Shown here piece after piece: positions 1 through 64,000 of a stretch of 64,000 nt of DNA. This DNA is from Candidatus Moanabacter tarae. GTDB taxonomy: Bacteria; Verrucomicrobiota; Verrucomicrobiia; Opitutales; UBA2987. Position 1 is the first letter of the stretch, and each line of letters starts with the position of its first letter. The stretch lies in NCBI GenBank assembly GCA_003226295.1, contig CP029803.1, positions 664,226 to 728,225 on the forward strand. Reading direction: 5' to 3'. Below the pieces are notes generated by a model that was not told the origin of the DNA, did no database searches, and was given only the letters and a program-made list of their open reading frames with translations. The position numbers and the translations under genes are program-made.

Positions 1-116
1 CAATGATTCCAAATTCAGTCATTAGGGATTTTCAGATCGAGATTAGTCGGGAATCTCAACATTTAAACTCCGATTTGAAGTTTAATGATGTTGTGATGGA
101 CAAGACCGAATGGTTT

Positions 117-1427
117 TTACGCAAGATCTGAGGTCGGGAGGATTTTTTCCCCATCCCAAACCACGTTTCCACCGACGATCGTACACTTAATCCTTCCAGG
201 AAGTATTTGACCAAGCCACGGAGAGTTTTTCGAAATACTTTGGAGGGTTTCCGGTTTGCAGATCCAGTCTTCCTTGGGATTGAAGAGAGTGATATCAGCA
301 GCACTTCCTGGCGACAGCGTCCCCCGTTCAATACTCAAAATCCTAGAGGGTTTATATGTGAAAAGAGAAATAAGGAATGGCAAATCGCAATGCCCTTCTT
401 CAACAAGCGAGCGAAAGGAAACAGAGAGGGCGGTTTCGAGCCCTACGATTCCATTGGGAGCATAGTCAAACTCTTTGTCTTTTTCGTAGTCTGTGTGTGG
501 GGCGTGATCGGTCCCAATACAATCAATTGTTCCTTCGATCAGGGCCCTGATGAGGGCTTCCTGGTCCTGCTTTGTTCGCAGAGGTGGGTTCATTTTGAAG
601 TTAGTATTGTAGGTATCCAGATCCCCGTCGTTTAGAGAAATATGATGTGGAGTAGCTTCAGCTGTAATCTGAATTCCTCGTTGTTTAGCTGATTTAATTA
701 CATCAATTGCATAAGCGGATGTGATATGCTGTAGATGAATATGGGCACCTGAATACGATGAGAGGATGATATTGCGCGAAACGATGATATCTTCCGCAGC
801 ATTAGGCCAGCCTCGAAGGCCTAGTCTCAGGGACCATTCCCCTTCATTGATAACCGCGCCTTCGGTTAGATTGTAGTCTTGGCAGTGATCTAGGAGGGGA
901 AGGTCAAACATATGTGCATATTCAAGCGCACGTCGCATGATTTCATTGTTTTGTACGCAGAATCCGTCATCGGTGATTGCTATGACTCCAGCCCTTTTAA
1001 GAGATCCGATAGGGGCGAGTGTCTCTCCTCGCATTCCGACGGTAATACAACCGGTAGGAAGTACGTTTACCACTGCATCTCGTCGCACAGTATCATTGAT
1101 ATACTGTATGGTACCAGCATTGTCTGCGGGTGGTGCAGTGTTCGGCATACAAACAATAGTTGTAAATCCTCCCGCTGCTGCTGCACGAGTGCCCGAGGCG
1201 ATTGTTTCTTTATAGGTTTCACCAGGCTCGCGAAGGTGTACATGAATGTCGACGAGTCCGGGGCAGACGACTAGGCCGGTAGCGTCGATGGTTTCAACCG
1301 CTTTCTCTTCGCTACGAGTGAGTTTATTAACGATCTGTCCATTGAGTACGTAAATATCGCCTTCTTCGTCTCGGTCGTTGTAGGGATCAATGACTCTACC
1401 CCTGGTAATTCGTAGTGAACCGCTCAT
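117..1427 (-). CDS. pyrC: Dihydroorotase (class I)
   Basis: This 436-residue protein closes carbamoyl-aspartate to dihydroorotate, the third step of pyrimidine synthesis. Seen in the sequence: the metal-binding HVH of the DIHVHLREPGE segment near residue 60, the MPNTAP segment, metal-site histidines in the DHCQD and LQHITSA segments, and the catalytic Asp in GTDHAPH. The length is normal for the amidohydrolase-type enzyme. Its ATG overlaps the pyrB stop by 4 nt, so translation is probably coupled. It is the last gene of pyrR-pyrB-pyrC and of the long minus-strand run; what lies downstream is outside the window. Confidence 0.96.
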   Translation of the reverse strand: MSGSLRITRGRVIDPYNDRDEEGDIYVLNGQIVNKLTRSEEKAVETIDATGLVVCPGLVDIHVHLREPGETYKETIASGTRAAAAGGFTTIVCMPNTAPPADNAGTIQYINDTVRRDAVVNVLPTGCITVGMRGETLAPIGSLKRAGVIAITDDGFCVQNNEIMRRALEYAHMFDLPLLDHCQDYNLTEGAVINEGEWSLRLGLRGWPNAAEDIIVSRNIILSSYSGAHIHLQHITSAYAIDVIKSAKQRGIQITAEATPHHISLNDGDLDTYNTNFKMNPPLRTKQDQEALIRALIEGTIDCIGTDHAPHTDYEKDKEFDYAPNGIVGLETALSVSFRSLVEEGHCDLPFLISLFTYKPSRILSIERGTLSPGSAADITLFNPKEDWICKPETLQSISKNSPWLGQILPGRIKCTIVGGNVVWDGEKILPTSDLA

Positions 1428-2386
1428 GTTGTTTCAGTGCTAGGTGTTTTTGTCCTAGCGTTTGAGCAAAGGAGTAGGACGGCCATTCGACAGACGATAC
1501 CGTTTGTCACTTGGGTGAGGATGACGGAGTGTTCTGAATCAGCCAAAACAGAGTCGATTTCGACTCCCCGATTAATCGGGCCAGGATGCATAATTAGGGC
1601 ACCGGGTTTTAGCCATGAAGCTCGGGTCTGGTTTAATCCAAACATACTGGTGTATTCACCCAAAGAGGGAAAATGTGTCGAAGTCTGTCTTTCATGTTGG
1701 ATTCGAAGGAGCATTACGGCATCAGCATCGGCGAGGGCTTCTTTAAGGCTATGCGTAACTTCGACACCGAGACAGGAAAAGGATTCGGGAACTAGTGTAG
1801 ATGGTCCGACTAGGGTGACTTTTGCTCCTAATTTTTTTAAGGCCCAGATGTTGGATCGCGCGACTCGGCTAAAAAGAATGTCCCCAAGTATGGTAATTTT
1901 CTTATTAGAGAAATTACCTTTCCATCGCTCCCGAAGCGTGAAGCAATCTAACAAAGCCTGAGTGGGATGTTCGTGGGAGCCATCCCCAGCATTGATAACT
2001 GGAATATCAACAATTCGACTGAGATAGTACGGAGAGCCGGCTGCCGAATGCCGAACCACTAGGACATCGGCGTTTAGTGCAACGACATTTCTGGCTGTGT
2101 CTTTGAGTGTTTCCCCCTTGGCCAGACTGCTTGCGTCACCCATCACGGAAACGACATCAGCACTCAGGCGTTTCGCCGCAATCTCGAAGGCAATTCGAGT
2201 ACGGGTGCTTGGCTCCATGAATAGGTTTACAATAGTTTTTCCCCTGAGCGAAGGAAGTTTCTTTTGGGTGCGGCCGAGTGTCTGTTTGAAGGAAGATGCG
2301 GTCTGAAATATAATCTCTAATTCATGAGAAGAAAGATCCTCGATTGTTAGCAAATCCTTTCGATGCCAGCTGTCGTCTGTTTTCAT
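1424..2386 (-). CDS. pyrB: Aspartate carbamoyltransferase catalytic chain
   Basis: This 320-residue enzyme condenses carbamoyl phosphate with aspartate, the committed step of pyrimidine synthesis. Seen: the carbamoyl-phosphate loop MEPSTRTR near residues 56-63, the SSLAKGETLKDT lid segment, VVRHS, and HPTQALLDCFTL. The length fits a catalytic chain. No regulatory chain (pyrI) lies nearby, which fits control by PyrR instead. The start overlaps the pyrR stop by 4 nt and its stop overlaps the pyrC start by 4 nt, making a tightly coupled operon. Confidence 0.96.
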   Translation of the reverse strand: MKTDDSWHRKDLLTIEDLSSHELEIIFQTASSFKQTLGRTQKKLPSLRGKTIVNLFMEPSTRTRIAFEIAAKRLSADVVSVMGDASSLAKGETLKDTARNVVALNADVLVVRHSAAGSPYYLSRIVDIPVINAGDGSHEHPTQALLDCFTLRERWKGNFSNKKITILGDILFSRVARSNIWALKKLGAKVTLVGPSTLVPESFSCLGVEVTHSLKEALADADAVMLLRIQHERQTSTHFPSLGEYTSMFGLNQTRASWLKPGALIMHPGPINRGVEIDSVLADSEHSVILTQVTNGIVCRMAVLLLCSNARTKTPSTETT

Positions 2387-2919
2387 CGATCAAAGATTAC
2401 TAGAGAATTTTCCAGTTCATTAATAGGATTCATATGTACTTCAATCTTTTGCTGGGGGGTTAATTTTTCCTCAAAGCCGAGATAGTTTGGTTGAATTGAT
2501 AATCGCCTGTTTCCTCGGTCGCAAAGGATAGCTAGTTCTAGCATAGCTGGACGTCCTATATCGAAAATCTCGTTAATGGCAGCACGAACACTCCGGCCTG
2601 AAAATATAACGTCATCAGCAAGAATGATGTGAGAACCTTCGATGTCGAATGATATTGAGGTTGGGTTAGTAGACCGGGGTATAGGTTTTCGTTCAATATC
2701 GTCACGATGGAATGAGATGTTAACTGTTCCACAAGCGATATTTTTATTAAGAGAGGAACCCAGACAATTGGCAAGGATTTGGCTGAAGGCTATGCCACCG
2801 TTAGCGATTCCTATAATTACAAGGTCTTCAGTATCATAATGCTGGTCGTAAACCGATGCGACAATACGATTAATGGCCTTTGTTAGCTGTTGGCTTTCGA
2901 TTCGTTTGATTTCTTTCAT
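2383..2919 (-). CDS. pyrR: PyrR pyrimidine regulator / uracil phosphoribosyltransferase
   Basis: This 178-residue phosphoribosyltransferase-fold protein carries the PRPP loop IILADDVIFSGRSVRAA near residues 97-113. That motif is characteristic of PyrR, the UMP-sensing RNA-binding attenuator of pyr operons, which often keeps weak uracil phosphoribosyltransferase activity. It is the first pyr gene and overlaps pyrB by 4 nt. I see no obvious PyrR-binding attenuator hairpin in the 141 nt upstream, so the regulatory mode is unproven. A seven-codon reading frame ends on its start codon (see findings). Confidence 0.93.
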   Translation of the reverse strand: MKEIKRIESQQLTKAINRIVASVYDQHYDTEDLVIIGIANGGIAFSQILANCLGSSLNKNIACGTVNISFHRDDIERKPIPRSTNPTSISFDIEGSHIILADDVIFSGRSVRAAINEIFDIGRPAMLELAILCDRGNRRLSIQPNYLGFEEKLTPQQKIEVHMNPINELENSLVIFDR

Positions 2920-3060
2920 TCAAACCGAGTGGGATTCATGAGGTAATTTCTGTAAGCAAAGAAGGCGGGGGCGATTAAGTTCCAATTAAGTTATTAAATA
3001 CGAGTGTTTGCCTGACAGACTATTAGCAATAAGAAAATGACATTAAGATGTTCAGTTAGG

Positions 3061-5397
3061 CTAAGATTGAATCCAATCATTTAGACTTTCGTCAGAGGAA
3101 ATGGTCAGCTGGCTTTGGTAAACTGGATCTAGTAGGCTCCTGTAAGAGTCCTGGTTAAAACGTTGACAGTGAAGCAACACTTTCACCTTTTGGCCCGGAG
3201 CGCGTACGAGACGCCCTAGGGCTTGGTTTATCTTGATCAGAGCTGGGATCTGGTAGACTTGGCGAAAGGCCTCATTACGAGGTATTTCGGAGAGTGCTTT
3301 CATTCGAAATTTTTGGACTATATTCACTTCTGGGAGGGCTGGCCCGATTATCATAGCATGAGATACCCGCCCGCCCAATAGATCAATGCTTTCAGAATAC
3401 GAACTGCCAATAACGAGAAGAAGAAGATCGGAATGTGAAAGGTTTTTTTTGAGAAAATGCTCTCGATCCAAGAGTTCTCCTTTTCTCGGCTGAAGAGCGA
3501 TACGAAGGTGGGGGAATTTTAAGTTGATAAGTTTGGATATAGAGTTGGCATATTGATAGGAACTAAAAAAGAGTACTACTGGCGTGGTGGATTCTCCGCA
3601 CATTGCCGAAGCAGTGGCAGCTGTGGTAAAGTAGTATAGATTGCGGCTCTGATAGCTCGTATTTACTCGTAAGTCGGTTGCTACGTCGTAAGATTTTTTC
3701 CGCCAGGGAGCTTTGGCCTGGAGATATGTAGAATCTTCCGGATTGATTTGGCAAAGCCCATAAAAATAATTTTTAGGAGAGAGGGTTGCAGACATCAGAA
3801 CAACTTTTGAAAAACGTTCCAGAGTGTTCGCGATTTGTAAAGGAGCTCCAAGACAGGAGAGGTAAATAAAATCCAGTCCAGTTGACCAAATTAACCGGCT
3901 TAGGGAATCGTCATTTAAGAATTCTAGGATTTCAAAGTAGTGCCAGAGTTCGTCGCGGGTGTTTTTTGATAGGAGGTCTACAGGTGGAGGGGAATATTGC
4001 AGGCTCTCAATGATATTCTCAATCAGCACGACAAGTTCGTATTGCAAGTCGGTATTCAATTCTCCTGGTTCTTGGATTGAGTTGAGGAAATAGATTAGTT
4101 CCGAGTAAGATCGAAGCAGATTGGAACTAGCGTTGGAGAACTTAAGTTCGCTTTCCGATCGCTCAACTGCCTGTCGGGAAAGAGAATGGGAGAGAGAATC
4201 GGTCACTCTGGTGGGAAGGTTATGTGCTTCATCAACGACAAGGAGGGTAGAGGCCGGATCAAATCCTGGTATATGGAATAGAAGGCTCTGGTTTGGAGGT
4301 CCAAATAGGTAATTGTAGTCGGCTACTATAAAATCTGCAAAAGGCAGAAGAGATCGGGTGATTTCATAGGGGCAGATTCCTGTTTCTCGACCAAGACTCT
4401 TTATCTGTTCCAGCGATATGGTTCCGTTTTGGAATAGAGAGATCGGACAAATGTTCGCTGCAGCCCATCGATCGGTGATGTTTTCCCTACAGGTAAGGCC
4501 ATCACCGCAAGTGTGCCGGGGTGAGGAAATCCTGTGTTCGATGCGGTTGCGGATTTGAAGATAGGATAAATCTTTTCTTCCACTTAGCATCTCTTCCAGT
4601 TGGCGGACAATTTGAAGTTGGCCAGTCGATTTTCCAGTAACAAACACAACCCTTTCATGGGTCCGTCGACGGAGACTATCAAGAGACCGCTCGAGAACTA
4701 GGCCTGTTTTTCCGAAGCCGGTTGGCGCCTCAAAAATGAGTAACTCCGGGTTTTCCCATAGGTCGGCCAACCGATCACAAGTCTCTTTTTGGCCCTGGCG
4801 TAATTTAGGAAATGGTTTCCTGTAATTTAGTTTCTCCAATCTTTGGTGGGAATTCCAACGTTGATTCAGGAACCAATGGATGTTCTCTAATTGATGATTA
4901 ACAATTGCATGCGATTTTTTGTTGAATGCAACTCGTTGAATAAACCCGGATGAAATGTCTACGAAGAGTAGCTCTGCGGAAAGGTTTCTCGACTCCCATC
5001 GTGGATCTTTTTGGGCAAGAAGAAAATAGACGGATAGTTGAAGAAAATAGGAAGGATAGCTGTCTAGTAGAATCTTATCATTTTGCGGTAAATCTGATCC
5101 AATTGTTTTGACTTCCCGTAAGGTTGAAAATCTTTTTCCAGTCACTAGCTGGTCGATTCTCCCGTGGAGGGAGACGGTCCAGTCGCGATATCTCAAGTCG
5201 CCTTTTATTGGGATTTCGAAAGATGTTTCGGGGAATTCTTCCTGGGCAGTTTTCTGGAGTTCACGGTGCCACTTCTGACCGATTTTAGAGCGTCGGCGTC
5301 CCATGCCCCAGGTAATACGATCAGAAGGACCGATTTTGAATTCGGAGAATTCGGTAACACTAAGTTGAACTTTTCGTTCATTAAGAAATATGCGCAT
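3061..5397 (-). CDS. RecB-like nuclease fused to XPD/DinG-type iron-sulfur helicase
   Basis: This is a 778-residue two-part protein. The N-terminal part (about residues 60-130) shows PD-(D/E)XK nuclease motifs: GRID (Asp82), REVK (Glu95, Lys97) and QLSVY (Gln120-Tyr124), the QxxxY signature of RecB/AddB/Cas4-type nucleases. The rest is a superfamily 2 helicase: Walker A EAPTGFGKT (223-231), DEAH at 389-392 and motif VI QALGRLVR from 725. Cysteines 297, 303, 317 and 342 lie between Walker A and DEAH, where XPD and DinG bind a 4Fe-4S cluster. A role in processing branched or damaged DNA is inferred. It sits 157 nt downstream of recO, which supports a repair role. Confidence 0.85.
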   Translation of the reverse strand: MRIFLNERKVQLSVTEFSEFKIGPSDRITWGMGRRRSKIGQKWHRELQKTAQEEFPETSFEIPIKGDLRYRDWTVSLHGRIDQLVTGKRFSTLREVKTIGSDLPQNDKILLDSYPSYFLQLSVYFLLAQKDPRWESRNLSAELLFVDISSGFIQRVAFNKKSHAIVNHQLENIHWFLNQRWNSHQRLEKLNYRKPFPKLRQGQKETCDRLADLWENPELLIFEAPTGFGKTGLVLERSLDSLRRRTHERVVFVTGKSTGQLQIVRQLEEMLSGRKDLSYLQIRNRIEHRISSPRHTCGDGLTCRENITDRWAAANICPISLFQNGTISLEQIKSLGRETGICPYEITRSLLPFADFIVADYNYLFGPPNQSLLFHIPGFDPASTLLVVDEAHNLPTRVTDSLSHSLSRQAVERSESELKFSNASSNLLRSYSELIYFLNSIQEPGELNTDLQYELVVLIENIIESLQYSPPPVDLLSKNTRDELWHYFEILEFLNDDSLSRLIWSTGLDFIYLSCLGAPLQIANTLERFSKVVLMSATLSPKNYFYGLCQINPEDSTYLQAKAPWRKKSYDVATDLRVNTSYQSRNLYYFTTAATASAMCGESTTPVVLFFSSYQYANSISKLINLKFPHLRIALQPRKGELLDREHFLKKNLSHSDLLLLVIGSSYSESIDLLGGRVSHAMIIGPALPEVNIVQKFRMKALSEIPRNEAFRQVYQIPALIKINQALGRLVRAPGQKVKVLLHCQRFNQDSYRSLLDPVYQSQLTISSDESLNDWIQS

Positions 5398-5554
5398 TCA
5401 ACACTTATTTCCAAAGTTTTATGGAGCCTCACGATTCATAGATTTCGCGCAATCTTAGCCTGAATTCTTAATATCAGGCTGCCGAATCAAGTCCTTGGCA
5501 TTATCGCATCAGGTTCAACTGTCTTAAATCCAAAGAATTTCTGTAGTTAAAAAT

Positions 5555-6166
5555 TTAGCCCAGTAGAATTTCAGTGTGTTGGATAACCCATTTTTTAAGA
5601 CTATCTATTAGTGAGTTAGCATCTTCCTCTGAAATTTCCTGGTCATTAAGTGGGCGGCGCAGGAGAGATTGGACCTTTTGGCGTAGGGGATTAGGTAGTT
5701 TGATGCACCAATCCTCTCTTACGGGATAGCCTTCGTCGCGGACGAACAAAAAGAGGGATTTGAAAAAGGTAACTTCTGGGCGTTGGGAGGACTCCCAATG
5801 TCTTAGGGATCCTGCCAGAAGTTGAAAGATGTTTTCATATGATTCTAAGTATAGAAGATTTTGATCCAAGATGTTAGAAAACTCGGAGGCATACAGCAGT
5901 GATTTGTAGCGTTTGGCCAGACCATCGAATCTGCGCAATGTTCGATATTCCCTAACGAACCAGATTTTCCCATTGTGCCGTTGTTCTAGCTCAAGATAGG
6001 CATGGTCAAAAAGTTCAGGAGTGATCCTTAACTGGGATTGGGTAGACATTCTCTTCCGGCAATCAAGGAGTCCTTCTTCACGGGAGAAGAAACGACAACT
6101 TTGGAACGATTCCCCAACCGTTTCTCTCTTAAGAACGTAACCCTCTGTCGAGAGATTATAACCCAT
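5555..6166 (-). CDS. recO: DNA repair protein RecO (short form)
   Basis: This 203-residue protein resembles RecO, which loads RecA in the RecFOR gap-repair pathway. It has an OB-fold-like N-terminus, with a start of the type seen in the family (GYVLKRETVGESFQSCRFFSREEG), then a helical C-terminal part. It is shorter than the usual 230-250 residues and has no CxxC zinc motif in the C-terminal domain. Assignment rests on the N-terminus and on position after ybeY and the DUF502 gene, where recO often occurs. The alternative is an unrelated helical protein. Confidence 0.72.
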   Translation of the reverse strand: MGYNLSTEGYVLKRETVGESFQSCRFFSREEGLLDCRKRMSTQSQLRITPELFDHAYLELEQRHNGKIWFVREYRTLRRFDGLAKRYKSLLYASEFSNILDQNLLYLESYENIFQLLAGSLRHWESSQRPEVTFFKSLFLFVRDEGYPVREDWCIKLPNPLRQKVQSLLRRPLNDQEISEEDANSLIDSLKKWVIQHTEILLG

Positions 6167-6195
6167 TGCTTACGGTTTCTATGTTCCAATAACCT

Positions 6196-6921
6196 CTAAT
6201 CAGCATTGTCCTCTTGATTCGGAATTATCGGTTCAATTTCTAAAGTATTTTCCTCTACTGGGTTTGTGACCGGAACCTCTCTTTCTTTTCCGGTATCTGA
6301 ATCGTAAACTGGAACGACAGCGCCGCCAGAGATGACAAACTTCATTCCATCAGCAACCGACATTTGGAGTTCGATCACATCTTCGGTAGGAACCATTATT
6401 AGAAAACCACTTGTTGGGTTTGGCGTCGTAGGAAGGAATACGTTAATAATTTCTTTCCCAGCTCGAATTCGGACTTCCCCCTTACCCTTTCCCGTCATAA
6501 ATCCAAGGGCTTGGGTTTCTCTGCGAGGGAATTCGACCAGGACTACTTTTTGAAACACGGCTCGCTTTTCCGAACTAAAGGTTTCAATTATTTGCTTGAT
6601 GGTACTGTAGACTCGATTGACGAACGGAACATTATTGAGAAGAACCTCGGCCATTCGAACTACCATCCGACCAAGGAAATACTGGGAGAGCCATCCTAGA
6701 ACAGTGACTAATACGATAACAAATAAGGTTGAGAATATATTGAGTGTGATTGACAGCACTGCTTGGTCAAATACCTCAGGCGGAGCAAAAAAAAAGAAAA
6801 TTTTGCTGGTGGGAGCTCCGATAGCCTCAATCAGAACTTTAATCACATAAACCGTTATTGCAATCGGAGTTAGAAGGATGAGCCCCGAAAGAAATGCATT
6901 TCTAAAGGATTTTATTCTCAT
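6196..6921 (-). CDS. DUF502 family integral membrane protein
   Basis: This 241-residue inner-membrane protein has two hydrophobic segments, about residues 8-33 and 50-82, followed by a soluble domain with the family's NVFLPTTPNPTSGFLIMVPTEDVIELQMSVADG-like region near residues 160-190. The DUF502 family is widespread and of unproven function. The C-terminal tail is acidic. Its start overlaps the ybeY stop by 4 nt and recO follows after 29 nt, so it is cotranscribed with RNA- and DNA-maintenance genes. Confidence 0.85.
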   Translation of the reverse strand: MRIKSFRNAFLSGLILLTPIAITVYVIKVLIEAIGAPTSKIFFFFAPPEVFDQAVLSITLNIFSTLFVIVLVTVLGWLSQYFLGRMVVRMAEVLLNNVPFVNRVYSTIKQIIETFSSEKRAVFQKVVLVEFPRRETQALGFMTGKGKGEVRIRAGKEIINVFLPTTPNPTSGFLIMVPTEDVIELQMSVADGMKFVISGGAVVPVYDSDTGKEREVPVTNPVEENTLEIEPIIPNQEDNAD

Positions 6922-7406
6922 TCATTACCTTCCTTAAGGTGGAATTTCGGAACCAATCTTGCGTTCTGTATTCGAGAGAAAACTTTATTCTGAATTTGGC
7001 TCATTTTTTTTGAAGCAGCTTCTCCTCGATCATCGAATCCGGATAGATGAAGCCACCCGTGAAGTAGATAGAGAGTGATTTCCTCATCAAAGGATTTCTT
7101 ATGAAACTGAGCGGATTTTTCGGCGAAGTCGACTGAGACACAAATTTCACCACTCAAACCCATGTCCGGATCGCCAGGAAAAGTTATGACATCGGTTGAA
7201 CTAGAATTATCCATGTATTCTTGATGAATTCTGGTGTGCTCTTGATCCTTAAGGAAGGCAATCGAAAGTGTACCTGAAGGCACTTGAAACTCGGACTGTT
7301 TTTCTAAGAAAGCGAATAGTTCTTTAACCTCTAGAGGAGAGAACTGTAGACGATTAGACCGATTCGCGATCTCGATAAGATGCTTCGTGCTTTTCAATTC
7401 CTGCAT
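6918..7406 (-). CDS. ybeY: Endoribonuclease YbeY
   Basis: This 162-residue metal-dependent endoribonuclease would act in 16S rRNA 3'-end maturation and ribosome quality control. Seen: the family segments TDVITFPGD (71-79) and GEICVSVDFA (86-95), and the zinc motif HGWLHLSGFDD (116-126). The usual motif ends GYDH; here the third zinc ligand position is Asp126 rather than His. Some other phyla also deviate at this site. The position between pgpH and the DUF502 gene, in the phoH-pgpH-ybeY order, is the classic YbeY context. Confidence 0.93.
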   Translation of the reverse strand: MQELKSTKHLIEIANRSNRLQFSPLEVKELFAFLEKQSEFQVPSGTLSIAFLKDQEHTRIHQEYMDNSSSTDVITFPGDPDMGLSGEICVSVDFAEKSAQFHKKSFDEEITLYLLHGWLHLSGFDDRGEAASKKMSQIQNKVFSRIQNARLVPKFHLKEGNE

Positions 7407-7472
7407 ATGTAGATTCAGCTTTCCTTAGGGTAATTGAATTTTAATTTTTAGGGGCTAGTTCTTGAGAGACTG

Positions 7473-9881
7473 CTAAGAACGGTTTGGCTTGGTCCTAGTC
7501 GCTCCTTTCTGTTTTGTAGGGGGCTCGTTTTCCAGTTTCGAGTCTTCTGTATTAGTTGGGTACTCAATTCTAGCGTGAAGCATATTCAGAAGAGTGAAAG
7601 AGAAGCGTCTTTTTATTTCCTTTATTTCTTCGAAGGTTAACGGACAATCTTCAAGCTGGTTGTCGTCAATTCTTTCTTGGAAAATCCTTTCCAGGAGTTC
7701 GTCAATTGACTGGGAAGTGATTTTAGGTAAACTCCGGCTGGCGGCCTCAATTGAGTCGGCGAAGAAAATAATCGCACTTTCTTTGAAGTTGGGCTTAGGC
7801 CCATCGTAACGGTAGGTACTTTCGTTGACTTCATCGATATCAATTTTAGGAGCACCAGGAAAAAGGGGCGGTGTTCTTTGTTTCTCTTTTTCCCTCAATG
7901 CTTTGTAGTAAAAATACTGAATAAGAGTTGTTCCGTGATGCTGCAGAATTACATCAATGATCAACATGGGTAGTTTTGATTGTTCCGCCAGGTGAACCCC
8001 TTCCTTTACATGACTTTTGATTACAAGTGCACTCATAGAAGGGTTTTTTTTCAGATGGGGATTTGTCGTTTGGTTCTGGTTCTCCGTGAAGTATTCAGGT
8101 TTAACAGTTTTCCCAATGTCGTGAAAAAGTGAACAGACTCGACAAACTAGCGGGTTTGCGCCGATTCCTAGGGCGGCATTTTCGGAAAGATTAGCAACCA
8201 TTAGACTATGATGGTAGCTTCCGGGTGCTGAAACTTGCATTCGACGCAAGAGCGGGTGGTTAAAGTCTGTGAGCTCAAGGAGGGAGATGTTGGTAGTCAA
8301 ATGAAAGAGGTGCTCAAGAATGGGCAGAAATCCAACTACTGCAATTCCAGTAACGATCCCCATGGTGAGGCCGACGATGATTTGATTACTTATGATGACA
8401 GGGTCAAGAGCATCGCGAAGCCCGAGAAATAATACACATACGGCAACGCTGAGGCCTGAAATAGCGCCTGCCCGTACGACTTTCGTCCTTACCTGGACAT
8501 CGCGGCAATAATAGATTGCGAAAAGACAAGAGAGGAGAGAAACGAGAAATATGGGAATGGAGTTCCCCTGCATGAGACCGTTGAAGAGACTTACCATAAT
8601 CGCTGCGAAAATCCCCGAGCCTGGTCCCGTTAAAATGGTAATCAAAATTGGACCGAATGCGGCAGGTGCTAGGTATGGAATCACAGCTGTGAGATCAATG
8701 CCAAATCTACCTAACGTGTAGGCTTCCCCCAGTTCAAGTATGAGACGGACAATAGCCAGGTTTGTTATTATTACCGTGCCACAGAGGAGAAACTGTTGCC
8801 GTAGTATTGGAAGGCTGATCCCTGATATTTTGACAAAGAGCCCTCCAGATAACATAATTGCAATGGTTAAGAGGAGGCGTTCCCAGAGGAGGGTGCTGAA
8901 TGCTATAGTTAGATGCGGTGCTGTTTTTAGGCTTTGCAAGTAAGCGGCCCGTTTCTCGAGATCCAGTTTAGAGACCTTTACTCCAGGCTCGATAATCGTA
9001 TCGCCTTCTACAACGCGAATGGTAACGGGATCGACGCTTGAAATCACCTGGTTTATTTTTTCATCGCTCTTAGTTTGGTCGTATATCAGGTTGGGTCTTA
9101 GTCCCTTACGAAGCAATCGATAGAGTGCGACGGAGAGTTCACGGGAGACATCAAGGGCTGCAAGGTTGATTCGAAGATAACGTAGGGCATCCTCTTCGGA
9201 CTGCACTTCAACTTGGGTAATATGCCCAGAGTCCTTGTGTATGTTAAAGAAGCTCAGATTCCCGGCACCTGCTTCAATGATCGAGTGCTCTAAATCGTAA
9301 ATGCCTTCTAAGAATATTTCTCGAAGGATTGTCAGCCCTTCCTTGATCACGGTATCCCTGTTTTCCGGATTGGCTTCACTAAGGAGAACGACAACATCCT
9401 CAGCTGTTACGTTGTATGGGTTTCTTGGCTCGATTTCTAGTGCAAAAGCTTTAATGCGGGCGGTATGTTTCTCAGATTCAAGGCCAGTCAGGGTTTTTTC
9501 TAATTCTTTGAGGTCCTTGCTAAATCGATGAATGTATTCTTCAAATTGGCTATAGGGGGCTAGATTGATACGGTATACAGGCGGAACCCTTTTTTTCCTT
9601 TGCTGAATGAGCTGCTCAGTGAGGACTTTACTCTCGTAGACGAAGGGAATTTCTGCTACAACACGGACGCGGGCTGGTTGTTTGGCGATAAGCTGCGGAC
9701 CGGCTGGAGATAGCCCAATAAAGCAAACGAAGATAAGGAGCCCAGAAAAAACAAGGAACACGAGGCTGTAAACCACCACTTTCAGGTTAAGCAATCTGTT
9801 AGATGACAAGTTGTCTGCCTCCTCTCTTTTTCGCCGGGGCACCCCGCTCGGTTGGGTTTTCCTTCTTTTTGAAAAGGCCAT
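7473..9881 (-). CDS. PgpH-type 7TM-HD membrane phosphohydrolase
   Basis: This 802-residue protein matches the 7TMR-HD architecture: an N-terminal membrane segment (about 30-55), a large extracytoplasmic domain (about 60-320), a block of about seven membrane segments (330-510) and a cytoplasmic HD domain. HD residues are visible in SYHHSLMVANLSE and in LFHDIGK. The family member PgpH hydrolyses cyclic di-AMP in Firmicutes; that substrate is inferred here, not shown. It lies in the conserved order phoH, pgpH, ybeY. Confidence 0.9.
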   Translation of the reverse strand: MAFSKRRKTQPSGVPRRKREEADNLSSNRLLNLKVVVYSLVFLVFSGLLIFVCFIGLSPAGPQLIAKQPARVRVVAEIPFVYESKVLTEQLIQQRKKRVPPVYRINLAPYSQFEEYIHRFSKDLKELEKTLTGLESEKHTARIKAFALEIEPRNPYNVTAEDVVVLLSEANPENRDTVIKEGLTILREIFLEGIYDLEHSIIEAGAGNLSFFNIHKDSGHITQVEVQSEEDALRYLRINLAALDVSRELSVALYRLLRKGLRPNLIYDQTKSDEKINQVISSVDPVTIRVVEGDTIIEPGVKVSKLDLEKRAAYLQSLKTAPHLTIAFSTLLWERLLLTIAIMLSGGLFVKISGISLPILRQQFLLCGTVIITNLAIVRLILELGEAYTLGRFGIDLTAVIPYLAPAAFGPILITILTGPGSGIFAAIMVSLFNGLMQGNSIPIFLVSLLSCLFAIYYCRDVQVRTKVVRAGAISGLSVAVCVLFLGLRDALDPVIISNQIIVGLTMGIVTGIAVVGFLPILEHLFHLTTNISLLELTDFNHPLLRRMQVSAPGSYHHSLMVANLSENAALGIGANPLVCRVCSLFHDIGKTVKPEYFTENQNQTTNPHLKKNPSMSALVIKSHVKEGVHLAEQSKLPMLIIDVILQHHGTTLIQYFYYKALREKEKQRTPPLFPGAPKIDIDEVNESTYRYDGPKPNFKESAIIFFADSIEAASRSLPKITSQSIDELLERIFQERIDDNQLEDCPLTFEEIKEIKRRFSFTLLNMLHARIEYPTNTEDSKLENEPPTKQKGATRTKPNRS

Positions 9882-9940
9882 AATTATTCTTGCAGTGTAT
9901 ATCCAGTTCTTTGGGGAATATTAGAATACGCTTTAGGTCG

Positions 9941-10903
9941 TTACGATTGATCCGACTGAGAATAGTCTGCGTAAGCTTCAATAATTTCTTGAACCAAAGG
10001 ATGTCGTACAACATCACTTTTATGCAGGTAGAGAAACGTGATTCCGGGAATTCCACCAAGAACATGAATCGCCTGTTTTAGGCCGGAATGTTTTTGCTGC
10101 GGCAGATCAATTTGCGTGATATCACCTGTAACAACAGTTCGGCTACGATCTCCCATACGAGTCAAAAACATCATCATCTGTTCTGGGGTGGTATTTTGTG
10201 CCTCGTCGAGAATAATGAATGCATTTGAAAGCGTACGACCTCTCATGTAGGCTAGGGGGGCAATCTCTATAACACCACGCTCGAGGAGCTTTTGTGAAAG
10301 CTCATGCCCTATAATATCGTTCATGGCGTCATAAAGGGGTCGGAGGTAGGGTTGGATTTTCTCTTGGAGATCGCCTGGTAAGAATCCAAGAGCTTCACCG
10401 GCTTCAACCGCCGGGCGTGTCAAGATCAACTTTTCTACTTCCTCTTTTAACAGAGCATCGATTGCTGTTGCCATAGCGAGATAAGTCTTTCCTGTTCCTG
10501 CAGGGCCAATCCCAAAGACGATCTCTGTTTCCGACATAGACTGGACGTATTTTTTTTGATTGATCGTCCTGGGAACGATGCTTCGGTTCCTAATCTGAAT
10601 AGTTACGGGCTTTGTGAAGAGATCCTGAATTTCCTGACCGTTACCAGACGCTATCGCTTTCACCATGTTCTGAAAGTCTGTATTCCTGATAGTTAGCCCC
10701 TGTGAGCGTCCGTTTCGAAGTGTTTCGAAGAGGGTTTCAGTGTTTTGTATCGCATCTGACGGCCCCTCTATTTTGAGCGAACCGTCTCTGGTAACCAATT
10801 TCACCTGAAGTGTATTCTCAACCAATGCGAGATTGTTCTCGTCGTCACAATACAGCTGACTGAGGACACGTGGGTTTTGAAAATGAATTCGTTTTTCAGG
10901 CAT
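9941..10903 (-). CDS. phoH: PhoH family ATPase
   Basis: This 320-residue PhoH-like P-loop ATPase has a KH-like N-terminal region, Walker A GPAGTGKTYLA (about 136-146) and Walker B FIILDEAQNTTPEQMMMFLTR. The family is linked to RNA metabolism and usually sits next to ybeY and the 7TM-HD gene, as here. The exact biochemical role is not established. It begins 48 nt after the HIT gene ends and is followed by pgpH after 59 nt. Confidence 0.93.
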   Translation of the reverse strand: MPEKRIHFQNPRVLSQLYCDDENNLALVENTLQVKLVTRDGSLKIEGPSDAIQNTETLFETLRNGRSQGLTIRNTDFQNMVKAIASGNGQEIQDLFTKPVTIQIRNRSIVPRTINQKKYVQSMSETEIVFGIGPAGTGKTYLAMATAIDALLKEEVEKLILTRPAVEAGEALGFLPGDLQEKIQPYLRPLYDAMNDIIGHELSQKLLERGVIEIAPLAYMRGRTLSNAFIILDEAQNTTPEQMMMFLTRMGDRSRTVVTGDITQIDLPQQKHSGLKQAIHVLGGIPGITFLYLHKSDVVRHPLVQEIIEAYADYSQSDQS

Positions 10904-10951
10904 TGCAGGGATGAGACCGTCGACTACGGTTTCGTGTTTTCGATACAGACC

Positions 10952-11434
10952 TCAGCAAAAATCTTGGAGATGTTCCCAGGTTTCATCGAGAGCTTGGGGA
11001 AGGACCCTGGTTTGGCCAATGACGGGCATGAAATTAATGTCGTTGCTCCACCTTGGTACGATATGACAGTGGAGGTGCTTTGGAATCCCAGCTCCGGATG
11101 CAGAACCCAGATTAAACCCTATATTAAAGCCGTCTGGATTAAATGCTCGCTGAAGTAAGTCTTTGCCTTTGGTTATTGTCTCCATGAGATCGTTGCGTTC
11201 CATAGCTTCTAGTTGGGTCAAGTCTGCTGCTTCTCTGTATGGGACAGCTAGAAGATGGCCTGGGCTATACGGGAATTTATTTAGTAATAGATACGAATAC
11301 TCTTCACGCAAGATGATGAGAGCTTCCCTGTCATTCTTCGAATCAGGCAGTGTCGCAAAAAAACTCTCCCAATTCTCTTCATCTTTTGGAGCCTTGATAT
11401 ACTCCATTCGCCAGTATGAATGGAGTATATCCAT
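10952..11434 (-). CDS. HIT-family nucleotide hydrolase/transferase
   Basis: This 160-residue histidine-triad protein has the catalytic motif HLHCHIVPRW near residues 121-130. The N-terminal HSYWRMEYI segment resembles the conserved start of the Ap4A-phosphorylase-like HIT branch, so ATG at 11434 is preferred over the internal Met at residue 10. It would act on adenine dinucleotides or aminoacyl/AMP-conjugates; the substrate is not predictable. It is the first gene of the long minus-strand run. A 14-bp perfect inverted repeat covers codons 2-12. Confidence 0.9.
   Translation of the reverse strand: MDILHSYWRMEYIKAPKDEENWESFFATLPDSKNDREALIILREEYSYLLLNKFPYSPGHLLAVPYREAADLTQLEAMERNDLMETITKGKDLLQRAFNPDGFNIGFNLGSASGAGIPKHLHCHIVPRWSNDINFMPVIGQTRVLPQALDETWEHLQDFC
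11396..11431. repeat. 14-bp perfect inverted repeat at HIT gene start
   Basis: The arms GATATACTCCATTC (11396-11409) and GAATGGAGTATATC (11418-11431) are exact reverse complements with an 8-nt loop. In the minus-strand mRNA the hairpin begins directly after the AUG of the HIT gene, so it could affect ribosome access. No T-run follows, so it is not an intrinsic terminator. Confidence 0.8.
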
Positions 11435-12298
11435 CTCGGGTTATTTTCTGTTCAGATCAACCGGGTGGAATTCGATTATTCGAATTCTCTAATAAACAGG
11501 CACAAAACTCTATAGGGTTTAAATTTTTTCGCCAACATTTAATTTCGGATCCAAGCAGTTGTTGATATCTAGTGGTCTGTGTTCGTAAGTCCTCATATTT
11601 CAATGAGTTGTGGCCCAGAGAATGTAGATTCGAACTTAACTTTCGCCTTTTTATCAAGAAAGGAATTATTAAAATTTCGGAATTATCAAATCTCGATGAG
11701 CGTAATTGCTTAGTTGAAGAATTAGATAACAGTGTTATCTATCGTCTAAATTGTCATGGGATTTAATGACTTAAAGTTGAGGTGCATTTAAGTGAACCAT
11801 TGTTGTTATGTTGCTTTCCCACTATACGAATATTTCTTGGATCTTGTTCCACAATTTCTTCCTGGTTGTTTTTCGTTCGGGCAGATTTATCACCTTGTGG
11901 TTAAGGGAGACTGGCGGTGAAAATTGTTCAGGAAAAATTAGGCTTCGTTTTTGTTAACAGAGATTGCGAAAAATAGGTTTGTGATAATAAACTGATTGCC
12001 GGTTACAAAGAAAAGGAGTTGGCGCTTGCACTGATCGGCGGCAATCTTAGGATAAAGATCGTTGACCCAGATAGAGCAGCTGAATTGCACTTCGGGAGTG
12101 GTCCTGATTCGTTGCAACCTCTTTCTTTAAATCTAAGTGGATTCCAAGGAATACAAGACTCTCCTTTTCGAGTTGGTTGAAATTGGTTATTCTAGAGGAA
12201 CTCATTTGATCTTCTACGATTGGTGGCAAGAGAATCCGGTTGAGTTTTGCAGCCGAGTTATTTTGTGAAAATGGAAACTGCCTTCAACCGATTCTTAA
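11435..12298. other. 864-bp divergent intergenic region with small inverted repeats
   Basis: No convincing gene is seen between the divergent HIT and lptC-like genes. Small reading frames here lack ribosome sites and family character. Three perfect inverted repeats are present: GAATTCGA/TCGAATTC (11468-11487), TAGATAAC/GTTATCTA (11723-11741) and GATTGCCG/CGGCAATC (11994-12046, 37-nt loop). Promoters for both flanking transcripts must lie here, but none stands out. Confidence 0.6.
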
Positions 12299-12805
12299 AT
12301 GCTTATTCGTGATTGGTGTGCGGTGGCGAATGAGAAAATGAAGAATCTTTCAAAGCAATCCTTGAAAAAATTTAGTCAGGGTGGATTTGTAGGCTGTTGT
12401 TTATATATTGCTGGCTTTGCAGCAGCTGATGCTCAGATTCTTCCAAATGCTCCCTTATACGACTTTAGAATGCCAATTTTTGGTCAAAACGGTTACATTC
12501 TATGGGATTTATTGGGAAGCCAAGGCAGCTTTTTAGGTCCAGACAGGATTGAGATTAAAAACCTAACTTTACGTTTCTTCTCGGGGACTTCCGCTCGCAC
12601 TGTAACCGGTGCTGTCAAGAGCCCGAACGCTTTTATCTTCCCCAACGAAAGGAGAGCTTCAAGTGGATCGAGTCTCCACGTTACTGGACATAATTTTGAA
12701 ATCTCAGGAGACAAATGGGACTGGATTGGCGATGATCAAACATTATTGATCAAAGAGAATGTCCGTATGAAAATATTTGGAAGAATGGCTAAGGTCTTGA
12801 GATGA
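12299..12805 (+). CDS. LptC-like LPS-export periplasmic protein
   Basis: This 168-residue protein has an N-terminal hydrophobic segment (about 29-45) ending in AAADAQ, either a signal peptide or a single anchor. A beta-rich region follows with repeats such as LTLRFFSG, LHVTGHNFEISGDKWDWIG and ENVRMKIFG that resemble the LptC/OstA jellyroll. Its position, coupled to an lptA-like gene and lptB, supports a role in carrying lipopolysaccharide from the inner membrane. ATG at 12338 (MKNLSK) is an equally good start and gives a more typical signal sequence. Sequence similarity alone is weak. Confidence 0.65.
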   Translation: MLIRDWCAVANEKMKNLSKQSLKKFSQGGFVGCCLYIAGFAAADAQILPNAPLYDFRMPIFGQNGYILWDLLGSQGSFLGPDRIEIKNLTLRFFSGTSARTVTGAVKSPNAFIFPNERRASSGSSLHVTGHNFEISGDKWDWIGDDQTLLIKENVRMKIFGRMAKVLR

Positions 12806-13449
12806 ATTCTGAGGAGTCCAATTGCAAAAGATATCACGGAATGAGTGCTGGGCGTACTTTAGGAAAGCGAATTTCTAGGACAATTGGATTCATGGTTTGC
12901 TGGGTCCTTCTCTTCTTTACTGAAATCACTGCGGAGGCAGGACAAACGGATTCCTCTGGCTCGGAAATCACACCTGGGACCATTATAAGCAGCGACTCAC
13001 TAGTCATGAGGAGTCAGCGCAACATGAATCATTTTCGCTTTCAAGGGAAGGTTCGCGTCGAGAGTACTAACTTAACTTTAGAGAGTGAACAACTAGAAAT
13101 CATTTCACTAAGAGAAGAGGATCTCGACCAGACTGATGTGATGATTGGTGAATTTGGTGGCATCCAGAGAATCATAGCGAAGGGACATGTTGTAATCCTG
13201 CAGGCTGGAAGAAGGGCAGAGGCTGGGATTGCCGAAATTTTTCCGATCGAGGGTAAATTAGTCCTGAAGGATTCGCCCAGGGTATTAGATGGGCAAGGGG
13301 AAGTGAGAGGTTGGAGAATTACTTTTCTAAAAGATGATAAACAAGCGTTGGTCGAAATTGACCCTAAGAACCACGAGAACCGCCCAACTTTACGACTGAG
13401 TGAATTGCCGGATCTTGGATTCCAATCCGTATCTGAGAATAGTAATTAA
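12802..13449 (+). CDS. lptA: LptA/OstA-like LPS-transport protein
   Basis: This 215-residue protein has a hydrophobic segment around residues 25-42 followed by AEAGQ, consistent with an export signal after an unusually long basic N-terminus. The mature part carries OstA-type strands: ISSDSLVMRS, FRFQGKVRVESTNLTLESEQLEI and IAKGHVVILQAGRRAEAG. LptA bridges LptC and LptD across the periplasm. Its ATG overlaps the stop of the LptC-like gene by 4 nt, and lptB follows after 19 nt. I infer the identity from these strands and the gene order. Confidence 0.78.
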   Translation: MNSEESNCKRYHGMSAGRTLGKRISRTIGFMVCWVLLFFTEITAEAGQTDSSGSEITPGTIISSDSLVMRSQRNMNHFRFQGKVRVESTNLTLESEQLEIISLREEDLDQTDVMIGEFGGIQRIIAKGHVVILQAGRRAEAGIAEIFPIEGKLVLKDSPRVLDGQGEVRGWRITFLKDDKQALVEIDPKNHENRPTLRLSELPDLGFQSVSENSN

Positions 13450-13468
13450 AACCTAGGATTGCCTAGTA

Positions 13469-14203
13469 ATGCCTGATAATATTCCATCACTTTCGGTTCA
13501 GGGGATTGTAAAAGAATTTGGTAGACGGCGGGTTGTGGACGGCGTCGATATCGAGTTGAAGTCTGGAGAGATTGTTGGTCTTCTAGGTCCTAATGGAGCA
13601 GGTAAAACGACCTGTTTTCATATTGTGGTAGGGCTTTTACCTGCTACTGAGGGTTTGATTTCCATTGGCTCGGACGATATAACCCGAACCCCGATGTATA
13701 AACGTGCTCGTCTTGGTGTGGGCTATCTTCCCCAGGAAACCTCTGTCTTTAGAAGACTTACGGTAGAAGAGAATATCCGGCTAGTAGCTGAAACCCTCGT
13801 TCTTACTCGCGACGAAATCGATCAAGTCGTTGCTCATCATCTTGATGAACTTGGTCTCATGACTCTTGCTGACCAGAAAGCTTATACTCTGAGCGGTGGA
13901 GAGTGTAGGCGGCTAGAAATTTCTCGAGCTCTTGTTATGTCGCCAAGGTTTCTCTTGATGGACGAGCCTTTCAGCGGTATAGATCCCATAAGTGTTTCTG
14001 AGGTGCAGGAGCTTATTGTGGGTCTCAAAGAAAAAGATATCGGGGTATTGATTACCGACCATAATGTACGGGAGACTTTGCGGATCGTAGACCGAGCGTA
14101 TTTGATGCATCAAGGGAAAGTAATCTTGGAAGGAAGCAGCGAGAGGCTCTTAAGCGATCCTTTGAGTAGGGAATTTTATCTCGGAGAGAGGTTTGATTTC
14201 TAA
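13469..14203 (+). CDS. lptB: LPS export ABC transporter ATP-binding protein
   Basis: This 244-residue ABC ATPase powers lipopolysaccharide extraction from the inner membrane with LptF/LptG, which are not in this window. Seen: Walker A GPNGAGKTTC (about 40-49), the Q-loop region GYLPQETSVFRRLTVEENI typical of LptB, the signature LSGGECRRLEISRAL (Cys where most LptB have Arg) and Walker B LLMDEPFSGIDP. The preceding lptC-like and lptA-like genes and the size make LptB the clear choice. The hprK start overlaps its stop (TAATG). Confidence 0.95.
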   Translation: MPDNIPSLSVQGIVKEFGRRRVVDGVDIELKSGEIVGLLGPNGAGKTTCFHIVVGLLPATEGLISIGSDDITRTPMYKRARLGVGYLPQETSVFRRLTVEENIRLVAETLVLTRDEIDQVVAHHLDELGLMTLADQKAYTLSGGECRRLEISRALVMSPRFLLMDEPFSGIDPISVSEVQELIVGLKEKDIGVLITDHNVRETLRIVDRAYLMHQGKVILEGSSERLLSDPLSREFYLGERFDF

Positions 14204-15156
14204 TGAAGCCAAGACCTAAGATTGTAAATAGCATCTCCGTAGAGGACTTTTATAACTCTTTTAAGGAGCCCCTTAGACTTAAGCTTGTGGCCGGACAAGA
14301 AGGCATGAAATCGGTTATACGTGATCGAAGTGTAAACCGACCATCTCTTTGTTTAGCTGGTTCATTTAAACATTTTGGGGCTAAGCGGGTTCAGCTTTTT
14401 GGAGCTGGCGATATGGGTTTTATGCGAGAATTGAGCCAGGAGAGGCAGCAAGAAATTCTTCATGAAATGGTAGCCAGGAAAATTCCCTGCATTATTGTCT
14501 CGCGAAATCTTGTTCCCTCTCATGTGATGTTCCAGGTCGCAAACAAGCATGGAGTCCCCCTTCTGCGTTCGGCTCTGACGTCCCACGAGTTTACTACCAA
14601 TGCCGTTCTGCTTATGGAGGACAAATTTGCACCATGCAGTTCCGAACATGGAACAATGATGGATGTTAAGGGGATTGGGACTTTAATTCGTGGAGGTAGC
14701 GGAATCGGGAAGAGTGAGTGTGCTCTCGGTCTAATTGAGAAAGGTCATAGCTTGGTCGCCGATGATCTTGTCTATATCAGGCTTATTAAAGAGATCGGCT
14801 TGATGGCTAGGAGTTCCGATTTGAATCGTGGTTACATGGAATGCCGTGGATTAGGAATTATTAATGTAGCCGATATTTTTGGTGTTCGCGCCATACGCCT
14901 TGAAAAAAAAATCGACCTAGTTGTCTCATTGATCGAGTGGGAGTCGGATATGGCTGAAGAGAGAACTGGCTTGGATCAAAGCTTCTATAAGATTCTAGGG
15001 ACCGGTGTCCCAGAAATTCAGCTTACTGTTCGTCCTGGTCGAGATCTTGCTCATCTCGTTGAGATTGCAGCCATGGTTCACGCATTAAAGGGAATTGGTC
15101 ATCATGGTGCGCAGGAATTTAATGATCAGCTGATGCAGAGAATGATAAAAGTATGA
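14203..15156 (+). CDS. hprK: HPr kinase/phosphorylase
   Basis: This 317-residue protein has an N-terminal HprK domain and a C-terminal kinase domain with the P-loop GGSGIGKSECAL (about 162-173) and the HprK signature RGLGIINVADIFG (about 213-225). The enzyme phosphorylates HPr on Ser46 in Firmicutes and occurs in many Gram-negatives with a reduced PTS. No HPr or other PTS gene is visible here. Overlap with lptB suggests cotranscription with the LPS-export genes, an order also seen, with more genes in between, in proteobacterial lpt-rpoN-pts clusters. Confidence 0.94.
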   Translation: MKPRPKIVNSISVEDFYNSFKEPLRLKLVAGQEGMKSVIRDRSVNRPSLCLAGSFKHFGAKRVQLFGAGDMGFMRELSQERQQEILHEMVARKIPCIIVSRNLVPSHVMFQVANKHGVPLLRSALTSHEFTTNAVLLMEDKFAPCSSEHGTMMDVKGIGTLIRGGSGIGKSECALGLIEKGHSLVADDLVYIRLIKEIGLMARSSDLNRGYMECRGLGIINVADIFGVRAIRLEKKIDLVVSLIEWESDMAEERTGLDQSFYKILGTGVPEIQLTVRPGRDLAHLVEIAAMVHALKGIGHHGAQEFNDQLMQRMIKV

Positions 15157-15720
15157 TTCGAGTGACACTGTTTATTTTAAAAGTAGGCTTCTTTGGTTTG
15201 TATATCTACTGAGATTTAATTTTTCCGCTAGCTATAAACATTTTGAGGCACTCGGATGGAAGAATTTCCCAAGGTGAAGTAACAGAAGTGTTCTGAAAAT
15301 AAGTGACTTGCGCTAGAGGTGGTGTAATGTACTTCGAAGCAAAATTAGTCTGTAATGGTTATCATCATAGCTCATGTGAATAAGTTGTTAGAAAGTTGAT
15401 CTTGAAATACGCCTTTCTTTACGGGTTACTAATACAGACTCACAGGGGCTGGTCCTCCGGGTCCGGTCTCACTTCTTTTAAACAGTTGCGATTTATTTTT
15501 AGAACCCCTGTCTCTATCTTACTTTAAGTATTTGATATTCAAAAGCATAACAATAAAATGATCAGCTTCATTCGCCTGAAGGCAATTCTTAGGTCAACAG
15601 GCCTGGATTACTTGGTACCATTATATCCATAGGTTTTATGAAATTTTGTGTTGTAGTGGGCGGATTCTGGTTGGGCTGTGAATAATTGGTCGTTTTATTG
15701 ATTCTAATTTACCAGGAATA
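15157..15720. other. 564-bp intergenic region upstream of dnaA
   Basis: This AT-rich stretch holds no supported gene. I looked for clustered DnaA boxes (TTATCCACA-like) and saw none, so there is no evidence of an origin here. AGGA lies just before the dnaA ATG at 15721. The dnaA promoter presumably lies in this stretch but is not distinct. Confidence 0.6.
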
Positions 15721-17076
15721 ATGAAGGAAGATATTTGGAGTTCGGTAAAAACGGAATTTAGATCGTTATTTCCCGAAGAGGTGTATGATTCCTGGTTTGA
15801 GAATCTCGACAGTATCAACACGGATGATAAGGATACTCTCATGCTCGGGACCTCAAACGAATTTGCCGCCATCTGGATTCAGGATAACTACCTCGATCTC
15901 ATAAATCAAAAGGTTAGATTGGCAGCGGGTAGGGCGATGCAAGTTATAATAGAGGTCACGGGCGAAGGCAATGAAGATAGGAGAGCCATAGTAGAGCCGC
16001 GAATAAAGAATAAACATCGGTCGGGTACAGTAATCGAATCTGACCGATCATTGCTTAATCCTCGAAATACCTTTGAAAACTTCATCATTGGGTCAGGAAA
16101 TCAGCTGGCTCATGCTGCGAGTGTGGCTGTGGCAGATTCTCCTGCCAAAGCTTACAATCCCCTTTTCTTATATGGAGAAACTGGGTTGGGGAAGACTCAC
16201 CTAATGCATGCAATTTCCCATTGTATACTCGATCGTAATCCTTCGACTTCTATAGTATATGTCTCCTGTGAGAAATTCACTAACGAATTCATCAGAGCGA
16301 TCCAGGAAAACACTCTGGTAAATTTTAGGAAGTTCTATCGAAATGTCGAAGTCCTATTGATCGATGACATTCATTTTCTCGCCGGTAAAGAGCGCATCCA
16401 GGAAGAATTTTTCCACACATTCAATGAATTATTCGAATCCCAACGGCAAGTATGTCTTTCAAGTGACCGTCCAGCAGGGGAGATTTCGCATCTGCAGAAT
16501 CGGCTTGTATCTCGATTTCAGTGGGGAATGGTAACTGATATCCAAGCGCCTGATTTCGAGACCCGTTTGGCAATCCTTCGTAAAAAGGCAAATACTCAAA
16601 ATTATCAGATTCCGAACGAAATTCTTGAATTTATGGCTGAGCGGATTACGAGGAATGTTCGTCGCATGGAGGGAGCATTGATTAGTGTAGCTCATTATGC
16701 GAAGCTAATGGACCAACCTCTAAATATCGAGATTGTGGAAGGGCTCCTTCAGCATTTATTGCAGGAGGATGCACAAAACAAGGTTACGGTAGAAAAGATT
16801 CAGAAAAGAGTCGTTGATTTTTTCAATCTTCGGCAGAGCGATATGGTGAGTAAGAGACGCCCAAGTAATATTGCATTTCCTCGTCAGATCGCAATGTACT
16901 TGAGTCGCCTTCTGACAAATAACAGCTTGCAAGAGATTGGTGAATCATTTGGCGGGCGTGACCACGGTACCGTTATTCATGCCTGTAAAACTGTAGAGAA
17001 TATGATGGAGCAAGATGAGACAGTAAGTAGGAACGTAGATTTTCTTGCCAATCAGTTGTCTCAGCAAAACACTTAG
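15721..17076 (+). CDS. dnaA: Chromosomal replication initiator DnaA
   Basis: This 451-residue AAA+ protein opens the replication origin. Domain I is at about 1-80 (WFENLDSINTDDKDTLMLGTSN region), followed by a short linker. The AAA+ core has Walker A GETGLGKTHL (about 150-159) and Walker B LLIDDIHFL, and the C-terminal DNA-binding domain has the signature GGRDHGTVIHACK (about 417-429). dnaN is not next to it, and no box cluster is visible, so the origin is probably elsewhere. Confidence 0.97.
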   Translation: MKEDIWSSVKTEFRSLFPEEVYDSWFENLDSINTDDKDTLMLGTSNEFAAIWIQDNYLDLINQKVRLAAGRAMQVIIEVTGEGNEDRRAIVEPRIKNKHRSGTVIESDRSLLNPRNTFENFIIGSGNQLAHAASVAVADSPAKAYNPLFLYGETGLGKTHLMHAISHCILDRNPSTSIVYVSCEKFTNEFIRAIQENTLVNFRKFYRNVEVLLIDDIHFLAGKERIQEEFFHTFNELFESQRQVCLSSDRPAGEISHLQNRLVSRFQWGMVTDIQAPDFETRLAILRKKANTQNYQIPNEILEFMAERITRNVRRMEGALISVAHYAKLMDQPLNIEIVEGLLQHLLQEDAQNKVTVEKIQKRVVDFFNLRQSDMVSKRRPSNIAFPRQIAMYLSRLLTNNSLQEIGESFGGRDHGTVIHACKTVENMMEQDETVSRNVDFLANQLSQQNT

Positions 17077-17146
17077 GAGTTAGTTGGTCCGATAAATTCC
17101 GTCACATTTCTGGTCTCGTGTGATATAAAGCTAATCAAGCGCTATT

Positions 17147-17662
17147 ATGGAAATCCCTCTTGAACAAAGGAAAGCTGTCGCCTCTTGGGTCCGGGAAGGT
17201 CTATCTTTGGCTGAGATTCAGCGCCTTCTAGATGAGAAGTTCTCTATCTCCATTACATATATGGATGTGCGATTTTTGGTCGATGACCTTGAACTGACTT
17301 TGCAGGATGATGGATCTGAATCGAATTCGACGATGGCCTCTAACGATAATTCGGGGCAGGGTCCTTCTTCCTTGTCAGAGGACCAGACTGACCCGATGGT
17401 AGCAGATGAGGAGCTACTTGCCGATACTGCATCCGAAATCATGGGCCCTGAGGTGAGTATCGAAGTTGATAGCATCCTCAAACCGGGTGCCCTTGTTAGT
17501 GGCAATGCTAGGTTTAGTGATGGAGTGAAGGCTGAATGGGCCATCGATCAGCTTGGAAGATTGGCGTTTACTCCGGATCAGGAGGGATACAAGCCAAGCT
17601 CGGAAGACTTACAAGTTTTTCAACAGAAGCTTCAAAGTGCTTTAGAAAAGAAAGGGTTCTGA
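17147..17662 (+). CDS. Conserved acidic protein with helix-turn-helix-like N-terminus
   Basis: This 171-residue protein has no function I can name. The N-terminal part (1-50) is helical with the pattern WVREGLSLAEIQRLLDEKF...YMDVRFLVDDL, which looks like a small winged or helix-turn-helix module. A low-complexity acidic and Ser-rich linker follows (about 55-100), then a compact beta-containing tail (about 108-171) with FSDGVKAEWAIDQLGRLAF. There is no signal peptide. It lies 70 nt after dnaA on the same strand and converges on ligA. I believe similar proteins occur widely in Opitutae, but that is memory, not a search. Confidence 0.7.
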   Translation: MEIPLEQRKAVASWVREGLSLAEIQRLLDEKFSISITYMDVRFLVDDLELTLQDDGSESNSTMASNDNSGQGPSSLSEDQTDPMVADEELLADTASEIMGPEVSIEVDSILKPGALVSGNARFSDGVKAEWAIDQLGRLAFTPDQEGYKPSSEDLQVFQQKLQSALEKKGF

Positions 17663-17701
17663 GGTCTGTATAACTGTGCTCTATATCCTTCTTAGAAGGA
17701 C

Positions 17702-19927
17702 CTAAAGTTTGTTTAGCAGGCTCAGTAGTCCGGATTCGTTGAGGATCTTTATGTTTAGCATTGTAGCTTTCCCGAGTTTTGAACCTGGTGACTCTCCGGC
17801 TACAAGGTAGTCGGTCGCTTTGGTTACCGAAGATAATATTTTTCCTCCCGCTTGCTCGATTATTGCTTTTGTCTCGTCTCGAGTAAAGGAAGGGAGAGTT
17901 CCAGTTAGAACGAACGTTTTTCCCTCGAGAAGGCGGGAATTGTCTGAATCCAGTTTCAGGTAATTGTCGCTATGCGGGTTGATTCCATGTACCATAAGTC
18001 TATGGATGAGTTCAGTGCCAAATCCGGATTCGAAAAAGCGGATTGTATTTTGGGCGGATACGGGTCCAATCTCGGATGCTGGAGGCAGTTCATCCAAGGA
18101 TTGCTCGAGTTCCAGAATTTCTTTTCCAAGGTTGTGGAATCTAATCTTCCGTTCCTCCCTTTCTGGTTCTGACTTTGGTGGGGTTTTTCGGGAATTCGGA
18201 GAAATGGCGTTCCTTTCCTCCTTCAACCGGGAGAGAGCGACAATCGTATGCAGGACCTTTGATTTTGCAGTTGATTTCAGATTCTTGTGCAATTTGGATA
18301 TCTCTTTGGCTTTAGCCTCACCCACATAGGGAATACCAAAACCGTAGAGCCAACGAGAGAGCGGAAGATTTCTCGAACGGTGTAAGGCCTCTACTATTTT
18401 GGCCGCATTTTTAGGACCAAATTGGTGCGGAGAATTTTCTGTTCCCAGATTAAGTTTTGAGAGCTGGACCTCTTCCAAATCGAAGAGGTCGACTGGCGAA
18501 TTAATATGGAAGTTTTCAACAATTTTTTCCGCTACGATGCCGCCAAGGCTTTCAATATTAAGTGCTCTACGACTGGCAAAAAATTCTATGCGGCTGGTCA
18601 CTTGAGCAGTGCACTGAAAATTGACGCAACTATAATCAACAAATCCCTCTAGACGATGGATGGGTTCCCCACAGGAGGGACAAACTCCGTTCAAGTGTTC
18701 CAGGAGATCAAAGGGCTGAGAATCCTCCGGCCTATTCTCGGTTATCACTTGGATAATTGCCGGAATGATTTCACCAGCTTTCTCGACCACTACTGTGTCC
18801 CCAACTCGGATGTCCTTCCTTGATATTTCTTCTGCATTATGCAGGGATGCTCTCGACACCGTTGTTCCAGCTAGATCTAAAGGATCAAGTTCTGCGACAG
18901 GAGTTAGTCGTCCGGTCCGTCCCACCTGTACAGTAATGGCTCGTAAGCGTGTTGCGGCTTGTTCGGCAGCAAATTTATAAGCTATAGCCCATCTGGGGGC
19001 TTTTGCGGTTGAGCCGGCAAGGGATTGTCTTTCGGTGTCGTTGAGTTTGATGACCGCACCGTCGGTGGCATAGCGAAATTTATGGCGCCGTTGGTCTAGT
19101 TCTTTTATGCTGACCCATGCCTGCTCGATCCCATGAGCGAGCCAGTATTGTTCCACCACTGGCATTGCCCAAGATCTCAATGCTTCTTGGAAGCTGACTT
19201 GAGTCTCGAACATTTGGGGTTCGCACGAGCCCATTGCGTATAGGACAATCTCAAGTTTCCGTTCTCGGGCGACATTCTGATCGAGCAGTTTTACTGACCC
19301 TGCAGCGAAATTCCTAGGATTGGTAAATAGAGGTTTTCCTCTTGCAGCACGTTCCCTGTTGATTCGCTTGAATTCCTCAAGAGTCATATAGATTTCACCG
19401 CGAATTTCAATGATTTCAGGCGCTTTGGGCCCTATAAGTGTTCGAGGCAGATCCTCAATATGGCTAACACTTGCCGTAATATCGTCTCCTTCGGCTCCGT
19501 TCCCGCGAGTTACTGCCCTCTTTAACGATCCTTTCTCATAGGTGAGACTGACCGCTACCCCGTCGATCTTGGGTTCTATTACATAAATTAGCTTCTTTGG
19601 ACCGAGGATCCTTTGAAGTCGTCTTTCGAAGTCAAAGAGTTCCTCTTTATTGTAGGTGTTGTCCAGGCTCAGCATCGGTTGCCGGTGTATATAAGTTTTA
19701 AATCCTTCAAGCCGATCGTCACCCACATTTTGGGTCGGAGAATCGTCCGTTTTAAGTTTAGGATTCCTTTCCTCCAATTCTGCCAATTCAGATTTCAGAT
19801 TATCGTAATCCTGATCGGAAATTTCGGGTTGGGTACCTTGTTGAGCTGCCCGAAAATAGATTTCGTCATATCGCTTGATTTTACTCCTGAGGAAGACAAT
19901 TCGAGACGCAGTATTACCATCAAGCAT
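17702..19927 (-). CDS. ligA: NAD-dependent DNA ligase
   Basis: This 741-residue protein joins Okazaki fragments using NAD. Seen: the adenylation motif EPKIDG with nucleophile Lys120, an OB region with VGRTGRLTPVAELDP, a four-Cys zinc finger (CPSCG...CVNFQC), HhH repeats and a C-terminal BRCT domain (LLEGKTFVLTGTLPSF to the end). Compared with the roughly 670 residues of typical LigA, an extra charged segment of about 60 residues, rich in Lys, Glu and Ser, interrupts the HhH region near residues 545-610. The reading frame is intact. Confidence 0.96.
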   Translation of the reverse strand: MLDGNTASRIVFLRSKIKRYDEIYFRAAQQGTQPEISDQDYDNLKSELAELEERNPKLKTDDSPTQNVGDDRLEGFKTYIHRQPMLSLDNTYNKEELFDFERRLQRILGPKKLIYVIEPKIDGVAVSLTYEKGSLKRAVTRGNGAEGDDITASVSHIEDLPRTLIGPKAPEIIEIRGEIYMTLEEFKRINRERAARGKPLFTNPRNFAAGSVKLLDQNVARERKLEIVLYAMGSCEPQMFETQVSFQEALRSWAMPVVEQYWLAHGIEQAWVSIKELDQRRHKFRYATDGAVIKLNDTERQSLAGSTAKAPRWAIAYKFAAEQAATRLRAITVQVGRTGRLTPVAELDPLDLAGTTVSRASLHNAEEISRKDIRVGDTVVVEKAGEIIPAIIQVITENRPEDSQPFDLLEHLNGVCPSCGEPIHRLEGFVDYSCVNFQCTAQVTSRIEFFASRRALNIESLGGIVAEKIVENFHINSPVDLFDLEEVQLSKLNLGTENSPHQFGPKNAAKIVEALHRSRNLPLSRWLYGFGIPYVGEAKAKEISKLHKNLKSTAKSKVLHTIVALSRLKEERNAISPNSRKTPPKSEPEREERKIRFHNLGKEILELEQSLDELPPASEIGPVSAQNTIRFFESGFGTELIHRLMVHGINPHSDNYLKLDSDNSRLLEGKTFVLTGTLPSFTRDETKAIIEQAGGKILSSVTKATDYLVAGESPGSKLGKATMLNIKILNESGLLSLLNKL

Positions 19928-20231
19928 TGTCTAGATATTCCTATGTGCAGTCAGAGTGATCTTTTGAATCGCCTTCCAGGAATTATTGAGAAAGTACTCA
20001 ATTTCACTAGGATTGGATGGCGAAGGAGGGTAGCGAGGAACTAATGATTTAGAAATGACTCAATTTTGGTAATACGATAAGCAAATGCAATCGTGGAATC
20101 TTTGTTCTAAGAACACTCGACGATTTGAAGATTGGATCCGCAAGTTGCATAGGGCGGACTATCCGGGTGATATTGTTTCATGCGTTAATTTATCTCCGTA
20201 GGGTTCTACGAAAGAAGGAATAATGACCCTA

Positions 20232-20259
20232 AAGAAGAGGAGCAGAGACTCCTCTTCTT
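20232..20259. repeat. 11-bp perfect inverted repeat
   Basis: The arms AAGAAGAGGAG and CTCCTCTTCTT are exact reverse complements with a 6-nt loop. No T-run follows on either strand, so it does not look like a standard intrinsic terminator. It lies within a 12-codon reading frame (20223-20261) preceded by AAGGAA. Confidence 0.7.
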
Positions 20260-20494
20260 GAAGCTAACTGAAGGACCGAGATTTATTTCTATTTTAAAAA
20301 CCCGTTAAGCACAAATTCCTGAAAGAACCTTTCAATTGGACGCGCACACTTCACTGAAGTTGTGAATTCGTAACGATGTGCTTCCCAGATTGCGCTCCGT
20401 CTGTTATATCCTATTCAAAGAACTATAGAATTCCTTGAATCTACCTTATAAATACATTTCTTCCATCGCGGTTTATGACCCTAATTATATGCGG

Positions 20495-20524
20495 TTGACA
20501 GTTTTCACTGGTGGAAGTTATCGA
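20495..20524 (+). promoter_or_regulatory. Possible sigma-70-like promoter of the PQQ dehydrogenase gene
   Basis: A perfect TTGACA at 20495-20500 is followed after 18 nt by TATCGA, a weak -10 match. The element lies about 80 nt before an AGGAG ribosome site and the gene start. The call rests mainly on the -35 box. Confidence 0.3.
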
Positions 20525-20601
20525 TTCTTGCTGGTATCTTCTTCCGTAAGATTGCTGTTAGTGTGAATAAGATACCTTAATCATAAAAGGAGAAACCGAT
20601 T

Positions 20602-22293
20602 ATGTCTGCTTTAAAGAAAATGCCGAAGTTTATTGCTGTGCTATTTACTCTTTCCCTATGGAGTAATGATCTTTCAAGTGCTGAAGTAGGAGTTGATCGG
20701 CTTATAGGAGCGGGGAACGAACCGCAAAATTGGATGACCTATTCAGGTACTTACAATGCTTGGCGATACAGTTCTTTAAGTCAGATTAATCAGAGTAATG
20801 TGAAGCAACTTGTTCCCGTATGGGTCTTCCAGACTGGAGTCGTAGACGGAGGATTTTCCTGTACTCCGTTAGTGGTAGATGGAGTAATGTACATAACTAG
20901 CCCATGGAACCGCGTTTTTGCAATTGACGCTGTTACTGGAAAGGAAATTTGGCACTATTATTATCCTGTCCCAGAGGAATTTGGATTGCTTTATGGTCCA
21001 TGGAATCGGGGAGTGGCTTTAGGTCATGGTCTCGTCTTTATGGGAACGATTGATAACCATTTGGTAGCTCTTGATGCTGAGACTGGGGAGGAGGTTTGGA
21101 ATGTAAATATCGAGGATGTTGATCAGTGTGGTTGTAACATTACTGGTGCTCCGCTTGTAGTTAAAGATAAGGTTGTTGTCGGAGTCACTGGTGGTGATTC
21201 GGCCCACCGTGGTTATCTCAACGCTTTTGACGCGAAGACCGGTAAGCGGGCCTGGCGTTTCTGGACTATACCAGCTCCCGGTGAAGAAGGGAGCGATACA
21301 TGGAGTGGCGATAGCTGGAAATATGGAGGAGGAGCGACTTGGCTGACCGGATCATACGATCCCGATCTCAATCTGATTTACTGGGGAGTGGGTAATCCTG
21401 CTGCCGATTTTTACGGAGAAACTCGCAAGGGGTCTAACCTTTACACTGATTCAATCGTAGCACTGGACGCGGACACTGGTGAGCTAAAATGGTACCACCA
21501 ACAGATCCCACATGATGTCTGGGACTGGGATGCTGCCTACGAGTGTGTTCTCATGGATCTGGAGGTCGAAGGGAAAAAACGAAAGCTCCTGATAAATGTT
21601 AACAAGGGAGGCTACACCTGGGTAATTGACCGGACCAATGGTGAGTTTGTCAATGCATGGCCCATCGCTGAGGAGATCAATTGGATCAGTGGAATTGATT
21701 CAGAAGGTAATCTCTTGGGACGATTAGAACCTGCAGTGGGCGAAACGACCCTAATCTGCCCCTCTATAGGAGGGGCTCGCAGTTGGAATCATGCAGCCTA
21801 TAGTCCAAAGACGGGCCTTTTTTACACAACTGCTATTGAATGGTGTCAGGATTTGACGGTTCAAGTAGAGGAACCACGTCCGGGCGAACCCTATTTTGGT
21901 GGTGTCTTTGAGCTCCGTAGGACGCCTCAGGGAGAAGCTTGGAGTCATTTTGATGCCTATGATCCATTGTCCGGGGAAAAACGGTGGAGTTATCGTTCTA
22001 AGTACCCATTGTTGGCATCATCGGTCGCAACCGGAGGAAATCTAGTGTTCACGGGAGACCCGGAGGGAAACTTTATGGCATTCGATGCTGTTGATGGGGA
22101 GAAGCTTTGGAGTTTCAACACTGGATCTGGGCATCGAGGTTCGCCCATTACTTATTCGGTGGATGGAATCCAATTTGTGGCTGTGCCGGTTGGCTGGGGG
22201 TCAGCGGTATCTGGAATTATGTCTCAGATTTGGCCAGAAGTAGAAGATTTCCCTAGTGGCTCCGCTCTTTTTGCATTTGCGCTGGGTAAATGA
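20602..22293 (+). CDS. PQQ-dependent alcohol dehydrogenase, probably lanthanide type
   Basis: This 563-residue periplasmic quinoprotein has a signal peptide (about 1-27) and the eight-bladed propeller with repeated tryptophan-docking motifs such as AIDAVTGKEIWHY and ALDAETGEEVWNV. The probable catalytic Asp308 in PHDVWDWD is followed by Asp310; this Asp-x-Asp pattern marks XoxF, ExaF and PedH enzymes that use lanthanides. Asn265 fits the metal-ligand Asn. At the usual ligand Glu there is Asp199 (TGGDSAHRGY). The vicinal Cys-Cys of methanol dehydrogenases is replaced by LLYGPWNRG; a CGC lies at 176-178. The substrate is unknown. The next gene encodes its likely cytochrome acceptor. Confidence 0.9.
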   Translation: MSALKKMPKFIAVLFTLSLWSNDLSSAEVGVDRLIGAGNEPQNWMTYSGTYNAWRYSSLSQINQSNVKQLVPVWVFQTGVVDGGFSCTPLVVDGVMYITSPWNRVFAIDAVTGKEIWHYYYPVPEEFGLLYGPWNRGVALGHGLVFMGTIDNHLVALDAETGEEVWNVNIEDVDQCGCNITGAPLVVKDKVVVGVTGGDSAHRGYLNAFDAKTGKRAWRFWTIPAPGEEGSDTWSGDSWKYGGGATWLTGSYDPDLNLIYWGVGNPAADFYGETRKGSNLYTDSIVALDADTGELKWYHQQIPHDVWDWDAAYECVLMDLEVEGKKRKLLINVNKGGYTWVIDRTNGEFVNAWPIAEEINWISGIDSEGNLLGRLEPAVGETTLICPSIGGARSWNHAAYSPKTGLFYTTAIEWCQDLTVQVEEPRPGEPYFGGVFELRRTPQGEAWSHFDAYDPLSGEKRWSYRSKYPLLASSVATGGNLVFTGDPEGNFMAFDAVDGEKLWSFNTGSGHRGSPITYSVDGIQFVAVPVGWGSAVSGIMSQIWPEVEDFPSGSALFAFALGK

Positions 22294-22317
22294 TTTTGCG
22301 CTGAGGGGTAAGGTTTT

Positions 22318-23286
22318 GTGGGTAAAAGAAGTAGAGATAAGGTTTATTCATCGTATATAAAGTTAGTATTGACTTTATTAATATGGATACCTTTGCAGGC
22401 CAATGGAAGTGAACACAAAGTGTCTCTATCGGATATCGATATAATTAATAAAGGCCGAAAGCTATTCGCTCAAAGCTGTTCTGTTGGCTATTGTCATGGT
22501 AAGGAGGGTCGTGCTGGAAGAGGTCCTCGTCTTCGGGGCAAGACTTGGGATAGGGAATATCTCTACCGGGTGATACTAAAGGGGATTCCGAAGACGGCCA
22601 TGCCTGGCTGGGAGGGTAAGCTAAGTCATGAGGAAATCCTCACCTTGGTTGCCTATATTGGGACTATATCCTCGGTTGGAGGCAACGAACCTGGTGTATC
22701 GAACTCGATTAAGACTGGAGAAAAAACTTTATTCACGAATGGGGTCAAGAATGTTAAAGAAAGATTCAAGTTAGCGGGTAAAATTAACGTAGTTGCTAAA
22801 ACGGCTGCCAAAATCGTCGGTAATTCAGGTCGGGGGAGGGAGCTCTTTTTTAATGTGATGGACGATATGAATTGTGCAGTGTGCCACAGGATTGAAGATA
22901 AGGGGGCCTCTATTGGGTTTGGCCTAATCCGAATCGCCGATAATTCGCCACGTCAGATATTTCGGGATATCGTGCTTCCAAGCCAACGAGTTGAAGAGGC
23001 TGGAAGGCTTTCTTCGCTGGTTATGAAAGATGGTGAGGAGTTTAAGGTTCTGATGGTTGGCGAGAGTCCTACTCGTCTACGAGTCTTTGATATTTCAAGT
23101 TTTCCGCCTGTAACGCGGTCTGTAAAAAAGGAGGAAATCCGCTCCTTGATGGCTACAGGGCGTTCCGCTATGCCCGATTCTTACGCACACCGCTATACCC
23201 TCCAGCAGTTATTAGATCTAGTCGCTTTCATCAAATCAAAAGGAAGTTCGTCCGATTCTTTAGTCACCCTTAGGGATATTCTTTGA
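22318..23286 (+). CDS. Di-heme cytochrome c, likely acceptor for the PQQ dehydrogenase
   Basis: This 322-residue exported protein starts at GTG, 24 nt after the PQQ gene. A hydrophobic signal (about 14-29) ends near QANGS. Two cytochrome domains follow. The first has the variant heme site C54-SVGY-C59-H60 (CX4CH) with candidate axial Met95 in AMPGW. The second has the normal site C186-AV-C189-H190 and a candidate Met in AMPDSYAHRYT. Electron transfer from the quinoprotein to the respiratory chain is inferred from adjacency and exported heme domains. Confidence 0.88.
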   Translation: MGKRSRDKVYSSYIKLVLTLLIWIPLQANGSEHKVSLSDIDIINKGRKLFAQSCSVGYCHGKEGRAGRGPRLRGKTWDREYLYRVILKGIPKTAMPGWEGKLSHEEILTLVAYIGTISSVGGNEPGVSNSIKTGEKTLFTNGVKNVKERFKLAGKINVVAKTAAKIVGNSGRGRELFFNVMDDMNCAVCHRIEDKGASIGFGLIRIADNSPRQIFRDIVLPSQRVEEAGRLSSLVMKDGEEFKVLMVGESPTRLRVFDISSFPPVTRSVKKEEIRSLMATGRSAMPDSYAHRYTLQQLLDLVAFIKSKGSSSDSLVTLRDIL

Positions 23287-23430
23287 CCGATGGTTTTAAA
23301 AAGAGAGGATTACAACTAGTTGGTTGGATGATTCCATCATCCCTAGACGGTGCCTCATAGTTCTGCTCAAAGGTCTGGGTTTTAAGATTAGAGTTATCGT
23401 CTTCAATAAACTCAGGAACGGTATGAGTTC

Positions 23431-24390
23431 TTACGTTCCGGATTGTGCACCGGCGATGTCGAGTACAATGGAATATAACGAAGTGTCTCCAGCGATATAA
23501 AGAGTTTTGGCATCTGGCCCTCCAAAACAGCAATTGGCTACCCGTTGTTCGGGAATGAGGATTTTTCCGATTAATTCGCCTTCTGCCGTGTAGCACTGTA
23601 TGCCATCTGCAGCACTTGTCCATAGGTTGCCTTCTACGTCACAACGGAAACCGTCTGAAGTCCCTGGTCGTACCTTTGCGAATTCTCGACCGTTTTCCAC
23701 ATATCGCCCATCCGAGGAGACATTGAATGCCATTAGGTTTTCGGATTTTCCTGTATCGGACACGTAGAGAATATCTTCTCCAGGAGAAAACGCTAGTCCG
23801 TTGGGTCGATCCATACTGTCGACCACAATTTCGAGAGTTCCAGTGACTTCATCAAACCGGTAAACATAACAACCGCTAATTTCTGACTTTCGCTGCCGAC
23901 CTTCGCGATCGGAGAGAATTCCGTAGGGAGGATCTGTGAACCAAATTGTTCCATCTGATTTCACAACTACATCGTTCGGCGAATTTAGACGTTTCCCATT
24001 ATAGCGATCAACAAGGACAGTGAGGGTCCCATCATGTTCAGTACGTAGGATGCAGTGAGGAAGATGTTGTGCGCTGATTAAGCGACCCTCAAGGTCAACA
24101 GTATTGCCGTTAGTGTAATTTGAAGGTTCTTTGAATACGGATGTTTCCCTGCTCGTTAGATTGAATTCTAGCATGCGATTATTCGGTATGTCCGACCATA
24201 TCACAGCATTCCTTTGTGATAGGAAGACAGGGCCCTCCGCCCATTCGGTCCCCCGCCAATGGTGTATTAATTCTGGTTCCTCCGGCAGGAGTTGTCGAAA
24301 ATCGGGATTGTAATACTCTATGCCCTCTCTAAGTTGATTGGCTGTTTTTGTCCTGTCGTGTTGTGGAAAGATCTTTGATTTTGCGATCAT
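23431..24390 (-). CDS. SMP-30/gluconolactonase-family lactonase
   Basis: This 319-residue six-bladed propeller enzyme probably hydrolyses a sugar lactone to the acid. Seen: the metal-ligand Glu in WAEGPVF, Asn in RLNSPNDVVVKSDG and Asp in SDGFRCDVEG, with the family segment IWFTDPPYG. There is no clear signal peptide. It lies opposite to and downstream of the quinoprotein pair, so a link to sugar or alcohol oxidation is possible but unproven. Confidence 0.88.
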   Translation of the reverse strand: MIAKSKIFPQHDRTKTANQLREGIEYYNPDFRQLLPEEPELIHHWRGTEWAEGPVFLSQRNAVIWSDIPNNRMLEFNLTSRETSVFKEPSNYTNGNTVDLEGRLISAQHLPHCILRTEHDGTLTVLVDRYNGKRLNSPNDVVVKSDGTIWFTDPPYGILSDREGRQRKSEISGCYVYRFDEVTGTLEIVVDSMDRPNGLAFSPGEDILYVSDTGKSENLMAFNVSSDGRYVENGREFAKVRPGTSDGFRCDVEGNLWTSAADGIQCYTAEGELIGKILIPEQRVANCCFGGPDAKTLYIAGDTSLYSIVLDIAGAQSGT

Positions 24391-24623
24391 ACACTATGCC
24401 TTTTTTAAGGAAATTTCACCACCGAAAGATTTTCGATATAGGTCAAGGGATTAACGGTTTATATGGCCGGGTGATCAGAATCTGAGCCAACGACCCGAAG
24501 GAGAGTCCCATTAGGTGGAATAGTAGATATTCCATGAATCCAGATTTCGTTGGCTGGAGATGATGGGTGGCGGCATTACCAAAAGGAATTAGCTCAGAAT
24601 GTTGCTCAGCGGTTAATATCTGT

Positions 24624-25337
24624 TTATTCTTGGTTGTTGATTCTGTGGAGGCCAAGAATATTTCTTTGGTTCTCAATTCGTTCATGGCGTTCTTCGAGGT
24701 ATAGTTTCTTAAGATCTTCATACGCATCACTGCGATTATCCTTTAGCGAAGCGAGGAACTTTTTGGTGAGTTCCTCAAATCTGGCAAAGCGGGCTTGCTC
24801 CTCGTACATATTGGCACGTTCTGCTGCACTGGTTCCAGCCAGGAATTTGAGTTCCCATCGATTAATAAAGTCCCGGTCGAAAGAACTGAGGTATTTTTCC
24901 TTAAGAACCCGTTCTCTAGCCTCCTCAGTATAGAGAATAAGCCCCTCAGCGAGCAGCCTTTGGGCTTCTCGCGATTCCCATGGGATCACAATGTATTCCT
25001 GCAATGTAATCAGTCCAATCTCTGTTACCCTTTGCTCCAACCCTTGGGTTTCTTCGCTACTCTCGTTTTCTCTATCTTGAAGATTTCCCAACACACTCCT
25101 ATTGAGAATAGCTAGTTGCCGTTCCCGAAGAATGAGTGCCTGTGTCTCAGGAGTAAAAATGGCCAGGTCATCATTAGGTGTACTATTCTGATCTCTTAAT
25201 TCGAACTCAGTTCCTTGTTGTTCATCGGTGTGAGATACATTGAAGTTTGCAAAAGCTTCTTGTGATTCTGCCAGAAGGCCACCAAATGTACAAAAGATTT
25301 GAGATAGGGTAATGATGCATGCAAGCGGAAATTTCAT
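24624..25337 (-). CDS. Secreted helical protein of unknown function
   Basis: This 237-residue protein begins with a clear signal peptide (MKFPLACIITLSQIFCTFGG, cleaved near LLAES). The mature part is highly charged, rich in Glu, Arg and Leu, and probably mostly helical, with segments such as EARERVLKEKYL and RLLAEGL. No catalytic motif or known domain is visible. It stands alone, 233 nt after the lactonase start. I do not recognise a family. Confidence 0.65.
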   Translation of the reverse strand: MKFPLACIITLSQIFCTFGGLLAESQEAFANFNVSHTDEQQGTEFELRDQNSTPNDDLAIFTPETQALILRERQLAILNRSVLGNLQDRENESSEETQGLEQRVTEIGLITLQEYIVIPWESREAQRLLAEGLILYTEEARERVLKEKYLSSFDRDFINRWELKFLAGTSAAERANMYEEQARFARFEELTKKFLASLKDNRSDAYEDLKKLYLEERHERIENQRNILGLHRINNQE

Positions 25338-25830
25338 TACTTTACTGATCTCTTCGGACTCGAAAGATACGAACAGTGATTGAGAAGTCGACCTTTAGTC
25401 CTTGTTTTGAAATGGTTGTCTAAATGATGTATCACACTAATATTGGTATTAGAGATACGAAAAGGCCGCTCCATGCAGCTGAAGCCGAGGGATTTGGTTT
25501 CGTGTCTTAAATTCTTATAGTCCAATTTCAAAGGAGAGAGGATTTTAAATAGATAACGGTAACTTAGGGTCTGGTTCTGATGTTTCCTTGGAAAGTTGTT
25601 AACTCTAGAATTTGAGGTAGTTGAATAGCTTCTTGATTGCCAGGTGTAAAGTGAATCCCAGTTAAGACTTAATATTGAGTCCAGTATACTTTGGAAGTTC
25701 AATATTTCGTAGATAGACCGCTTGTTTCGTGCTCCGATCTTGAATATTGTTGAAACCAGATCTGCATTTCTTAGACACTGGATTCTTCAGTTTTTTTTCT
25801 TAAATTAATCCAAGTTTAAAAGGATCTATC
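25338..25830. other. 493-bp intergenic region
   Basis: This region lies between divergent genes. It has no supported gene; the longest minus-strand frame has poor coding character. A T8 run (about 25791-25798) and an AAGGA ribosome site at 25820-25824 precede the DUF4432 gene. Confidence 0.55.
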
Positions 25831-26901
25831 ATGCCGTTATTATTTGGCCGCACTTATACCAAACGTGAGCTTCTTGACAAGATTGGAGACATCTCTCAGG
25901 TCGCTCAGGCTCGGCGGGCGGAGCTTGTTGAAGGTAATGAGCGGGGAGCGGACCTCATCGAGATGTTCAACGCCTCGGGACTCTGTCTTTCACTTCTCCC
26001 AGGCAGGGCATTAGACGTTGCCTCAGCTCACTACAAAGGCATGTCTCTCTGTTTTCGCTCTAATACAGGTGACGTCGGTCCGGCCTTTTACGAGCCGCAG
26101 GGTTACGGGTGGATGCGTGGCTTTTTCGGAGGCATGGTCTTAACCTGTGGAATGACCTTTACCGGTCATCCCGAGATTGATCCCGAAGAGGAAAACGAGG
26201 AACTCCCACTGCATGGAAGACTTTCTTTCCTCCCGGCCAAGCAGGTAGTAGCAGACGGAAACTGGGAGGGGGACGATTATATTATTAGGGTAAGAGGAAA
26301 GATGCGAGAGGCTATTCCATTTGGAACCCACCTAGAGCTTACAAGAGAGATTTCAATGGCTTTGGGAGCAAAGAGTTTCCGTATACATGATCGGATTGAG
26401 AATTGTGATGTGAACCGGTCTCCACTAATGTATGTCTACCATTGTAATCCGGGATTCCCCTTACTCGATGAAGGGACGCGTTTGGCCATCGCATCCGAAA
26501 AGACAATCGAGTGGGTGGAGGAAAGAGAAGTTAAAGCTGATACCTATACAACCGCCACTGCTCCTATGGAGAAAATGCACGATGATGTTTATGTCCACCA
26601 GGTCAAAGCGGATTCAGAAGGCAATGCCAACGTAGGTCTAATCAACGACAAATTAGGTTTGGGGCTAAGATGGACATTTCCCAGAGACGAGATTCCGATC
26701 GTTACGCAGTGGCAACATTTTCATCGTGGGACCTACGTTACCGGTATAGAGCCTGGCAATGCCAGTATGCTCGGTCGTGCGAGCAATAGGAGGCATGGAA
26801 CTTTGCAATATATCGAGCCGGAGGAGGTCAAGGAATTCCATTTGGAAATTGGAGTCCTTGATGGAGCCGAGGAAATAAGAAACTTCGAGCGCGAAATTTA
26901 A
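25831..26901 (+). CDS. DUF4432 aldose-epimerase-like protein
   Basis: This 356-residue protein belongs to the galactose-mutarotase-like DUF4432 family. Visible landmarks are PLHGRLSFLPA, YHCNPGFPLLDEG, HRGTYVTGIEPGNA and the His-rich WQHFHRG segment, which could form the sugar-binding site. It has no signal peptide. The start is supported by AAGGA six nt upstream. The enzyme activity of the family is not firmly known; sugar or sugar-acid handling is inferred from the fold and neighbouring dehydrogenases. Confidence 0.85.
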   Translation: MPLLFGRTYTKRELLDKIGDISQVAQARRAELVEGNERGADLIEMFNASGLCLSLLPGRALDVASAHYKGMSLCFRSNTGDVGPAFYEPQGYGWMRGFFGGMVLTCGMTFTGHPEIDPEEENEELPLHGRLSFLPAKQVVADGNWEGDDYIIRVRGKMREAIPFGTHLELTREISMALGAKSFRIHDRIENCDVNRSPLMYVYHCNPGFPLLDEGTRLAIASEKTIEWVEEREVKADTYTTATAPMEKMHDDVYVHQVKADSEGNANVGLINDKLGLGLRWTFPRDEIPIVTQWQHFHRGTYVTGIEPGNASMLGRASNRRHGTLQYIEPEEVKEFHLEIGVLDGAEEIRNFEREI

Positions 26902-27269
26902 TGCCGTCAGCAGCAGTATTGACTCCCTATTCCGTAGAATTAAAGTATCAGTTTTAACAAGGTCCAAGAATTCTTACCAGTACCTTGACCTGTACTGGAT
27001 CAAAGTGCGAGTCTGATTCTCTCTCCCTAGAGAGACCTGTGTCCAAATTACCTAGGAGGTTTGAATTTATAATACTCTCAGTGATTGTGATCAAGGTTGG
27101 AGTTCTCGCATATTGAGTCTTGGTTCTCTTTATTTGGAATCACGCCTTTATATGACCATCTTCGGTATCTATTTTCAAAGGTTCCGGTCAGCGCGAGGTA
27201 TCGTCTTGCTCCTGATCATCGGTCTGTCCAATATTAGCAGGAAATTCAGAACACAGAATCATATTTTTC
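26902..27269. other. 368-bp intergenic region
   Basis: No gene is supported between the DUF4432 gene and the short-chain dehydrogenase. An AGGAGGT sequence at 27054-27060 resembles a strong ribosome site but has no open frame behind it. Confidence 0.5.
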
Positions 27270-28064
27270 ATGAAGAAAAACATTCATCTTAATAATAAGA
27301 CCCAAGGAAGAGTTGCAGGTAAAGTGGCTTTGATAACAGGTGCTGCTTCAGGAATTGGAGAGGGAACGGCTTTATTATTCGCTAGAGAGGGGGCGTCCGT
27401 GAGTTTGGTGGATGTGGATGTGGAAAATGGGAGGCGAGTCCTAGCCCAGATTCAAGATGAGGGAGGCCGGGCAATATTCGTGAAGGCAGATGTTGGCAAG
27501 AGTCCTCAAGTGAGAAGGATGATAGAACGTACTGAGAAAGAATTTGGGCGTATTGATTTTATTCACAATAACGCTATCTGGTATAAAAATGGTCCGGCGA
27601 CAGAGCTAGAGGAAAAGGATTGGGATCGAACCCTCGATGTCGGTTTGAAGGCTATCTATTTAAGCGCGAAATTTGGTATTCCTGTAATGCGTAAGAATGG
27701 GGGGGGGGCGATTGTCAATACCGGATCAGTACACTCAATGGTTAGTTTTCATGAACACACTGCATATGACACGGCTAAGGCAGGAATCCTAGGTTTGACT
27801 AGAATTCTTTCCCTCGACTACGGACCTGATATTCGAGTCAATGCAGTACTGCCAGGAGCGATTCTCACTCCTCTCTGGAGGTCTATGTCTCCAAAGGAAC
27901 TCCGGCAATCCAAGAAACAGTTTTCAGAAATGGTACCGGCTAAAAGATTAGGTACCGTCGAAGACGTGGCAAACGCAGTATTGTTTCTCGCTTCCGATGA
28001 GGCCGCATTTATTACCGGTACTTCTTTGGCTGTAGATGGAGGGCTTCTCGCTCGTACTATGTAA
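27270..28064 (+). CDS. Short-chain dehydrogenase/reductase
   Basis: This 264-residue classical SDR has the cofactor motif TGAASGIG (about 24-31), NNA of the second motif, the catalytic Ser in NTGSVHSM and YDTAKAG (YxxxK). Asp at the end of the second strand (LVDVDVENG) suggests NAD preference. The substrate is unknown. A run of ten G (27699-27708) encodes Gly-Gly-Gly plus the start of Ala in the NGGGAIVNTGS segment; a one-base slip there would break the gene. No ribosome site is obvious. Confidence 0.92.
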   Translation: MKKNIHLNNKTQGRVAGKVALITGAASGIGEGTALLFAREGASVSLVDVDVENGRRVLAQIQDEGGRAIFVKADVGKSPQVRRMIERTEKEFGRIDFIHNNAIWYKNGPATELEEKDWDRTLDVGLKAIYLSAKFGIPVMRKNGGGAIVNTGSVHSMVSFHEHTAYDTAKAGILGLTRILSLDYGPDIRVNAVLPGAILTPLWRSMSPKELRQSKKQFSEMVPAKRLGTVEDVANAVLFLASDEAAFITGTSLAVDGGLLARTM

Positions 28065-28082
28065 ACGAGTTTAGGACTCTTA

Positions 28083-28105
28083 GAAGGTGGATTGATCCGC
28101 CCTTC
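28083..28105 (+). terminator. Possible terminator hairpin after the SDR gene
   Basis: An imperfect inverted repeat, GAAGGTGGAT facing ATCCGCCCTTC, lies about 20 nt after the SDR stop, with one bulge and a very short loop. There is no T-run, so the call is weak. Confidence 0.3.
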
Positions 28106-28204
28106 ACAGCGAATCGAAGCTCTTAAGATAAGCTAACGAGTATAGAGGGATGGTTAATTCCCTATCGTGCTATTCGATAGTACTGAATGCTAAAGTGCCA
28201 GGGT

Positions 28205-29089
28205 TCAACTCTGAGCTTCGATTGCCTCTATGAAATCTCCCATATTCAGAGGCTCTAGGCTGATATCGGGGTCTGGGTACGGGATAGCAGAGAGCAGAAC
28301 CTTGGTGTATGGGTGCTTCGGGTTGGCAAAGAGTTCCTCAGTCTTTTCTACTTCGACTAGTTTCCCCAGATACATTACTGCTACTCGGTCGCAGATGTGT
28401 CTGACCACGCTGAGGTCGTGAGCGACGAAAACATAGGTAAGGTTGAATTCATTCTGCAGGTCCTCGAGTAGATTGATGACTTGTGCCTGAACCGAGACAT
28501 CCAAGGCTGATACTGCCTCATCGGCAACTATGAGGGCTGGGTTCATGATCAGTGCCCTAGCAATTCCAATACGCTGGCGCTGACCTCCGCTGAAAGCATG
28601 AGGATATCGCTGCCGGTGTTCCGGAATAAGACCGACTTTTCTCAGAATATCAACTACTCTTTCCTCACGTTCCTTAGGTGTCCCGATCTTATGGATGATA
28701 AGGGGCTCCGCGATTATACTCCCAACAGTCATGCGAGGATTTAGAGAAGAAAAGGGGTCCTGGAAAATCATCTGCATCTCTTGCCGGATGGGCTTTAGTT
28801 CCCCTTCCTTTAAAGTAGCCATGTTAATAGTTCGGCCCTTATTTCGGAAATAGACATCCCCAGCAGTTGGCTCGAGGGCGCGTAAAATGCAACGTGCGCA
28901 TGTGGTTTTCCCGGATCCACTTTCACCTACAATACCCAGTGTTTCTCCTGGATTTACAGTAAAGCTAATATCGTCTACGGCTTTCACGACGTCAATCTGG
29001 CGTCGGATAAATCCTTTACTGAAGACGGGAAAGTGCTTCTTAAGGTTCTTAACCTCAAGTATAGGTTGCACCTTTTCAGGTTCGCTCAT
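28205..29089 (-). CDS. Oligopeptide/dipeptide ABC transporter ATPase (OppF/DppF type)
   Basis: This 294-residue ABC ATPase has Walker [13 protein letters not shown], the signature [15 protein letters not shown] and Walker [19 protein letters not shown], plus the C-terminal oligopeptide-type extension [16 protein letters not shown]. It pairs with the upstream OppD-type gene, overlapping it by 4 nt. No permease or binding protein is in the window, so its partners must be encoded elsewhere. The cargo could be peptides or other small solutes. Confidence 0.92.
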
Positions 29090-30039
29090 TTCAATTGAGG
29101 GGTCAATTCGTCAGGATTAATTGAGATTTCTCGCCCATCAGGAAGGGTTAATAATTCCCAAGGTGTGTCAATATCCGTGTCTCCAATTACCGAATCAAGG
29201 GTAGGTAGGCGCTTCTGGCGTTCTGACATGCTAGGGATAGCTGCTAGCAATCCTCGAGTATAAGGGTGGATCGGATCCTTAAGGATCTGACGAACGGTTC
29301 CTTTCTCAACCACACGTCCTTTATACATGACGGCCACGTCATCCGCAGTTTGTGCGACAACACCCATGTCGTGGGTTATATAGATTATGGAAGTCTTGGT
29401 TTCTTCTTTAAGGTTTTTTAGAAGATCAAGAAATTGTGCCTGAATAGTCACATCGAGTGCGGTTGTGGGTTCATCTGCGATCAACACTTCCGGCCGGCAA
29501 ACTAAGGCCATGGCAATCACAACGCGCTGTCTCATTCCACCGCTGAATTCGTGAGGATACTGTCTCAATCTTTGCTCGGCGTTTGGTATACCGACTTTTT
29601 TCAACATTGCTATAGCAATTTCTTCCGATTCTTTTTTGTTAACGTCTTGGTGAAGGAGAATCGCTTCGCAAATTTGATTTCCAATCGTGTGTACCGGACT
29701 CAAGGCCGTCATAGGCTCTTGGAAAATCATGCTTACAAGTCCCCCACGAAGCTCATAAAGGGTCTCTGATTTCTCATTTAACGAGGTAATATCGATGGGC
29801 TTTCTTTTCCTAGGGTACAAGGTGATTTTCCCATCAGCAATCTCTCCAGGTTTTTGGATAAGTCGAAGAATAGAGAATGCAGTTACACTCTTGCCACTTC
29901 CACTCTCACCCACGATAGCCAAGGTTCTGCCCCGGTTCAGTACCAGGTTGACGCCATTCACTGCATGTACAATCCCTTCCTCCATGTGAAACTGAACATG
30001 GAGATTCTCAATTCTCAGATGAATATCGTCGTTGGGCAT
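29086..30039 (-). CDS. Oligopeptide/dipeptide ABC transporter ATPase (OppD/DppD type)
   Basis: This 317-residue ATPase has Walker [13 protein letters not shown], the signature [15 protein letters not shown] and Walker [19 protein letters not shown], with the C-terminal [14 protein letters not shown] extension of the OppD group. The usual C-terminal Cys-rich iron-sulfur motif of many OppD proteins is absent. It is the first gene of a two-gene unit and overlaps the OppF-type gene. Confidence 0.92.
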
Positions 30040-30127
30040 TAGTAAATCGATGGAATTGATTGAGCTAGATACGAAGGGAAATATCCAAGGAGGAAAATCC
30101 TAAAAGAAAACTCCGTATGCTTTCTAT

Positions 30128-31024
30128 TCAATAAACCGAGACCGGAATTTGTAGGGAGTTGAAGCCAGGGACTTCCACATACAGAGTCCCCGTCCCGGGT
30201 TCGCCTCCCTCAATAGATATGTTAATGGATCTCGAGTTTTCTGGTATGATCACCTCCGGCATTATGACGGAAGACGGAATATCTGTAGTCACATCAATAA
30301 AAAGACCACCGGGCGGTGCCTCGAACTGGATTGTAAGGATGGCCATAGTTTTCTCACCAGAGGAAAGGTAGAGGCTGGACGGGAGGAAGGAGATAGCAGA
30401 TTTGTCTATCCTAAACTTTCCTGCAGAAATACTCCCGTCCCGAGTGCGCAGGGAGACATCGTAGGTCTTGTCGGCTGGAAGGCTTGGCACGTAGAAATGA
30501 ATCGAATTTGTGGATGTAAATATAGTAGAGACGTCTTGGCCTCCCATGGTGACTACATCATGTTCGGAGAAACCTCTCCCGACGAGACCAACCCGCGCGC
30601 CGACTGGTGCGCGATCAGTGTCGAGTTGAATGACGTATCGATTAATCAGGTTCGAGCGGAAGAGATCACTATAGATCTCAATTTCTTCACTACCATCTTC
30701 TCCATTAATTTGATAAGTAAGAACGTAGTAGTAACGAACTTTACTTAGGCGAGGCGGGAGATGGTAATCTAAATTGAATATATTTTCCCCGATGTCGCTT
30801 TTCTGCATCGTGTGTCGATCCCCGTTAACGACAATTTCGGTTTTTATCGACTCCTTGTCTAGATAAGGCCTCTTGACCTCTGTGGCACAGCTGAATGTAT
30901 AGATACTTGAAGGGTTCTCAGGAATTTGATTTGGGGTCAGGTTTACAATCTGAGTGGCGCATCCCGGAAGTAATATTAACCCGAGAGCGAAGAGTATTCT
31001 AGAGGGATTCATTTTTGCTTTCAT
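30128..31024 (-). CDS. TIG-domain surface lipoprotein
   Basis: With the start at 31024 this is a 298-residue protein. The open frame extends upstream, but ATG at 31024 places a lipoprotein signal directly after it: a basic start, a hydrophobic segment and lipobox LLPGC with Cys near residue 20. An IPT/TIG-like beta domain follows (APVGARVGLVGRGFSEHDVV and on), with further beta-rich segments and no enzymatic motif. It is probably anchored in a membrane and surface-directed. It is divergent from hemW with 35 nt between starts, so promoters must overlap. The function is unknown. Confidence 0.75.
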   Translation of the reverse strand: MKAKMNPSRILFALGLILLPGCATQIVNLTPNQIPENPSSIYTFSCATEVKRPYLDKESIKTEIVVNGDRHTMQKSDIGENIFNLDYHLPPRLSKVRYYYVLTYQINGEDGSEEIEIYSDLFRSNLINRYVIQLDTDRAPVGARVGLVGRGFSEHDVVTMGGQDVSTIFTSTNSIHFYVPSLPADKTYDVSLRTRDGSISAGKFRIDKSAISFLPSSLYLSSGEKTMAILTIQFEAPPGGLFIDVTTDIPSSVIMPEVIIPENSRSINISIEGGEPGTGTLYVEVPGFNSLQIPVSVY

Positions 31025-31059
31025 ACGAGCGATTGCGATAGTAAATAAGGCATACTGGT

Positions 31060-32265
31060 ATGTCTCTGCAAGAAAAAGGTTCAGATTCTCCATTGTTTGG
31101 GATATATGTCCACGTTCCCTTCTGTTCGACGCGATGTGATTTTTGCGCACTTTACGAGGTGCGGCCGAAAAAGGGAGAAATGGAGCTATATGAAGGCTCC
31201 CTGTTAAAAGAGATTGATGCTGCTTATATCGATCGAAAGGTTGATACAATTTTTTGGGGTGGAGGGACTCCAGGAATTTTGCCAGCAAAAATGTTGGAGA
31301 GGATCGGTGGGATGCTGTGCGGGAGATTGCCAGAGCCGCCTATTGAATGGAGTGTAGAGATGGCCCCCTCAACCGTTAAGGTCGACCGGCTCCGGTCTCT
31401 CAAGGATCTTGGCGTGAATAGGATCTCTCTTGGGGTACAGAGTTTCCAAGATAATTCTCTCGAAGTTCTCGGGCGCAAACATTCGAAGAGAGATGTATAT
31501 CAAGCTATAGATCTAGTTCGTGAGATTGGATTTGAGAATCTGAATCTCGACCTTATCTTTGGTCTTCCCAACCAAAGGGTGGAAGATTGGATTGGGGATC
31601 TGAAGGAAGCCTTTGGAATTTACCCAACCCACATTTCGACCTACTGTCTCACCTTCGAAGATGATACTCCGCTCTTCATTAAAATGAAAGGGGGCCAAAT
31701 CAAAGCCAAAGATGATGTTGCAGAGGCTGCATTTTACGAAACTACGTGGCAATTTATGGCTGATAATGGCTACCTTCAATATGAGATTTCAAATTATGCT
31801 ATTCCGGGCTATGAGTGTTTGCATAATGAGAATACCTGGCGAATGGGAGAGTGGATGGGTTTCGGTCCATCTGCTGCGACACAGGTAAACGGGAAACGCT
31901 TCAGCAATGTATCTTCCCTAAAGGATTGGCTGATAGGTTTTGATGAAGGGAAGCCGAGGTTAGTAGAAGAAGTTTCCTTGACCCAGTCGATCTTAGCGCA
32001 TGACTGCCTTATCTTTGGGTTTCGAATGAATCAGGGTGTTTTCCTTGAAGAGCTCAGTATTCGGTTTCCCTCTGTTCCCCTAGGTAAGCTCGATTCGCTT
32101 TGGGATAAATTCCGTGATGAGGGTTTAATGGTCGATAACGGTGGTGGAAATATTCTGCTTACTCCCAAAGGTAGATTGCTAGCGGATGCGATTGCAGTCG
32201 AGATCTCCGAGAAGTTCGAGGAGGCTGTTGAGATTAAATCACCGTTCTCTTTCAATATCAATTAA
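31060..32265 (+). CDS. hemW: HemW-type radical SAM heme chaperone
   Basis: This 401-residue radical SAM protein has the iron-sulfur motif CSTRCDFC near residues 22-29 (CX3CX2C). It lacks the fourth nearby Cys of true HemN oxidases, which is the HemW pattern. WGGGTPGILP, LGVQSFQDNSLEVLGRKH and NLDLIFGLPNQ are family landmarks, and the C-terminal region resembles the HemN/HemW tail. HemW binds heme and inserts it into target proteins. A direct coproporphyrinogen dehydrogenase role is less likely. Confidence 0.9.
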   Translation: MSLQEKGSDSPLFGIYVHVPFCSTRCDFCALYEVRPKKGEMELYEGSLLKEIDAAYIDRKVDTIFWGGGTPGILPAKMLERIGGMLCGRLPEPPIEWSVEMAPSTVKVDRLRSLKDLGVNRISLGVQSFQDNSLEVLGRKHSKRDVYQAIDLVREIGFENLNLDLIFGLPNQRVEDWIGDLKEAFGIYPTHISTYCLTFEDDTPLFIKMKGGQIKAKDDVAEAAFYETTWQFMADNGYLQYEISNYAIPGYECLHNENTWRMGEWMGFGPSAATQVNGKRFSNVSSLKDWLIGFDEGKPRLVEEVSLTQSILAHDCLIFGFRMNQGVFLEELSIRFPSVPLGKLDSLWDKFRDEGLMVDNGGGNILLTPKGRLLADAIAVEISEKFEEAVEIKSPFSFNIN

Positions 32266-32401
32266 AGTCCTGTTTGCAGCGATGGAGTTTGACCTTTACT
32301 CAAGAGATATAAATTCCTTTTAAGGCCGGTGAGAAATCTACTCGTCAAACGTTGGGGTGAGTCTATCTTAAGAGACTCATAAAATAATCTAGGATTTAAT
32401 C

Positions 32402-33427
32402 GTGAAACATAGAGTTGGAATCGTTGGTGCGACGGGTGCGGTTGGGCACGAGTTGATTCGGTTATTAGAAGAGAGGATGTTTCCAACTGAATCACTTCGG
32501 CTTTTTGCTTCCCGTCGTTCGGTGGGGAAACATACTAAGTTTAGGGGAGAGAAGATCCCACTTGAAGAAGCTTCGGAGAGGATTTTCTCTGATCTAGATC
32601 TCGTTATCTTCAGTGTTCCAAGTAGTACATCTAAGGTTTTAGCTCCTTTTGCTGTAGAAGCCGGGTGCGTGGTAGTTGACAATACCTCTGCCTTTCGGAT
32701 GGATCCAAAAGTTCCCTTGGTAGTCCCAGAAATCAACGCACACACCCTTGAGGAGCACAACGGAATCATTGCCAATCCAAATTGTACGACGGTTGTAGCT
32801 CTGATGGGACTATACCCTTTGCATAAGGAGTTTGGGCTCAAGCGATTTTTTGCTTCAACATACCAGGCAGTATCTGGAACGGGGGCAGCTGCAATAAGAG
32901 AGTTGGAGGCCCAGACTCGCGCATGGGTCGAAGGTGATCCTCTGTTTAACGATGTCTATCCCCATCCTATTGCTTTCAATCTTTTACCCCATGTTGAATC
33001 TTTACAGGAGAGCGGCTACACGAAGGAAGAGGAAAAAATGCTCAATGAAGGGCGAAAGATTCTCGGACTCCCTGAATTGAGGGTTTCAACTACATGTGTT
33101 CGTGTTCCGGTTTTTCGGTGTCACGCGGTCGCAATCAGCGCCGAATTCAAGAGGAAGGTGATTGTTGAACAAGCGAGATCTGTAATCTCTGATTTTAAAG
33201 GAGTAGAAGTGATTGATGATTTGGAGAACAATCAATACCCGATGCCTGTAAATCGAAGTGAAGTTCTGGAGTGTGCAGTTGGCCGTTTACGTCAAGATAC
33301 TGCCTTGGACAATGGCCTCTCCTTATGGGTAGTAGGTGACCAACTGTGGAAAGGGGCTGCCCTTAACGCTATCCAGATTGCTGAGGAATTATTTGAGAGG
33401 GGTCTTTTACGTTGTCCGGTAGGTTAG
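32402..33427 (+). CDS. asd: Aspartate-semialdehyde dehydrogenase
   Basis: This 341-residue enzyme makes aspartate semialdehyde for lysine, threonine, methionine and diaminopimelate. Seen: the NADP motif GATGAVGHELIRLLEER (about 8-24), the nucleophile Cys in ANPNCTT (about residue 128), YQAVSGTGAAA and the substrate region RVPVFRCHAVAI. It starts at GTG with TAGGATT just upstream. It stands alone between hemW and the tRNA. Confidence 0.95.
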   Translation: MKHRVGIVGATGAVGHELIRLLEERMFPTESLRLFASRRSVGKHTKFRGEKIPLEEASERIFSDLDLVIFSVPSSTSKVLAPFAVEAGCVVVDNTSAFRMDPKVPLVVPEINAHTLEEHNGIIANPNCTTVVALMGLYPLHKEFGLKRFFASTYQAVSGTGAAAIRELEAQTRAWVEGDPLFNDVYPHPIAFNLLPHVESLQESGYTKEEEKMLNEGRKILGLPELRVSTTCVRVPVFRCHAVAISAEFKRKVIVEQARSVISDFKGVEVIDDLENNQYPMPVNRSEVLECAVGRLRQDTALDNGLSLWVVGDQLWKGAALNAIQIAEELFERGLLRCPVG

Positions 33428-33671
33428 TATTAATCATCGCTTTCTCTTTTAAGATTTCTATTGTTGAAAACACCGTTGCTGTAGGAAGTGATGAAAGACG
33501 ACGAACAAAACCCAGTCTAATGGATCAGCCCTGATACATTAAATCAATGCTTTGATCTTTCATTCCGTTTCTGCTACAAATAACTATTTAGGATAACGAA
33601 TTCAGATTCACCTTGCAATATCTGCGATGGAGCTCACGACTATGAGTCGATTTCATGGGGACAGGACCTTC

Positions 33672-33745
33672 GGACGGCTAGCTCAGTTGGTTAGAGCGTC
33701 TGGTTTACACCCAGGAGGTCGGCGGTTCGAGCCCGCCGCCGTCCA
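33672..33745 (+). tRNA. tRNA-Val (anticodon UAC)
   Basis: The 74-nt sequence folds as a full cloverleaf. The acceptor is GGACGGC/GCCGTCC with discriminator A, the D stem GCTC/GAGC, the anticodon stem TCTGG/CCAGG with loop TTTACAC (anticodon TAC at 33706-33708), a 5-nt variable loop and the T arm GGCGG-TTCGAGC-CCGCC. The CCA end is not encoded. It lies 21 nt before ilvH on the same strand. Confidence 0.97.
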
Positions 33746-33766
33746 TATTGCTTAGTAATAAGACCG

Positions 33767-34273
33767 ATGAGGCACACCATATCTGTTGTTGTTGAGAACA
33801 ACTTTGGGGTTCTGGCACGAGTGGCCGGTCTCTTCAGTGGAAGAGGATTTAATATTGATACCCTCAATGTTGGTCCGACTCACGATCCTAAATTTTCACG
33901 GATTACTGCAACAGTCATGGGTGACACGCAGCAGCTGGACCAATGTATCAAACAACTTAAAAAATTAGTTGAAGTTATTGATGTGAAAGATTTCTCCGAA
34001 GGAGAACTGGCTGCGCGCGAATTGGTTATCGTGAAAATTGCTGCGGAAGGAAACCGATCCGAAATCATCCAGATCTGTGATATTTTCCGTGCTAAAATCA
34101 TCGATGTTTCTCCCTTGAATTTAATTGTCGAACTAACGGGGGATGAAAATAAAATCGAAGGTTTTCTTGAGATTATAGCTTCATACGGGATAGAGGACAT
34201 GGCTCGAACAGGGAGTGCAGCTCTTCCCCGTATTCGAAAATCAAACCCTAGGAACGAAGATAAGATAGACTAA
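33767..34273 (+). CDS. ilvH: Acetolactate synthase small (regulatory) subunit
   Basis: This 168-residue regulatory subunit binds valine and controls acetolactate synthase. The N-terminal ACT domain (MRHTISVVVENNFGVLARVAGLFSGRGFNIDTL) and the family segment LTGDENKIEGFLEIIASYGIEDMARTG are clear. The large subunit gene ilvB, normally directly upstream, is absent; a tRNA-Val gene occupies that place. ilvC follows after 2 nt. Confidence 0.95.
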   Translation: MRHTISVVVENNFGVLARVAGLFSGRGFNIDTLNVGPTHDPKFSRITATVMGDTQQLDQCIKQLKKLVEVIDVKDFSEGELAARELVIVKIAAEGNRSEIIQICDIFRAKIIDVSPLNLIVELTGDENKIEGFLEIIASYGIEDMARTGSAALPRIRKSNPRNEDKID

Positions 34274-34275
34274 TT

Positions 34276-35301
34276 ATGCCTGCAAAAGTATACACCAACA
34301 AGGACGCGGATCTTCGGATTCTAAAGAATAAAACTCTGGCGGTAATTGGATACGGATCGCAAGGCCACGCCCATGCCCAGAATCTTAAAGACAGTGGGCT
34401 TAAAGTAATCATTGGCCTTTACCCTAAGAGTAAATCGATTCGAGTGGCTAGGAGACAAGGTTTCGAAGTGGCGATGACCGCAGAGGCAACAAGGCGATCT
34501 GACATCATCATGATGGCGGTACCTGATATGAAACAAGCAGCGGTCTTTAAGGAGGATATCGAGCCCCACTTGACAAAGGGCAAGACGTTGCTCTTTACAC
34601 ACGGGTTTTCTATTCACTTTGGTCTTATTAAACCTCCGAAAGGCGTTGATATTATAATGGTAGCGCCCAAGGGAATCGGGCAGACCGTAAGAACTCAATA
34701 TTTGGAAGGGAAGGGTGTTCCAGCTCTGATTTCGGTGCTTAAGGGTTCATCCAGAGGGTCCAAGAAATTGGCCCTAGCATGGGCTAAGGGAATTGGTGCT
34801 ACTCGTGCAGGGGTGATTCAAACTACTTTTAAGGAAGAGACGGAAACTGACTTGTTCGGAGAACAGGCTGTACTCTGCGGTGGTCTTAGTGAGCTTGTTT
34901 TTGCGGGTTATGAAACTCTTGTCGAAGCTGGCTATCAACCGGAGATGGCATACTACGAGTGCCTGCACGAGTTGAAATTGATAATCGACATCATGGTGGA
35001 AAGCGGAATTGCCGGAATGCGCTTCACAGTATCCGAAACTGCTACTTATGGGGACATTTCTCGTGGACCTAAGGTTATCTCGTCACAAAGCCGCAAGGCT
35101 ATGAGGAAAGTCTTGGCGGATGTGCAGTCTGGAAAATTTGCTAAAGAATGGGTTAAGGAGTACAAGGATGGCTTGCCTAATTATGATGCTCTTTTAGAAT
35201 CGGGTGATACACATCCGATAGAGGCGGTTGGAAGACGTCTGCGTACGCTTATGCCGTGGGTAAAAAAGACCAATTTGAAAGGTTCTCAAGCGGCTTATTG
35301 A
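34276..35301 (+). CDS. ilvC: Ketol-acid reductoisomerase (class I)
   Basis: This 341-residue NADPH enzyme performs the second step of valine, leucine and isoleucine synthesis. Seen: the cofactor motif GYGSQGHAHAQNLKDSG (about 25-41), VAPKGIGQTVRTQY (most homologues have GPGHxVR), the metal-site segment GATRAGVIQTTFKEETETDLFGEQAVLCGG and YECLHELKLIIDIM. The single knotted C-terminal domain and length fit class I. It is cotranscribed with ilvH. Confidence 0.96.
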   Translation: MPAKVYTNKDADLRILKNKTLAVIGYGSQGHAHAQNLKDSGLKVIIGLYPKSKSIRVARRQGFEVAMTAEATRRSDIIMMAVPDMKQAAVFKEDIEPHLTKGKTLLFTHGFSIHFGLIKPPKGVDIIMVAPKGIGQTVRTQYLEGKGVPALISVLKGSSRGSKKLALAWAKGIGATRAGVIQTTFKEETETDLFGEQAVLCGGLSELVFAGYETLVEAGYQPEMAYYECLHELKLIIDIMVESGIAGMRFTVSETATYGDISRGPKVISSQSRKAMRKVLADVQSGKFAKEWVKEYKDGLPNYDALLESGDTHPIEAVGRRLRTLMPWVKKTNLKGSQAAY

Positions 35302-35646
35302 ACCTGAAGGGTCTTTTCTCTTTGGACTGCGGTTGGATTAGGAAACTTTGTATCCTAATTGTTGAAAAGTCTTTGCATCAGGTTAGAAAGCAAGGCATGA
35401 AATCTCGGCCTTTGAAGTTCCTTCCTGGTGCATCAAGGCTGGCCTTTAGAGATTGTTAGCTAGCAAGTGGGTTGTATATAGATGAAACTTTGCCCATTGA
35501 GCGGTTGTTGTGCAGCTATCCATATCTAAGAAATCTAGAAATAAATCCTCTCTCCAAAGCTATGGTTGCATCTGATATTGAACTTGGTGAACTCATCCAA
35601 GTTGTATCATTGGGTCGAGTTCAATTTGAATTGGAATAGATATATC
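35302..35646. other. 345-bp intergenic region
   Basis: No gene or clear terminator is seen between ilvC and hemC. The hemC frame is open upstream to 35566, but that extension has no family character. Confidence 0.5.
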
Positions 35647-36507
35647 ATGAGTGAGGAGAGTATTGTTCTTGCAACTCGAGGGAGCCCTCTTGCGCTGGTC
35701 CAGTGTGAATTGGTTCGTGTCTTTCTGGGTGAATGTTTTCCTGGGACCGATGTGTCGGTTCTCAAACTAACTACGACGGGTGATCAGAGAAAGGATTGGA
35801 GTTTGGAAGAACAGGGAGGAGATGGCCTGTTTACCAAGGAACTCGAAGTTGCCTTACTCGAAGGGAAAGCAGATATTGCTGTGCACAGCGCAAAAGACCT
35901 CCCAGCTGTGTTGGAAAGCGGTCTTGATGTAGTGGGCTATCTACCAAGAGATTCCGTTCACGACATTTTAGTTAGGTCACATTCAGTGAGGAAACCTAAG
36001 ATCATAGCGAGCGGTAGCCCGCGGCGAAGGGCGCAGGCTCGTATCCGTTTCCCTGATGCCGAATGGGTCGATATTCGGGGAAATGTATCGACCCGTCTGG
36101 AGAAAATCTCGGGGGGCTTTGCGGATGCAACGATTCTAGCTGCGGCAGGTCTGAAAAGGCTTGGTATTGATTCGTGGCCCGGCCTTAGTTTCAATCCTCT
36201 AGATCTTGAAGAGATGGTTCCTGCGGCGGGACAGGGTGCAATCGCGATGGAGATTCGTTCAAATGATCGAACCCGATTTGAAAATATTGGTGATAGTGAA
36301 ACGGGACTAGCGGTACGTATAGAGAAACTACTATTGAAGAAGTTGGGTGTGGGTTGTCATAGTGCTGTAGGAGCTCATTGGATTGATGGTGAGTTTCTGG
36401 TTTACCATGAGAAGTCGGGATTTAAACGTTATGAGGTTAAAGACGAAGGCAAAGAAGAACTCGAGAAGGCGATCGATCGAATTATTGGGGATTTGGAAAC
36501 AGTATGA
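35647..36507 (+). CDS. hemC: Hydroxymethylbilane synthase
   Basis: This enzyme joins four porphobilinogens into hydroxymethylbilane. ATG at 35647 (MSEESIVLATRGSPLALVQ) fits the family N-terminus, giving 286 residues; a 27-codon upstream extension is unlikely. Seen: ATRGSPLAL, TTGDQRKDW, AVHSAKDLPA, the cluster SGSPRRRAQ, and GVGCHSAVGAH with the Cys that carries the dipyrromethane cofactor. It overlaps hemD by 4 nt in hemC-hemD-trpF. Confidence 0.95.
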   Translation: MSEESIVLATRGSPLALVQCELVRVFLGECFPGTDVSVLKLTTTGDQRKDWSLEEQGGDGLFTKELEVALLEGKADIAVHSAKDLPAVLESGLDVVGYLPRDSVHDILVRSHSVRKPKIIASGSPRRRAQARIRFPDAEWVDIRGNVSTRLEKISGGFADATILAAAGLKRLGIDSWPGLSFNPLDLEEMVPAAGQGAIAMEIRSNDRTRFENIGDSETGLAVRIEKLLLKKLGVGCHSAVGAHWIDGEFLVYHEKSGFKRYEVKDEGKEELEKAIDRIIGDLETV

Positions 36508-37304
36508 ACCAGAAACGTGAGATATCTTTACCTTTAGCGGGACGTAGAATAATCGTAACTCGCAACACAGACCAAGCAGGGGGGCTTAGTAGTAAGTTGC
36601 GCAAGGTGGGAGCAGATGTTATAGAATTGCCCTTGATCGAGATTCAACCTGATTTGGATAAGGAGACGGTTGAAGATGTTTTCGCCGAAATCAATAGTTA
36701 CGAGTGGCTGGTGTTCACAAGTGCTAATGGTGTGCGATTTTTTTTCGATATCTTTTTCAAGTGGTTCATTGATATTCGCGCACTTGGGCTGGTGCGTATC
36801 GCTGCTATCGGGAAAGCCACAGCAAACGCCATTAAGAATCTTCATCTTAAAGTCGAAATAGTTCCTGAGAAACCCGTTTCAGAGGAGTTGGCTAGAGCGT
36901 TGGAGGTACAGCAGACTCTCGATAATACGAAAATCCTTGTCGTTACCGGTAATCTAAATCGAGATGTCCTGGTTAAGCGTCTAGAAAAAGCTCGAGCAAT
37001 CGTAGATACCTTGCCGGTCTACCGGACTGTTTCAAAGGACATTTCAAGTTCACCGGATGTACGCGATTTTCGTAAAAAAGGCGCCGATGCTATCCTCTTC
37101 ACCAGTTCCTCAGCAGTTCGAACTTTCTCCGATCAGTCAGCGTCTCTGAAGCTTGAGAGTGGCGCAATCCTTCCGCTTACCTGCAGCATCGGCCCAATCA
37201 CATCTGGAACGATGAGAAAATTAGGTATGCTGGTAGATATGGAGGCGGAGGAGCAGTCCACAGATGGAATTGTGACTACACTAATCAAGGAATTCGATGA
37301 ATAG
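36504..37304 (+). CDS. hemD: Uroporphyrinogen-III synthase
   Basis: This 266-residue protein closes hydroxymethylbilane to uroporphyrinogen III. The family is poorly conserved, but the two-domain alternating fold and segments such as RIIVTRNTDQAGGLSSKLRKVGADVIELPLIEI, WLVFTSANGVRFFF, GADAILFTSSSAVRTF and SIGPITSGTMRKLG are typical. Overlap with hemC by 4 nt and with trpF by 8 nt supports one transcript. Confidence 0.92.
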   Translation: MNQKREISLPLAGRRIIVTRNTDQAGGLSSKLRKVGADVIELPLIEIQPDLDKETVEDVFAEINSYEWLVFTSANGVRFFFDIFFKWFIDIRALGLVRIAAIGKATANAIKNLHLKVEIVPEKPVSEELARALEVQQTLDNTKILVVTGNLNRDVLVKRLEKARAIVDTLPVYRTVSKDISSSPDVRDFRKKGADAILFTSSSAVRTFSDQSASLKLESGAILPLTCSIGPITSGTMRKLGMLVDMEAEEQSTDGIVTTLIKEFDE

Positions 37305-37941
37305 GCGAGTTAAGGTAAAGGTATGTGGGATGACTCGTCTCAATGACATTAAATGTGCCGTGAAGCTGGATGCGGATGCTATTGGAATCAATCTTTACGC
37401 GCCGTCTCCAAGGAGTGTTTCAATTGCGAAGGCGAGTTCTCTTATTTCCTCAATTCCCAAAGGGAAGCGTGTTCTGGTCGATGTAGAAACACCTCCCCAT
37501 GTCCTCGAAGAATATCTAGGATTGGGCTTCGACAAATTTCAGATTCATTTTGATATGGCTAATGGGTGGTGCCGATTGGCAGAATGGTTGGTGATCGTGG
37601 GCCGGGATCGACTATGGCTGGCTCCTAGAATTCCGCCGGGGGAACACTTTCCTGTAGAAGTGCTGGATTATTGCTCAACGATCGTAACAGACACCTATTC
37701 CGAGGGATTATTTGGTGGCACAGGCAAAACCCGAGATTGGGCTCATTTTGCAAGACTTCAAGATCGCCATCCTCAACATCGATGGATCTTGGCAGGTGGG
37801 TTAAATTCTGGAAATGTTAGCGAAGCAATTACTCAATCAAGAACTCATTTCATCGATGTAAACAGCGGTATTGAATCTTCCCCTGGCAAGAAGGATTCTC
37901 GAAAAATGGAGGAGCTTTTCCAGACACTTTCTGATAAGTAA
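37297..37941 (+). CDS. trpF: Phosphoribosylanthranilate isomerase
   Basis: This 214-residue TIM-barrel enzyme is in tryptophan synthesis. Seen: KVCGMTRLNDIKCAV (catalytic Cys about residue 10), ADAIGINLYAPSPRSVS, GGTGKTRDW with the catalytic Asp, and ILAGGLNSGNVSEAI. It is the last gene of the hemC-hemD-trpF run, which is unusual company for trpF. A hairpin terminator candidate lies about 115 nt downstream. Confidence 0.93.
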   Translation: MNRRVKVKVCGMTRLNDIKCAVKLDADAIGINLYAPSPRSVSIAKASSLISSIPKGKRVLVDVETPPHVLEEYLGLGFDKFQIHFDMANGWCRLAEWLVIVGRDRLWLAPRIPPGEHFPVEVLDYCSTIVTDTYSEGLFGGTGKTRDWAHFARLQDRHPQHRWILAGGLNSGNVSEAITQSRTHFIDVNSGIESSPGKKDSRKMEELFQTLSDK

Positions 37942-38040
37942 ATCAATGGCCTTCTGGTGGTCCGAAGTTTTGGTCTGTGGGGAGCGGATTACCAAGACAA
38001 AAATCGGGACAAGAACCCTCTTAACTGTGAGATCCTATAC

Positions 38041-38079
38041 TTAATTCAGAGAATTAATCCAGGAAAGGTCCTGGGTTTT
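38041..38079 (+). terminator. Tandem hairpins, probable terminator of hemC-hemD-trpF
   Basis: Two small inverted repeats lie in tandem. TTAATTC/GAATTAA (38041-38057, loop AGA) is followed by CCAGGA/TCCTGG (38059-38074) and then GTTTTC on the plus strand. The second stem plus T-run fits a modest intrinsic terminator between convergent genes. Confidence 0.5.
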
Positions 38080-38093
38080 CCGTTGGATGATAT

Positions 38094-39005
38094 CTACAAG
38101 AGCTCAGCGATTAGGCTTTGAGCTTCTTGAGAAGAAATACCGAGCGGCCGATGGGCGAGGGGACCACCTTTTTCTAAGACCGGTTCGAGAGATTCCAGAG
38201 AAGGTAGATCGGTCCGATGCCAGATTAGACCTATAGGGATTTCATCACCCCACTCATAAGCTCTATCGATGGCTGCATGGAAGTCAGTGGGATCATAATT
38301 CTCCTCTTCCTCGACGATCTTTACCCGGGGAGTGAACCACTTATAGGTATTATCCTTATTGTAGGTGACGCAGGGGCTGAAAACATCGACTAGAGAGAAT
38401 CCTTCATGCATGATGGCACCCTTCATCAGATCGACAAGATGTTTTTGCTTACCACTGAATCCCCGGGCAACGTAGGTAGCACCTCCTACCATGGCAAGAG
38501 GTAGTGGATTTATTGGATTTTCTACATTTCCATGCGGCGTGCTTTTGGTTTTCATACCCTTGGAGCTCGTGGGTGATGTTTGTCCCGTAGTCAAACCATA
38601 TATCTGGTTGTCCATCACGATATATGTGAGGTCGATATTGCGTCTCATTGTATGGAGAAAGTGGTTTCCTCCGATCCCGTATCCGTCACCATCGCCTCCG
38701 GTTGCAATCACCTTCAATTTGTGATTAGCTAATTTAGCACCGGTGGCTACAGCCAGGGCGCGTCCGTGTAGGGTATGCATTCCGTATGCATTGATAAATC
38801 CTGGAAGATTGGAAGAACATCCAATGCCACTTACGACGAGGACGTTATAGGGTTCGATACCGAGTTCAAAAAGTGCCTTCTGGAGAGCATTTAGTACAGA
38901 GAAGTCGCCGCAACCAGGACACCAATCAGGATGGATTTTCCCCTTGTATGTATCTTTGTCTAGCGTTGGTTCTCTTGGTGGAGTTTCTGTAGTTAAAGTA
39001 CTCAT
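38094..39005 (-). CDS. korB: 2-oxoacid:ferredoxin oxidoreductase beta subunit
   Basis: This 303-residue subunit binds thiamine diphosphate. Seen: HPDWCPGCGDFSVL near residue 27, GIGCSSNLPGFINAYGMHTLHGRALAVATG, the ThDP motif GGDGDGYGIGGNH with VMDNQIYGLTTGQTSPTS, and a basic C-terminal region. With KorA it converts 2-oxoglutarate (or another 2-oxoacid) to the acyl-CoA using ferredoxin. It lies 5 nt after korA. The arrangement is the two-subunit type often found in aerobic or microaerobic bacteria. Confidence 0.93.
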   Translation of the reverse strand: MSTLTTETPPREPTLDKDTYKGKIHPDWCPGCGDFSVLNALQKALFELGIEPYNVLVVSGIGCSSNLPGFINAYGMHTLHGRALAVATGAKLANHKLKVIATGGDGDGYGIGGNHFLHTMRRNIDLTYIVMDNQIYGLTTGQTSPTSSKGMKTKSTPHGNVENPINPLPLAMVGGATYVARGFSGKQKHLVDLMKGAIMHEGFSLVDVFSPCVTYNKDNTYKWFTPRVKIVEEEENYDPTDFHAAIDRAYEWGDEIPIGLIWHRTDLPSLESLEPVLEKGGPLAHRPLGISSQEAQSLIAELL

Positions 39006-39010
39006 TTTTT

Positions 39011-40816
39011 CTAGACGATAAATTCATGTTGAGGGACGGAATAATCAGTTATGCCTCCCAATTGTTCTTTAACTGCATCGACGATATGATGCGGCATAAA
39101 GGGTTCACCATCGTATTTACGAATATGTCCATGTGCAGTGAACCCGGTCTCCGCTTTTAAGAAACGTGCAAATTGGCCGCTGAAGTTGTTTTCAACTATT
39201 ATTACACGATTTGATTTTTTGAGGACCTCTAAAACAACATCAGAGTGGAAGGGTACGATCCATTTGATTGGGAGATGGCTAGCCACTATTGCTTCTTCAC
39301 CAGCTAGTTTCTCTACTGCTTCCCGAATCACCCCGGAGGTTGAGCCAAAACCAATTAGAGTAACTGCCGCGTCTTCTGGTCCGACTAGTTCCGGCGGGGC
39401 GATGTCTCCGACAGCCGTCTCCATCTTGCGACCACGTTTTTCAACCATCTTCCTCCGTTTGTGAGGATGAGTGAATTCGTCGCTGATCAGGACTCCGTCC
39501 TCATCGTGTTCATCGCTAGCGGCAATATGGATGTGACCTGGAACTCCAGGTACGGCACGTGGTGAGATTCCACTTTCGCTATTTAGATAGCGCAAATAGG
39601 TACTATCATTGTAGCCGCCATAGGCGTTTTCAGTTCCGTTGTTTCCGTTTGGAAAGATCGTCTCACCTCGATCAATCTTTACCGCGAAGTCGAGCTCATC
39701 TTGATCGACGCTGGCAGTTCCCTCTGAAATTAGAAGATCCGAGAGAACGAGTCCGGGACATTGATATTTGTCGACCAGGTTAAAGAGTTCGGGAATAGTC
39801 TTGAACAAATCTGGAATCGAAGTGGGAGCAACGACAATCTTGGGATAGTCGCCCTGGCCAGCCCCCAGAATTTGCCAGAGATCTCCCTGCTCGGTTTTAG
39901 TCGGGACTCCAGTTGCGGGTCCCGCCCGTTGCACATCGACGCAGACAATCGGAGTTTCCAACATGCCGGACATTCCAATGGCTTCAGTCATAAGCGCAAA
40001 GCCGCCGCCAGATGTTGCGCACATTGCCCGGCACCCAGCGTGGGCAGCCCCGACAACCATATTCATCACACCGATTTCATCCTCAACCTGACGAACCATG
40101 ATATCCAGCTTTCGAGCATGATCCGCAAAGTATTGAAGTACTCCTGTTGAGGGACTCATTGGATATGCGGCATAGAATTTAACACCGGCAGCGATTCCGC
40201 CCATTGCAGTAGCCATGTTTCCGGTAAGAACTGCTTTGCCTTTTTCGAAACGAGGAACTTCGTAAGGTAATTGGGTGAAATTGTCTTCAGCGTATTGATA
40301 AGCACCCCTTGCTATATCCACATTTTGATTAACTACCTCATCTCCTTTGCGTTTGAAGATCTCAGTGAGAGCGTCTTCTAGCATCTCAAACTCTATTCCT
40401 AGCATCCGTAGGGTTACTGCGATTGCGACGGTATTTCCCGCCAATCGGTTACCTTGAATGAGTTCTTTCAGAGGCAGGGAGCAGATCTGTACTCCCTCTT
40501 CCACGTCTCCGTGTTTGAGTTTATCCCCATCATAGAGGACAGCCGCCCCGGCCTTTAGATGCCGGAGGTGACGATCCATGGTGTCTTGGTTGAGAGGAAT
40601 AAAAACGTCGATTTTGTCACTCATGCAGCGAACAGGTCCATCGCTCACACGAATTGTCAAAAAAGTATGTCCACCACGAATAAGGGACTGATATGCGTTG
40701 TAGGCATTTAGGCTCAGCCCCCTCCTGGCAAAGATTCGAGCAAGGATATTACCCGGAGTAGCGATTCCTTGCCCTGCAGCACCTCCGATCGCGATAGTAA
40801 AGTCAACTTTGGTCAT
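39011..40816 (-). CDS. korA: 2-oxoacid:ferredoxin oxidoreductase alpha subunit (gamma-alpha fusion)
   Basis: This roughly 601-residue protein fuses the gamma domain (TIAIGGAAGQGIATPGNILARIFARRG at the N-terminus) with the pyrimidine-binding alpha domain (YPMSPSTGVLQYFADHA, QVEDEIGVMNMVVGAAHAGCRAMCATSGGGFALMTEAIGMSGMLETPIV). The C-terminal part contains the Rossmann-like ligand region. The frame also opens with TTG at 40831, but ATG at 40816 (MTKVDF) fits the family better. It is cotranscribed with korB. Substrate 2-oxoglutarate is inferred from the architecture. Confidence 0.93.
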   Translation of the reverse strand: MTKVDFTIAIGGAAGQGIATPGNILARIFARRGLSLNAYNAYQSLIRGGHTFLTIRVSDGPVRCMSDKIDVFIPLNQDTMDRHLRHLKAGAAVLYDGDKLKHGDVEEGVQICSLPLKELIQGNRLAGNTVAIAVTLRMLGIEFEMLEDALTEIFKRKGDEVVNQNVDIARGAYQYAEDNFTQLPYEVPRFEKGKAVLTGNMATAMGGIAAGVKFYAAYPMSPSTGVLQYFADHARKLDIMVRQVEDEIGVMNMVVGAAHAGCRAMCATSGGGFALMTEAIGMSGMLETPIVCVDVQRAGPATGVPTKTEQGDLWQILGAGQGDYPKIVVAPTSIPDLFKTIPELFNLVDKYQCPGLVLSDLLISEGTASVDQDELDFAVKIDRGETIFPNGNNGTENAYGGYNDSTYLRYLNSESGISPRAVPGVPGHIHIAASDEHDEDGVLISDEFTHPHKRRKMVEKRGRKMETAVGDIAPPELVGPEDAAVTLIGFGSTSGVIREAVEKLAGEEAIVASHLPIKWIVPFHSDVVLEVLKKSNRVIIVENNFSGQFARFLKAETGFTAHGHIRKYDGEPFMPHHIVDAVKEQLGGITDYSVPQHEFIV

Positions 40817-40870
40817 ATGACAATAATCCAAACAAATTTTTCTAATTTTCCTGAGTTAGTAAGTCAAGAT

Positions 40871-41332
40871 TCAATCCGTATAGTACTCGGCTAGCTCCAC
40901 TAGAACACCATCTGGATCAAGAAAATAACAAAGCGCCTTGTTTGCTGTGGTGCGTTCAACGACTTCATGTGGAACCCGAATTGGTGGTGAAAGGATGGAT
41001 ACCCCGGCTTCTGCTAATCGGGAGATAACATCCTCCATGTTTTTGATTTTAAACGCGATGTGTCTGAGTCCAGGTGTGTGAGGAAAGGAATTCGGGATAT
41101 GGGGATTCCCTTTGGGATGCTCGAATCTTAGGAGTTCTATTCTGGCTCCTCCTCCCGGAGAAGTTACGAATGCAACCTCAGCTTTAACATTTTCAAGATT
41201 CATGATACTATTAATCCAATCGCCCTCGAGAGAAGAGCGGGCGTCGAAACGAAAGCCAAGAAGTTCAACATAGAACTCGATGGATCGATCTAAATCGGAG
41301 ACGACAATTGTAACATGGTCAATAATTGCCAT
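40871..41332 (-). CDS. VOC-fold (glyoxalase/dioxygenase-like) protein
   Basis: This 153-residue protein has the two-module vicinal oxygen chelate fold. Likely metal ligands are His6 in DHVTIVV, Glu63 or nearby in RIELLRFE, His in GLRHIAFKI and Glu in VLVELAEYY. It resembles methylmalonyl-CoA epimerase or glyoxalase relatives, but the substrate cannot be decided. It overlaps the acyltransferase gene by 14 nt, which suggests cotranscription. Confidence 0.82.
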   Translation of the reverse strand: MAIIDHVTIVVSDLDRSIEFYVELLGFRFDARSSLEGDWINSIMNLENVKAEVAFVTSPGGGARIELLRFEHPKGNPHIPNSFPHTPGLRHIAFKIKNMEDVISRLAEAGVSILSPPIRVPHEVVERTTANKALCYFLDPDGVLVELAEYYTD

Positions 41333-42125
41333 TTTGTCTTTCCCATTCTTTCAACTTTTGGAGAATAAAATCGATGATGGCGATGTGTTTAGCTCTGCCT
41401 CGGTCTTTTACGAGAATGGGGTCTGCGAAGCACATGCGAACTTCTCGTTCTGGACGGATTCGTCCGATATCTTTCAATATTTTACCTTTGTCCCAAGTAT
41501 CTGTTTGTAGAGCAAGGGGGACAACAGGGACTTCGTTTCGCTCTCCCAATTTGATTCCTATCGAGTTAAATGAATCGGGAGCAATGTGGGATTGTCGTGA
41601 AGTTTGGGGAAAGACCACTAAAGAAATGCCACTTTCAAGACGCTCCTTCCCGAACACTAGCATCTGTTTAAGATCGTTTCTCGGATTTCTGCGGCCGACG
41701 GCAATAGGATTTAGAGCTTTCAATATGGATCCAAAGAAAGGGTATCGAAGCAAACTGTCCTTAATTACAAAGGTTGTTCGGAGATTGGGACTTAGAATAT
41801 AAGGTAAGATAAGAGTCTCAAGTGTACTCATATGGTTACTGACGATCACGCAAGGAGACTTGAGATCTCTTATGGCGGAGATGTTTTCTATTCGAAACCG
41901 TATACGAACTGATTCGCAGAGGCGAAACACGGCTCCGCAGCTACTCACCAGGGCCTCTTGTGTGAGCCGTCCCTGTTTAGCCAAAACAGATGTTCTGAAG
42001 ATTAAGCGGGCTAATAGCGGATAAAAAGCTAGACTAGGATAATTCCGCACAAAAAGGCTGCAACGTTGCGGTGGCGACGTATAACAATTCTCTTCTCCCA
42101 GTGTTCCGATTCCCGAAGTTTGCAT
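41319..42125 (-). CDS. PlsC-like lysophospholipid acyltransferase, variant active site
   Basis: This 268-residue protein has the glycerolipid acyltransferase layout. The usual catalytic HX4D appears as H98-MSTL-E103, and the usual FPEGTR motif appears as FPQTSR (172-177). The spacing of about 70 residues between motifs is right. A hydrophobic stretch near 28-46 may contact the membrane. Such HX4E/FPQ variants probably form a distinct branch; I recall similar sequences in other phyla but could not search. The acceptor is unknown. Confidence 0.78.
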   Translation of the reverse strand: MQTSGIGTLGEENCYTSPPQRCSLFVRNYPSLAFYPLLARLIFRTSVLAKQGRLTQEALVSSCGAVFRLCESVRIRFRIENISAIRDLKSPCVIVSNHMSTLETLILPYILSPNLRTTFVIKDSLLRYPFFGSILKALNPIAVGRRNPRNDLKQMLVFGKERLESGISLVVFPQTSRQSHIAPDSFNSIGIKLGERNEVPVVPLALQTDTWDKGKILKDIGRIRPEREVRMCFADPILVKDRGRAKHIAIIDFILQKLKEWERQNGNY

Positions 42126-42323
42126 TCTTCATCCTCAACTTCCAATTCTATAGTCACATGGTCAAGTTTCAAGCTATGAACCTGGGTTTTGATGTCGAAC
42201 TGTTACCCGTGGATTAGTCGTTTGAGACGATCAGATGGTTATAAGAATATGTTTTTACCGCCGAACAAAAAAATGTAGAGTGCGAAAAGAACTCCTTAAT
42301 GAAGACTGCAGCCAAATGTTTCT

Positions 42324-43679
42324 TCATCTACCAAGACTTTTAAAATCGGGATAGTTGGATCCATTCTGTGCTGAAAACTCTCGCATCATTTTCTTCCCCT
42401 TCTTGCCTTTCATCTTTCGCATCATTTTCCGCATTTGATTGAATTGCTTGATGAGGGCATTGACATCACGGACCTGAACTCCAGATCCATTGGCTATACG
42501 CAAGCGTCGACTTCCGTTTAGTAGACGTGGGTTTCGTCTTTCGTGTGGAGTCATGGAATAGATGATTGCCTCCGTTTGTTTTAGGCGGTCTTCCTCCTCA
42601 TTACCAAATTCGACCCCCGACATACCCGGGAGGAGTCCCACGATTGACCCAATTGACCCCATTTTTTTTACTTGCTGCATTTGGGTAAGAAAATCTTCAA
42701 AATTGAATTCCGCTTTCTGAAGCTTCTCCGCCATTTCCACAGCTTCATTTTGCTCAACCGTCTCCTGCGCTTTTTCAACAAGAGATACGATGTCTCCCAT
42801 CCCCAGGATTCGAGAGGCGATTCTTTCTGGATAAAAGGAATCAAAGTCTTCTACCTTTTCGCCGGTTCCCATGAATTTTATGGGAACTCCTGTGACGGCC
42901 TTCATGGAGAGAGCCGCTCCTCCCCGAGCGTCGCCTTCTACTTTTGTCAGAATGATTCCTGTCAAATTGACAGCTTCGTGAAATACGGATGCTACGTTGA
43001 CCGACTCACGTCCCAAAGCGCTATCCGCGACCAATAGGACTTCATCTGGAACGACGACTTGATGGATGCGGATGAGTTCAGATATGAGAGTTTCGTCCAT
43101 ATGAAAACGGCCGGCGGTATCGAAAATAAATGCGTCTGTTTGAGGGCTTCTTCCCGAGGATAGGGCTCCACGAGCAATGATCGCCGGATCCTTCGCAGAA
43201 CGGTCGGCGTAGCAAGGATGGCCGGAGCTTTGCCCCAAAGTTTGCAATTGATCGATTGCTGCAGGTCTATGAACATCGCAGGCGACGAGAAGAGGCTTGA
43301 ATTGCTTCCTGGCCAGATGATGGGCTAGTTTGACTGCGCTGGTTGTCTTTCCGGCTCCATGTAGTCCTACGAGCATGATTCGAATAGGACGTTTATTGAG
43401 CAGGCCATTATTCCCCTCTCCGAGAAGTTGAGCCAATTCATCCTGGATGATCTTCACCACCATCTGCCTGGGAGAGACGGTTCTTAGGACTTCTTGACCA
43501 GTACACTTTTTCTGTACACCTTCGATGAAATCTCGGGCAACCTGGATGTGAACGTCGGCCGAAAGGAGGGTAGAACGAACCTCCTTAAAGGTTTCCGCCA
43601 TATTGTCTTCAGTGAGCTTTCCCGCTCCTTGAAGACTGCTCAGCGCCTTGGTAAGCCTCTCCGTGAGAGCCTCAAACAT
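42324..43679 (-). CDS. ffh: Signal recognition particle protein Ffh
   Basis: This 451-residue GTPase targets nascent membrane proteins to FtsY. The N domain (1-85) is followed by the G domain with [15 protein letters not shown] (about 106-119), DTAGRFHMD and [14 protein letters not shown]. The Met-rich M domain binds SRP RNA ([11 protein letters not shown], then a run rich in Met and Lys). The length is normal. I looked for an adjacent SRP RNA gene and did not find one. Confidence 0.96.
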
Positions 43680-43769
43680 TAGCCCGCAATTTTGAGGAGT
43701 ACCTGAGAACCAATTCGAGAAGAAATGAGGTTCGCGCCACGCTTTGTCACTATTTAAGGGGATAAGGGA

Positions 43770-44384
43770 TTAACCTTTTGCCCCTATATAGTTAGCTTCC
43801 GCTTGCTCCCAATTAACGACGTTCCAAAACGCTGCGATGTAATCAGGACGACGGTTTTGATAGTTGAGATAGTAGGCGTGTTCCCAAACGTCCAAACCTA
43901 TAACTGGGGTCCCAGATCCGTCCATTAAAGGACTGTCCTGGTTTGGTGTCGAAGTTACTTCGAGGTTGCCGTTGGCATTTACAATCAGCCAAGCCCAGCC
44001 GCTCCCAAACCGCGTAGCTCCTGCATTTGCGAATGTTTCCTTCAAAGATGCTAGACCCCCTAGTTCAGAATCGATGGCAGCTGCCAAAGAACCCGACGGA
44101 GATCCTCCGTTAGGCGACAGAATTTTCCAAAAAAAGGAGTGGTTGGAATGTCCACCGCCATTATTGCGTACAGCCGTACGGATACTTTCCGGTACCGAAT
44201 CAAGACTGGAGATAAGAGCGTTTATGCAATCGGGAGCATCATGATTTGCTCCGGAAAGTGCATTGTTTAGATTAGTGATATAAGTGTTATGGTGCTTGGT
44301 ATGGTGAATTTCCATCGTGCGCGCATCGATGTGTGGTTCCAAGGCGTTATTCGCGTAGTCAAGGCTTGGTAATTGATATGCCAT
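43770..44384 (-). CDS. sodA: Superoxide dismutase, Mn-type
   Basis: This 204-residue Fe/Mn-family enzyme has metal ligands His in EIHHTKHH, His in [10 protein letters not shown], Asp and His in [11 protein letters not shown]. The GGGHSNH context together with NQD near residue 145 favours the Mn form over Fe. It has no signal peptide, so it protects the cytoplasm and indicates oxygen exposure. Its own promoter is likely; tadA lies upstream on the same strand, 122 nt away. Confidence 0.95.
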
Positions 44385-44506
44385 TTTCTATGTCCCTTTG
44401 GTGGTTAATCCTTTTAGAAATTCTTAGTCTGAGGCCGGTCATAAAAGAGTTGTTTTTGCTCCACGTCAAGGAATAGGAGGGAGAATGCGGACTCCCTGCC
44501 AGCTTC

Positions 44507-45037
44507 TTATTCCCTGATCCGCACCTTCTTGAAAAAGGACTGAATGAGTACACGGCAGTGTTTTTCAAGTACACCGGATGAGATTTTGACACGGTGATTA
44601 GAATTAGGAAGACTGTTCAGATTGGTAGCTCCACCAAGACAGCCCATTTTGGGGTCGGAAATGGCAAAGACAACCCGCCGAATACGTGACATAATAGCGG
44701 CGCCAGCACACATCGGACAAGGTTCTTTTGTGACGTAAAGGGTGGAATCAATAAGACGCCAATCTCCGAAATATTGACTTGCCTTATTAATCGCAAGAAT
44801 TTCGGCATGAGCCGTTGGGTCTCTCATTGAATCGACCTGATTATGATCAGAGGCGATGACTATTCCGTTTAGTGCAACAACGGCACCAATCGGTACATTA
44901 TTTTCATTCCAGGCGTCGATCGCCTCGTTGTAGGCCAACTGCATATAGTAGAGATCATCCCTGTTAAGCTCAGAAGGAAAGAATTTTCCAAAAGGACAGG
45001 TTGGATTATGCAACCCTTTATTATAATTCTTGGTCAT
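44507..45037 (-). CDS. tadA: tRNA-specific adenosine deaminase
   Basis: This 176-residue zinc deaminase converts A34 to inosine in tRNA-Arg(ACG). Seen: PTAHAEI (zinc ligand His and catalytic Glu), PCPMCAGA (two zinc ligand Cys) and RVVFAISDPKMGCLGG. About 30 extra residues precede the usual start; an internal Met at 44944 (MQLAYNEA) would give the normal N-terminus. The stated start is retained because the frame is open and short of a better ribosome site. Confidence 0.92.
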   Translation of the reverse strand: MTKNYNKGLHNPTCPFGKFFPSELNRDDLYYMQLAYNEAIDAWNENNVPIGAVVALNGIVIASDHNQVDSMRDPTAHAEILAINKASQYFGDWRLIDSTLYVTKEPCPMCAGAAIMSRIRRVVFAISDPKMGCLGGATNLNSLPNSNHRVKISSGVLEKHCRVLIQSFFKKVRIRE

Positions 45038-45170
45038 TAGTTTCCGAGTATCCAGTATTTGCTGGTGAAGTGTAACCTCACTGATTTTCTAAGATTCTCG
45101 CAAACCAAAATAATGATTGAAAAATTCCTTTGCGCAGACAAGATGGCCCCTATGCTGAGTTTCGTTTTAC

Positions 45171-45446
45171 ATGGCGGGTGAGGGTTCAGTAGAGCTCGAA
45201 GGGAAAATCGTTTCTGTCCTGCCTGGAACGATGTTTCGTGTTGAACTTCAGAATGGGCATCAAGTTCTTGCCCATATTTCAGGAAAACTCCGAAAGAATT
45301 TTATCAGGATCACCGTGGGTGACGTCGTTAAGATGGAAATGAGCCCATACGACCTAGATAAGGCTAGGATAACTTACCGACTGAGAAACGCTCAGGCGGC
45401 ACGGAACGCCCCTATTCGCAGCTACGGACCGCGGAAGCGGAGATAG
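45171..45446 (+). CDS. infA: Translation initiation factor IF-1 with basic C-terminal tail
   Basis: This 91-residue protein contains the complete 72-residue IF-1 OB fold: [41 protein letters not shown] and [23 protein letters not shown]. About 19 extra residues follow, rich in Arg and Ala ([15 protein letters not shown]). The tail could contact rRNA. The gene begins opposite to tadA and precedes the permease gene by 30 nt. Confidence 0.95.
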
Positions 45447-45476
45447 ACTCCAAGCTGTTAACCGGAATCCCTCATC

Positions 45477-46550
45477 ATGCTTCTGGTTCAACAAGACCAC
45501 AAGCGTCTCTTTTTTGTGGGGATGGGGCTGCTCCTGATTCTTGTAGTCTTAGTATCCTTTATCTATGGGCAGATTAGCATAAATTTACTACAGATTTTTG
45601 CTCTTTTCTCTTCGAAGCTTGGATGGGAACTGCATGGGGTGAACTACTCACCCCACGGGGAGTCGGTTTTATGGTCTGTTCTTTGGTCTATTCGGTTGCC
45701 TCGAATAATCCTCGGAATCATGGTTGGAGCAGGTCTTGCAGTAGCCGGGGTTGGCATGCAGGGACTGTTTCGAAATCCTCTGGCGGAGCCTTCTCTGATC
45801 GGCATTTCGGCAGGTGCAGCAATGGGAGCGGTCAGCATTATTGTACTTCGCGATTCGGTTTTAGGATGGATGTTCGTTAGTTTTGGATCTTTCTCATTGC
45901 CGCTCTTTTCATTTGGGGGAGGGCTTGGAGTTACCTATCTCGTCTACCAGATCTCCAAAACGGACGGCAGGAGCGTCGTCCTGACCATGCTTCTATCGGG
46001 TATAGCAGTAAACGCACTTGCTGCTGCTTTCATTGGATTTATTATCTTTTTTTCTGACAATCAGGAGCTTAGAGAGTTCACTTTTTGGTCGCTCGGCAGC
46101 CTAAGTAATGCTACCTGGAATAGCCTTATTGCTGTGGTTCCCTTGGTTGTTATCCCTCTCCTTTTTTTTCCGTCTCTCGCTCTGTCTCTCAACGCTTTTC
46201 TCCTAGGAGAGTCGGAAGCGAGTCACTTAGGGATCAATACTCAGAGAACTAAAACCATGGTCATTTTTTTGTGTTCATCCATGGTCGGAGCTATTGTTTC
46301 AGTTTGCGGAATCATCGGATTTGTCGGTCTTGTCATTCCTCATCTTACCAGGCTCATCCTTGGACCCGACAACCGTCTCTTAATTCCAGGGAGTGCTCTC
46401 ATCGGAGCCCTCTTGATAATATCGACTGACTTCTTTTGCAGGTGGGTTCTCGCACCCGATGAATTTCCCATTGGCATTGTTACTGCCATCTTTGGTGCTC
46501 CTTTTTTTCTCCTTATGATTGCTCTTTCAAAGTCGCGGGGATGGCGTTGA
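45477..46550 (+). CDS. FecCD-family iron/cobalamin/heme ABC permease
   Basis: This 357-residue membrane protein has about nine to ten hydrophobic segments and FecCD landmarks: RLPRIILGIMVGAGLAVAGVGMQGLFRNPLAEPSLIGISAGAAMGA near residues 73-118, GIAVNALAAAF, and FVGLVIPHLTRLILGPDNR. It would import an iron complex, heme or cobalamin. The matching HmuV-like ATPase lies 5.4 kb away on the same strand, and no binding protein is seen. Confidence 0.93.
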   Translation: MLLVQQDHKRLFFVGMGLLLILVVLVSFIYGQISINLLQIFALFSSKLGWELHGVNYSPHGESVLWSVLWSIRLPRIILGIMVGAGLAVAGVGMQGLFRNPLAEPSLIGISAGAAMGAVSIIVLRDSVLGWMFVSFGSFSLPLFSFGGGLGVTYLVYQISKTDGRSVVLTMLLSGIAVNALAAAFIGFIIFFSDNQELREFTFWSLGSLSNATWNSLIAVVPLVVIPLLFFPSLALSLNAFLLGESEASHLGINTQRTKTMVIFLCSSMVGAIVSVCGIIGFVGLVIPHLTRLILGPDNRLLIPGSALIGALLIISTDFFCRWVLAPDEFPIGIVTAIFGAPFFLLMIALSKSRGWR

Positions 46551-46774
46551 GTCGGCTACTTTTTAATTGGAAATAGTCAAGACAGACGTCTGAAACCTAT
46601 ATTGAAACTTGTTTAAATTAGGTATATCAAATAACCTAGTCAGTCCCAGGCAGAACTAAATTTTCTATTGATTTGTGATTCATTTACGAGCTTTTGATTG
46701 GATCGTTGACAGGAAAAACGGATGATCTTACGACCTCTGGAGACTATTGTTGTGGTACGGGTTTGGAGCTCTGA

Positions 46775-47731
46775 GTGCTTTCTGTCTCCTCGACAGAATC
46801 AGATGTTAGGAGTTCGGATTTAGTGAGAATCCTGGTATCGGGTGCGAGGGGGTTTATAGGTGGAGAGTTGGTGCGATTCTTTGAAAGACGCGGTGACGTG
46901 GTCTATCGGCTGACTCGTTCGCCATCTCGATCCCAAGATATCTACTGGAATACCGAGCAGGGAATTTTAGACCTCTCCAAGTTGGATCGCCTGGATGTCG
47001 TGGTCCACCTGGCTGGGGAAAATATCGGGTCTGGATATTGGACTTTCAGGAGGAAACGGAGGATCCTTGAGAGTCGAGAAAGAGGAACCAAACTGCTCTG
47101 TGAAAAGATTGTTCAGATGGAACAGCCTCCTGAAGTTTTGATATCCGCATCGGGAATCAGCTGCTATTCGGGTTTAGGTGGTCATGTCCACACAGAAGCG
47201 GATTCTTATGGATGCGGATTCCTGGCTAATGTCTGCATGAGGTGGGAGGCTGCCACAAATTTGGCATGTAAGGCAGGTATTCGTGTGGTTACCCTGAGAC
47301 TCGGTCTCGTCCTGGGAAGTAGCGGAGGGGTATTAAGAAAGATGCTGCCGGCCTTTAGAATGGGTTTAGGTGGTCCGATTGGCAATGGGAAGCAGGCGGT
47401 TTCTTGGATCTCTCTAGAGGATGTTTTAGGAATAGTCGATCATTGCATCTCGGACATGAGGGTCCAAGGTCCCGTAAATACTATTGCCCCAGACCAAATT
47501 AATAATTGGTTTTTCAGTAAGACTTTATCAAAAGTGTTGAATCGCCCGTGTTTTTTTAAAATTCCGGCTACATTGATTCGATGTCTGTTAGGGGAAATGG
47601 GTCGCGAGACCCTTCTTTCCGATATTTCTGCTAGCCCTAATGTGCTGATTGAAAAAGGTTATAAATTTCGTCATCCGACACTTATGGATGCGTTGTCGCA
47701 CATCCTTCAGAAACCCAGGGGAGATAATTAA
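46775..47731 (+). CDS. TIGR01777-family NAD-dependent epimerase-like protein
   Basis: This 318-residue extended-SDR protein of the YfcH/SDR39U1 group has the cofactor motif SGARGFIGGELVRFF, DVVVHLAGENI, SASGISCYSG and WISLEDVLGIVDH, plus a DUF1731-type C-terminus with SPNVLIEKGYKFRHP. The function of the family is unsettled. It starts at GTG 46775; a second in-frame GTG at 46823 (VRILVSGARG) is just as plausible and matches the usual family start better. Confidence 0.88.
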   Translation: MLSVSSTESDVRSSDLVRILVSGARGFIGGELVRFFERRGDVVYRLTRSPSRSQDIYWNTEQGILDLSKLDRLDVVVHLAGENIGSGYWTFRRKRRILESRERGTKLLCEKIVQMEQPPEVLISASGISCYSGLGGHVHTEADSYGCGFLANVCMRWEAATNLACKAGIRVVTLRLGLVLGSSGGVLRKMLPAFRMGLGGPIGNGKQAVSWISLEDVLGIVDHCISDMRVQGPVNTIAPDQINNWFFSKTLSKVLNRPCFFKIPATLIRCLLGEMGRETLLSDISASPNVLIEKGYKFRHPTLMDALSHILQKPRGDN

Positions 47732-47858
47732 TAAGTGGGCAGAGAGAAAGAATCTGAAACTGGACTGTTACTGATTTTAAAGTTAATGATGGATAATAGA
47801 TATCCAAATTTAGAGATCGAGGTACTTTTTCAGTGTTGAATCTCTGGTATTAGCAGTT

Positions 47859-48314
47859 GTGAGAGCGGTCATCCAGAGGGTACACAAAGCATCGGTAAGC
47901 ATAGCTGGTGAGAAAGGCGGGAGCATTGGCCCTGGACTGCTGGTTTTTGTAGGGATTCATCATTTGGATACGATGGAGGATGTTAAATGGCTCAGCACTA
48001 AGATTTCTTCGATAAGAATATTTCCGGATAATCATGGGCTGATGAATCGTTCAGTATTTGACTGCGATGGAGAAGTGCTTGTGATCAGTCAGTTTACACT
48101 CTTCGGGAATCTTCGGAAAGGAACTCGTCCCTCATTCAATCGGGCAGCTGGTCCGGAATTAGCTGTTCTCCTTTATGAGTCATTTCTCACGAAATTAGAG
48201 GGAAATTTGCGGAGGCCAATCCATTCGGGTAAATTCGGTGCTGTGATGGAAATCGAAGCTTTGAACGATGGTCCCGTTACGTTGTTCATAGATACGAAGA
48301 ATAAAAAATTCTAG
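47859..48314 (+). CDS. dtd: D-aminoacyl-tRNA deacylase
   Basis: This 151-residue enzyme removes D-amino acids from tRNA. Seen: the N-terminus MRAVIQRVHKASVSI from a GTG start, SQFTLFGNLRKGTRPSFNRAA with the catalytic SQxTL segment, and the C-terminal NDGPVTL motif. The family-perfect N-terminus decides the GTG start. It lies 127 nt after the epimerase-like gene. Confidence 0.95.
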   Translation: MRAVIQRVHKASVSIAGEKGGSIGPGLLVFVGIHHLDTMEDVKWLSTKISSIRIFPDNHGLMNRSVFDCDGEVLVISQFTLFGNLRKGTRPSFNRAAGPELAVLLYESFLTKLEGNLRRPIHSGKFGAVMEIEALNDGPVTLFIDTKNKKF

Positions 48315-48588
48315 AGGTTTCTGGACACTGAATCCAACAGGCACCTTTCAAGAAGATGAATTTGAATATCAGAATCAAAACGATTTATTCCTTTCCGGAA
48401 TCCTAAAATTGCTAAAAATGGAGCTATGATCATTTTCAATCTTGTTCGAGGCTGTATCTAATTTCCGGTTTTGGACATTTTTGAGTAGCCCTTTCTTTGA
48501 ATTCAGTTTCATCATCTTCTGCAGTAACCTGTCCGGATAAATATAGACAGGCTCTGTTTCGTAGAGGTCTTAAACGCGGGTCTTAATC

Positions 48589-50205
48589 ATGGAAGTAACA
48601 AAAATTCAGTCGATTGGATGGAATGCCAAGGGGAAAGAAGGAGCAGTTGCTGCAGGTGCTGCTGAAGCAGTTGCGGCTGGTATAGAGATCCTGGAAGGAG
48701 GAGGGAATGCGGCGGATGCTGCAGCGGGTGTTATCCTAGCCCTTAATGTAACGGATCATGGCCTATGTTCTATTGGCGGAGAAGTTCCAGTCTTGATCTT
48801 TGATGTAAAAAAGAGGGAGGTAAAATCCCTCTCGGGCCAGGGGAGCGCGCCTCTCTCTCGGGATGCTATCGATTGGTACATGAAGAACGGGATTCCTTAT
48901 GGGGATATTAAGATGGCTCCAGTTCCTTCGGTCGTTGATCTTTGTGTGACCCTTCTGCAGCGCTATGGAACCAGGTCGTTCGAGGACATAGTCTCGCCAA
49001 CATTAGCCTTACTCGACTCAGGTAGTGAGGTTTGGCATCCAAATCTTGCGGTTACCCTTCGGCGAATGGTGGAAGAAGAAAATCTAGCTCGGGGTTCAAG
49101 AGAAGAACGTCTGCAGGCGGCGACAGATAGATTTTACGGTCGAAATCCTGAGCGCAACGATATTGCAGAAGATCTCGAAGCATTTTACACTGAGCAAGGT
49201 GGCTTTCTCTCACGGGAAGATCTTGCGGCTCACAGGACGTTGATTGAAGAGCCTGTTTCGATCAATTACAAAGGCTTTACTGTCTACAAGTGTGGCTCTT
49301 GGACTCAGGGCCCGTACTTGTGCCAGGCTCTTCGCCTGTTGGAAGGATTCGATTTGAAACAGATGGGATATCTTTCGGCAGACTATGTTCACGTAGTAAT
49401 TGAGGCTATCAAATTAGCGATGGCCGACCGTGATGAGTACTACGGGGACCCAAATTTTGTTGATGTTCCGATTAGAGAGTTGCTTTCGGATGACTATACT
49501 AAAATCCGCCGAACCCTAATTGATATGAAAGAAGCCTCCCACGAGGCTAGACCAGGAGATCCTTACCGGATAAAAGCATTAAAGGGCCCAGGTCAATTCC
49601 GTCCGGGAGAGGGGGGAACCACGACCTGCGTTGTTGCTGACCGCTGGGGAAACGTGGTTTCCGCAACGCCGAGCGCCAATGTTTACCATGATGGGGGAAC
49701 TGGCCGGGCTGGGATCAGCTACGGTAATCGCTTGCGAAGCCTAAATACCACAACTGGGCATCCTAACTGTATTGCTCCTGGGAAACGTCCGCGTATTACC
49801 CTAACTCCAACTTTGGTGCTCAAGGATGAGTCTCCTGTCCTAGCGATCAGTGTGGCGGGCGGGGATTTACAAGATCAGGCAACTCTAAATTTGCTTCTTG
49901 ATTTTATAGAGTTCGGTATGGAACCCGCAGAGGCTGTGCGAGAGCCTCGTTTTGCCACCGACCATCATGAAGATTCCTTCGATCCTAATCCGGATCGAGG
50001 CCGAACTTTCATCAGGTCCGGTTCCCTAGCTGTTAGCGAGCGTGTGGCAAAGGAGGTTCGAAATGATCTAGCGCTTCGCGGTCATGAGATTGAAGCGCGG
50101 ATAGGACCTATTGCAACGCCTGTCATGCTTTACTCCAATTCCTCAGACGGATTTTACTCTGTTGCTGGCGATCCAGAAGCAGGCCGTCACGCTGCGGCTA
50201 TTTAG
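48589..50205 (+). CDS. Gamma-glutamyltransferase-family N-terminal nucleophile hydrolase
   Basis: This 538-residue protein has GGT landmarks: GGNAADAAAGVILALNVTDHGLCSIGGE near the N-terminus, the probable autocatalytic nucleophile Thr344 in GEGGTTTCVVAD, followed by RWGNVVSATPS. The His usually two residues after the nucleophile is Thr here. There is no signal peptide, unlike periplasmic glutathione-degrading GGT, so a cytoplasmic amide-cleaving role is likely. The precise substrate is open. Confidence 0.88.
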   Translation: MEVTKIQSIGWNAKGKEGAVAAGAAEAVAAGIEILEGGGNAADAAAGVILALNVTDHGLCSIGGEVPVLIFDVKKREVKSLSGQGSAPLSRDAIDWYMKNGIPYGDIKMAPVPSVVDLCVTLLQRYGTRSFEDIVSPTLALLDSGSEVWHPNLAVTLRRMVEEENLARGSREERLQAATDRFYGRNPERNDIAEDLEAFYTEQGGFLSREDLAAHRTLIEEPVSINYKGFTVYKCGSWTQGPYLCQALRLLEGFDLKQMGYLSADYVHVVIEAIKLAMADRDEYYGDPNFVDVPIRELLSDDYTKIRRTLIDMKEASHEARPGDPYRIKALKGPGQFRPGEGGTTTCVVADRWGNVVSATPSANVYHDGGTGRAGISYGNRLRSLNTTTGHPNCIAPGKRPRITLTPTLVLKDESPVLAISVAGGDLQDQATLNLLLDFIEFGMEPAEAVREPRFATDHHEDSFDPNPDRGRTFIRSGSLAVSERVAKEVRNDLALRGHEIEARIGPIATPVMLYSNSSDGFYSVAGDPEAGRHAAAI

Positions 50206-50261
50206 GAATGCTAGGTGTTGTTTCTTTCGAGATTTATTTCTGGATGAAGGATTCTAGTAGT

Positions 50262-51377
50262 CTAAATAATTGCTCCCAAAGCCTCGAATAATCTATCGAC
50301 GTGTTCCTTTTTTGAATTGGAACCCATCAGGCCAATTCTCCAAATTTTTTCAGCGAGCTTCCCGAATCCACCTCCGATTTCAATGCCGTATTTATTGAGT
50401 AATTGAGATCGAACAGATTGATCGTCAACTCCATTGGGAATCATGAATGTGGTCACGGCATATAGTCGGTCCTCTTCTTTAACAAAAGGGGTTAAATCGA
50501 TTCCTGTGGCATTCTTAATAAGGTAGTGGGCGTTATCTCGGTGGCGTTGCCACCGAGCCTCGAGGCCTTCTTCCAGGATTTCCCTCAGCCCCTCGTGGAG
50601 TCCATATATCATGCTAATAGGAGCAGTGTGGTGATACGCTCGCTTCTGAGAATCGTCAATATAGGCCAGAATTTCCTTTAGATTGAAGTAGAAACTTGGA
50701 ATCGTAGTCCGTCGTTTTTTCAATCGATCCATCGCTCTCTTAGAAACAGTGATTGGAGAGAGCCCAGGAGGGCATGCGAGACCCTTTTGACTGCAGGAAA
50801 AAGCAATGTCGATATCCCAGCCGTCAATCTCTAACTCACAAGTACCAAGAGAGGTGACACAATCGAGACATAGAATTCCTCCATTCTTATGTACAGTTGC
50901 CGGGATTTCATCCATATGCTGGATAACTCCAGTCGATGTCTCAGCGTGGACTATTCCAACGAACTTTGGCTTCGTTTTCTCGATTAAGCCAAGAAACTCA
51001 TCTTTATTGATAGAAGTACCCCATTCGTAATTGTAGCGTGTTGTTTTTGCTCCGATTCGTTCTGCGAAATCTGCCATCCTCCCTCCAAAAAAGCCGCCTA
51101 CAGCAATGAGGGCTTCGTCTCCTGCCTCGAGAAAATTATTCATTAGCATTTCCATGCCCGAAGTTCCGGTGCCAGAGACTGGAAAAGTAAGTTCGTTTTC
51201 GGTGCGAAAAACTTGGCGTAATCTGTCCTTGCAGACATCAAAGATTTCTAGAAATCTTGGATCCAGATGTCCCAGCATAGGCCTTGTCAATGCTTGGAGA
51301 ACATTGGGCGAAGGATTACTCGGCCCTGGTCCAAGAAGGAGCCGTTTCTCGATCACAGTTTCGTCTTTTGAAGTCAT
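50262..51377 (-). CDS. Class V aminotransferase (alanine-glyoxylate / serine-pyruvate type)
   Basis: This 371-residue PLP enzyme has the N-terminus LLLGPGPSNPSPNVLQAL, VSGTGTSGMEMLMNNF, LDCVTSLGT and the PLP Lys198 in SCSQKGLACPPG. The C-terminal segment IEIGGGFGKLAEKIWRIGLMG is typical of AGXT1 homologues. It would transaminate glyoxylate or serine, perhaps in photorespiratory-like or glycine metabolism. It converges on the GGT gene and has no operon partner. Confidence 0.92.
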   Translation of the reverse strand: MTSKDETVIEKRLLLGPGPSNPSPNVLQALTRPMLGHLDPRFLEIFDVCKDRLRQVFRTENELTFPVSGTGTSGMEMLMNNFLEAGDEALIAVGGFFGGRMADFAERIGAKTTRYNYEWGTSINKDEFLGLIEKTKPKFVGIVHAETSTGVIQHMDEIPATVHKNGGILCLDCVTSLGTCELEIDGWDIDIAFSCSQKGLACPPGLSPITVSKRAMDRLKKRRTTIPSFYFNLKEILAYIDDSQKRAYHHTAPISMIYGLHEGLREILEEGLEARWQRHRDNAHYLIKNATGIDLTPFVKEEDRLYAVTTFMIPNGVDDQSVRSQLLNKYGIEIGGGFGKLAEKIWRIGLMGSNSKKEHVDRLFEALGAII

Positions 51378-51964
51378 AGATTCTCTAGCATCTATAGACT
51401 AATACCCCGTTCAAATTTGAAGAAATAAAGAGGTCTGACATACAGGTATTTAAAAAATTGGAATGGGAGGATGGTATCGATCTAATGTAGGGTCAAATAA
51501 AACTTCGCAATATAAGTGTTTAATTTGGAACTGAAAAATCGTTGTTAATATGCACTTATAAATTAGCTTAGGGGACTAAATGTCAGTACATTGGAAGAGA
51601 AGGAGTGTTCCGGTTGTAGAAAGATTCGTTCTAATACATATCTGAGATTCGACGAAAGTAAGGCCTCAAATTTGTAGCTTAGGTAACGCAGGATTGTTTT
51701 ATAAATTCGATCAAATCTACTCGATTTGGGAAGAGTTTACCCCTTCCGTCCAATACTTACGCTGATGACTCCTGTGGATACTGATTGCTGGAATTTCTTG
51801 GCTAAAAACCGAAAACTAGGAAAGGGCAATTTATTGATTCAGGAAATGGAAACCTATAAAAAGAAGAATTACGGTAGTGTTTTTGCCTATAGTATCTCAG
51901 GGTGGGGAGAGATTTATGGAAGATGGTGGAAGATTTATCATTGTGGCCCAAAACCGTTAAAAGG
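51378..51964. other. 587-bp divergent intergenic region
   Basis: No convincing gene is present. A 12-bp palindrome TTCAAATTTGAA (51410-51421) lies about 33 nt upstream of the aminotransferase start and could be an operator, though AT palindromes arise easily. A short plus-strand frame (51726-51968) lacks family character. Confidence 0.5.
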
Positions 51965-52747
51965 ATGATTACGGCCAAGAACGTTTCTGTTTGCATAGGC
52001 AGGAAGGATATTTTGAAAGATGTTTCACTGACGATTATCCCAGGTCAGATTACTGTAGTTGTTGGTCCAAACGGGGCAGGGAAAACAACGTTACTCAAAA
52101 TCCTTTCCGGTGAACTGAGAGAGAGTAGAGGCGAGATACAATTCGAGGATCGGCCTATAGGGAAATGGTCCCCTAAGGATTTGGCCTGTCAAAGGGCTGT
52201 ACTCCCTCAGGTTTCCAGTCTGTCATTTCCCTTTACCGTGATGGATGTCGTATTGATGGGGAGGATACCCTACAATTTGGGAATTAAAGGTAGCAAGGAC
52301 CTTGAGATCGCACGCCGCGCACTTGAGATAGTAGATCTAACAGAGTTCGAGATGAGAAACTACACCACCCTTTCCGGCGGGGAGCAACAACGAGTTCATT
52401 TTGCACGGGTGCTGAGCCAGCTGTGGGAAGTGGACGAAGGTAAGAATAAATACTTGTTCCTTGATGAACCTACCACCAGTCTTGATCTCTTACATCAGCA
52501 CTCCATTTTGCGGATCGCAAAGCAATGGGCGGATCGAGGAATGGGGGTTTTTATTATCCTACACGACCTTAATTTGGCGATGAGTTATGCTGATATAGTT
52601 GTCTTGTTAAACAAAGGGGAACTAGTAGCCTTTGGCCCAACGAATGAGATATTGGTACCCGAAAACTTGGAATCGATATTCAGGGTCAAAACTAGGGTCA
52701 TAGGATTAGAGGATCGGGAGCATCCTTTGATCGTAATTGACCCCTAA
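51965..52747 (+). CDS. HmuV-like iron/heme ABC transporter ATPase
   Basis: From ATG at 51965 (MITAKNVSVCIGRKDILKDV) this is a 260-residue ATPase; an upstream GTG extension at 51902 has no family character. Seen: Walker A GPNGAGKTTLL, the HmuV-type signature LSGGEQQRVHFARVLSQLW, Walker B YLFLDEPTTSLDL and switch HDLNLAMSYAD. It probably energises the FecCD permease encoded 5.4 kb upstream. It overlaps the convergent fabD end by 4 nt. Confidence 0.9.
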   Translation: MITAKNVSVCIGRKDILKDVSLTIIPGQITVVVGPNGAGKTTLLKILSGELRESRGEIQFEDRPIGKWSPKDLACQRAVLPQVSSLSFPFTVMDVVLMGRIPYNLGIKGSKDLEIARRALEIVDLTEFEMRNYTTLSGGEQQRVHFARVLSQLWEVDEGKNKYLFLDEPTTSLDLLHQHSILRIAKQWADRGMGVFIILHDLNLAMSYADIVVLLNKGELVAFGPTNEILVPENLESIFRVKTRVIGLEDREHPLIVIDP

Positions 52748-53598
52748 GGATTTCGAGCTGCCTTTATTTTCTTTATAAGCCCGGTAAGGACATTCCCAGG
52801 TCCGACCTCTGTGATCTTTGGATCAGGTTGATCGAGAAGGTATTCAACAGTTTCTACCCAGCGAACTGTGTGATTAATCTGATTTTCAAGACTTGCCTTA
52901 ATTGAGTCATTTTGGAACGGGCGGCCTGTATAGTTCGATACGGTTCTAATTTTTAGAGGAAGAAAATTGATTTCAGTGAGATAATCCGAGAAGCCGCATG
53001 CTGCCGCATTCATGTATCGAGAGTGGAATGGGCCTCCAACTTTAAGGGGAAAAAAACGAGCATTTTCTTTAATTATGGCTTCTCGAACAAGGTTGAGGAT
53101 ATCCAATGGGCCGGATAGGACAATTTGATTTGGAGCATTGTAACTAGCAATATCTAAACTTTCAAAATCTATTTTATTTATTATACGAATCACAGATTCT
53201 GGGGTTAGACCTATGACTGCTGCCATGCCTCCGGTAGAGACCTGACTCATCAGTAGACTTCTGCGAAGGACAATCTTCAACCCTTCTTCGAAGTCAAAAG
53301 CTCCGGCTACATGTAACGCATTGTATTCCCCTAAGCTATGTCCAGCAACGAGTACAGGTGGTTTCCCCAGTTGCTGAATTAAAGCTTTGTAGGAGAGCGC
53401 ATTAACAACATATAGAGCTGGCTGCGTATATTCGGTTAGGTGGAGTTGCTTTTTCGGATCATCGAGACAGAGGCTTGATATGGAATAGCCTAGAATCCGA
53501 TCTGCCAAAGCCACTTCATCGGGAAATCGTTCAAACAAGTCCCCTCCCATTCCGACTTCTTGAGAACCTTGGCCAGGGAAAACACAAATTTCAGTCAC
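52744..53598 (-). CDS. fabD: Malonyl-CoA:ACP transacylase
   Basis: This 284-residue enzyme loads malonate onto acyl carrier protein for fatty acid synthesis. Seen: the N-terminus CVFPGQGSQEVGMG, the nucleophile Ser in GHSLGEYNAL (about residue 88), the Arg region LKIVLRRSLLMSQV, the catalytic His in GGPFHSRYM and EVGPGNVLTGLIKK at the C-terminus. It is slightly shorter than the usual 300-310 residues. No other fab gene is adjacent, so a standalone promoter is likely. Confidence 0.94.
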   Translation of the reverse strand: MTEICVFPGQGSQEVGMGGDLFERFPDEVALADRILGYSISSLCLDDPKKQLHLTEYTQPALYVVNALSYKALIQQLGKPPVLVAGHSLGEYNALHVAGAFDFEEGLKIVLRRSLLMSQVSTGGMAAVIGLTPESVIRIINKIDFESLDIASYNAPNQIVLSGPLDILNLVREAIIKENARFFPLKVGGPFHSRYMNAAACGFSDYLTEINFLPLKIRTVSNYTGRPFQNDSIKASLENQINHTVRWVETVEYLLDQPDPKITEVGPGNVLTGLIKKIKAARNP

Positions 53599-53883
53599 TG
53601 GTTAAAGCGATTGATAAGGAGGAAAGGAATTGCAAGTTCAATGTAGTTGAAACAGAACAATGATTCTGTGGATGCTTTTATTTGATTAGCTATAAAAGTT
53701 TCCATTTTGTTGCGTTAACTGTACGGAAGACTCTCGGGTGTTTAGGGGGGGATTGCGATAGATAAACATCTTTGATGGTATGCTACAGTTAGGCGTCTGC
53801 CAGAAAGGTGTGGTTCTGGCCAGCTTTTTGTATAGGACAAGATGTAGCAAAGTAACGTTTCAGGGACATGTCGGAATAGAAGA

Positions 53884-54849
53884 CTAACGCTGACCTTTCC
53901 CCGGTGCATCTAGTCCTATATTGGTCAGAGCTCCGAACAAGGTTTCCAATTTGGCTACATCTGATTCGGGAAGGGCGGGACGGAGAAGCGAGTCGATGTT
54001 TGCTTTTAAATGATCCAGATTTCCTGTACCGAACAAGACCACATCGGGACCGTTTGAGTGACGGCAGTAGCGATAGGCAGCGTCGATTATAGATAGCGCC
54101 CCAGCTTCGTGAATGAGGAAATCAAGAGGTTCAGCGTCTTGATTAAATTCCATAGGGAGTTGCCCTTTTTCTACCAGAGTTCTAACTACGCGCTTAAGGC
54201 GTCCCGATTCACTAAACAGTAGTCTGACCGCAAACATACAAAGCACGCCAATGTTTTTTTCTCGTGTTATAGGGAATATCAGTTTTCGGGCTGATTGGTG
54301 CAGCATGTGGAAAGCCACCATGATTACTGGAAAAAATTCTGTTTTTACAGCGCGTGCTAATGTTCTGTGCCCAGAATCTTCGGGAGGAGATTCTGTAATA
54401 CCGAGGAATTTGAACTTTCCCTTTTCTTGCTGTCTTATTAGAAATGGTAAGACAGTTTCGCATACGTAATCGTATTCTTTCGGACGTACCCCGTGTAGAT
54501 GAAATACTTCGACGTAGTCGACTCCTAGTGATTGAAGTGAATGTTCGAGGCTTAGCGTCAACTGTTCTGGAGACTGAAGTCCATTCTCTTTGTTTACTAA
54601 CGCTTTCGTTGAAAGGACCAGTTCATCCCGTTCGTATCCTTTGATCGCTCTGCCAACTAATGATTCGGTGCCGTATACGGCTGCCGTATCAATAAAAGTA
54701 ACTCCCAAATCAAGTGCTTTTCGGATAATCGAAATGGAATCGGCATCGCTCTTCCCAGTACCCTTTCCGATCCTACTGAACCCACCGCAGCCAAGTCCCG
54801 CTACACTAACCTTAAGTTCTGTTCTTCCTAAACTTGTGTACTCCATCAA
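53884..54849 (-). CDS. Aldo/keto reductase
   Basis: This 321-residue NAD(P)H-dependent TIM-barrel reductase has the catalytic tetrad: Asp54 and Tyr59 in FIDTAAVYG, Lys82 in LSTKAL and His119 in VFHLHG. The first strand and loop (VSVAGLGCGGFSRIGK, residues 14-29) are typical of the family. The same 15-residue block recurs in the PhyH-like protein encoded nearby in the opposite direction. The substrate is unknown; a sugar or aldehyde is likely given the neighbourhood. Confidence 0.92.
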   Translation of the reverse strand: MMEYTSLGRTELKVSVAGLGCGGFSRIGKGTGKSDADSISIIRKALDLGVTFIDTAAVYGTESLVGRAIKGYERDELVLSTKALVNKENGLQSPEQLTLSLEHSLQSLGVDYVEVFHLHGVRPKEYDYVCETVLPFLIRQQEKGKFKFLGITESPPEDSGHRTLARAVKTEFFPVIMVAFHMLHQSARKLIFPITREKNIGVLCMFAVRLLFSESGRLKRVVRTLVEKGQLPMEFNQDAEPLDFLIHEAGALSIIDAAYRYCRHSNGPDVVLFGTGNLDHLKANIDSLLRPALPESDVAKLETLFGALTNIGLDAPGKGQR

Positions 54850-55417
54850 GAAAAATCACGAATTACCTTAATTCCAGTATTTTGGGTACTCATTTGTAAA
54901 TTGGAGGAAGATCCCTTAATGGGTGGAGATTCGAGAACGGATACACTATTAACGGTGGTATTAGTTGAGGCGTTTCTACCATTACACAAGCTTAACAAAG
55001 TATTGGAGTCTGGTTGATGTTTCTTTTCTCTTTCATGATTTGCAACCGTGATCATTTCCCAGATCTGCACTCCAGGGTATCAGTATCGACCCTCTGATTC
55101 CCAGTCTCTTATTTGGCTCTGAGTCTCAAGAGCGAGGAAAGAACTCTTTTGTTGGATTTATTATCCGGCGCTTTCAATTTTCTTTCCTTGACTTTAGGGT
55201 AGGGTGAACTACCTGGACTCCTGATAAAAATCTTTAGAATAAAACGGTGAGAAATTAACTTAGAATGTTAAATCAAAATCCAAAGCGATTTTCAATAGAT
55301 GGATACTGTTTATTCAAGGGAGTGTTCAATGATGAGGAGGTGAAGTCGAATCAGATTCTTTTGAACGAAGCCAGCGTAGCCGGACTTGGCTGCGGCGAGT
55401 TTAGCAGGATCGGTAAA
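54763..55417. repeat. Inverted 45-bp coding repeat (arms 54763-54807 and 55373-55417)
   Basis: The reverse complement of 54763-54807 matches 55373-55417 at 37 of 45 bases, in the same codon register. Fourteen of 15 encoded residues are identical, and seven of the eight base differences are third-position and synonymous. Matching stops abruptly on both sides. The arms lie in the aldo/keto reductase and in the PhyH-like gene. Confidence 0.85.
54850..55264. other. 415-bp divergent intergenic region
   Basis: This region separates the aldo/keto reductase from the divergent PhyH-like gene and lies between the arms of the shared inverted block. No gene, ribosome site or terminator stands out. Confidence 0.5.
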
Positions 55418-56032
55418 CTAGATAGGCCTAACTATTTGGGTGAACCGCATGTACGTGATGATCGTTGGCTGCAGATTTGTCGACACCAACGACTACTTGA
55501 TGCAGTAGAATCCGTATTGGGTCCGAATCTGATTCTAGTTTTCTCTAGTGTATTCATCAAACCACCGAAGAGTGTAGATACAGTACCCTGGCATCAGGAT
55601 AATAATTATTGGCCGAGTGTGCACGGTACTAAGGTTGTTACGGTATGGCTGGCCATAGATGATGCCAATAAGAAGAATTCGGCTATGAGGGTAATTCCAG
55701 GCTCACATGTTGGTTTTGAGGAACAAGTTACTGTTCCTTCATTAGGGAATGACATGTTGAATAAAAAGATAGTGGTTTCCCCCGATATTGAAGCGTGCGC
55801 CGTAACTTTAGAGATGGCTGCAGGAAGTTTGTCCATTCACGATTCCTTCTTACACCATAGCAGTGACAAAAACCGAACAGGACGACGGCGAGCTGGATAT
55901 ACAATTCGCTACTGTAGTACAGATACTTCTTGGGTGGACCTGGATGAACATCCCATACCTGTATACCTCGTACGCGGGAAAGCTGGGAAACACGGAGAGC
56001 GGTATATTGACTTACGCCCGAAAAACGAATAG
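55265..56032 (+). CDS. Phytanoyl-CoA dioxygenase (PhyH)-like oxygenase
   Basis: This 255-residue protein has the jellyroll of Fe(II)/2-oxoglutarate oxygenases. Iron ligands are His110 and Asp112 in PWHQD and a His in FLHHSSDKN (about 197), with Arg in RRRAGYTIRY for 2-oxoglutarate. The substrate is unknown; such proteins are common in marine bacteria. Residues 37-51 repeat the N-terminal cofactor loop of the neighbouring aldo/keto reductase almost exactly, although the overall length from DEEV to LLDAVE is normal for the family. No ribosome site is clear. Confidence 0.87.
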   Translation: MLNQNPKRFSIDGYCLFKGVFNDEEVKSNQILLNEASVAGLGCGEFSRIGKLDRPNYLGEPHVRDDRWLQICRHQRLLDAVESVLGPNLILVFSSVFIKPPKSVDTVPWHQDNNYWPSVHGTKVVTVWLAIDDANKKNSAMRVIPGSHVGFEEQVTVPSLGNDMLNKKIVVSPDIEACAVTLEMAAGSLSIHDSFLHHSSDKNRTGRRRAGYTIRYCSTDTSWVDLDEHPIPVYLVRGKAGKHGERYIDLRPKNE

Positions 56033-56119
56033 AAAATTTAGGTATTTGGGACTTCTATATCAGGCATCTATTTGTGCTAGTTATTAGCTATGATCTTTCT
56101 ATAAAGTTGGAAATCCAGG

Positions 56120-56923
56120 ATGTTTAAAGAGATCTCAGCCTTCATAGGGCTTGAAGAATGGCTTGTCTCAAAGATGGGGAGATCTCTTAAATCGGGATTT
56201 TTCGAATTTCCCGGAGAAGCATATCCTGAATCGTTGCTGGCCTATCGCATTGGCAAGATGTCGATGTTGCGAACGACAGAGAGATTGTCTGACGAAGTAA
56301 GAAATATCACAAATAGTCTTTCTGAAGACGAACTCTTTTCCATTTTTGGCTCTTACGAACTGTCTAGAGTTACGTTGCCTCATGGGGTAAGCGTATTTGG
56401 TCCGAATTTTTACTACTTTGGAGATGCTAGGACATTTAAGCCCTGTAAAAAGGAGATTGCGGTTTTACTGTCTAAGGAGGAGGTGGTTAGAATGGGCGAT
56501 TCAGAGATTTTTTGGCACTGCGATTGGGAGCGATCATCTGCGAATTTTGGTATTATAGAAAATAACAAGCTAGTAGCACTTACGACAGTATGGCCCCTTG
56601 GAGGGCCGGTCTACGAGATTGGCGTAGATGTAGCTCCCAAATTAGGACTTTGCGGCTTAGGGCGGATCGTCATGAGTGCCGCCTGCCGATGGGTTTTAGA
56701 TCGTGAAGGGTTGATTTTCGCTCGTTCTGCTCAGTGGAATATTCCTTCAGTACGTCTATTGCGCTCTATGGGATTACGATATACGCTAAGTGATCTCACA
56801 GGTAACCGAGGTCCGTTTAGGGTCCCGCCTCAACCATTGGGTAAACCCCTGCCAGGTGACGGAGAAATTCTAGATCTCTATCCTGTTTGGGCACAGAACC
56901 GGGACATTATCAGGGTAGGATAA
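56120..56923 (+). CDS. GNAT-fold acetyltransferase-like protein
   Basis: This 267-residue protein has a C-terminal region resembling GNAT enzymes: a strand YEIGVDVAP, the acetyl-CoA loop KLGLCGLGRIVMSAACRWVLD and RSAQWNIPSVRLLRSMGLR, which is the usual N-x-x-S...GF/LR segment. The N-terminal 120 residues are not recognised. Acetylation target is unknown. It follows the PhyH-like gene on the same strand after 87 nt. Confidence 0.65.
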   Translation: MFKEISAFIGLEEWLVSKMGRSLKSGFFEFPGEAYPESLLAYRIGKMSMLRTTERLSDEVRNITNSLSEDELFSIFGSYELSRVTLPHGVSVFGPNFYYFGDARTFKPCKKEIAVLLSKEEVVRMGDSEIFWHCDWERSSANFGIIENNKLVALTTVWPLGGPVYEIGVDVAPKLGLCGLGRIVMSAACRWVLDREGLIFARSAQWNIPSVRLLRSMGLRYTLSDLTGNRGPFRVPPQPLGKPLPGDGEILDLYPVWAQNRDIIRVG

Positions 56924-56984
56924 CTAGGAAACATCATCTCCTATAACAGTATCAGAAATAAGATCTAGGATATCTTCGAAGTCC

Positions 56985-58043
56985 TTATCCGGTGCCCTTA
57001 TAAACGGCTAGCGCAGCCAAAAGCGCTTTGATATAGCCGACAGAATAGGATAGACCATGATGCGCCACCTGCCTGCTGGCAGGATTCATATTCTCTTCCC
57101 AATCGCCCTCGAGAATGGGAATATGGTCCGGATTGATACAACCATCAAAGCCCACTTTGTCTAGTTCTAGTATGATCTTGAACATGTTCATATCGCCGTC
57201 ATCTAGGGCTGTTTCTTCGTAGGCTTTGGCAGTGGCCAATGATCCCCGAATGTTACGGAAGTGGATCATGAAAAGTCGTCCCTTGCGTCCATAATTATTT
57301 AATTCATCGAGAATCAGAGGTAGGCCTCCGGCTTCGGCTCGTGTACCACAACAGTAGAGATAACCAACTTGCTTGCTTGGAAAAGCATCGATGATGCGGT
57401 GAAACCCGAGGGAGCCGAAGGGTGTCTCAGGAAGAGGGACGTCACTGGGGTGCATGGCCAATCTTATATTGTGTTCTTCCGCAATCGGCACGAGTTCTTG
57501 GTAGACAAGGCAAAAATGTTTCCACCAACTATCCAGTTGCTCGGGATCGGGGGCAGTTGTGTCGATAGGATTCCAGACGTGGACCCTTCGGGCCTGTAAC
57601 TCGCTTTCTGAAACTTTGTGAGCGTGGCCTTGCAGCATTGTAGCTCCATGCGCTGTATAACCGCCGCGATGAACCGGTCGATTAAACCGCAATAAATGGT
57701 TGAATGTGTCCCCTTGGCAACGTTGTCGAGCGATAGGTACTCCAGCTTCAGCGAAAACTTTTAGAGCATTAATACTGTTCTCAAGTTCTCGCTCGGCGCC
57801 CTCGCGATCGAGAAAAAAATCTTCTGTTATGTCGGGCAAAGTTGCGCGGTTCCAATCCATCCCCCAGGATCGCAGCTTGCGGCGGATCTTTATTAATTCA
57901 TCGAAATCTGGATAACCTTGGTCGGCGACACCGGGAAACCAGGCACCGTCTCCGAAGTCGATACAATCGACTCCTAGTTGTACCATTTTGCGAAGGTAAT
58001 TTTCAGAGAGCTCGGGATCGTTAGATACAGATATACGCATCAT
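56985..58043 (-). CDS. Mannonate dehydratase-like (UxuA-family) enzyme
   Basis: This 352-residue TIM-barrel protein resembles UxuA, which dehydrates D-mannonate to 2-keto-3-deoxygluconate. Matching segments are LAMHPSDVPLP, CCGTRAEAGG, FMIHFRNIRGS, CINPDHIPILEGD and HHGLSYSVGYIKALL, which carry the metal and substrate ligands in the family. The N-terminal start could be either of two adjacent Met codons. A distinct sugar-acid or xylose-isomerase-like substrate is possible. Confidence 0.83.
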   Translation of the reverse strand: MMRISVSNDPELSENYLRKMVQLGVDCIDFGDGAWFPGVADQGYPDFDELIKIRRKLRSWGMDWNRATLPDITEDFFLDREGAERELENSINALKVFAEAGVPIARQRCQGDTFNHLLRFNRPVHRGGYTAHGATMLQGHAHKVSESELQARRVHVWNPIDTTAPDPEQLDSWWKHFCLVYQELVPIAEEHNIRLAMHPSDVPLPETPFGSLGFHRIIDAFPSKQVGYLYCCGTRAEAGGLPLILDELNNYGRKGRLFMIHFRNIRGSLATAKAYEETALDDGDMNMFKIILELDKVGFDGCINPDHIPILEGDWEENMNPASRQVAHHGLSYSVGYIKALLAALAVYKGTG

Positions 58044-58368
58044 GATTTTTCTACCTTTACAAAATTATCCCCAGATGTCTATAGAAGAGTCTAGTAGAAC
58101 TCTATTTTAGAGCACTTATTTTCCGCTATGATTTCACTGAACCATTGAGAGCAAGATGAGTAATCCTAGCTATACTAGTCTGAATTAAAGGACTGAATTT
58201 ATATGGTATTCCCTAGATTTTAGCTTAAGGCGAGACCAATTTCCATTTGGATTAGTAATCAATAATTGAACTACGGATAGCGTTGATTAAGCGTATATCT
58301 GACCTTCTAAATCAGTTGGTGGAGGCTTGCTTTGAAGAGAAAACATCTTCAGGAACAGTAGTACAGAA
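58044..58368. other. 325-bp divergent intergenic region
   Basis: AT-rich spacer between two divergent genes. Nothing beyond the expected promoters can be inferred, and none is distinct. Confidence 0.5.
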
Positions 58369-59433
58369 ATGAAAGTTGGGAAACGACAGGAATTGGGTGT
58401 TCATGGTCTAGAAATAACTTGTATGGGATTTGGGGGAGCACCGTTTGGCAATCTGTTTGCAACCGTATCGGAATCAGATGTTACGGATTGTTTGGTTACC
58501 GCTCATTCCCTTGGGATTCGCTATTTTGATACCGCACCTCTTTATGGTTATGGCCTTAGTGAACAACGATATGGAGCTAATTTTTCACGGTTTAGGCGAG
58601 ACGAATTTGCTATCTCTACGAAGGTAGGTTATTCGCTTATTCCGCTCCAAGAAAACGATCCCCAAAATCCGAAGATTCCAAACTCAGATCAGTTTTTCAT
58701 TGACCATCCTCCGTTCAAAGCCGTGTTCGACTATTCTGCGGAGGCCGTAAAAAAATCTCTTGTTGAAAGTATGGAGCGGTTGAAGACTGATCGATTGGAT
58801 ATCGTTTATATTCACGATCCTGACGAAGGGGTCAGCCTGAAACCTGGTGTCGATCCATATGCATCAAGCCATTTTAAGGAGGCGATGAATGGTGCATACA
58901 GGGTACTCGATGAGTTACGTTCCCAGGGAGTAGTAAAAGCAATCGGGGTGGGGATGAACCAGTGGCAAATGTTGGCTGATTTTGCGCGAGCAGGAGACTT
59001 TGATTGTTTTCTTCTTGCAGGGCGCTATACATTGCTGGAGCAGGATTCATTGCGTGGTTTGTTGTCAGATTGCGAGAGGAAGGGAGTTCAAATCGTGATT
59101 GGGGGACCATACAACTCGGGGATTTTGGTAACAGGTGCAGTCGAGGGAGCTTATTACAATTATTCGGTAGCTCCCCCTCCCATTCTTCAAAAAGTATCGG
59201 AAATCCAGAAAGTTTGCGAGAGGCATGGAGTAAGGTTGGCCGCTGCAGCTCTGCAGTTTCCTTTGGCTCATCCTGCCGTTGTTAGTGTTATACCCGGAGG
59301 ACGTACTGCCTTTGAAGTTAAAGCCAATGTGGAACTATTTGAGGAGGATATTCCATCGGATTTTTGGGCTGAATTGAAAAATGAGAGATTGATTGATGAA
59401 GAGGCGCCCGTTCCAGATTTGGAAACACTGTGA
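58369..59433 (+). CDS. Aldo/keto reductase (fucose/galactose dehydrogenase-like)
   Basis: This 354-residue reductase resembles the AKR branch containing L-fucose, L-galactose and D-threo-aldose dehydrogenases. Tetrad residues are Asp and Tyr in YFDTAPLYG, Lys in ISTKVGY and His in VYIHDPDEG. The C-terminal SVIPGGRTAFEVKANVELF segment is typical. It would oxidise a sugar to a lactone or acid, which fits the nearby mannonate-type and enolase-type dehydratases. Confidence 0.9.
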   Translation: MKVGKRQELGVHGLEITCMGFGGAPFGNLFATVSESDVTDCLVTAHSLGIRYFDTAPLYGYGLSEQRYGANFSRFRRDEFAISTKVGYSLIPLQENDPQNPKIPNSDQFFIDHPPFKAVFDYSAEAVKKSLVESMERLKTDRLDIVYIHDPDEGVSLKPGVDPYASSHFKEAMNGAYRVLDELRSQGVVKAIGVGMNQWQMLADFARAGDFDCFLLAGRYTLLEQDSLRGLLSDCERKGVQIVIGGPYNSGILVTGAVEGAYYNYSVAPPPILQKVSEIQKVCERHGVRLAAAALQFPLAHPAVVSVIPGGRTAFEVKANVELFEEDIPSDFWAELKNERLIDEEAPVPDLETL

Positions 59434-59774
59434 CGTTGGCAGGCTATCTTGTAACTATCAAGTGAGGTGCCTTTCGTTTCCAAAGTTTATCTCTTAGCGC
59501 CAAATCGGTATTCAAGGTTTAGGGAAATAGAATCGTTGATAGATTTAACCGGAGGCGTGAATGACTAATTTCTATACTGTTATGAATGCGATCGTTCCAG
59601 TGGAATACAAGACATTCCTGAGATATTGCTCTAATAGCCAACCCGTAGTAGACGATTATTCATTTCTTCACTTTTTATTTTAATGAAATTAGACTCCTTG
59701 GAACTGACATCTGGACTTTTGAGAATTTTTGTGGCGTGATGATCTTTTCCCCTGACCTTCTTTGATTAGTTTTC
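59434..59774. other. 341-bp intergenic region
   Basis: No supported gene, terminator or ribosome site is seen between the sugar dehydrogenase and the first dipeptidase. Confidence 0.5.
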
Positions 59775-60920
59775 ATGTCTTCCAACCCTATACTTATTGT
59801 CGATGGCCATCTCGACATGGCCTTCAACGCGCTTTTTTACAGGCGGGACCTTACCCAGTCAGTTAAAGTGCTTAGGGAGCGTGAAGATCCCTATGCAGAA
59901 GGGAATTCGAAAACTCCAGCGGTTTTACCACAAGACCTGCTGCGTCGCAAAGGGCCAGTTCGGAGATGGTATACTCCTACTGTGGCTCTCCCGGATATGC
60001 GTAAGGGCCGGGTTGGAATCATGCTTTCTACTATTATGGCAAGGGTGCAAAATCCGTCTCTTTATAGCCATAATTCGGTTCGAACCCAAGCAGTGGCCCA
60101 TGCCCGAGGTATCTCACATTTGGCATATTACCAAGCCCTAGAAAGGGTTGGTGAGATCGTTTTTATTAAAGACCTAACTGATCTTGACAGCTGTGTGGCT
60201 TCGTGGAGAGATCCCGCTGATGATACTCCAGTGGGTTTGATCCTTACGATGGAAAGTGCTGATCCAATCTTTGGTCCTGACGATGTTTCATTTTGGTGGG
60301 AAGCTGGTCTTCGTTCAGTTACACTCACTCATTTCGGGATAAACACTTATGGCCACGGGACGGGGACGGAAGGGGGTCTCTTTCCGCCTGCGTATGCTAT
60401 GATGGATGCTCTTAAGGAGACGAATATAGCTATAGACCTGACCCACGCTTCAGACCAGTGTTTTTGGCAGATCCTCGACTACTGGGACGGGCCAGTTCAT
60501 GCTAGCCACTGTAATTGTCGAGCTTTGGTTCCGGGTCAGAGACACCTGAGTGATGATATGATTAAAGCCCTTACCGAACGAGGGGGTGTGATCGGTCTAA
60601 TGTTTGCGGAAAGCACATTAAGTCCAAAATGGAATTTTGAGGATCGTAAGACTCATTATCCTACTGCTACTCGCCCCATGAAATCTGTAATAGAACACAT
60701 CAACCATATTTGCGATTTGGTAGGCAATACAGATTGTATTGCTTTTGGAACTGATCTGGATGGTGGGTTTGGCCTCGAGCTTTCACCAACAGATTTCAAT
60801 ACGATCGATGACCTGCAATATTTTCTGGAGATTATGCGTGATGCCGGGTACGACGAGGAACAGGTTGAAAAGTTTGCTAATGGGAATTTGGTTAGGTTTT
60901 TTCGGGAGATTTGGACTTAA
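59775..60920 (+). CDS. Membrane dipeptidase (peptidase M19), first copy
   Basis: This 381-residue zinc dipeptidase-family protein has ligands in VDGHLD (His, Asp), the bridging Glu in TMESADP, His in DLTHASDQ, His in ASHCNCRAL and Asp in GTDLDGG. It has no signal peptide, so it is cytoplasmic despite the family name. M19 enzymes cleave dipeptides, often with a D-residue, and some act on amide or lactone substrates. A paralogue follows 109 nt downstream. Confidence 0.92.
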   Translation: MSSNPILIVDGHLDMAFNALFYRRDLTQSVKVLREREDPYAEGNSKTPAVLPQDLLRRKGPVRRWYTPTVALPDMRKGRVGIMLSTIMARVQNPSLYSHNSVRTQAVAHARGISHLAYYQALERVGEIVFIKDLTDLDSCVASWRDPADDTPVGLILTMESADPIFGPDDVSFWWEAGLRSVTLTHFGINTYGHGTGTEGGLFPPAYAMMDALKETNIAIDLTHASDQCFWQILDYWDGPVHASHCNCRALVPGQRHLSDDMIKALTERGGVIGLMFAESTLSPKWNFEDRKTHYPTATRPMKSVIEHINHICDLVGNTDCIAFGTDLDGGFGLELSPTDFNTIDDLQYFLEIMRDAGYDEEQVEKFANGNLVRFFREIWT

Positions 60921-61029
60921 AAGAAGCTGTTGTGTTTGGCAGACGGAGGTCGACTTGAATTTAGAATTATTACGCCTTATTGGAGAGAGAGAAGGTCTAT
61001 AGCTACAGCATCAATCAGAAGAGAGTGCT

Positions 61030-62118
61030 ATGACAGGACAAAAACCTTATCTAATCGTCGATAGCCATTTAGACCTAGGGTTTAATGCTATTCAGGTGAA
61101 TAGGGACCTTACGATGCCGTCTAGAACCGTAAGGACTCATGACATGGAGGGGGTGCGGGAGCAGTTCGGTTCTTGTACCGTTTCTTTCCCTGATCTACGT
61201 CATGGAAATGTAGGTATTATTTTTGGAACCGTAATGTCCCGCCTTGATCCTAGGGACCGCTTATCTGGAACCGGTATGTATGATCAGTCTCAATGCTACG
61301 GGGTTGGGTCTGGACATTATGCTTTCTACAGGGCAATGGAGAAGGAAGGGATACTCCGGTTCATTACTTCAACGGATGAAATGAATGCCATTGTCCAGAC
61401 CTGGAGCAACCCGGCTCCCGATTCTCCTATAGGATTGGTTTTGGCTATGGAGAGTGCGGATCCCATTCTCGATGTGGATCAATTACCTCTCTGGTATGAT
61501 CGGGGTTTGAGAATTGTCAGCCTCTCCCACTATGGGGTGAGTTCTTATTGTCATGGGACTGGAACCGAGGGTGGGCTTCTGCCTAGAGGACGGGATCTCC
61601 TGACTGCTTTGAGGGAGGCGGGTATTATTGTCGATTTAACCCATACTACAGATCAGGCCTTTTGGGAGATAATAGAGGCCTATGATGGGCCTGTCGGAGC
61701 GACCCACCATAATTGCCGATCCTTGACTCCGGGGCAGCGTCAATTGACCGACGAAATGATTCAGGCGATCATTGAGCGAGGAGGAGTTATAGGTACAGCT
61801 TTCGATGCATGGATGTTAGACCCGAATTGGAATCCAGATCTTCCTGCTTATCAGCAGACAACAGATGCGACCCTCGCCACAGTAGTTGATCACATCGAGC
61901 ATGTTTGCCAATTAGCTGGCAACGCTCGGCATGCTTCTATAGGTACAGACCTGGATGGTGGATACGGGCAGGAGCAGTCCCCTAGAGATTTAGATACAAT
62001 AGCGGATCTCCAGAAACTGGTACCAGAGATGAAGCGACGTGGATTTGTGGAATCTGAAATCCAAGGGATCCTATCGGGGAACTGGATCCGATTACTGAAG
62101 GAGACTTGGGGTCCTTAG
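61030..62118 (+). CDS. Membrane dipeptidase (peptidase M19), second copy
   Basis: This 362-residue paralogue has the same ligand set: VDSHLD, AMESADP, DLTHTTDQ, THHNCRSL and GTDLDGG. The two copies are clearly related across their length but differ in the N-terminal lid and in many loop residues, so substrate specificities probably differ. It is probably cotranscribed with the first. It has no signal peptide. Confidence 0.92.
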   Translation: MTGQKPYLIVDSHLDLGFNAIQVNRDLTMPSRTVRTHDMEGVREQFGSCTVSFPDLRHGNVGIIFGTVMSRLDPRDRLSGTGMYDQSQCYGVGSGHYAFYRAMEKEGILRFITSTDEMNAIVQTWSNPAPDSPIGLVLAMESADPILDVDQLPLWYDRGLRIVSLSHYGVSSYCHGTGTEGGLLPRGRDLLTALREAGIIVDLTHTTDQAFWEIIEAYDGPVGATHHNCRSLTPGQRQLTDEMIQAIIERGGVIGTAFDAWMLDPNWNPDLPAYQQTTDATLATVVDHIEHVCQLAGNARHASIGTDLDGGYGQEQSPRDLDTIADLQKLVPEMKRRGFVESEIQGILSGNWIRLLKETWGP

Positions 62119-62265
62119 TCTTGGAGTCATAGGATCTCTATTAAGCAATCCACGGCGTTCCGTAGTCATCTTCGGAAACCCATATTTTTCGATTGATCTC
62201 TCTAGATATTGGGGAAATCGAAAGTCAAATTTACCTTTGCCATTTTCAGTATTAGTAAGTCAACG

Positions 62266-63390
62266 CTACTCAAAGAATCCTAAATCTTCCTTGCACGCCT
62301 CACGGGCCACATTTTCGTTCAGTGTGACGCCAAGTCCGGGACTTTCCGGGATCGTAATGTGTCCGTCTATGATTAGGTCTTGTTCTATGGTCAGCCCGTT
62401 CCACAACTCATTATCTAGGTGATGGAATTCCAAAACCTGAAAATTCTCAACTGCAGCGCAGACATGACATGCCGCTACTGTCCCAATCGGGCCAGAGATA
62501 TTATGGGGTGAGTATGGGATGTAATAAAGGTTGGCTAAATCAGCTATTTTTCGGCCTTCTAGCAATCCTCCCGATTTAGCGAGATCGGGTGAAATAATGT
62601 CTGAAGCTTGTTTCTCAATAAGTTCTCGGAATCCGTGTGCGGTATAGAAGTTTTCGCCTGTACAGATAGGAAGGGAGGTGCTTCGGGTTACCATTGCCAT
62701 AACATCGATGTTTTCCGGGGGAATGGGGTCTTCGAGCCAAAGGAGATTTAAAGATTCAAGACCCTGGGCTACTTTAAGGATGTCCGAGGGGGAGTAGAAC
62801 CAATGAGCGTCGATAAGGAGATCGGTATTCGGATGGAGTGCCTCACGAATTGTGGCTACTGCATTGACAAAAAAATCGATATTCTCGTTGCTAATGCCCC
62901 GATTATACTTGTCCCTTTGCGTCGGTTGGGGGTCTATATCAAATTTGATGGCGTCAAAGCCCCGAGCCTCCACTGCTTTTGCTTTCTCAGCCCACGACTT
63001 CGGGGTATTGTCATCACCTTCATGGCAATCATTATAGACACGAATTCGGTCGCGGAATTTGCCACCTAACAACTGCCATATAGGTACTCCAAACGACTGC
63101 CCAGTAATATCCCAAAGCGCCATCTCAATCCCGCTGATGGCACTCATGACTGCACCCTGATAGAATCCCGATGCAGACATGGCATTGCGCATGTCACGGA
63201 ACAGTTTATCTACATTGCGAGGATCTTGACCAATAAGAGGGCGCATCAACCTATGATCTACTGCGATTTGGTGTACTCCTGCTCCGTGATAGGCTTCTCC
63301 TATTCCGATGAGGCCTTCATCAGTTCGAACCTTTACCAGAACCCAAGGCATGGGCTCAAGAAGAGCTGTGCTAACACTTGTAATCTTCAT
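62266..63390 (-). CDS. Enolase-superfamily sugar-acid dehydratase (mandelate racemase group)
   Basis: This 374-residue protein has the capping domain and barrel of the mandelate racemase group. Metal ligands are Asp194 (LLIDAH), Glu220 (LWLEDP) and Glu246 (CTGEN). His196 and His296 (SPHNIS) match the acid and base of galactonate-dehydratase-like members. K149-F-D151 stands where a KxK pair occurs in racemases, which argues against racemase activity. Dehydration of a sugar acid is inferred; the exact substrate is open. Confidence 0.87.
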   Translation of the reverse strand: MKITSVSTALLEPMPWVLVKVRTDEGLIGIGEAYHGAGVHQIAVDHRLMRPLIGQDPRNVDKLFRDMRNAMSASGFYQGAVMSAISGIEMALWDITGQSFGVPIWQLLGGKFRDRIRVYNDCHEGDDNTPKSWAEKAKAVEARGFDAIKFDIDPQPTQRDKYNRGISNENIDFFVNAVATIREALHPNTDLLIDAHWFYSPSDILKVAQGLESLNLLWLEDPIPPENIDVMAMVTRSTSLPICTGENFYTAHGFRELIEKQASDIISPDLAKSGGLLEGRKIADLANLYYIPYSPHNISGPIGTVAACHVCAAVENFQVLEFHHLDNELWNGLTIEQDLIIDGHITIPESPGLGVTLNENVAREACKEDLGFFE

Positions 63391-63452
63391 GCGGTTGGAA
63401 TTTCTGAGGGGTAGTCGTAGGTTTTCGATGAGAATAAATCTTTAGTGATGAT

Positions 63453-63860
63453 CTACTCTTCCATTTTAATTTCGATTTTGCGCTTGGGTCGTTCATGTAC
63501 ATGACCTTGTCCAGGTAGTGCCATTCCTAAGCGAATAGATGGTTTTCCTCCTTTGGGGAAGATATGGTGGAAGGTGAGGGCTGGAACGAAAACAAAATCG
63601 CCGGTTTTCGCCTGGACCGGATTGTTTTCTCTTCCTTCGATTACCCAGTCGATTTCACCTTCTAGGATGACCCACCACTCATCGTAGTTGTGGCAATGGT
63701 TATCGTTTATGGTCCCGGAATTCTGGCAAATAATATTGCCATTAATATGATCGAGAGCAACAACTGACCGACTCCAGTTTGGCGGTCCCATTTCTTTTTT
63801 TACCGTTTCAAGACTGATACTGTTAAGGGCTGCGCTGAGTATTGGGTTCTGGATGGCCAT
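63453..63860 (-). CDS. Cupin-domain protein
   Basis: From ATG at 63860 (MAIQNPILSAAL), which has a good AAGGA site upstream, this is a 135-residue single cupin. The frame is open to 63932 without a clear ribosome site. Metal ligands are in NHCHNYDEWW (HxHx4E) and the second motif is DFVFVPALTFHHIFP. It lies 62 nt beyond the start of the dehydratase gene on the same strand. The role, perhaps sugar-acid sensing or isomerisation, is not determined. Confidence 0.82.
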   Translation of the reverse strand: MAIQNPILSAALNSISLETVKKEMGPPNWSRSVVALDHINGNIICQNSGTINDNHCHNYDEWWVILEGEIDWVIEGRENNPVQAKTGDFVFVPALTFHHIFPKGGKPSIRLGMALPGQGHVHERPKRKIEIKMEE

Positions 63861-64000
63861 GATTTTCCTTGGTTCAATTGTTTTGGATGTTTCTATGCTA
63901 TTAGATAGACGGTTAAGATTGGACATGGCCATCTTGAATTTTGTTTAGTGACCTGATTTCCTCAAATTCTAGACGATTTGTTCAACGGAACGGATGAGAA

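Follow-up and report, generated by a model that had tools for sequence, protein, structure and literature searches.

A PQQ-dependent alcohol dehydrogenase that has lost the vicinal Cys-Cys and carries a Cys-Gly-Cys (CGC) invariant in its clade was found in the window (the whole 64,000-nucleotide stretch analysed) beside a diheme cytochrome c whose first haem site reads CX4CH; this pairing of the CGC dehydrogenase with the adjacent CX4CH cytochrome is the strongest feature observed. The preferred reading, to which a probability of about 45% is assigned, is that of a PQQ enzyme with a lanthanide-capable metal site, whose electron exit would have been rebuilt jointly with a cytochrome of its own. 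The features on which this reading is based are located in Table 1.

Table 1. Position of the dehydrogenase, its partner cytochrome and their diagnostic residues within the window.
Feature	Position	Strand	Basis
PQQ-dependent alcohol dehydrogenase, CGC clade	20602..22293	+	TIGR03075 above cut-off, alignment, tree
Leu130-Tyr131 in place of vicinal Cys-Cys	20989..20994	+	aligned to 4MAE C104/C105
Cys176-Gly177-Cys178, clade-specific pair	21127..21135	+	40/40 clade rows, 0/54 others
Asp199 at metal-binding Glu position	21196..21198	+	alignment; Asp in 37/40, Glu in 3/40 clade rows
His202, clade-specific, three residues past Asp199	21205..21207	+	40/40 clade rows, 0/54 others
Asn265, metal-ligand position	21394..21396	+	aligned to 4MAE N256; 40/40 clade rows
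Asp308-Trp309-Asp310 (Asp-x-Asp)	21523..21531	+	aligned to 4MAE D299, D301; both Asp in 40/40 clade rows
Partner diheme cytochrome c, 322 aa	22318..23286	+	PF13442 and TIGR02603 over cut-off; conserved neighbour
Haem site 1, CSVGYCH (CX4CH)	22477..22497	+	motif reading, alignment, clade loci
Met95, putative axial ligand to haem 1	22600..22602	+	Met95-Pro96 invariant; putative ligand role
Haem site 2, CAVCH (CX2CH)	22873..22887	+	motif reading, alignment

The dehydrogenase frame opens with an ATG and encodes 563 aa. Its score against TIGR03075 (PQQ-dependent dehydrogenase, methanol/ethanol family) is 553.8 bits, above the cut-off of 480.05. Two other identities were rejected on the same grounds, namely the acido-empty-quinoprotein group A (TIGR04528), which is the second-best NCBIfam match but stays below its cut-off (455.6 versus 650 bits), and the membrane PQQ glucose dehydrogenase (TIGR03074; 210.2 versus 832.65 bits).

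Inspection of the window protein located D199 within GGDSA, N265 within GNPA, D308 and D310 within VWDWDAA, and both C176 and C178 within DQCGCNI. In the alignment to XoxF SolV (4MAE), E172 corresponds to D199, N256 to N265, D299 to D308, D301 to D310 and R110 to R136, and C104 and C105 fall opposite L130 and Y131, within a stretch (FGLLYGPWNRGVAL) that holds no Cys-Cys. The metal ligands are E172/N256/D299/D301 in 4MAE and E199/N281/D323/D325 in PedH 6ZCW, as listed in PMC11845868. The sequence-only reading had named Asp308 and Asp310, had placed Asp199 at the position of the ligand Glu, and had pointed to the replacement of the vicinal Cys-Cys as well as to the CGC at 176-178; all these assignments held up against the alignment and the reading of the residues, with Leu-Tyr facing the 4MAE pair.

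The fold, the Asp-x-Asp, here D308 and D310, and the Asn ligand are common to the window enzyme, XoxF (4MAE, 6OC5, 6DAM) and PedH/ExaF (PDB 6ZCV, 6ZCW); both groups, however, have the Cys-Cys and the Glu ligand, neither of which is found here, and PedH has no CGC. XoxF and ExaF/PedH were rejected as identities for these reasons, and because the trees place the enzyme in a clade separate from XoxF and on a branch other than that of PedH. The membrane glucose dehydrogenase row (L103) resembles the window enzyme in that Asp replaces the ligand Glu, Asp-x-Asp is present and Cys-Cys is absent, but is distant in sequence and without CGC. The sorbose-type enzymes 4MH1 and 4CVB have the same fold and likewise no Cys-Cys in the aligned stretch, but carry Asp-x-Glu in contrast to Asp-x-Asp.

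An AlphaFold2 model of the window enzyme was built from a 39-row alignment (pLDDT 90.4, pTM 0.90), and solved chains, preselected by Foldseek, were ranked against it by VIA-align. PedH 6zcw ranks first (Z 53.5, rmsd 1.7 A, 533 residues, 39% identity); the corresponding Z values are 51.0 for XoxF 6dam, and 46.8 and 48.6 for the sorbose-type 4mh1 and 4cvb. The predicted fold is nearest to that of the lanthanide enzyme PedH.

Relatives were collected by scanning one genome per species, and the best 80 of the 189 loci found were retained. Thirty-eight of the best 80 loci (L005-L041 and L056; 61 to 78% identity) share the features of the window protein and form the clade with it. Thirty-six of the 38 loci are filed under Acidobacteriota, one (L038) under Actinomycetota and one (L018) without phylum, and most come from MAGs. 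A second alignment was prepared by adding five rows (L138-L142), all taken from Acidobacteriota genomes, and leaving out nine broken, partial or very long-branched ones (L015, L035, L040, L041, L047, L053, L072, L076 and L102, the latter from Ketogulonicigenium). On a quick tree computed from this second alignment without the trait columns the clade has SH-aLRT 100, and its sister is L095 (node joining them, 96), a protein encoded at 3809-5605 of its locus on a plasmid of Streptomyces sp. NBC_01483, 45% identical to the window protein and having both Cys-Cys and Glu. In the first tree very long branches lead to the only sorbose-type row, L102, and to that of the glucose dehydrogenase, and these two group together at a distance from the window protein. 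The proposal that the enzyme belongs to a divergent branch agrees with these trees, which place it outside XoxF, MxaF, PedH and the quinohaemoproteins.

As judged from the alignments and trees, this well-supported clade is neither XoxF, ExaF/PedH nor MxaF, and it appears not to be described in the open literature searched, where no paper recognisably dealing with the clade or its cytochrome was found, subscription papers being mostly outside that scope. Four residues of the clade (N152, H202, A312 and Y313) are each present in 40/40 of its rows and in 0/54 others. An ocean survey (Voutsinos 2025; PMC11996626) reports many PQQ dehydrogenases in marine genomes with the Asp-x-Asp that the window enzyme also has, and a sorbose-type group chiefly from Acidobacteria and Gammaproteobacteria; the words "disulfide" and "cysteine" have 0 occurrences in its main text.

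In canonical relatives the vicinal disulfide lies above PQQ and aids the passage of electrons to cytochrome c. Its role in PQQ dehydrogenases has long been debated. The first alignment shows both C176 and C178 in 38 of 39 clade rows, the remaining one (L041) being truncated there, and C176 occurs in none of the 59 other rows; in the second, final alignment both are found in every one of the 40 clade rows and in none of the 54 others. On the quick tree the CGC corresponds to one change. Such invariance fits a putative functional pair. C87 and C315 were also considered as members of a new pair and rejected, Cys being found there in only 8 and 17 of 39 clade rows, respectively. The CGC precedes T181 by three to five residues; T181 aligns with 4MAE T154, which we take to be a PQQ-contacting residue.

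The cytochrome gene starts 24 bases past the stop of the dehydrogenase. An alignment of 25 cytochrome rows revealed that C54, G57, Y58, C59, H60, Met95-Pro96 and the second haem motif are invariant. CX4CH haem sites are known as such in multihaem cytochromes. Partners were searched at all retained loci as same-strand ORFs with at least two haem motifs, within 3.5 kb on either side of the dehydrogenase. At 33 of the 38 clade loci a partner was found, in all 33 cases downstream and with CX4CH first and CX2CH second. A partner was also found at 37 of the 42 non-clade loci, in 32 cases upstream and in 5 downstream, with CX2CH at both sites in 37/37. The gene order thus differs between the two sets, the cytochrome being mostly upstream (32/37) in L042-L084 versus always downstream (33/33) in L005-L041 and L056. 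In three of the clade loci devoid of a partner (L008, L018, L040) the contig ends at or shortly past the dehydrogenase; in the other two (L005, L016) downstream sequence is present and contains no haem motif.

The association was further evaluated by using DNA patterns for CGCNIT and C-x-x-G-Y-C-H-G on an even sample of 396 genomes from the phylum to which G002 belongs. The first pattern matched in 10 genomes, against 2 for its reversed control, and the second in 15, against 11. Since the reversed controls also match, many single pattern matches are due to chance, and the frames were hence read. On this reading, 8 of the 10 CGC matches are real dehydrogenases, the other two (G542, G630) being chance, and 8 of the 15 haem-pattern matches are real diheme cytochromes, 7 being chance. 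All 8 real C-x-x-G-Y-C-H-G cytochromes are located on the same contig as a CGC dehydrogenase, within about 4.2 kb. The dehydrogenases of G036 and G301 read CGCNVT and fall outside the CGCNIT pattern. Of the real CGC dehydrogenases in this test (n=10), 8 have the cytochrome beside them; in G012 (L018) the contig ends, and in G578 the 7 kb read contain no such cytochrome. Half of the test is new, since five of these genomes (G002, G012, G013, G026, G028) already belonged to the set analysed above. The haem pattern covers only CX4CH with G-Y, and other CX4CH cytochromes escape it. In addition, CGC and CX4CH may each date from one ancestor, and the co-occurrences are therefore not independent events.

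The loss of Cys-Cys, the fixation of CGC and the changed haem site 1 are most simply accounted for by one rebuilt electron exit. In the mechanism envisaged, the enzyme, probably periplasmic, would oxidise an alcohol or polyol by means of presumably bound PQQ, probably imported from outside, with the metal held by D199, N265, D308 and D310. In place of the vicinal disulfide, lost in the clade, the invariant CGC pair, which may form a disulfide, stands a few residues before T181. Electrons would be handed to the dedicated diheme cytochrome, whose first haem would be attached via CX4CH, CGC and CX4CH thereby possibly lying in one electron path. Evidence against a rebuilt exit is provided by the positions of 4MAE E55, R326 and N327, which are kept by most other rows and altered in the clade, and may also be seen in the possible single-ancestor origin of both motifs and in the lack of a cytochrome at L005, L016 and G578.

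The same features might alternatively mark an ordinary PQQ dehydrogenase lineage, in which the disulfide was merely lost, the CGC is a structural disulfide of a loop or consists of free thiols, and CX4CH is a neutral change co-inherited in the operon. We consider this possible, with the odds against it. Cys-Cys is absent in 24 of the 54 non-clade rows as well, through at least four changes on the tree, and also in the aligned stretch of the solved sorbose-type 4mh1 and 4cvb, and CGC and CX4CH can both be one-time events; nevertheless, a neutral pair would be expected to decay somewhere, whereas both cysteines are invariant in 40/40 rows, and non-clade relatives without Cys-Cys retain CX2CH cytochromes. 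A more specific form of the rebuilt exit would make the CGC a redox-active stand-in for the vicinal disulfide, leading from the PQQ-lanthanide centre to the co-changed CX4CH haem, and the clade a second exit design used mostly by PQQ scavengers; this more demanding proposal is regarded as unlikely.

According to the alignments, Arg136 and the position of Trp247 are retained in the window enzyme, as are the metal-ligand positions, and the Asp-x-Asp found throughout the clade argues for a site that would be lanthanide-capable; the identity of the metal itself we infer. Asp199 was rejected as the key novelty: because Glu occupies this position in 3/40 clade rows it does not define the clade, and at least seven changes occurred there over the tree. 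A group of related Acidobacteriota propellers (L063, L064, L069, L073, L079, L080, L084) have Gly at the Glu position and no Cys-Cys, and keep Asp-x-Asp.

The metal could also be Ca2+ or Mg2+ and not a lanthanide, which would be compatible with either reading of the cysteines and is judged rather unlikely. The change from Glu to Asp alters one metal ligand, and the glucose dehydrogenase row L103 shows the same three traits (Asp for Glu, Asp-x-Asp, Cys-Cys lacking) and represents a family described as able to complex Ca, Mg, Zn and Sr (PMC11996626), so that Asp-x-Asp alone is no proof of lanthanide use. On the other hand, all 40 clade rows have Asp-x-Asp, as do XoxF and PedH, lanthanide enzymes of solved structure, and a XoxF is encoded in the same genome, which makes the use of lanthanides by the bacterium plausible.

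This second enzyme (L002), which branches with XoxF, belongs to a cluster at about G000:C1:2454108-2462144 (L149 4109-12145), in which XoxF is accompanied by a MoxJ-type protein and a PQQ-associated beta-propeller (above the cut-offs of TIGR03871 and TIGR03866, respectively), a cytochrome, a substrate-binding protein and a TonB receptor. Among solved chains only two colicin I receptor sequences matched this receptor at E <= 1e-8; it may serve for the uptake of PQQ or of a lanthanide chelate (lanthanophore).

Genes for PQQ synthesis were sought in the window genome, which is a single contig, 98.2% complete. The profile search gave no match for pqqC, in a run in which the controls were silent too, the same model matching in related genomes; pqqB had no match at E <= 1e-20, and pqqE stayed far under its cut-off (72 bits versus 381). 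Among the 38 clade genomes, the window's included, mostly MAGs of unstated completeness, pqqE is over cut-off in three (G008, G025 and G048), and pqqB is over cut-off in the same three of the 14 genomes searched. pqqC, searched in 48 genomes (31 clade, 17 non-clade), matches in 5 and is over cut-off in 3, two of which are the clade genomes G008 and G025. Given the XoxF cluster and the lack of detected PQQ synthesis genes, scavenging is likely, and the bacterium very probably uses PQQ not of its own making. PQQ scavenging is widespread according to PMC12124388, which mentions 17 PqqU-bearing Acidobacteria without PQQ biosynthesis genes.

That the enzyme uses no PQQ at all, being an emptied or otherwise loaded propeller like those of NCBI's acido-empty-quinoprotein group, is very improbable, since the second rank of TIGR04528, the scarcity of pqqE in the clade genomes and the alteration of several pocket positions are offset by a score under the TIGR04528 cut-off in a model against which the genome's own XoxF scores 351, by the pqqB and pqqE over cut-off in G008, G025 and G048, and by the retained metal ligands, Trp247 and Arg136.

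The gene is probably foreign to its present host. In a sample of 236 genomes of the window's class only three give a match at E <= 1e-120, namely the window genome itself and two others at 44-45% identity; in the family of the window genome (4 genomes) the gene is found in its own, and one other has a 40% relative only. In the tree the window protein falls within a set of proteins from Acidobacteriota MAGs, together with L006-L010 (node 97). Horizontal transfer from this Acidobacteriota group is the likely origin suggested by the phylogeny.

Spurious frames in GC-rich contigs overwhelmed the clustering of the neighbouring genes. In most loci of a 19-locus cluster a gene is located directly 5' of the dehydrogenase (e.g. 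L025 7271-7963), presumably resembling a DJ-1/PfpI protein, and is absent from the window. Downstream, the window contains genes for a SMP-30/gluconolactonase (23431-24390), a DUF4432 protein (25831-26901) and a SDR (27270-28064); the search of the 38 clade loci yielded no homologue of the first two. The window dehydrogenase might conceivably act on a sugar or polyol.

By dropping the Cys-Cys, fixing another pair and changing a haem site, the clade offers a natural experiment on the role of the vicinal disulfide, which can be tested by mutation. It also advises caution, in that Asp-x-Asp by itself should not be taken as proof of lanthanide use. Electron transfer between dehydrogenase and cytochrome may be of an unfamiliar kind.

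Follow-up and report, generated by a model that had tools for sequence, protein, structure and literature searches.

In the window, the 64-kb stretch of DNA analyzed here, an aldo/keto reductase gene lies next to a PhyH-like Fe(II)/2-oxoglutarate oxygenase gene, and the two are divergently transcribed (Table 1). Each belongs to a large family in this 2.6-Mb genome, in which we counted 28 PhyH-like and 21 aldo/keto reductase-like matches. The expected catalytic residues of the PhyH-like protein (H110, D112, H198, and R209) are all kept; across 38 family sequences, H198 and R209 are invariant, and H110 and D112 are nearly so. An AlphaFold2 model of the protein, with these 38 sequences as the alignment input, gave a mean pLDDT of 92.5 and a pTM of 0.90. 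The model adopts the double-stranded beta-helix of the PhyH-type oxygenases, which was also matched with Foldseek; it compares closely with ThoJ (6zyl; Z of 25.9, rmsd of 2.3 over 222 residues) and with human PHYH (2a1x; Z of 23.6).

The two genes share a short tract in inverted orientation. The reverse complement of the reductase tract agrees with the tract in the oxygenase gene at 37 of 45 bases, in frame in both genes, and 14 of the 15 encoded residues match; the eight codon differences comprise seven silent changes and a single replacement, of Gly to Glu. The copies are spaced 566 nt apart and are now 82% identical, and agreement drops to background in the flanks on both sides. The counts of matching bases, matching residues, and silent changes, together with the shared codon frame and the sharp ends of the match, reproduce what the initial annotation had described. 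Chance was ruled out as the origin of the match: self-BLASTN of the 64-kb window gave the tract an E value of 8e-6, and when the PhyH-like gene was codon shuffled (100 shuffles), the best match to the reductase gene reached 28 of 45 bases. Apart from paralogous and self-palindromic repeats, no other repeat was found in the window by this search. Self-comparison also showed a pair of tandem paralogues, a dipeptidase-like gene and its neighbor, at 60204-60817 and 61402-62012, with 59% DNA identity. Identical codons are used at 7 of the 14 shared residues, against 4.2 expected from codon usage (p of 0.08); the agreement therefore resides mainly in the protein sequence, with silent sites near randomized.

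Table 1. Genes, matching tracts, and inverted repeats described in the text (window positions unless a locus is named)
Feature	Position	Strand	Remarks
Aldo/keto reductase gene, likely donor	53884..54849	-	Pfam PF00248, E 4.7e-34; likely start ATG at 54846
Likely donor tract	54763..54807	-	SVAGLGCGGFSRIGK; reductase residues 15-29; first strand and Gly-rich turn of the barrel
PhyH-like Fe(II)/2-oxoglutarate oxygenase gene, recipient	55265..56032	+	Pfam PF05721, E 5.7e-28; open frame
Recipient tract, whole	55373..55417	+	SVAGLGCGEFSRIGK; PhyH-like residues 37-51
SVAGL part of the match	55373..55387	+	overlies native positions (relatives VRAGF, VCAGF, TLAGL)
Net insertion, 10 codons (GCGEFSRIGK)	55388..55417	+	missing in orthologues; predicted flexible loop
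Second inverted pair	L104:2708-2751 and L104:2954-2997 (G000:C1:2262708-2262997)		

On the reductase side, the block occupies the usual family position in the first barrel strand, as judged by alignment with reductases of the same genome and phylum; one of these, L067, is colinear with the donor tract (VSKVGLGCGGFSRLGQ), and the block also aligns with solved reductases such as L-galactose dehydrogenase (8scc). The degenerate motif VAGLGCG occurs at two places only in the 2.63-Mb genome, and these are the two copies; likewise, GLGCG(G/E)FS is found in frame in this genome only in the reductase and the PhyH-like gene. Among 387 genomes of the phylum, one other reductase carries GLGCG(G/E)FS, and the remaining matches fall in unrelated or probably noncoding frames. 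Another reductase of the same genome was ruled out as the donor, since the best of the 20 other reductase-like loci agrees with the block at about 24 of 45 bases; across 400 kb of sampled genome, the runner-up scored 26 of 45. Since the peptide has a normal family position in reductases and the motif is found nowhere else in the genome, the adjacent reductase gene is likely the donor, directly or via a related allele. The family position thus supports the source that had been proposed from the window.

The recipient side can be read against two orthologue lineages. The closest PhyH relatives (loci L009-L013) come from Latescibacterota/Gemmatimonadetes MAGs and share 57 to 58% identity over residues 1 to 253; the second lineage is represented by L049, from a genome of the same phylum (G385), with 55% identity. 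Both align on either side of the block, and both are without its ten residues: the window protein reads SVAGL-GCGEFSRIGK-LDRPNYLGEPH, and L010 and L049 read VRAGF-LDRDQYYGEPH and TLAGL-SGLPNYYGEPH, respectively, a length difference of exactly 30 nt. No block motif was found in the other 37 aligned PhyH sequences. A motif widespread in PhyH proteins was ruled out, as GLGCG(G/E)FS occurs in no other PhyH protein of the 387 same-phylum genomes. A search of viral contigs and plasmids found no closer orthologue, and no relative of the reductase lies within 5 kb at the five MAG loci. Because the closest relatives in two lineages are without the block, the window lineage has gained ten codons, a net 30 nt. 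The initial annotation had the segment replacing a variable stretch of the PhyH-like gene; the event was for the most part an insertion, not an equal-length swap. Where the relatives have xxAG(F/L), the window protein has SVAGL, which accounts for five of the 15 matching residues, and some of the agreement may therefore be microhomology inherited from the ancestor; Ala-Gly is ancestral at these positions, and SVAGL is possibly either microhomology at a switch point or overwritten native sequence.

In the predicted model, the only segment of at least three residues with a pLDDT below 50 is residues 46 to 52, inside the block, whose place in the fold had been raised as a check. It falls in the loop that connects helix 23-38 to the strand at 57-59, and this loop varies in length across the 38 sequences of the family. 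The low confidence is partly expected because no other aligned sequence supports the inserted segment, and it means that evidence for order is missing, not that the segment is disordered; the inserted segment is probably a flexible loop. A binding function shared by the two proteins, as once suggested, is unsupported, the block being the only low-confidence loop of the model, and the model likewise lends no support to nucleotide binding inherited from the reductase.

We consider it fairly likely that a local template switch copied the reductase tract into the PhyH-like gene in reverse-complement orientation; among the mechanisms originally put forward, this one is retained as the best. During replication or repair, the growing strand would leave the PhyH template at a short match (about GCxGG, at the Ala-Gly codons), copy about 45 nt of the reductase gene from the opposite strand, and then return, so that about 15 nt would be swapped for 45 nt in one event, with a net gain of 30 nt. 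With the insert in frame and in a surface loop of variable length, the oxygenase would remain intact and the insert would be tolerated. Inverted copies 566 nt apart are a signature of local template switching, and GCGGG at the left junction is common to the donor and the extant orthologues, which stand in for the sequence before the event; the right junction has no clear microhomology, which counts against a template switch, as do other observations. The copies have diverged to 82% identity and are not a fresh perfect copy; the length copied (about 45 nt) and the distance (about 570 nt) are large relative to great-ape short-range events; and the silent sites look near saturation, by which time a flexible loop would be expected to have drifted away from its original sequence. 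For the loop peptide to be retained, either selection must have acted or the donor must have been diverged already. We rejected gene conversion between the copies, as it would have erased the silent differences.

Purifying selection on the block in the PhyH protein would mean that the transplanted Gly-rich peptide gained a function, such as a substrate lid or partner binding; it bears on upkeep, not origin, and is compatible with a template switch. We used a neutral-clock test in which the reductase side is constrained, the PhyH side is neutral, and both are aged alike. The probability of at least 7 silent changes among 8 was 0.009 to 0.019, which favors selection, but it was only 0.03 to 0.06 for the ten inserted codons alone, and the silent excess (7 to 1) is only modestly significant (p of about 0.01 to 0.06). 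Selection is further opposed by the low confidence of the loop in the model, by PhyH relatives that are built without the block, and by the position of the sole replacement in mid-turn; overall, we regard it as possible, if rather unlikely. The silent differences may instead reflect a donor allele that already differed silently, which may have belonged to a related reductase or to the present one at an earlier stage, or they may reflect mild selection on the loop, which we do not regard as demonstrated. No reductase orthologue close enough to polarize the silent changes was found; the closest, L067 and other family members, share about 37% identity, and the changes therefore cannot be assigned to one side. 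The counts are consistent with the earlier proposal that the peptide was kept at the protein level as codons drifted, but the p value is only 0.009 to 0.019 (0.03 to 0.06 for the ten inserted codons), and a silently diverged donor would account for them as well. In the fuller scenario, a copying error moved a short TIM-barrel peptide into an oxygenase with a double-stranded beta-helix and selection then preserved it, a local inverted duplication thereby giving rise to a new functional loop; this strikes us as quite unlikely.

A different route to the same insertion is suggested by Acinetobacter baylyi, in which short single-stranded DNA, foreign or the cell's own, replaces a short segment at microhomology; Harms and colleagues reportedly described short-patch double illegitimate recombination in Acinetobacter. 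On this reading, a site of microhomology in the PhyH gene would have taken up, by illegitimate incorporation, a short single-stranded fragment from the organism's own genome or from a foreign cell with a related reductase. A foreign donor would have brought its silent differences along, and the event could be recent; the 7 silent changes to 1 replacement and the near-random codon agreement would be explained without selection on the loop. The likeness to the A. baylyi process lies in the replacement of a short segment at what would be microhomology, but no preference for orientation or distance is expected in that process, whereas here donor and target are neighbors. The adjacency of the sole matching reductase would have to be coincidental, unless a related strain had supplied the fragment from this very locus, and just one other of the 387 phylum genomes has a GLGCG(G/E)FS reductase. 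We judge this route unlikely.

It is very improbable that the block is an old feature of the PhyH subfamily, lost in the relatives, with its likeness to the reductase due to chance or convergence. A more distant relative, L050 (36% identity), does have a longer loop at the same place, but its sequence is different; 14 of 15 residues beside the sole matching reductase cannot be chance, and the motif is in 0 of the 37 other aligned PhyH sequences. Rickettsia palindromic elements are dispersed repeats that form in-frame coding insertions at tolerated surface positions. Although the block resembles them as an in-frame coding insert at a tolerated surface site, it is scarcely conceivable as a dispersed protein-coding mobile repeat of this type, since it duplicates part of the neighboring gene just once, is 45 nt long and not palindromic, and has two genomic copies only, of which the one in the reductase gene is at home in its family.

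Comparable repeats were sought in about 860 kb, roughly a third of the genome, consisting of the window and 40 stretches of 20 kb. Besides the reductase/PhyH pair, only one short, spaced inverted pair reached an E value of 0.01; it is 44 nt long, 82% identical, spaced 203 nt apart, and unique in the genome. One of its arms immediately precedes a potassium-channel-like gene, and the other is located where the following spacer ends; of the two pairs, the reductase/PhyH pair alone connects coding genes. In length and divergence, the second pair resembles the first. The sampled stretches also contain tandem duplications of about 0.86 to 1.25 kb with 99% identity (L086:772-2945; L093:313-2775 and 17608-19329; L100:2972-4732), which suggests recent local gene duplication in this genome, and short direct repeats of about 40 to 80 nt, 71 to 98% identical, in open reading frames (L115:691-1149; L122:2562-3053), possibly encoding repeat-containing proteins.

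The kind of event has precedents. In the four-point template-switch model, a nearby inverted copy is inserted with a net length gain, and the commonest four-point classes leave a single inverted repeat; short-range switches in great apes have a median copied length of 12 nt and a maximum of 128 nt (PMC7954356). As in those events, a nearby reverse-complement copy is found at a second site, where a short stretch has been replaced and length gained; unlike them, the present case involves a bacterium and two unrelated coding genes, is longer than typical, and is old (82% identity). In yeast coding genes, template switching between inverted repeats alters between one and five residues in a single event (PMC8604942); E. 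coli is known to undergo quasipalindrome mutation (PMC7202029). Here too, one site would template the other in inverted orientation, changing multiple adjacent residues; yet the yeast and E. coli events correct existing inverted repeats and alter at most five residues, whereas here ten codons of another gene were added.

We conclude that the insertion is real and well delimited, in frame, and templated by a neighboring, unrelated gene. The kind of mechanism is already known; what is unusual is the length, the transfer from gene to gene, and the bacterial setting. With the donor, the recipient, and insert-free outgroups all identified, the locus offers a readable case of ten codons of one enzyme becoming a loop of an unrelated enzyme. 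If the block proves to be conserved in sister strains, it would provide direct evidence for such copying errors as a source of new, selected protein segments.
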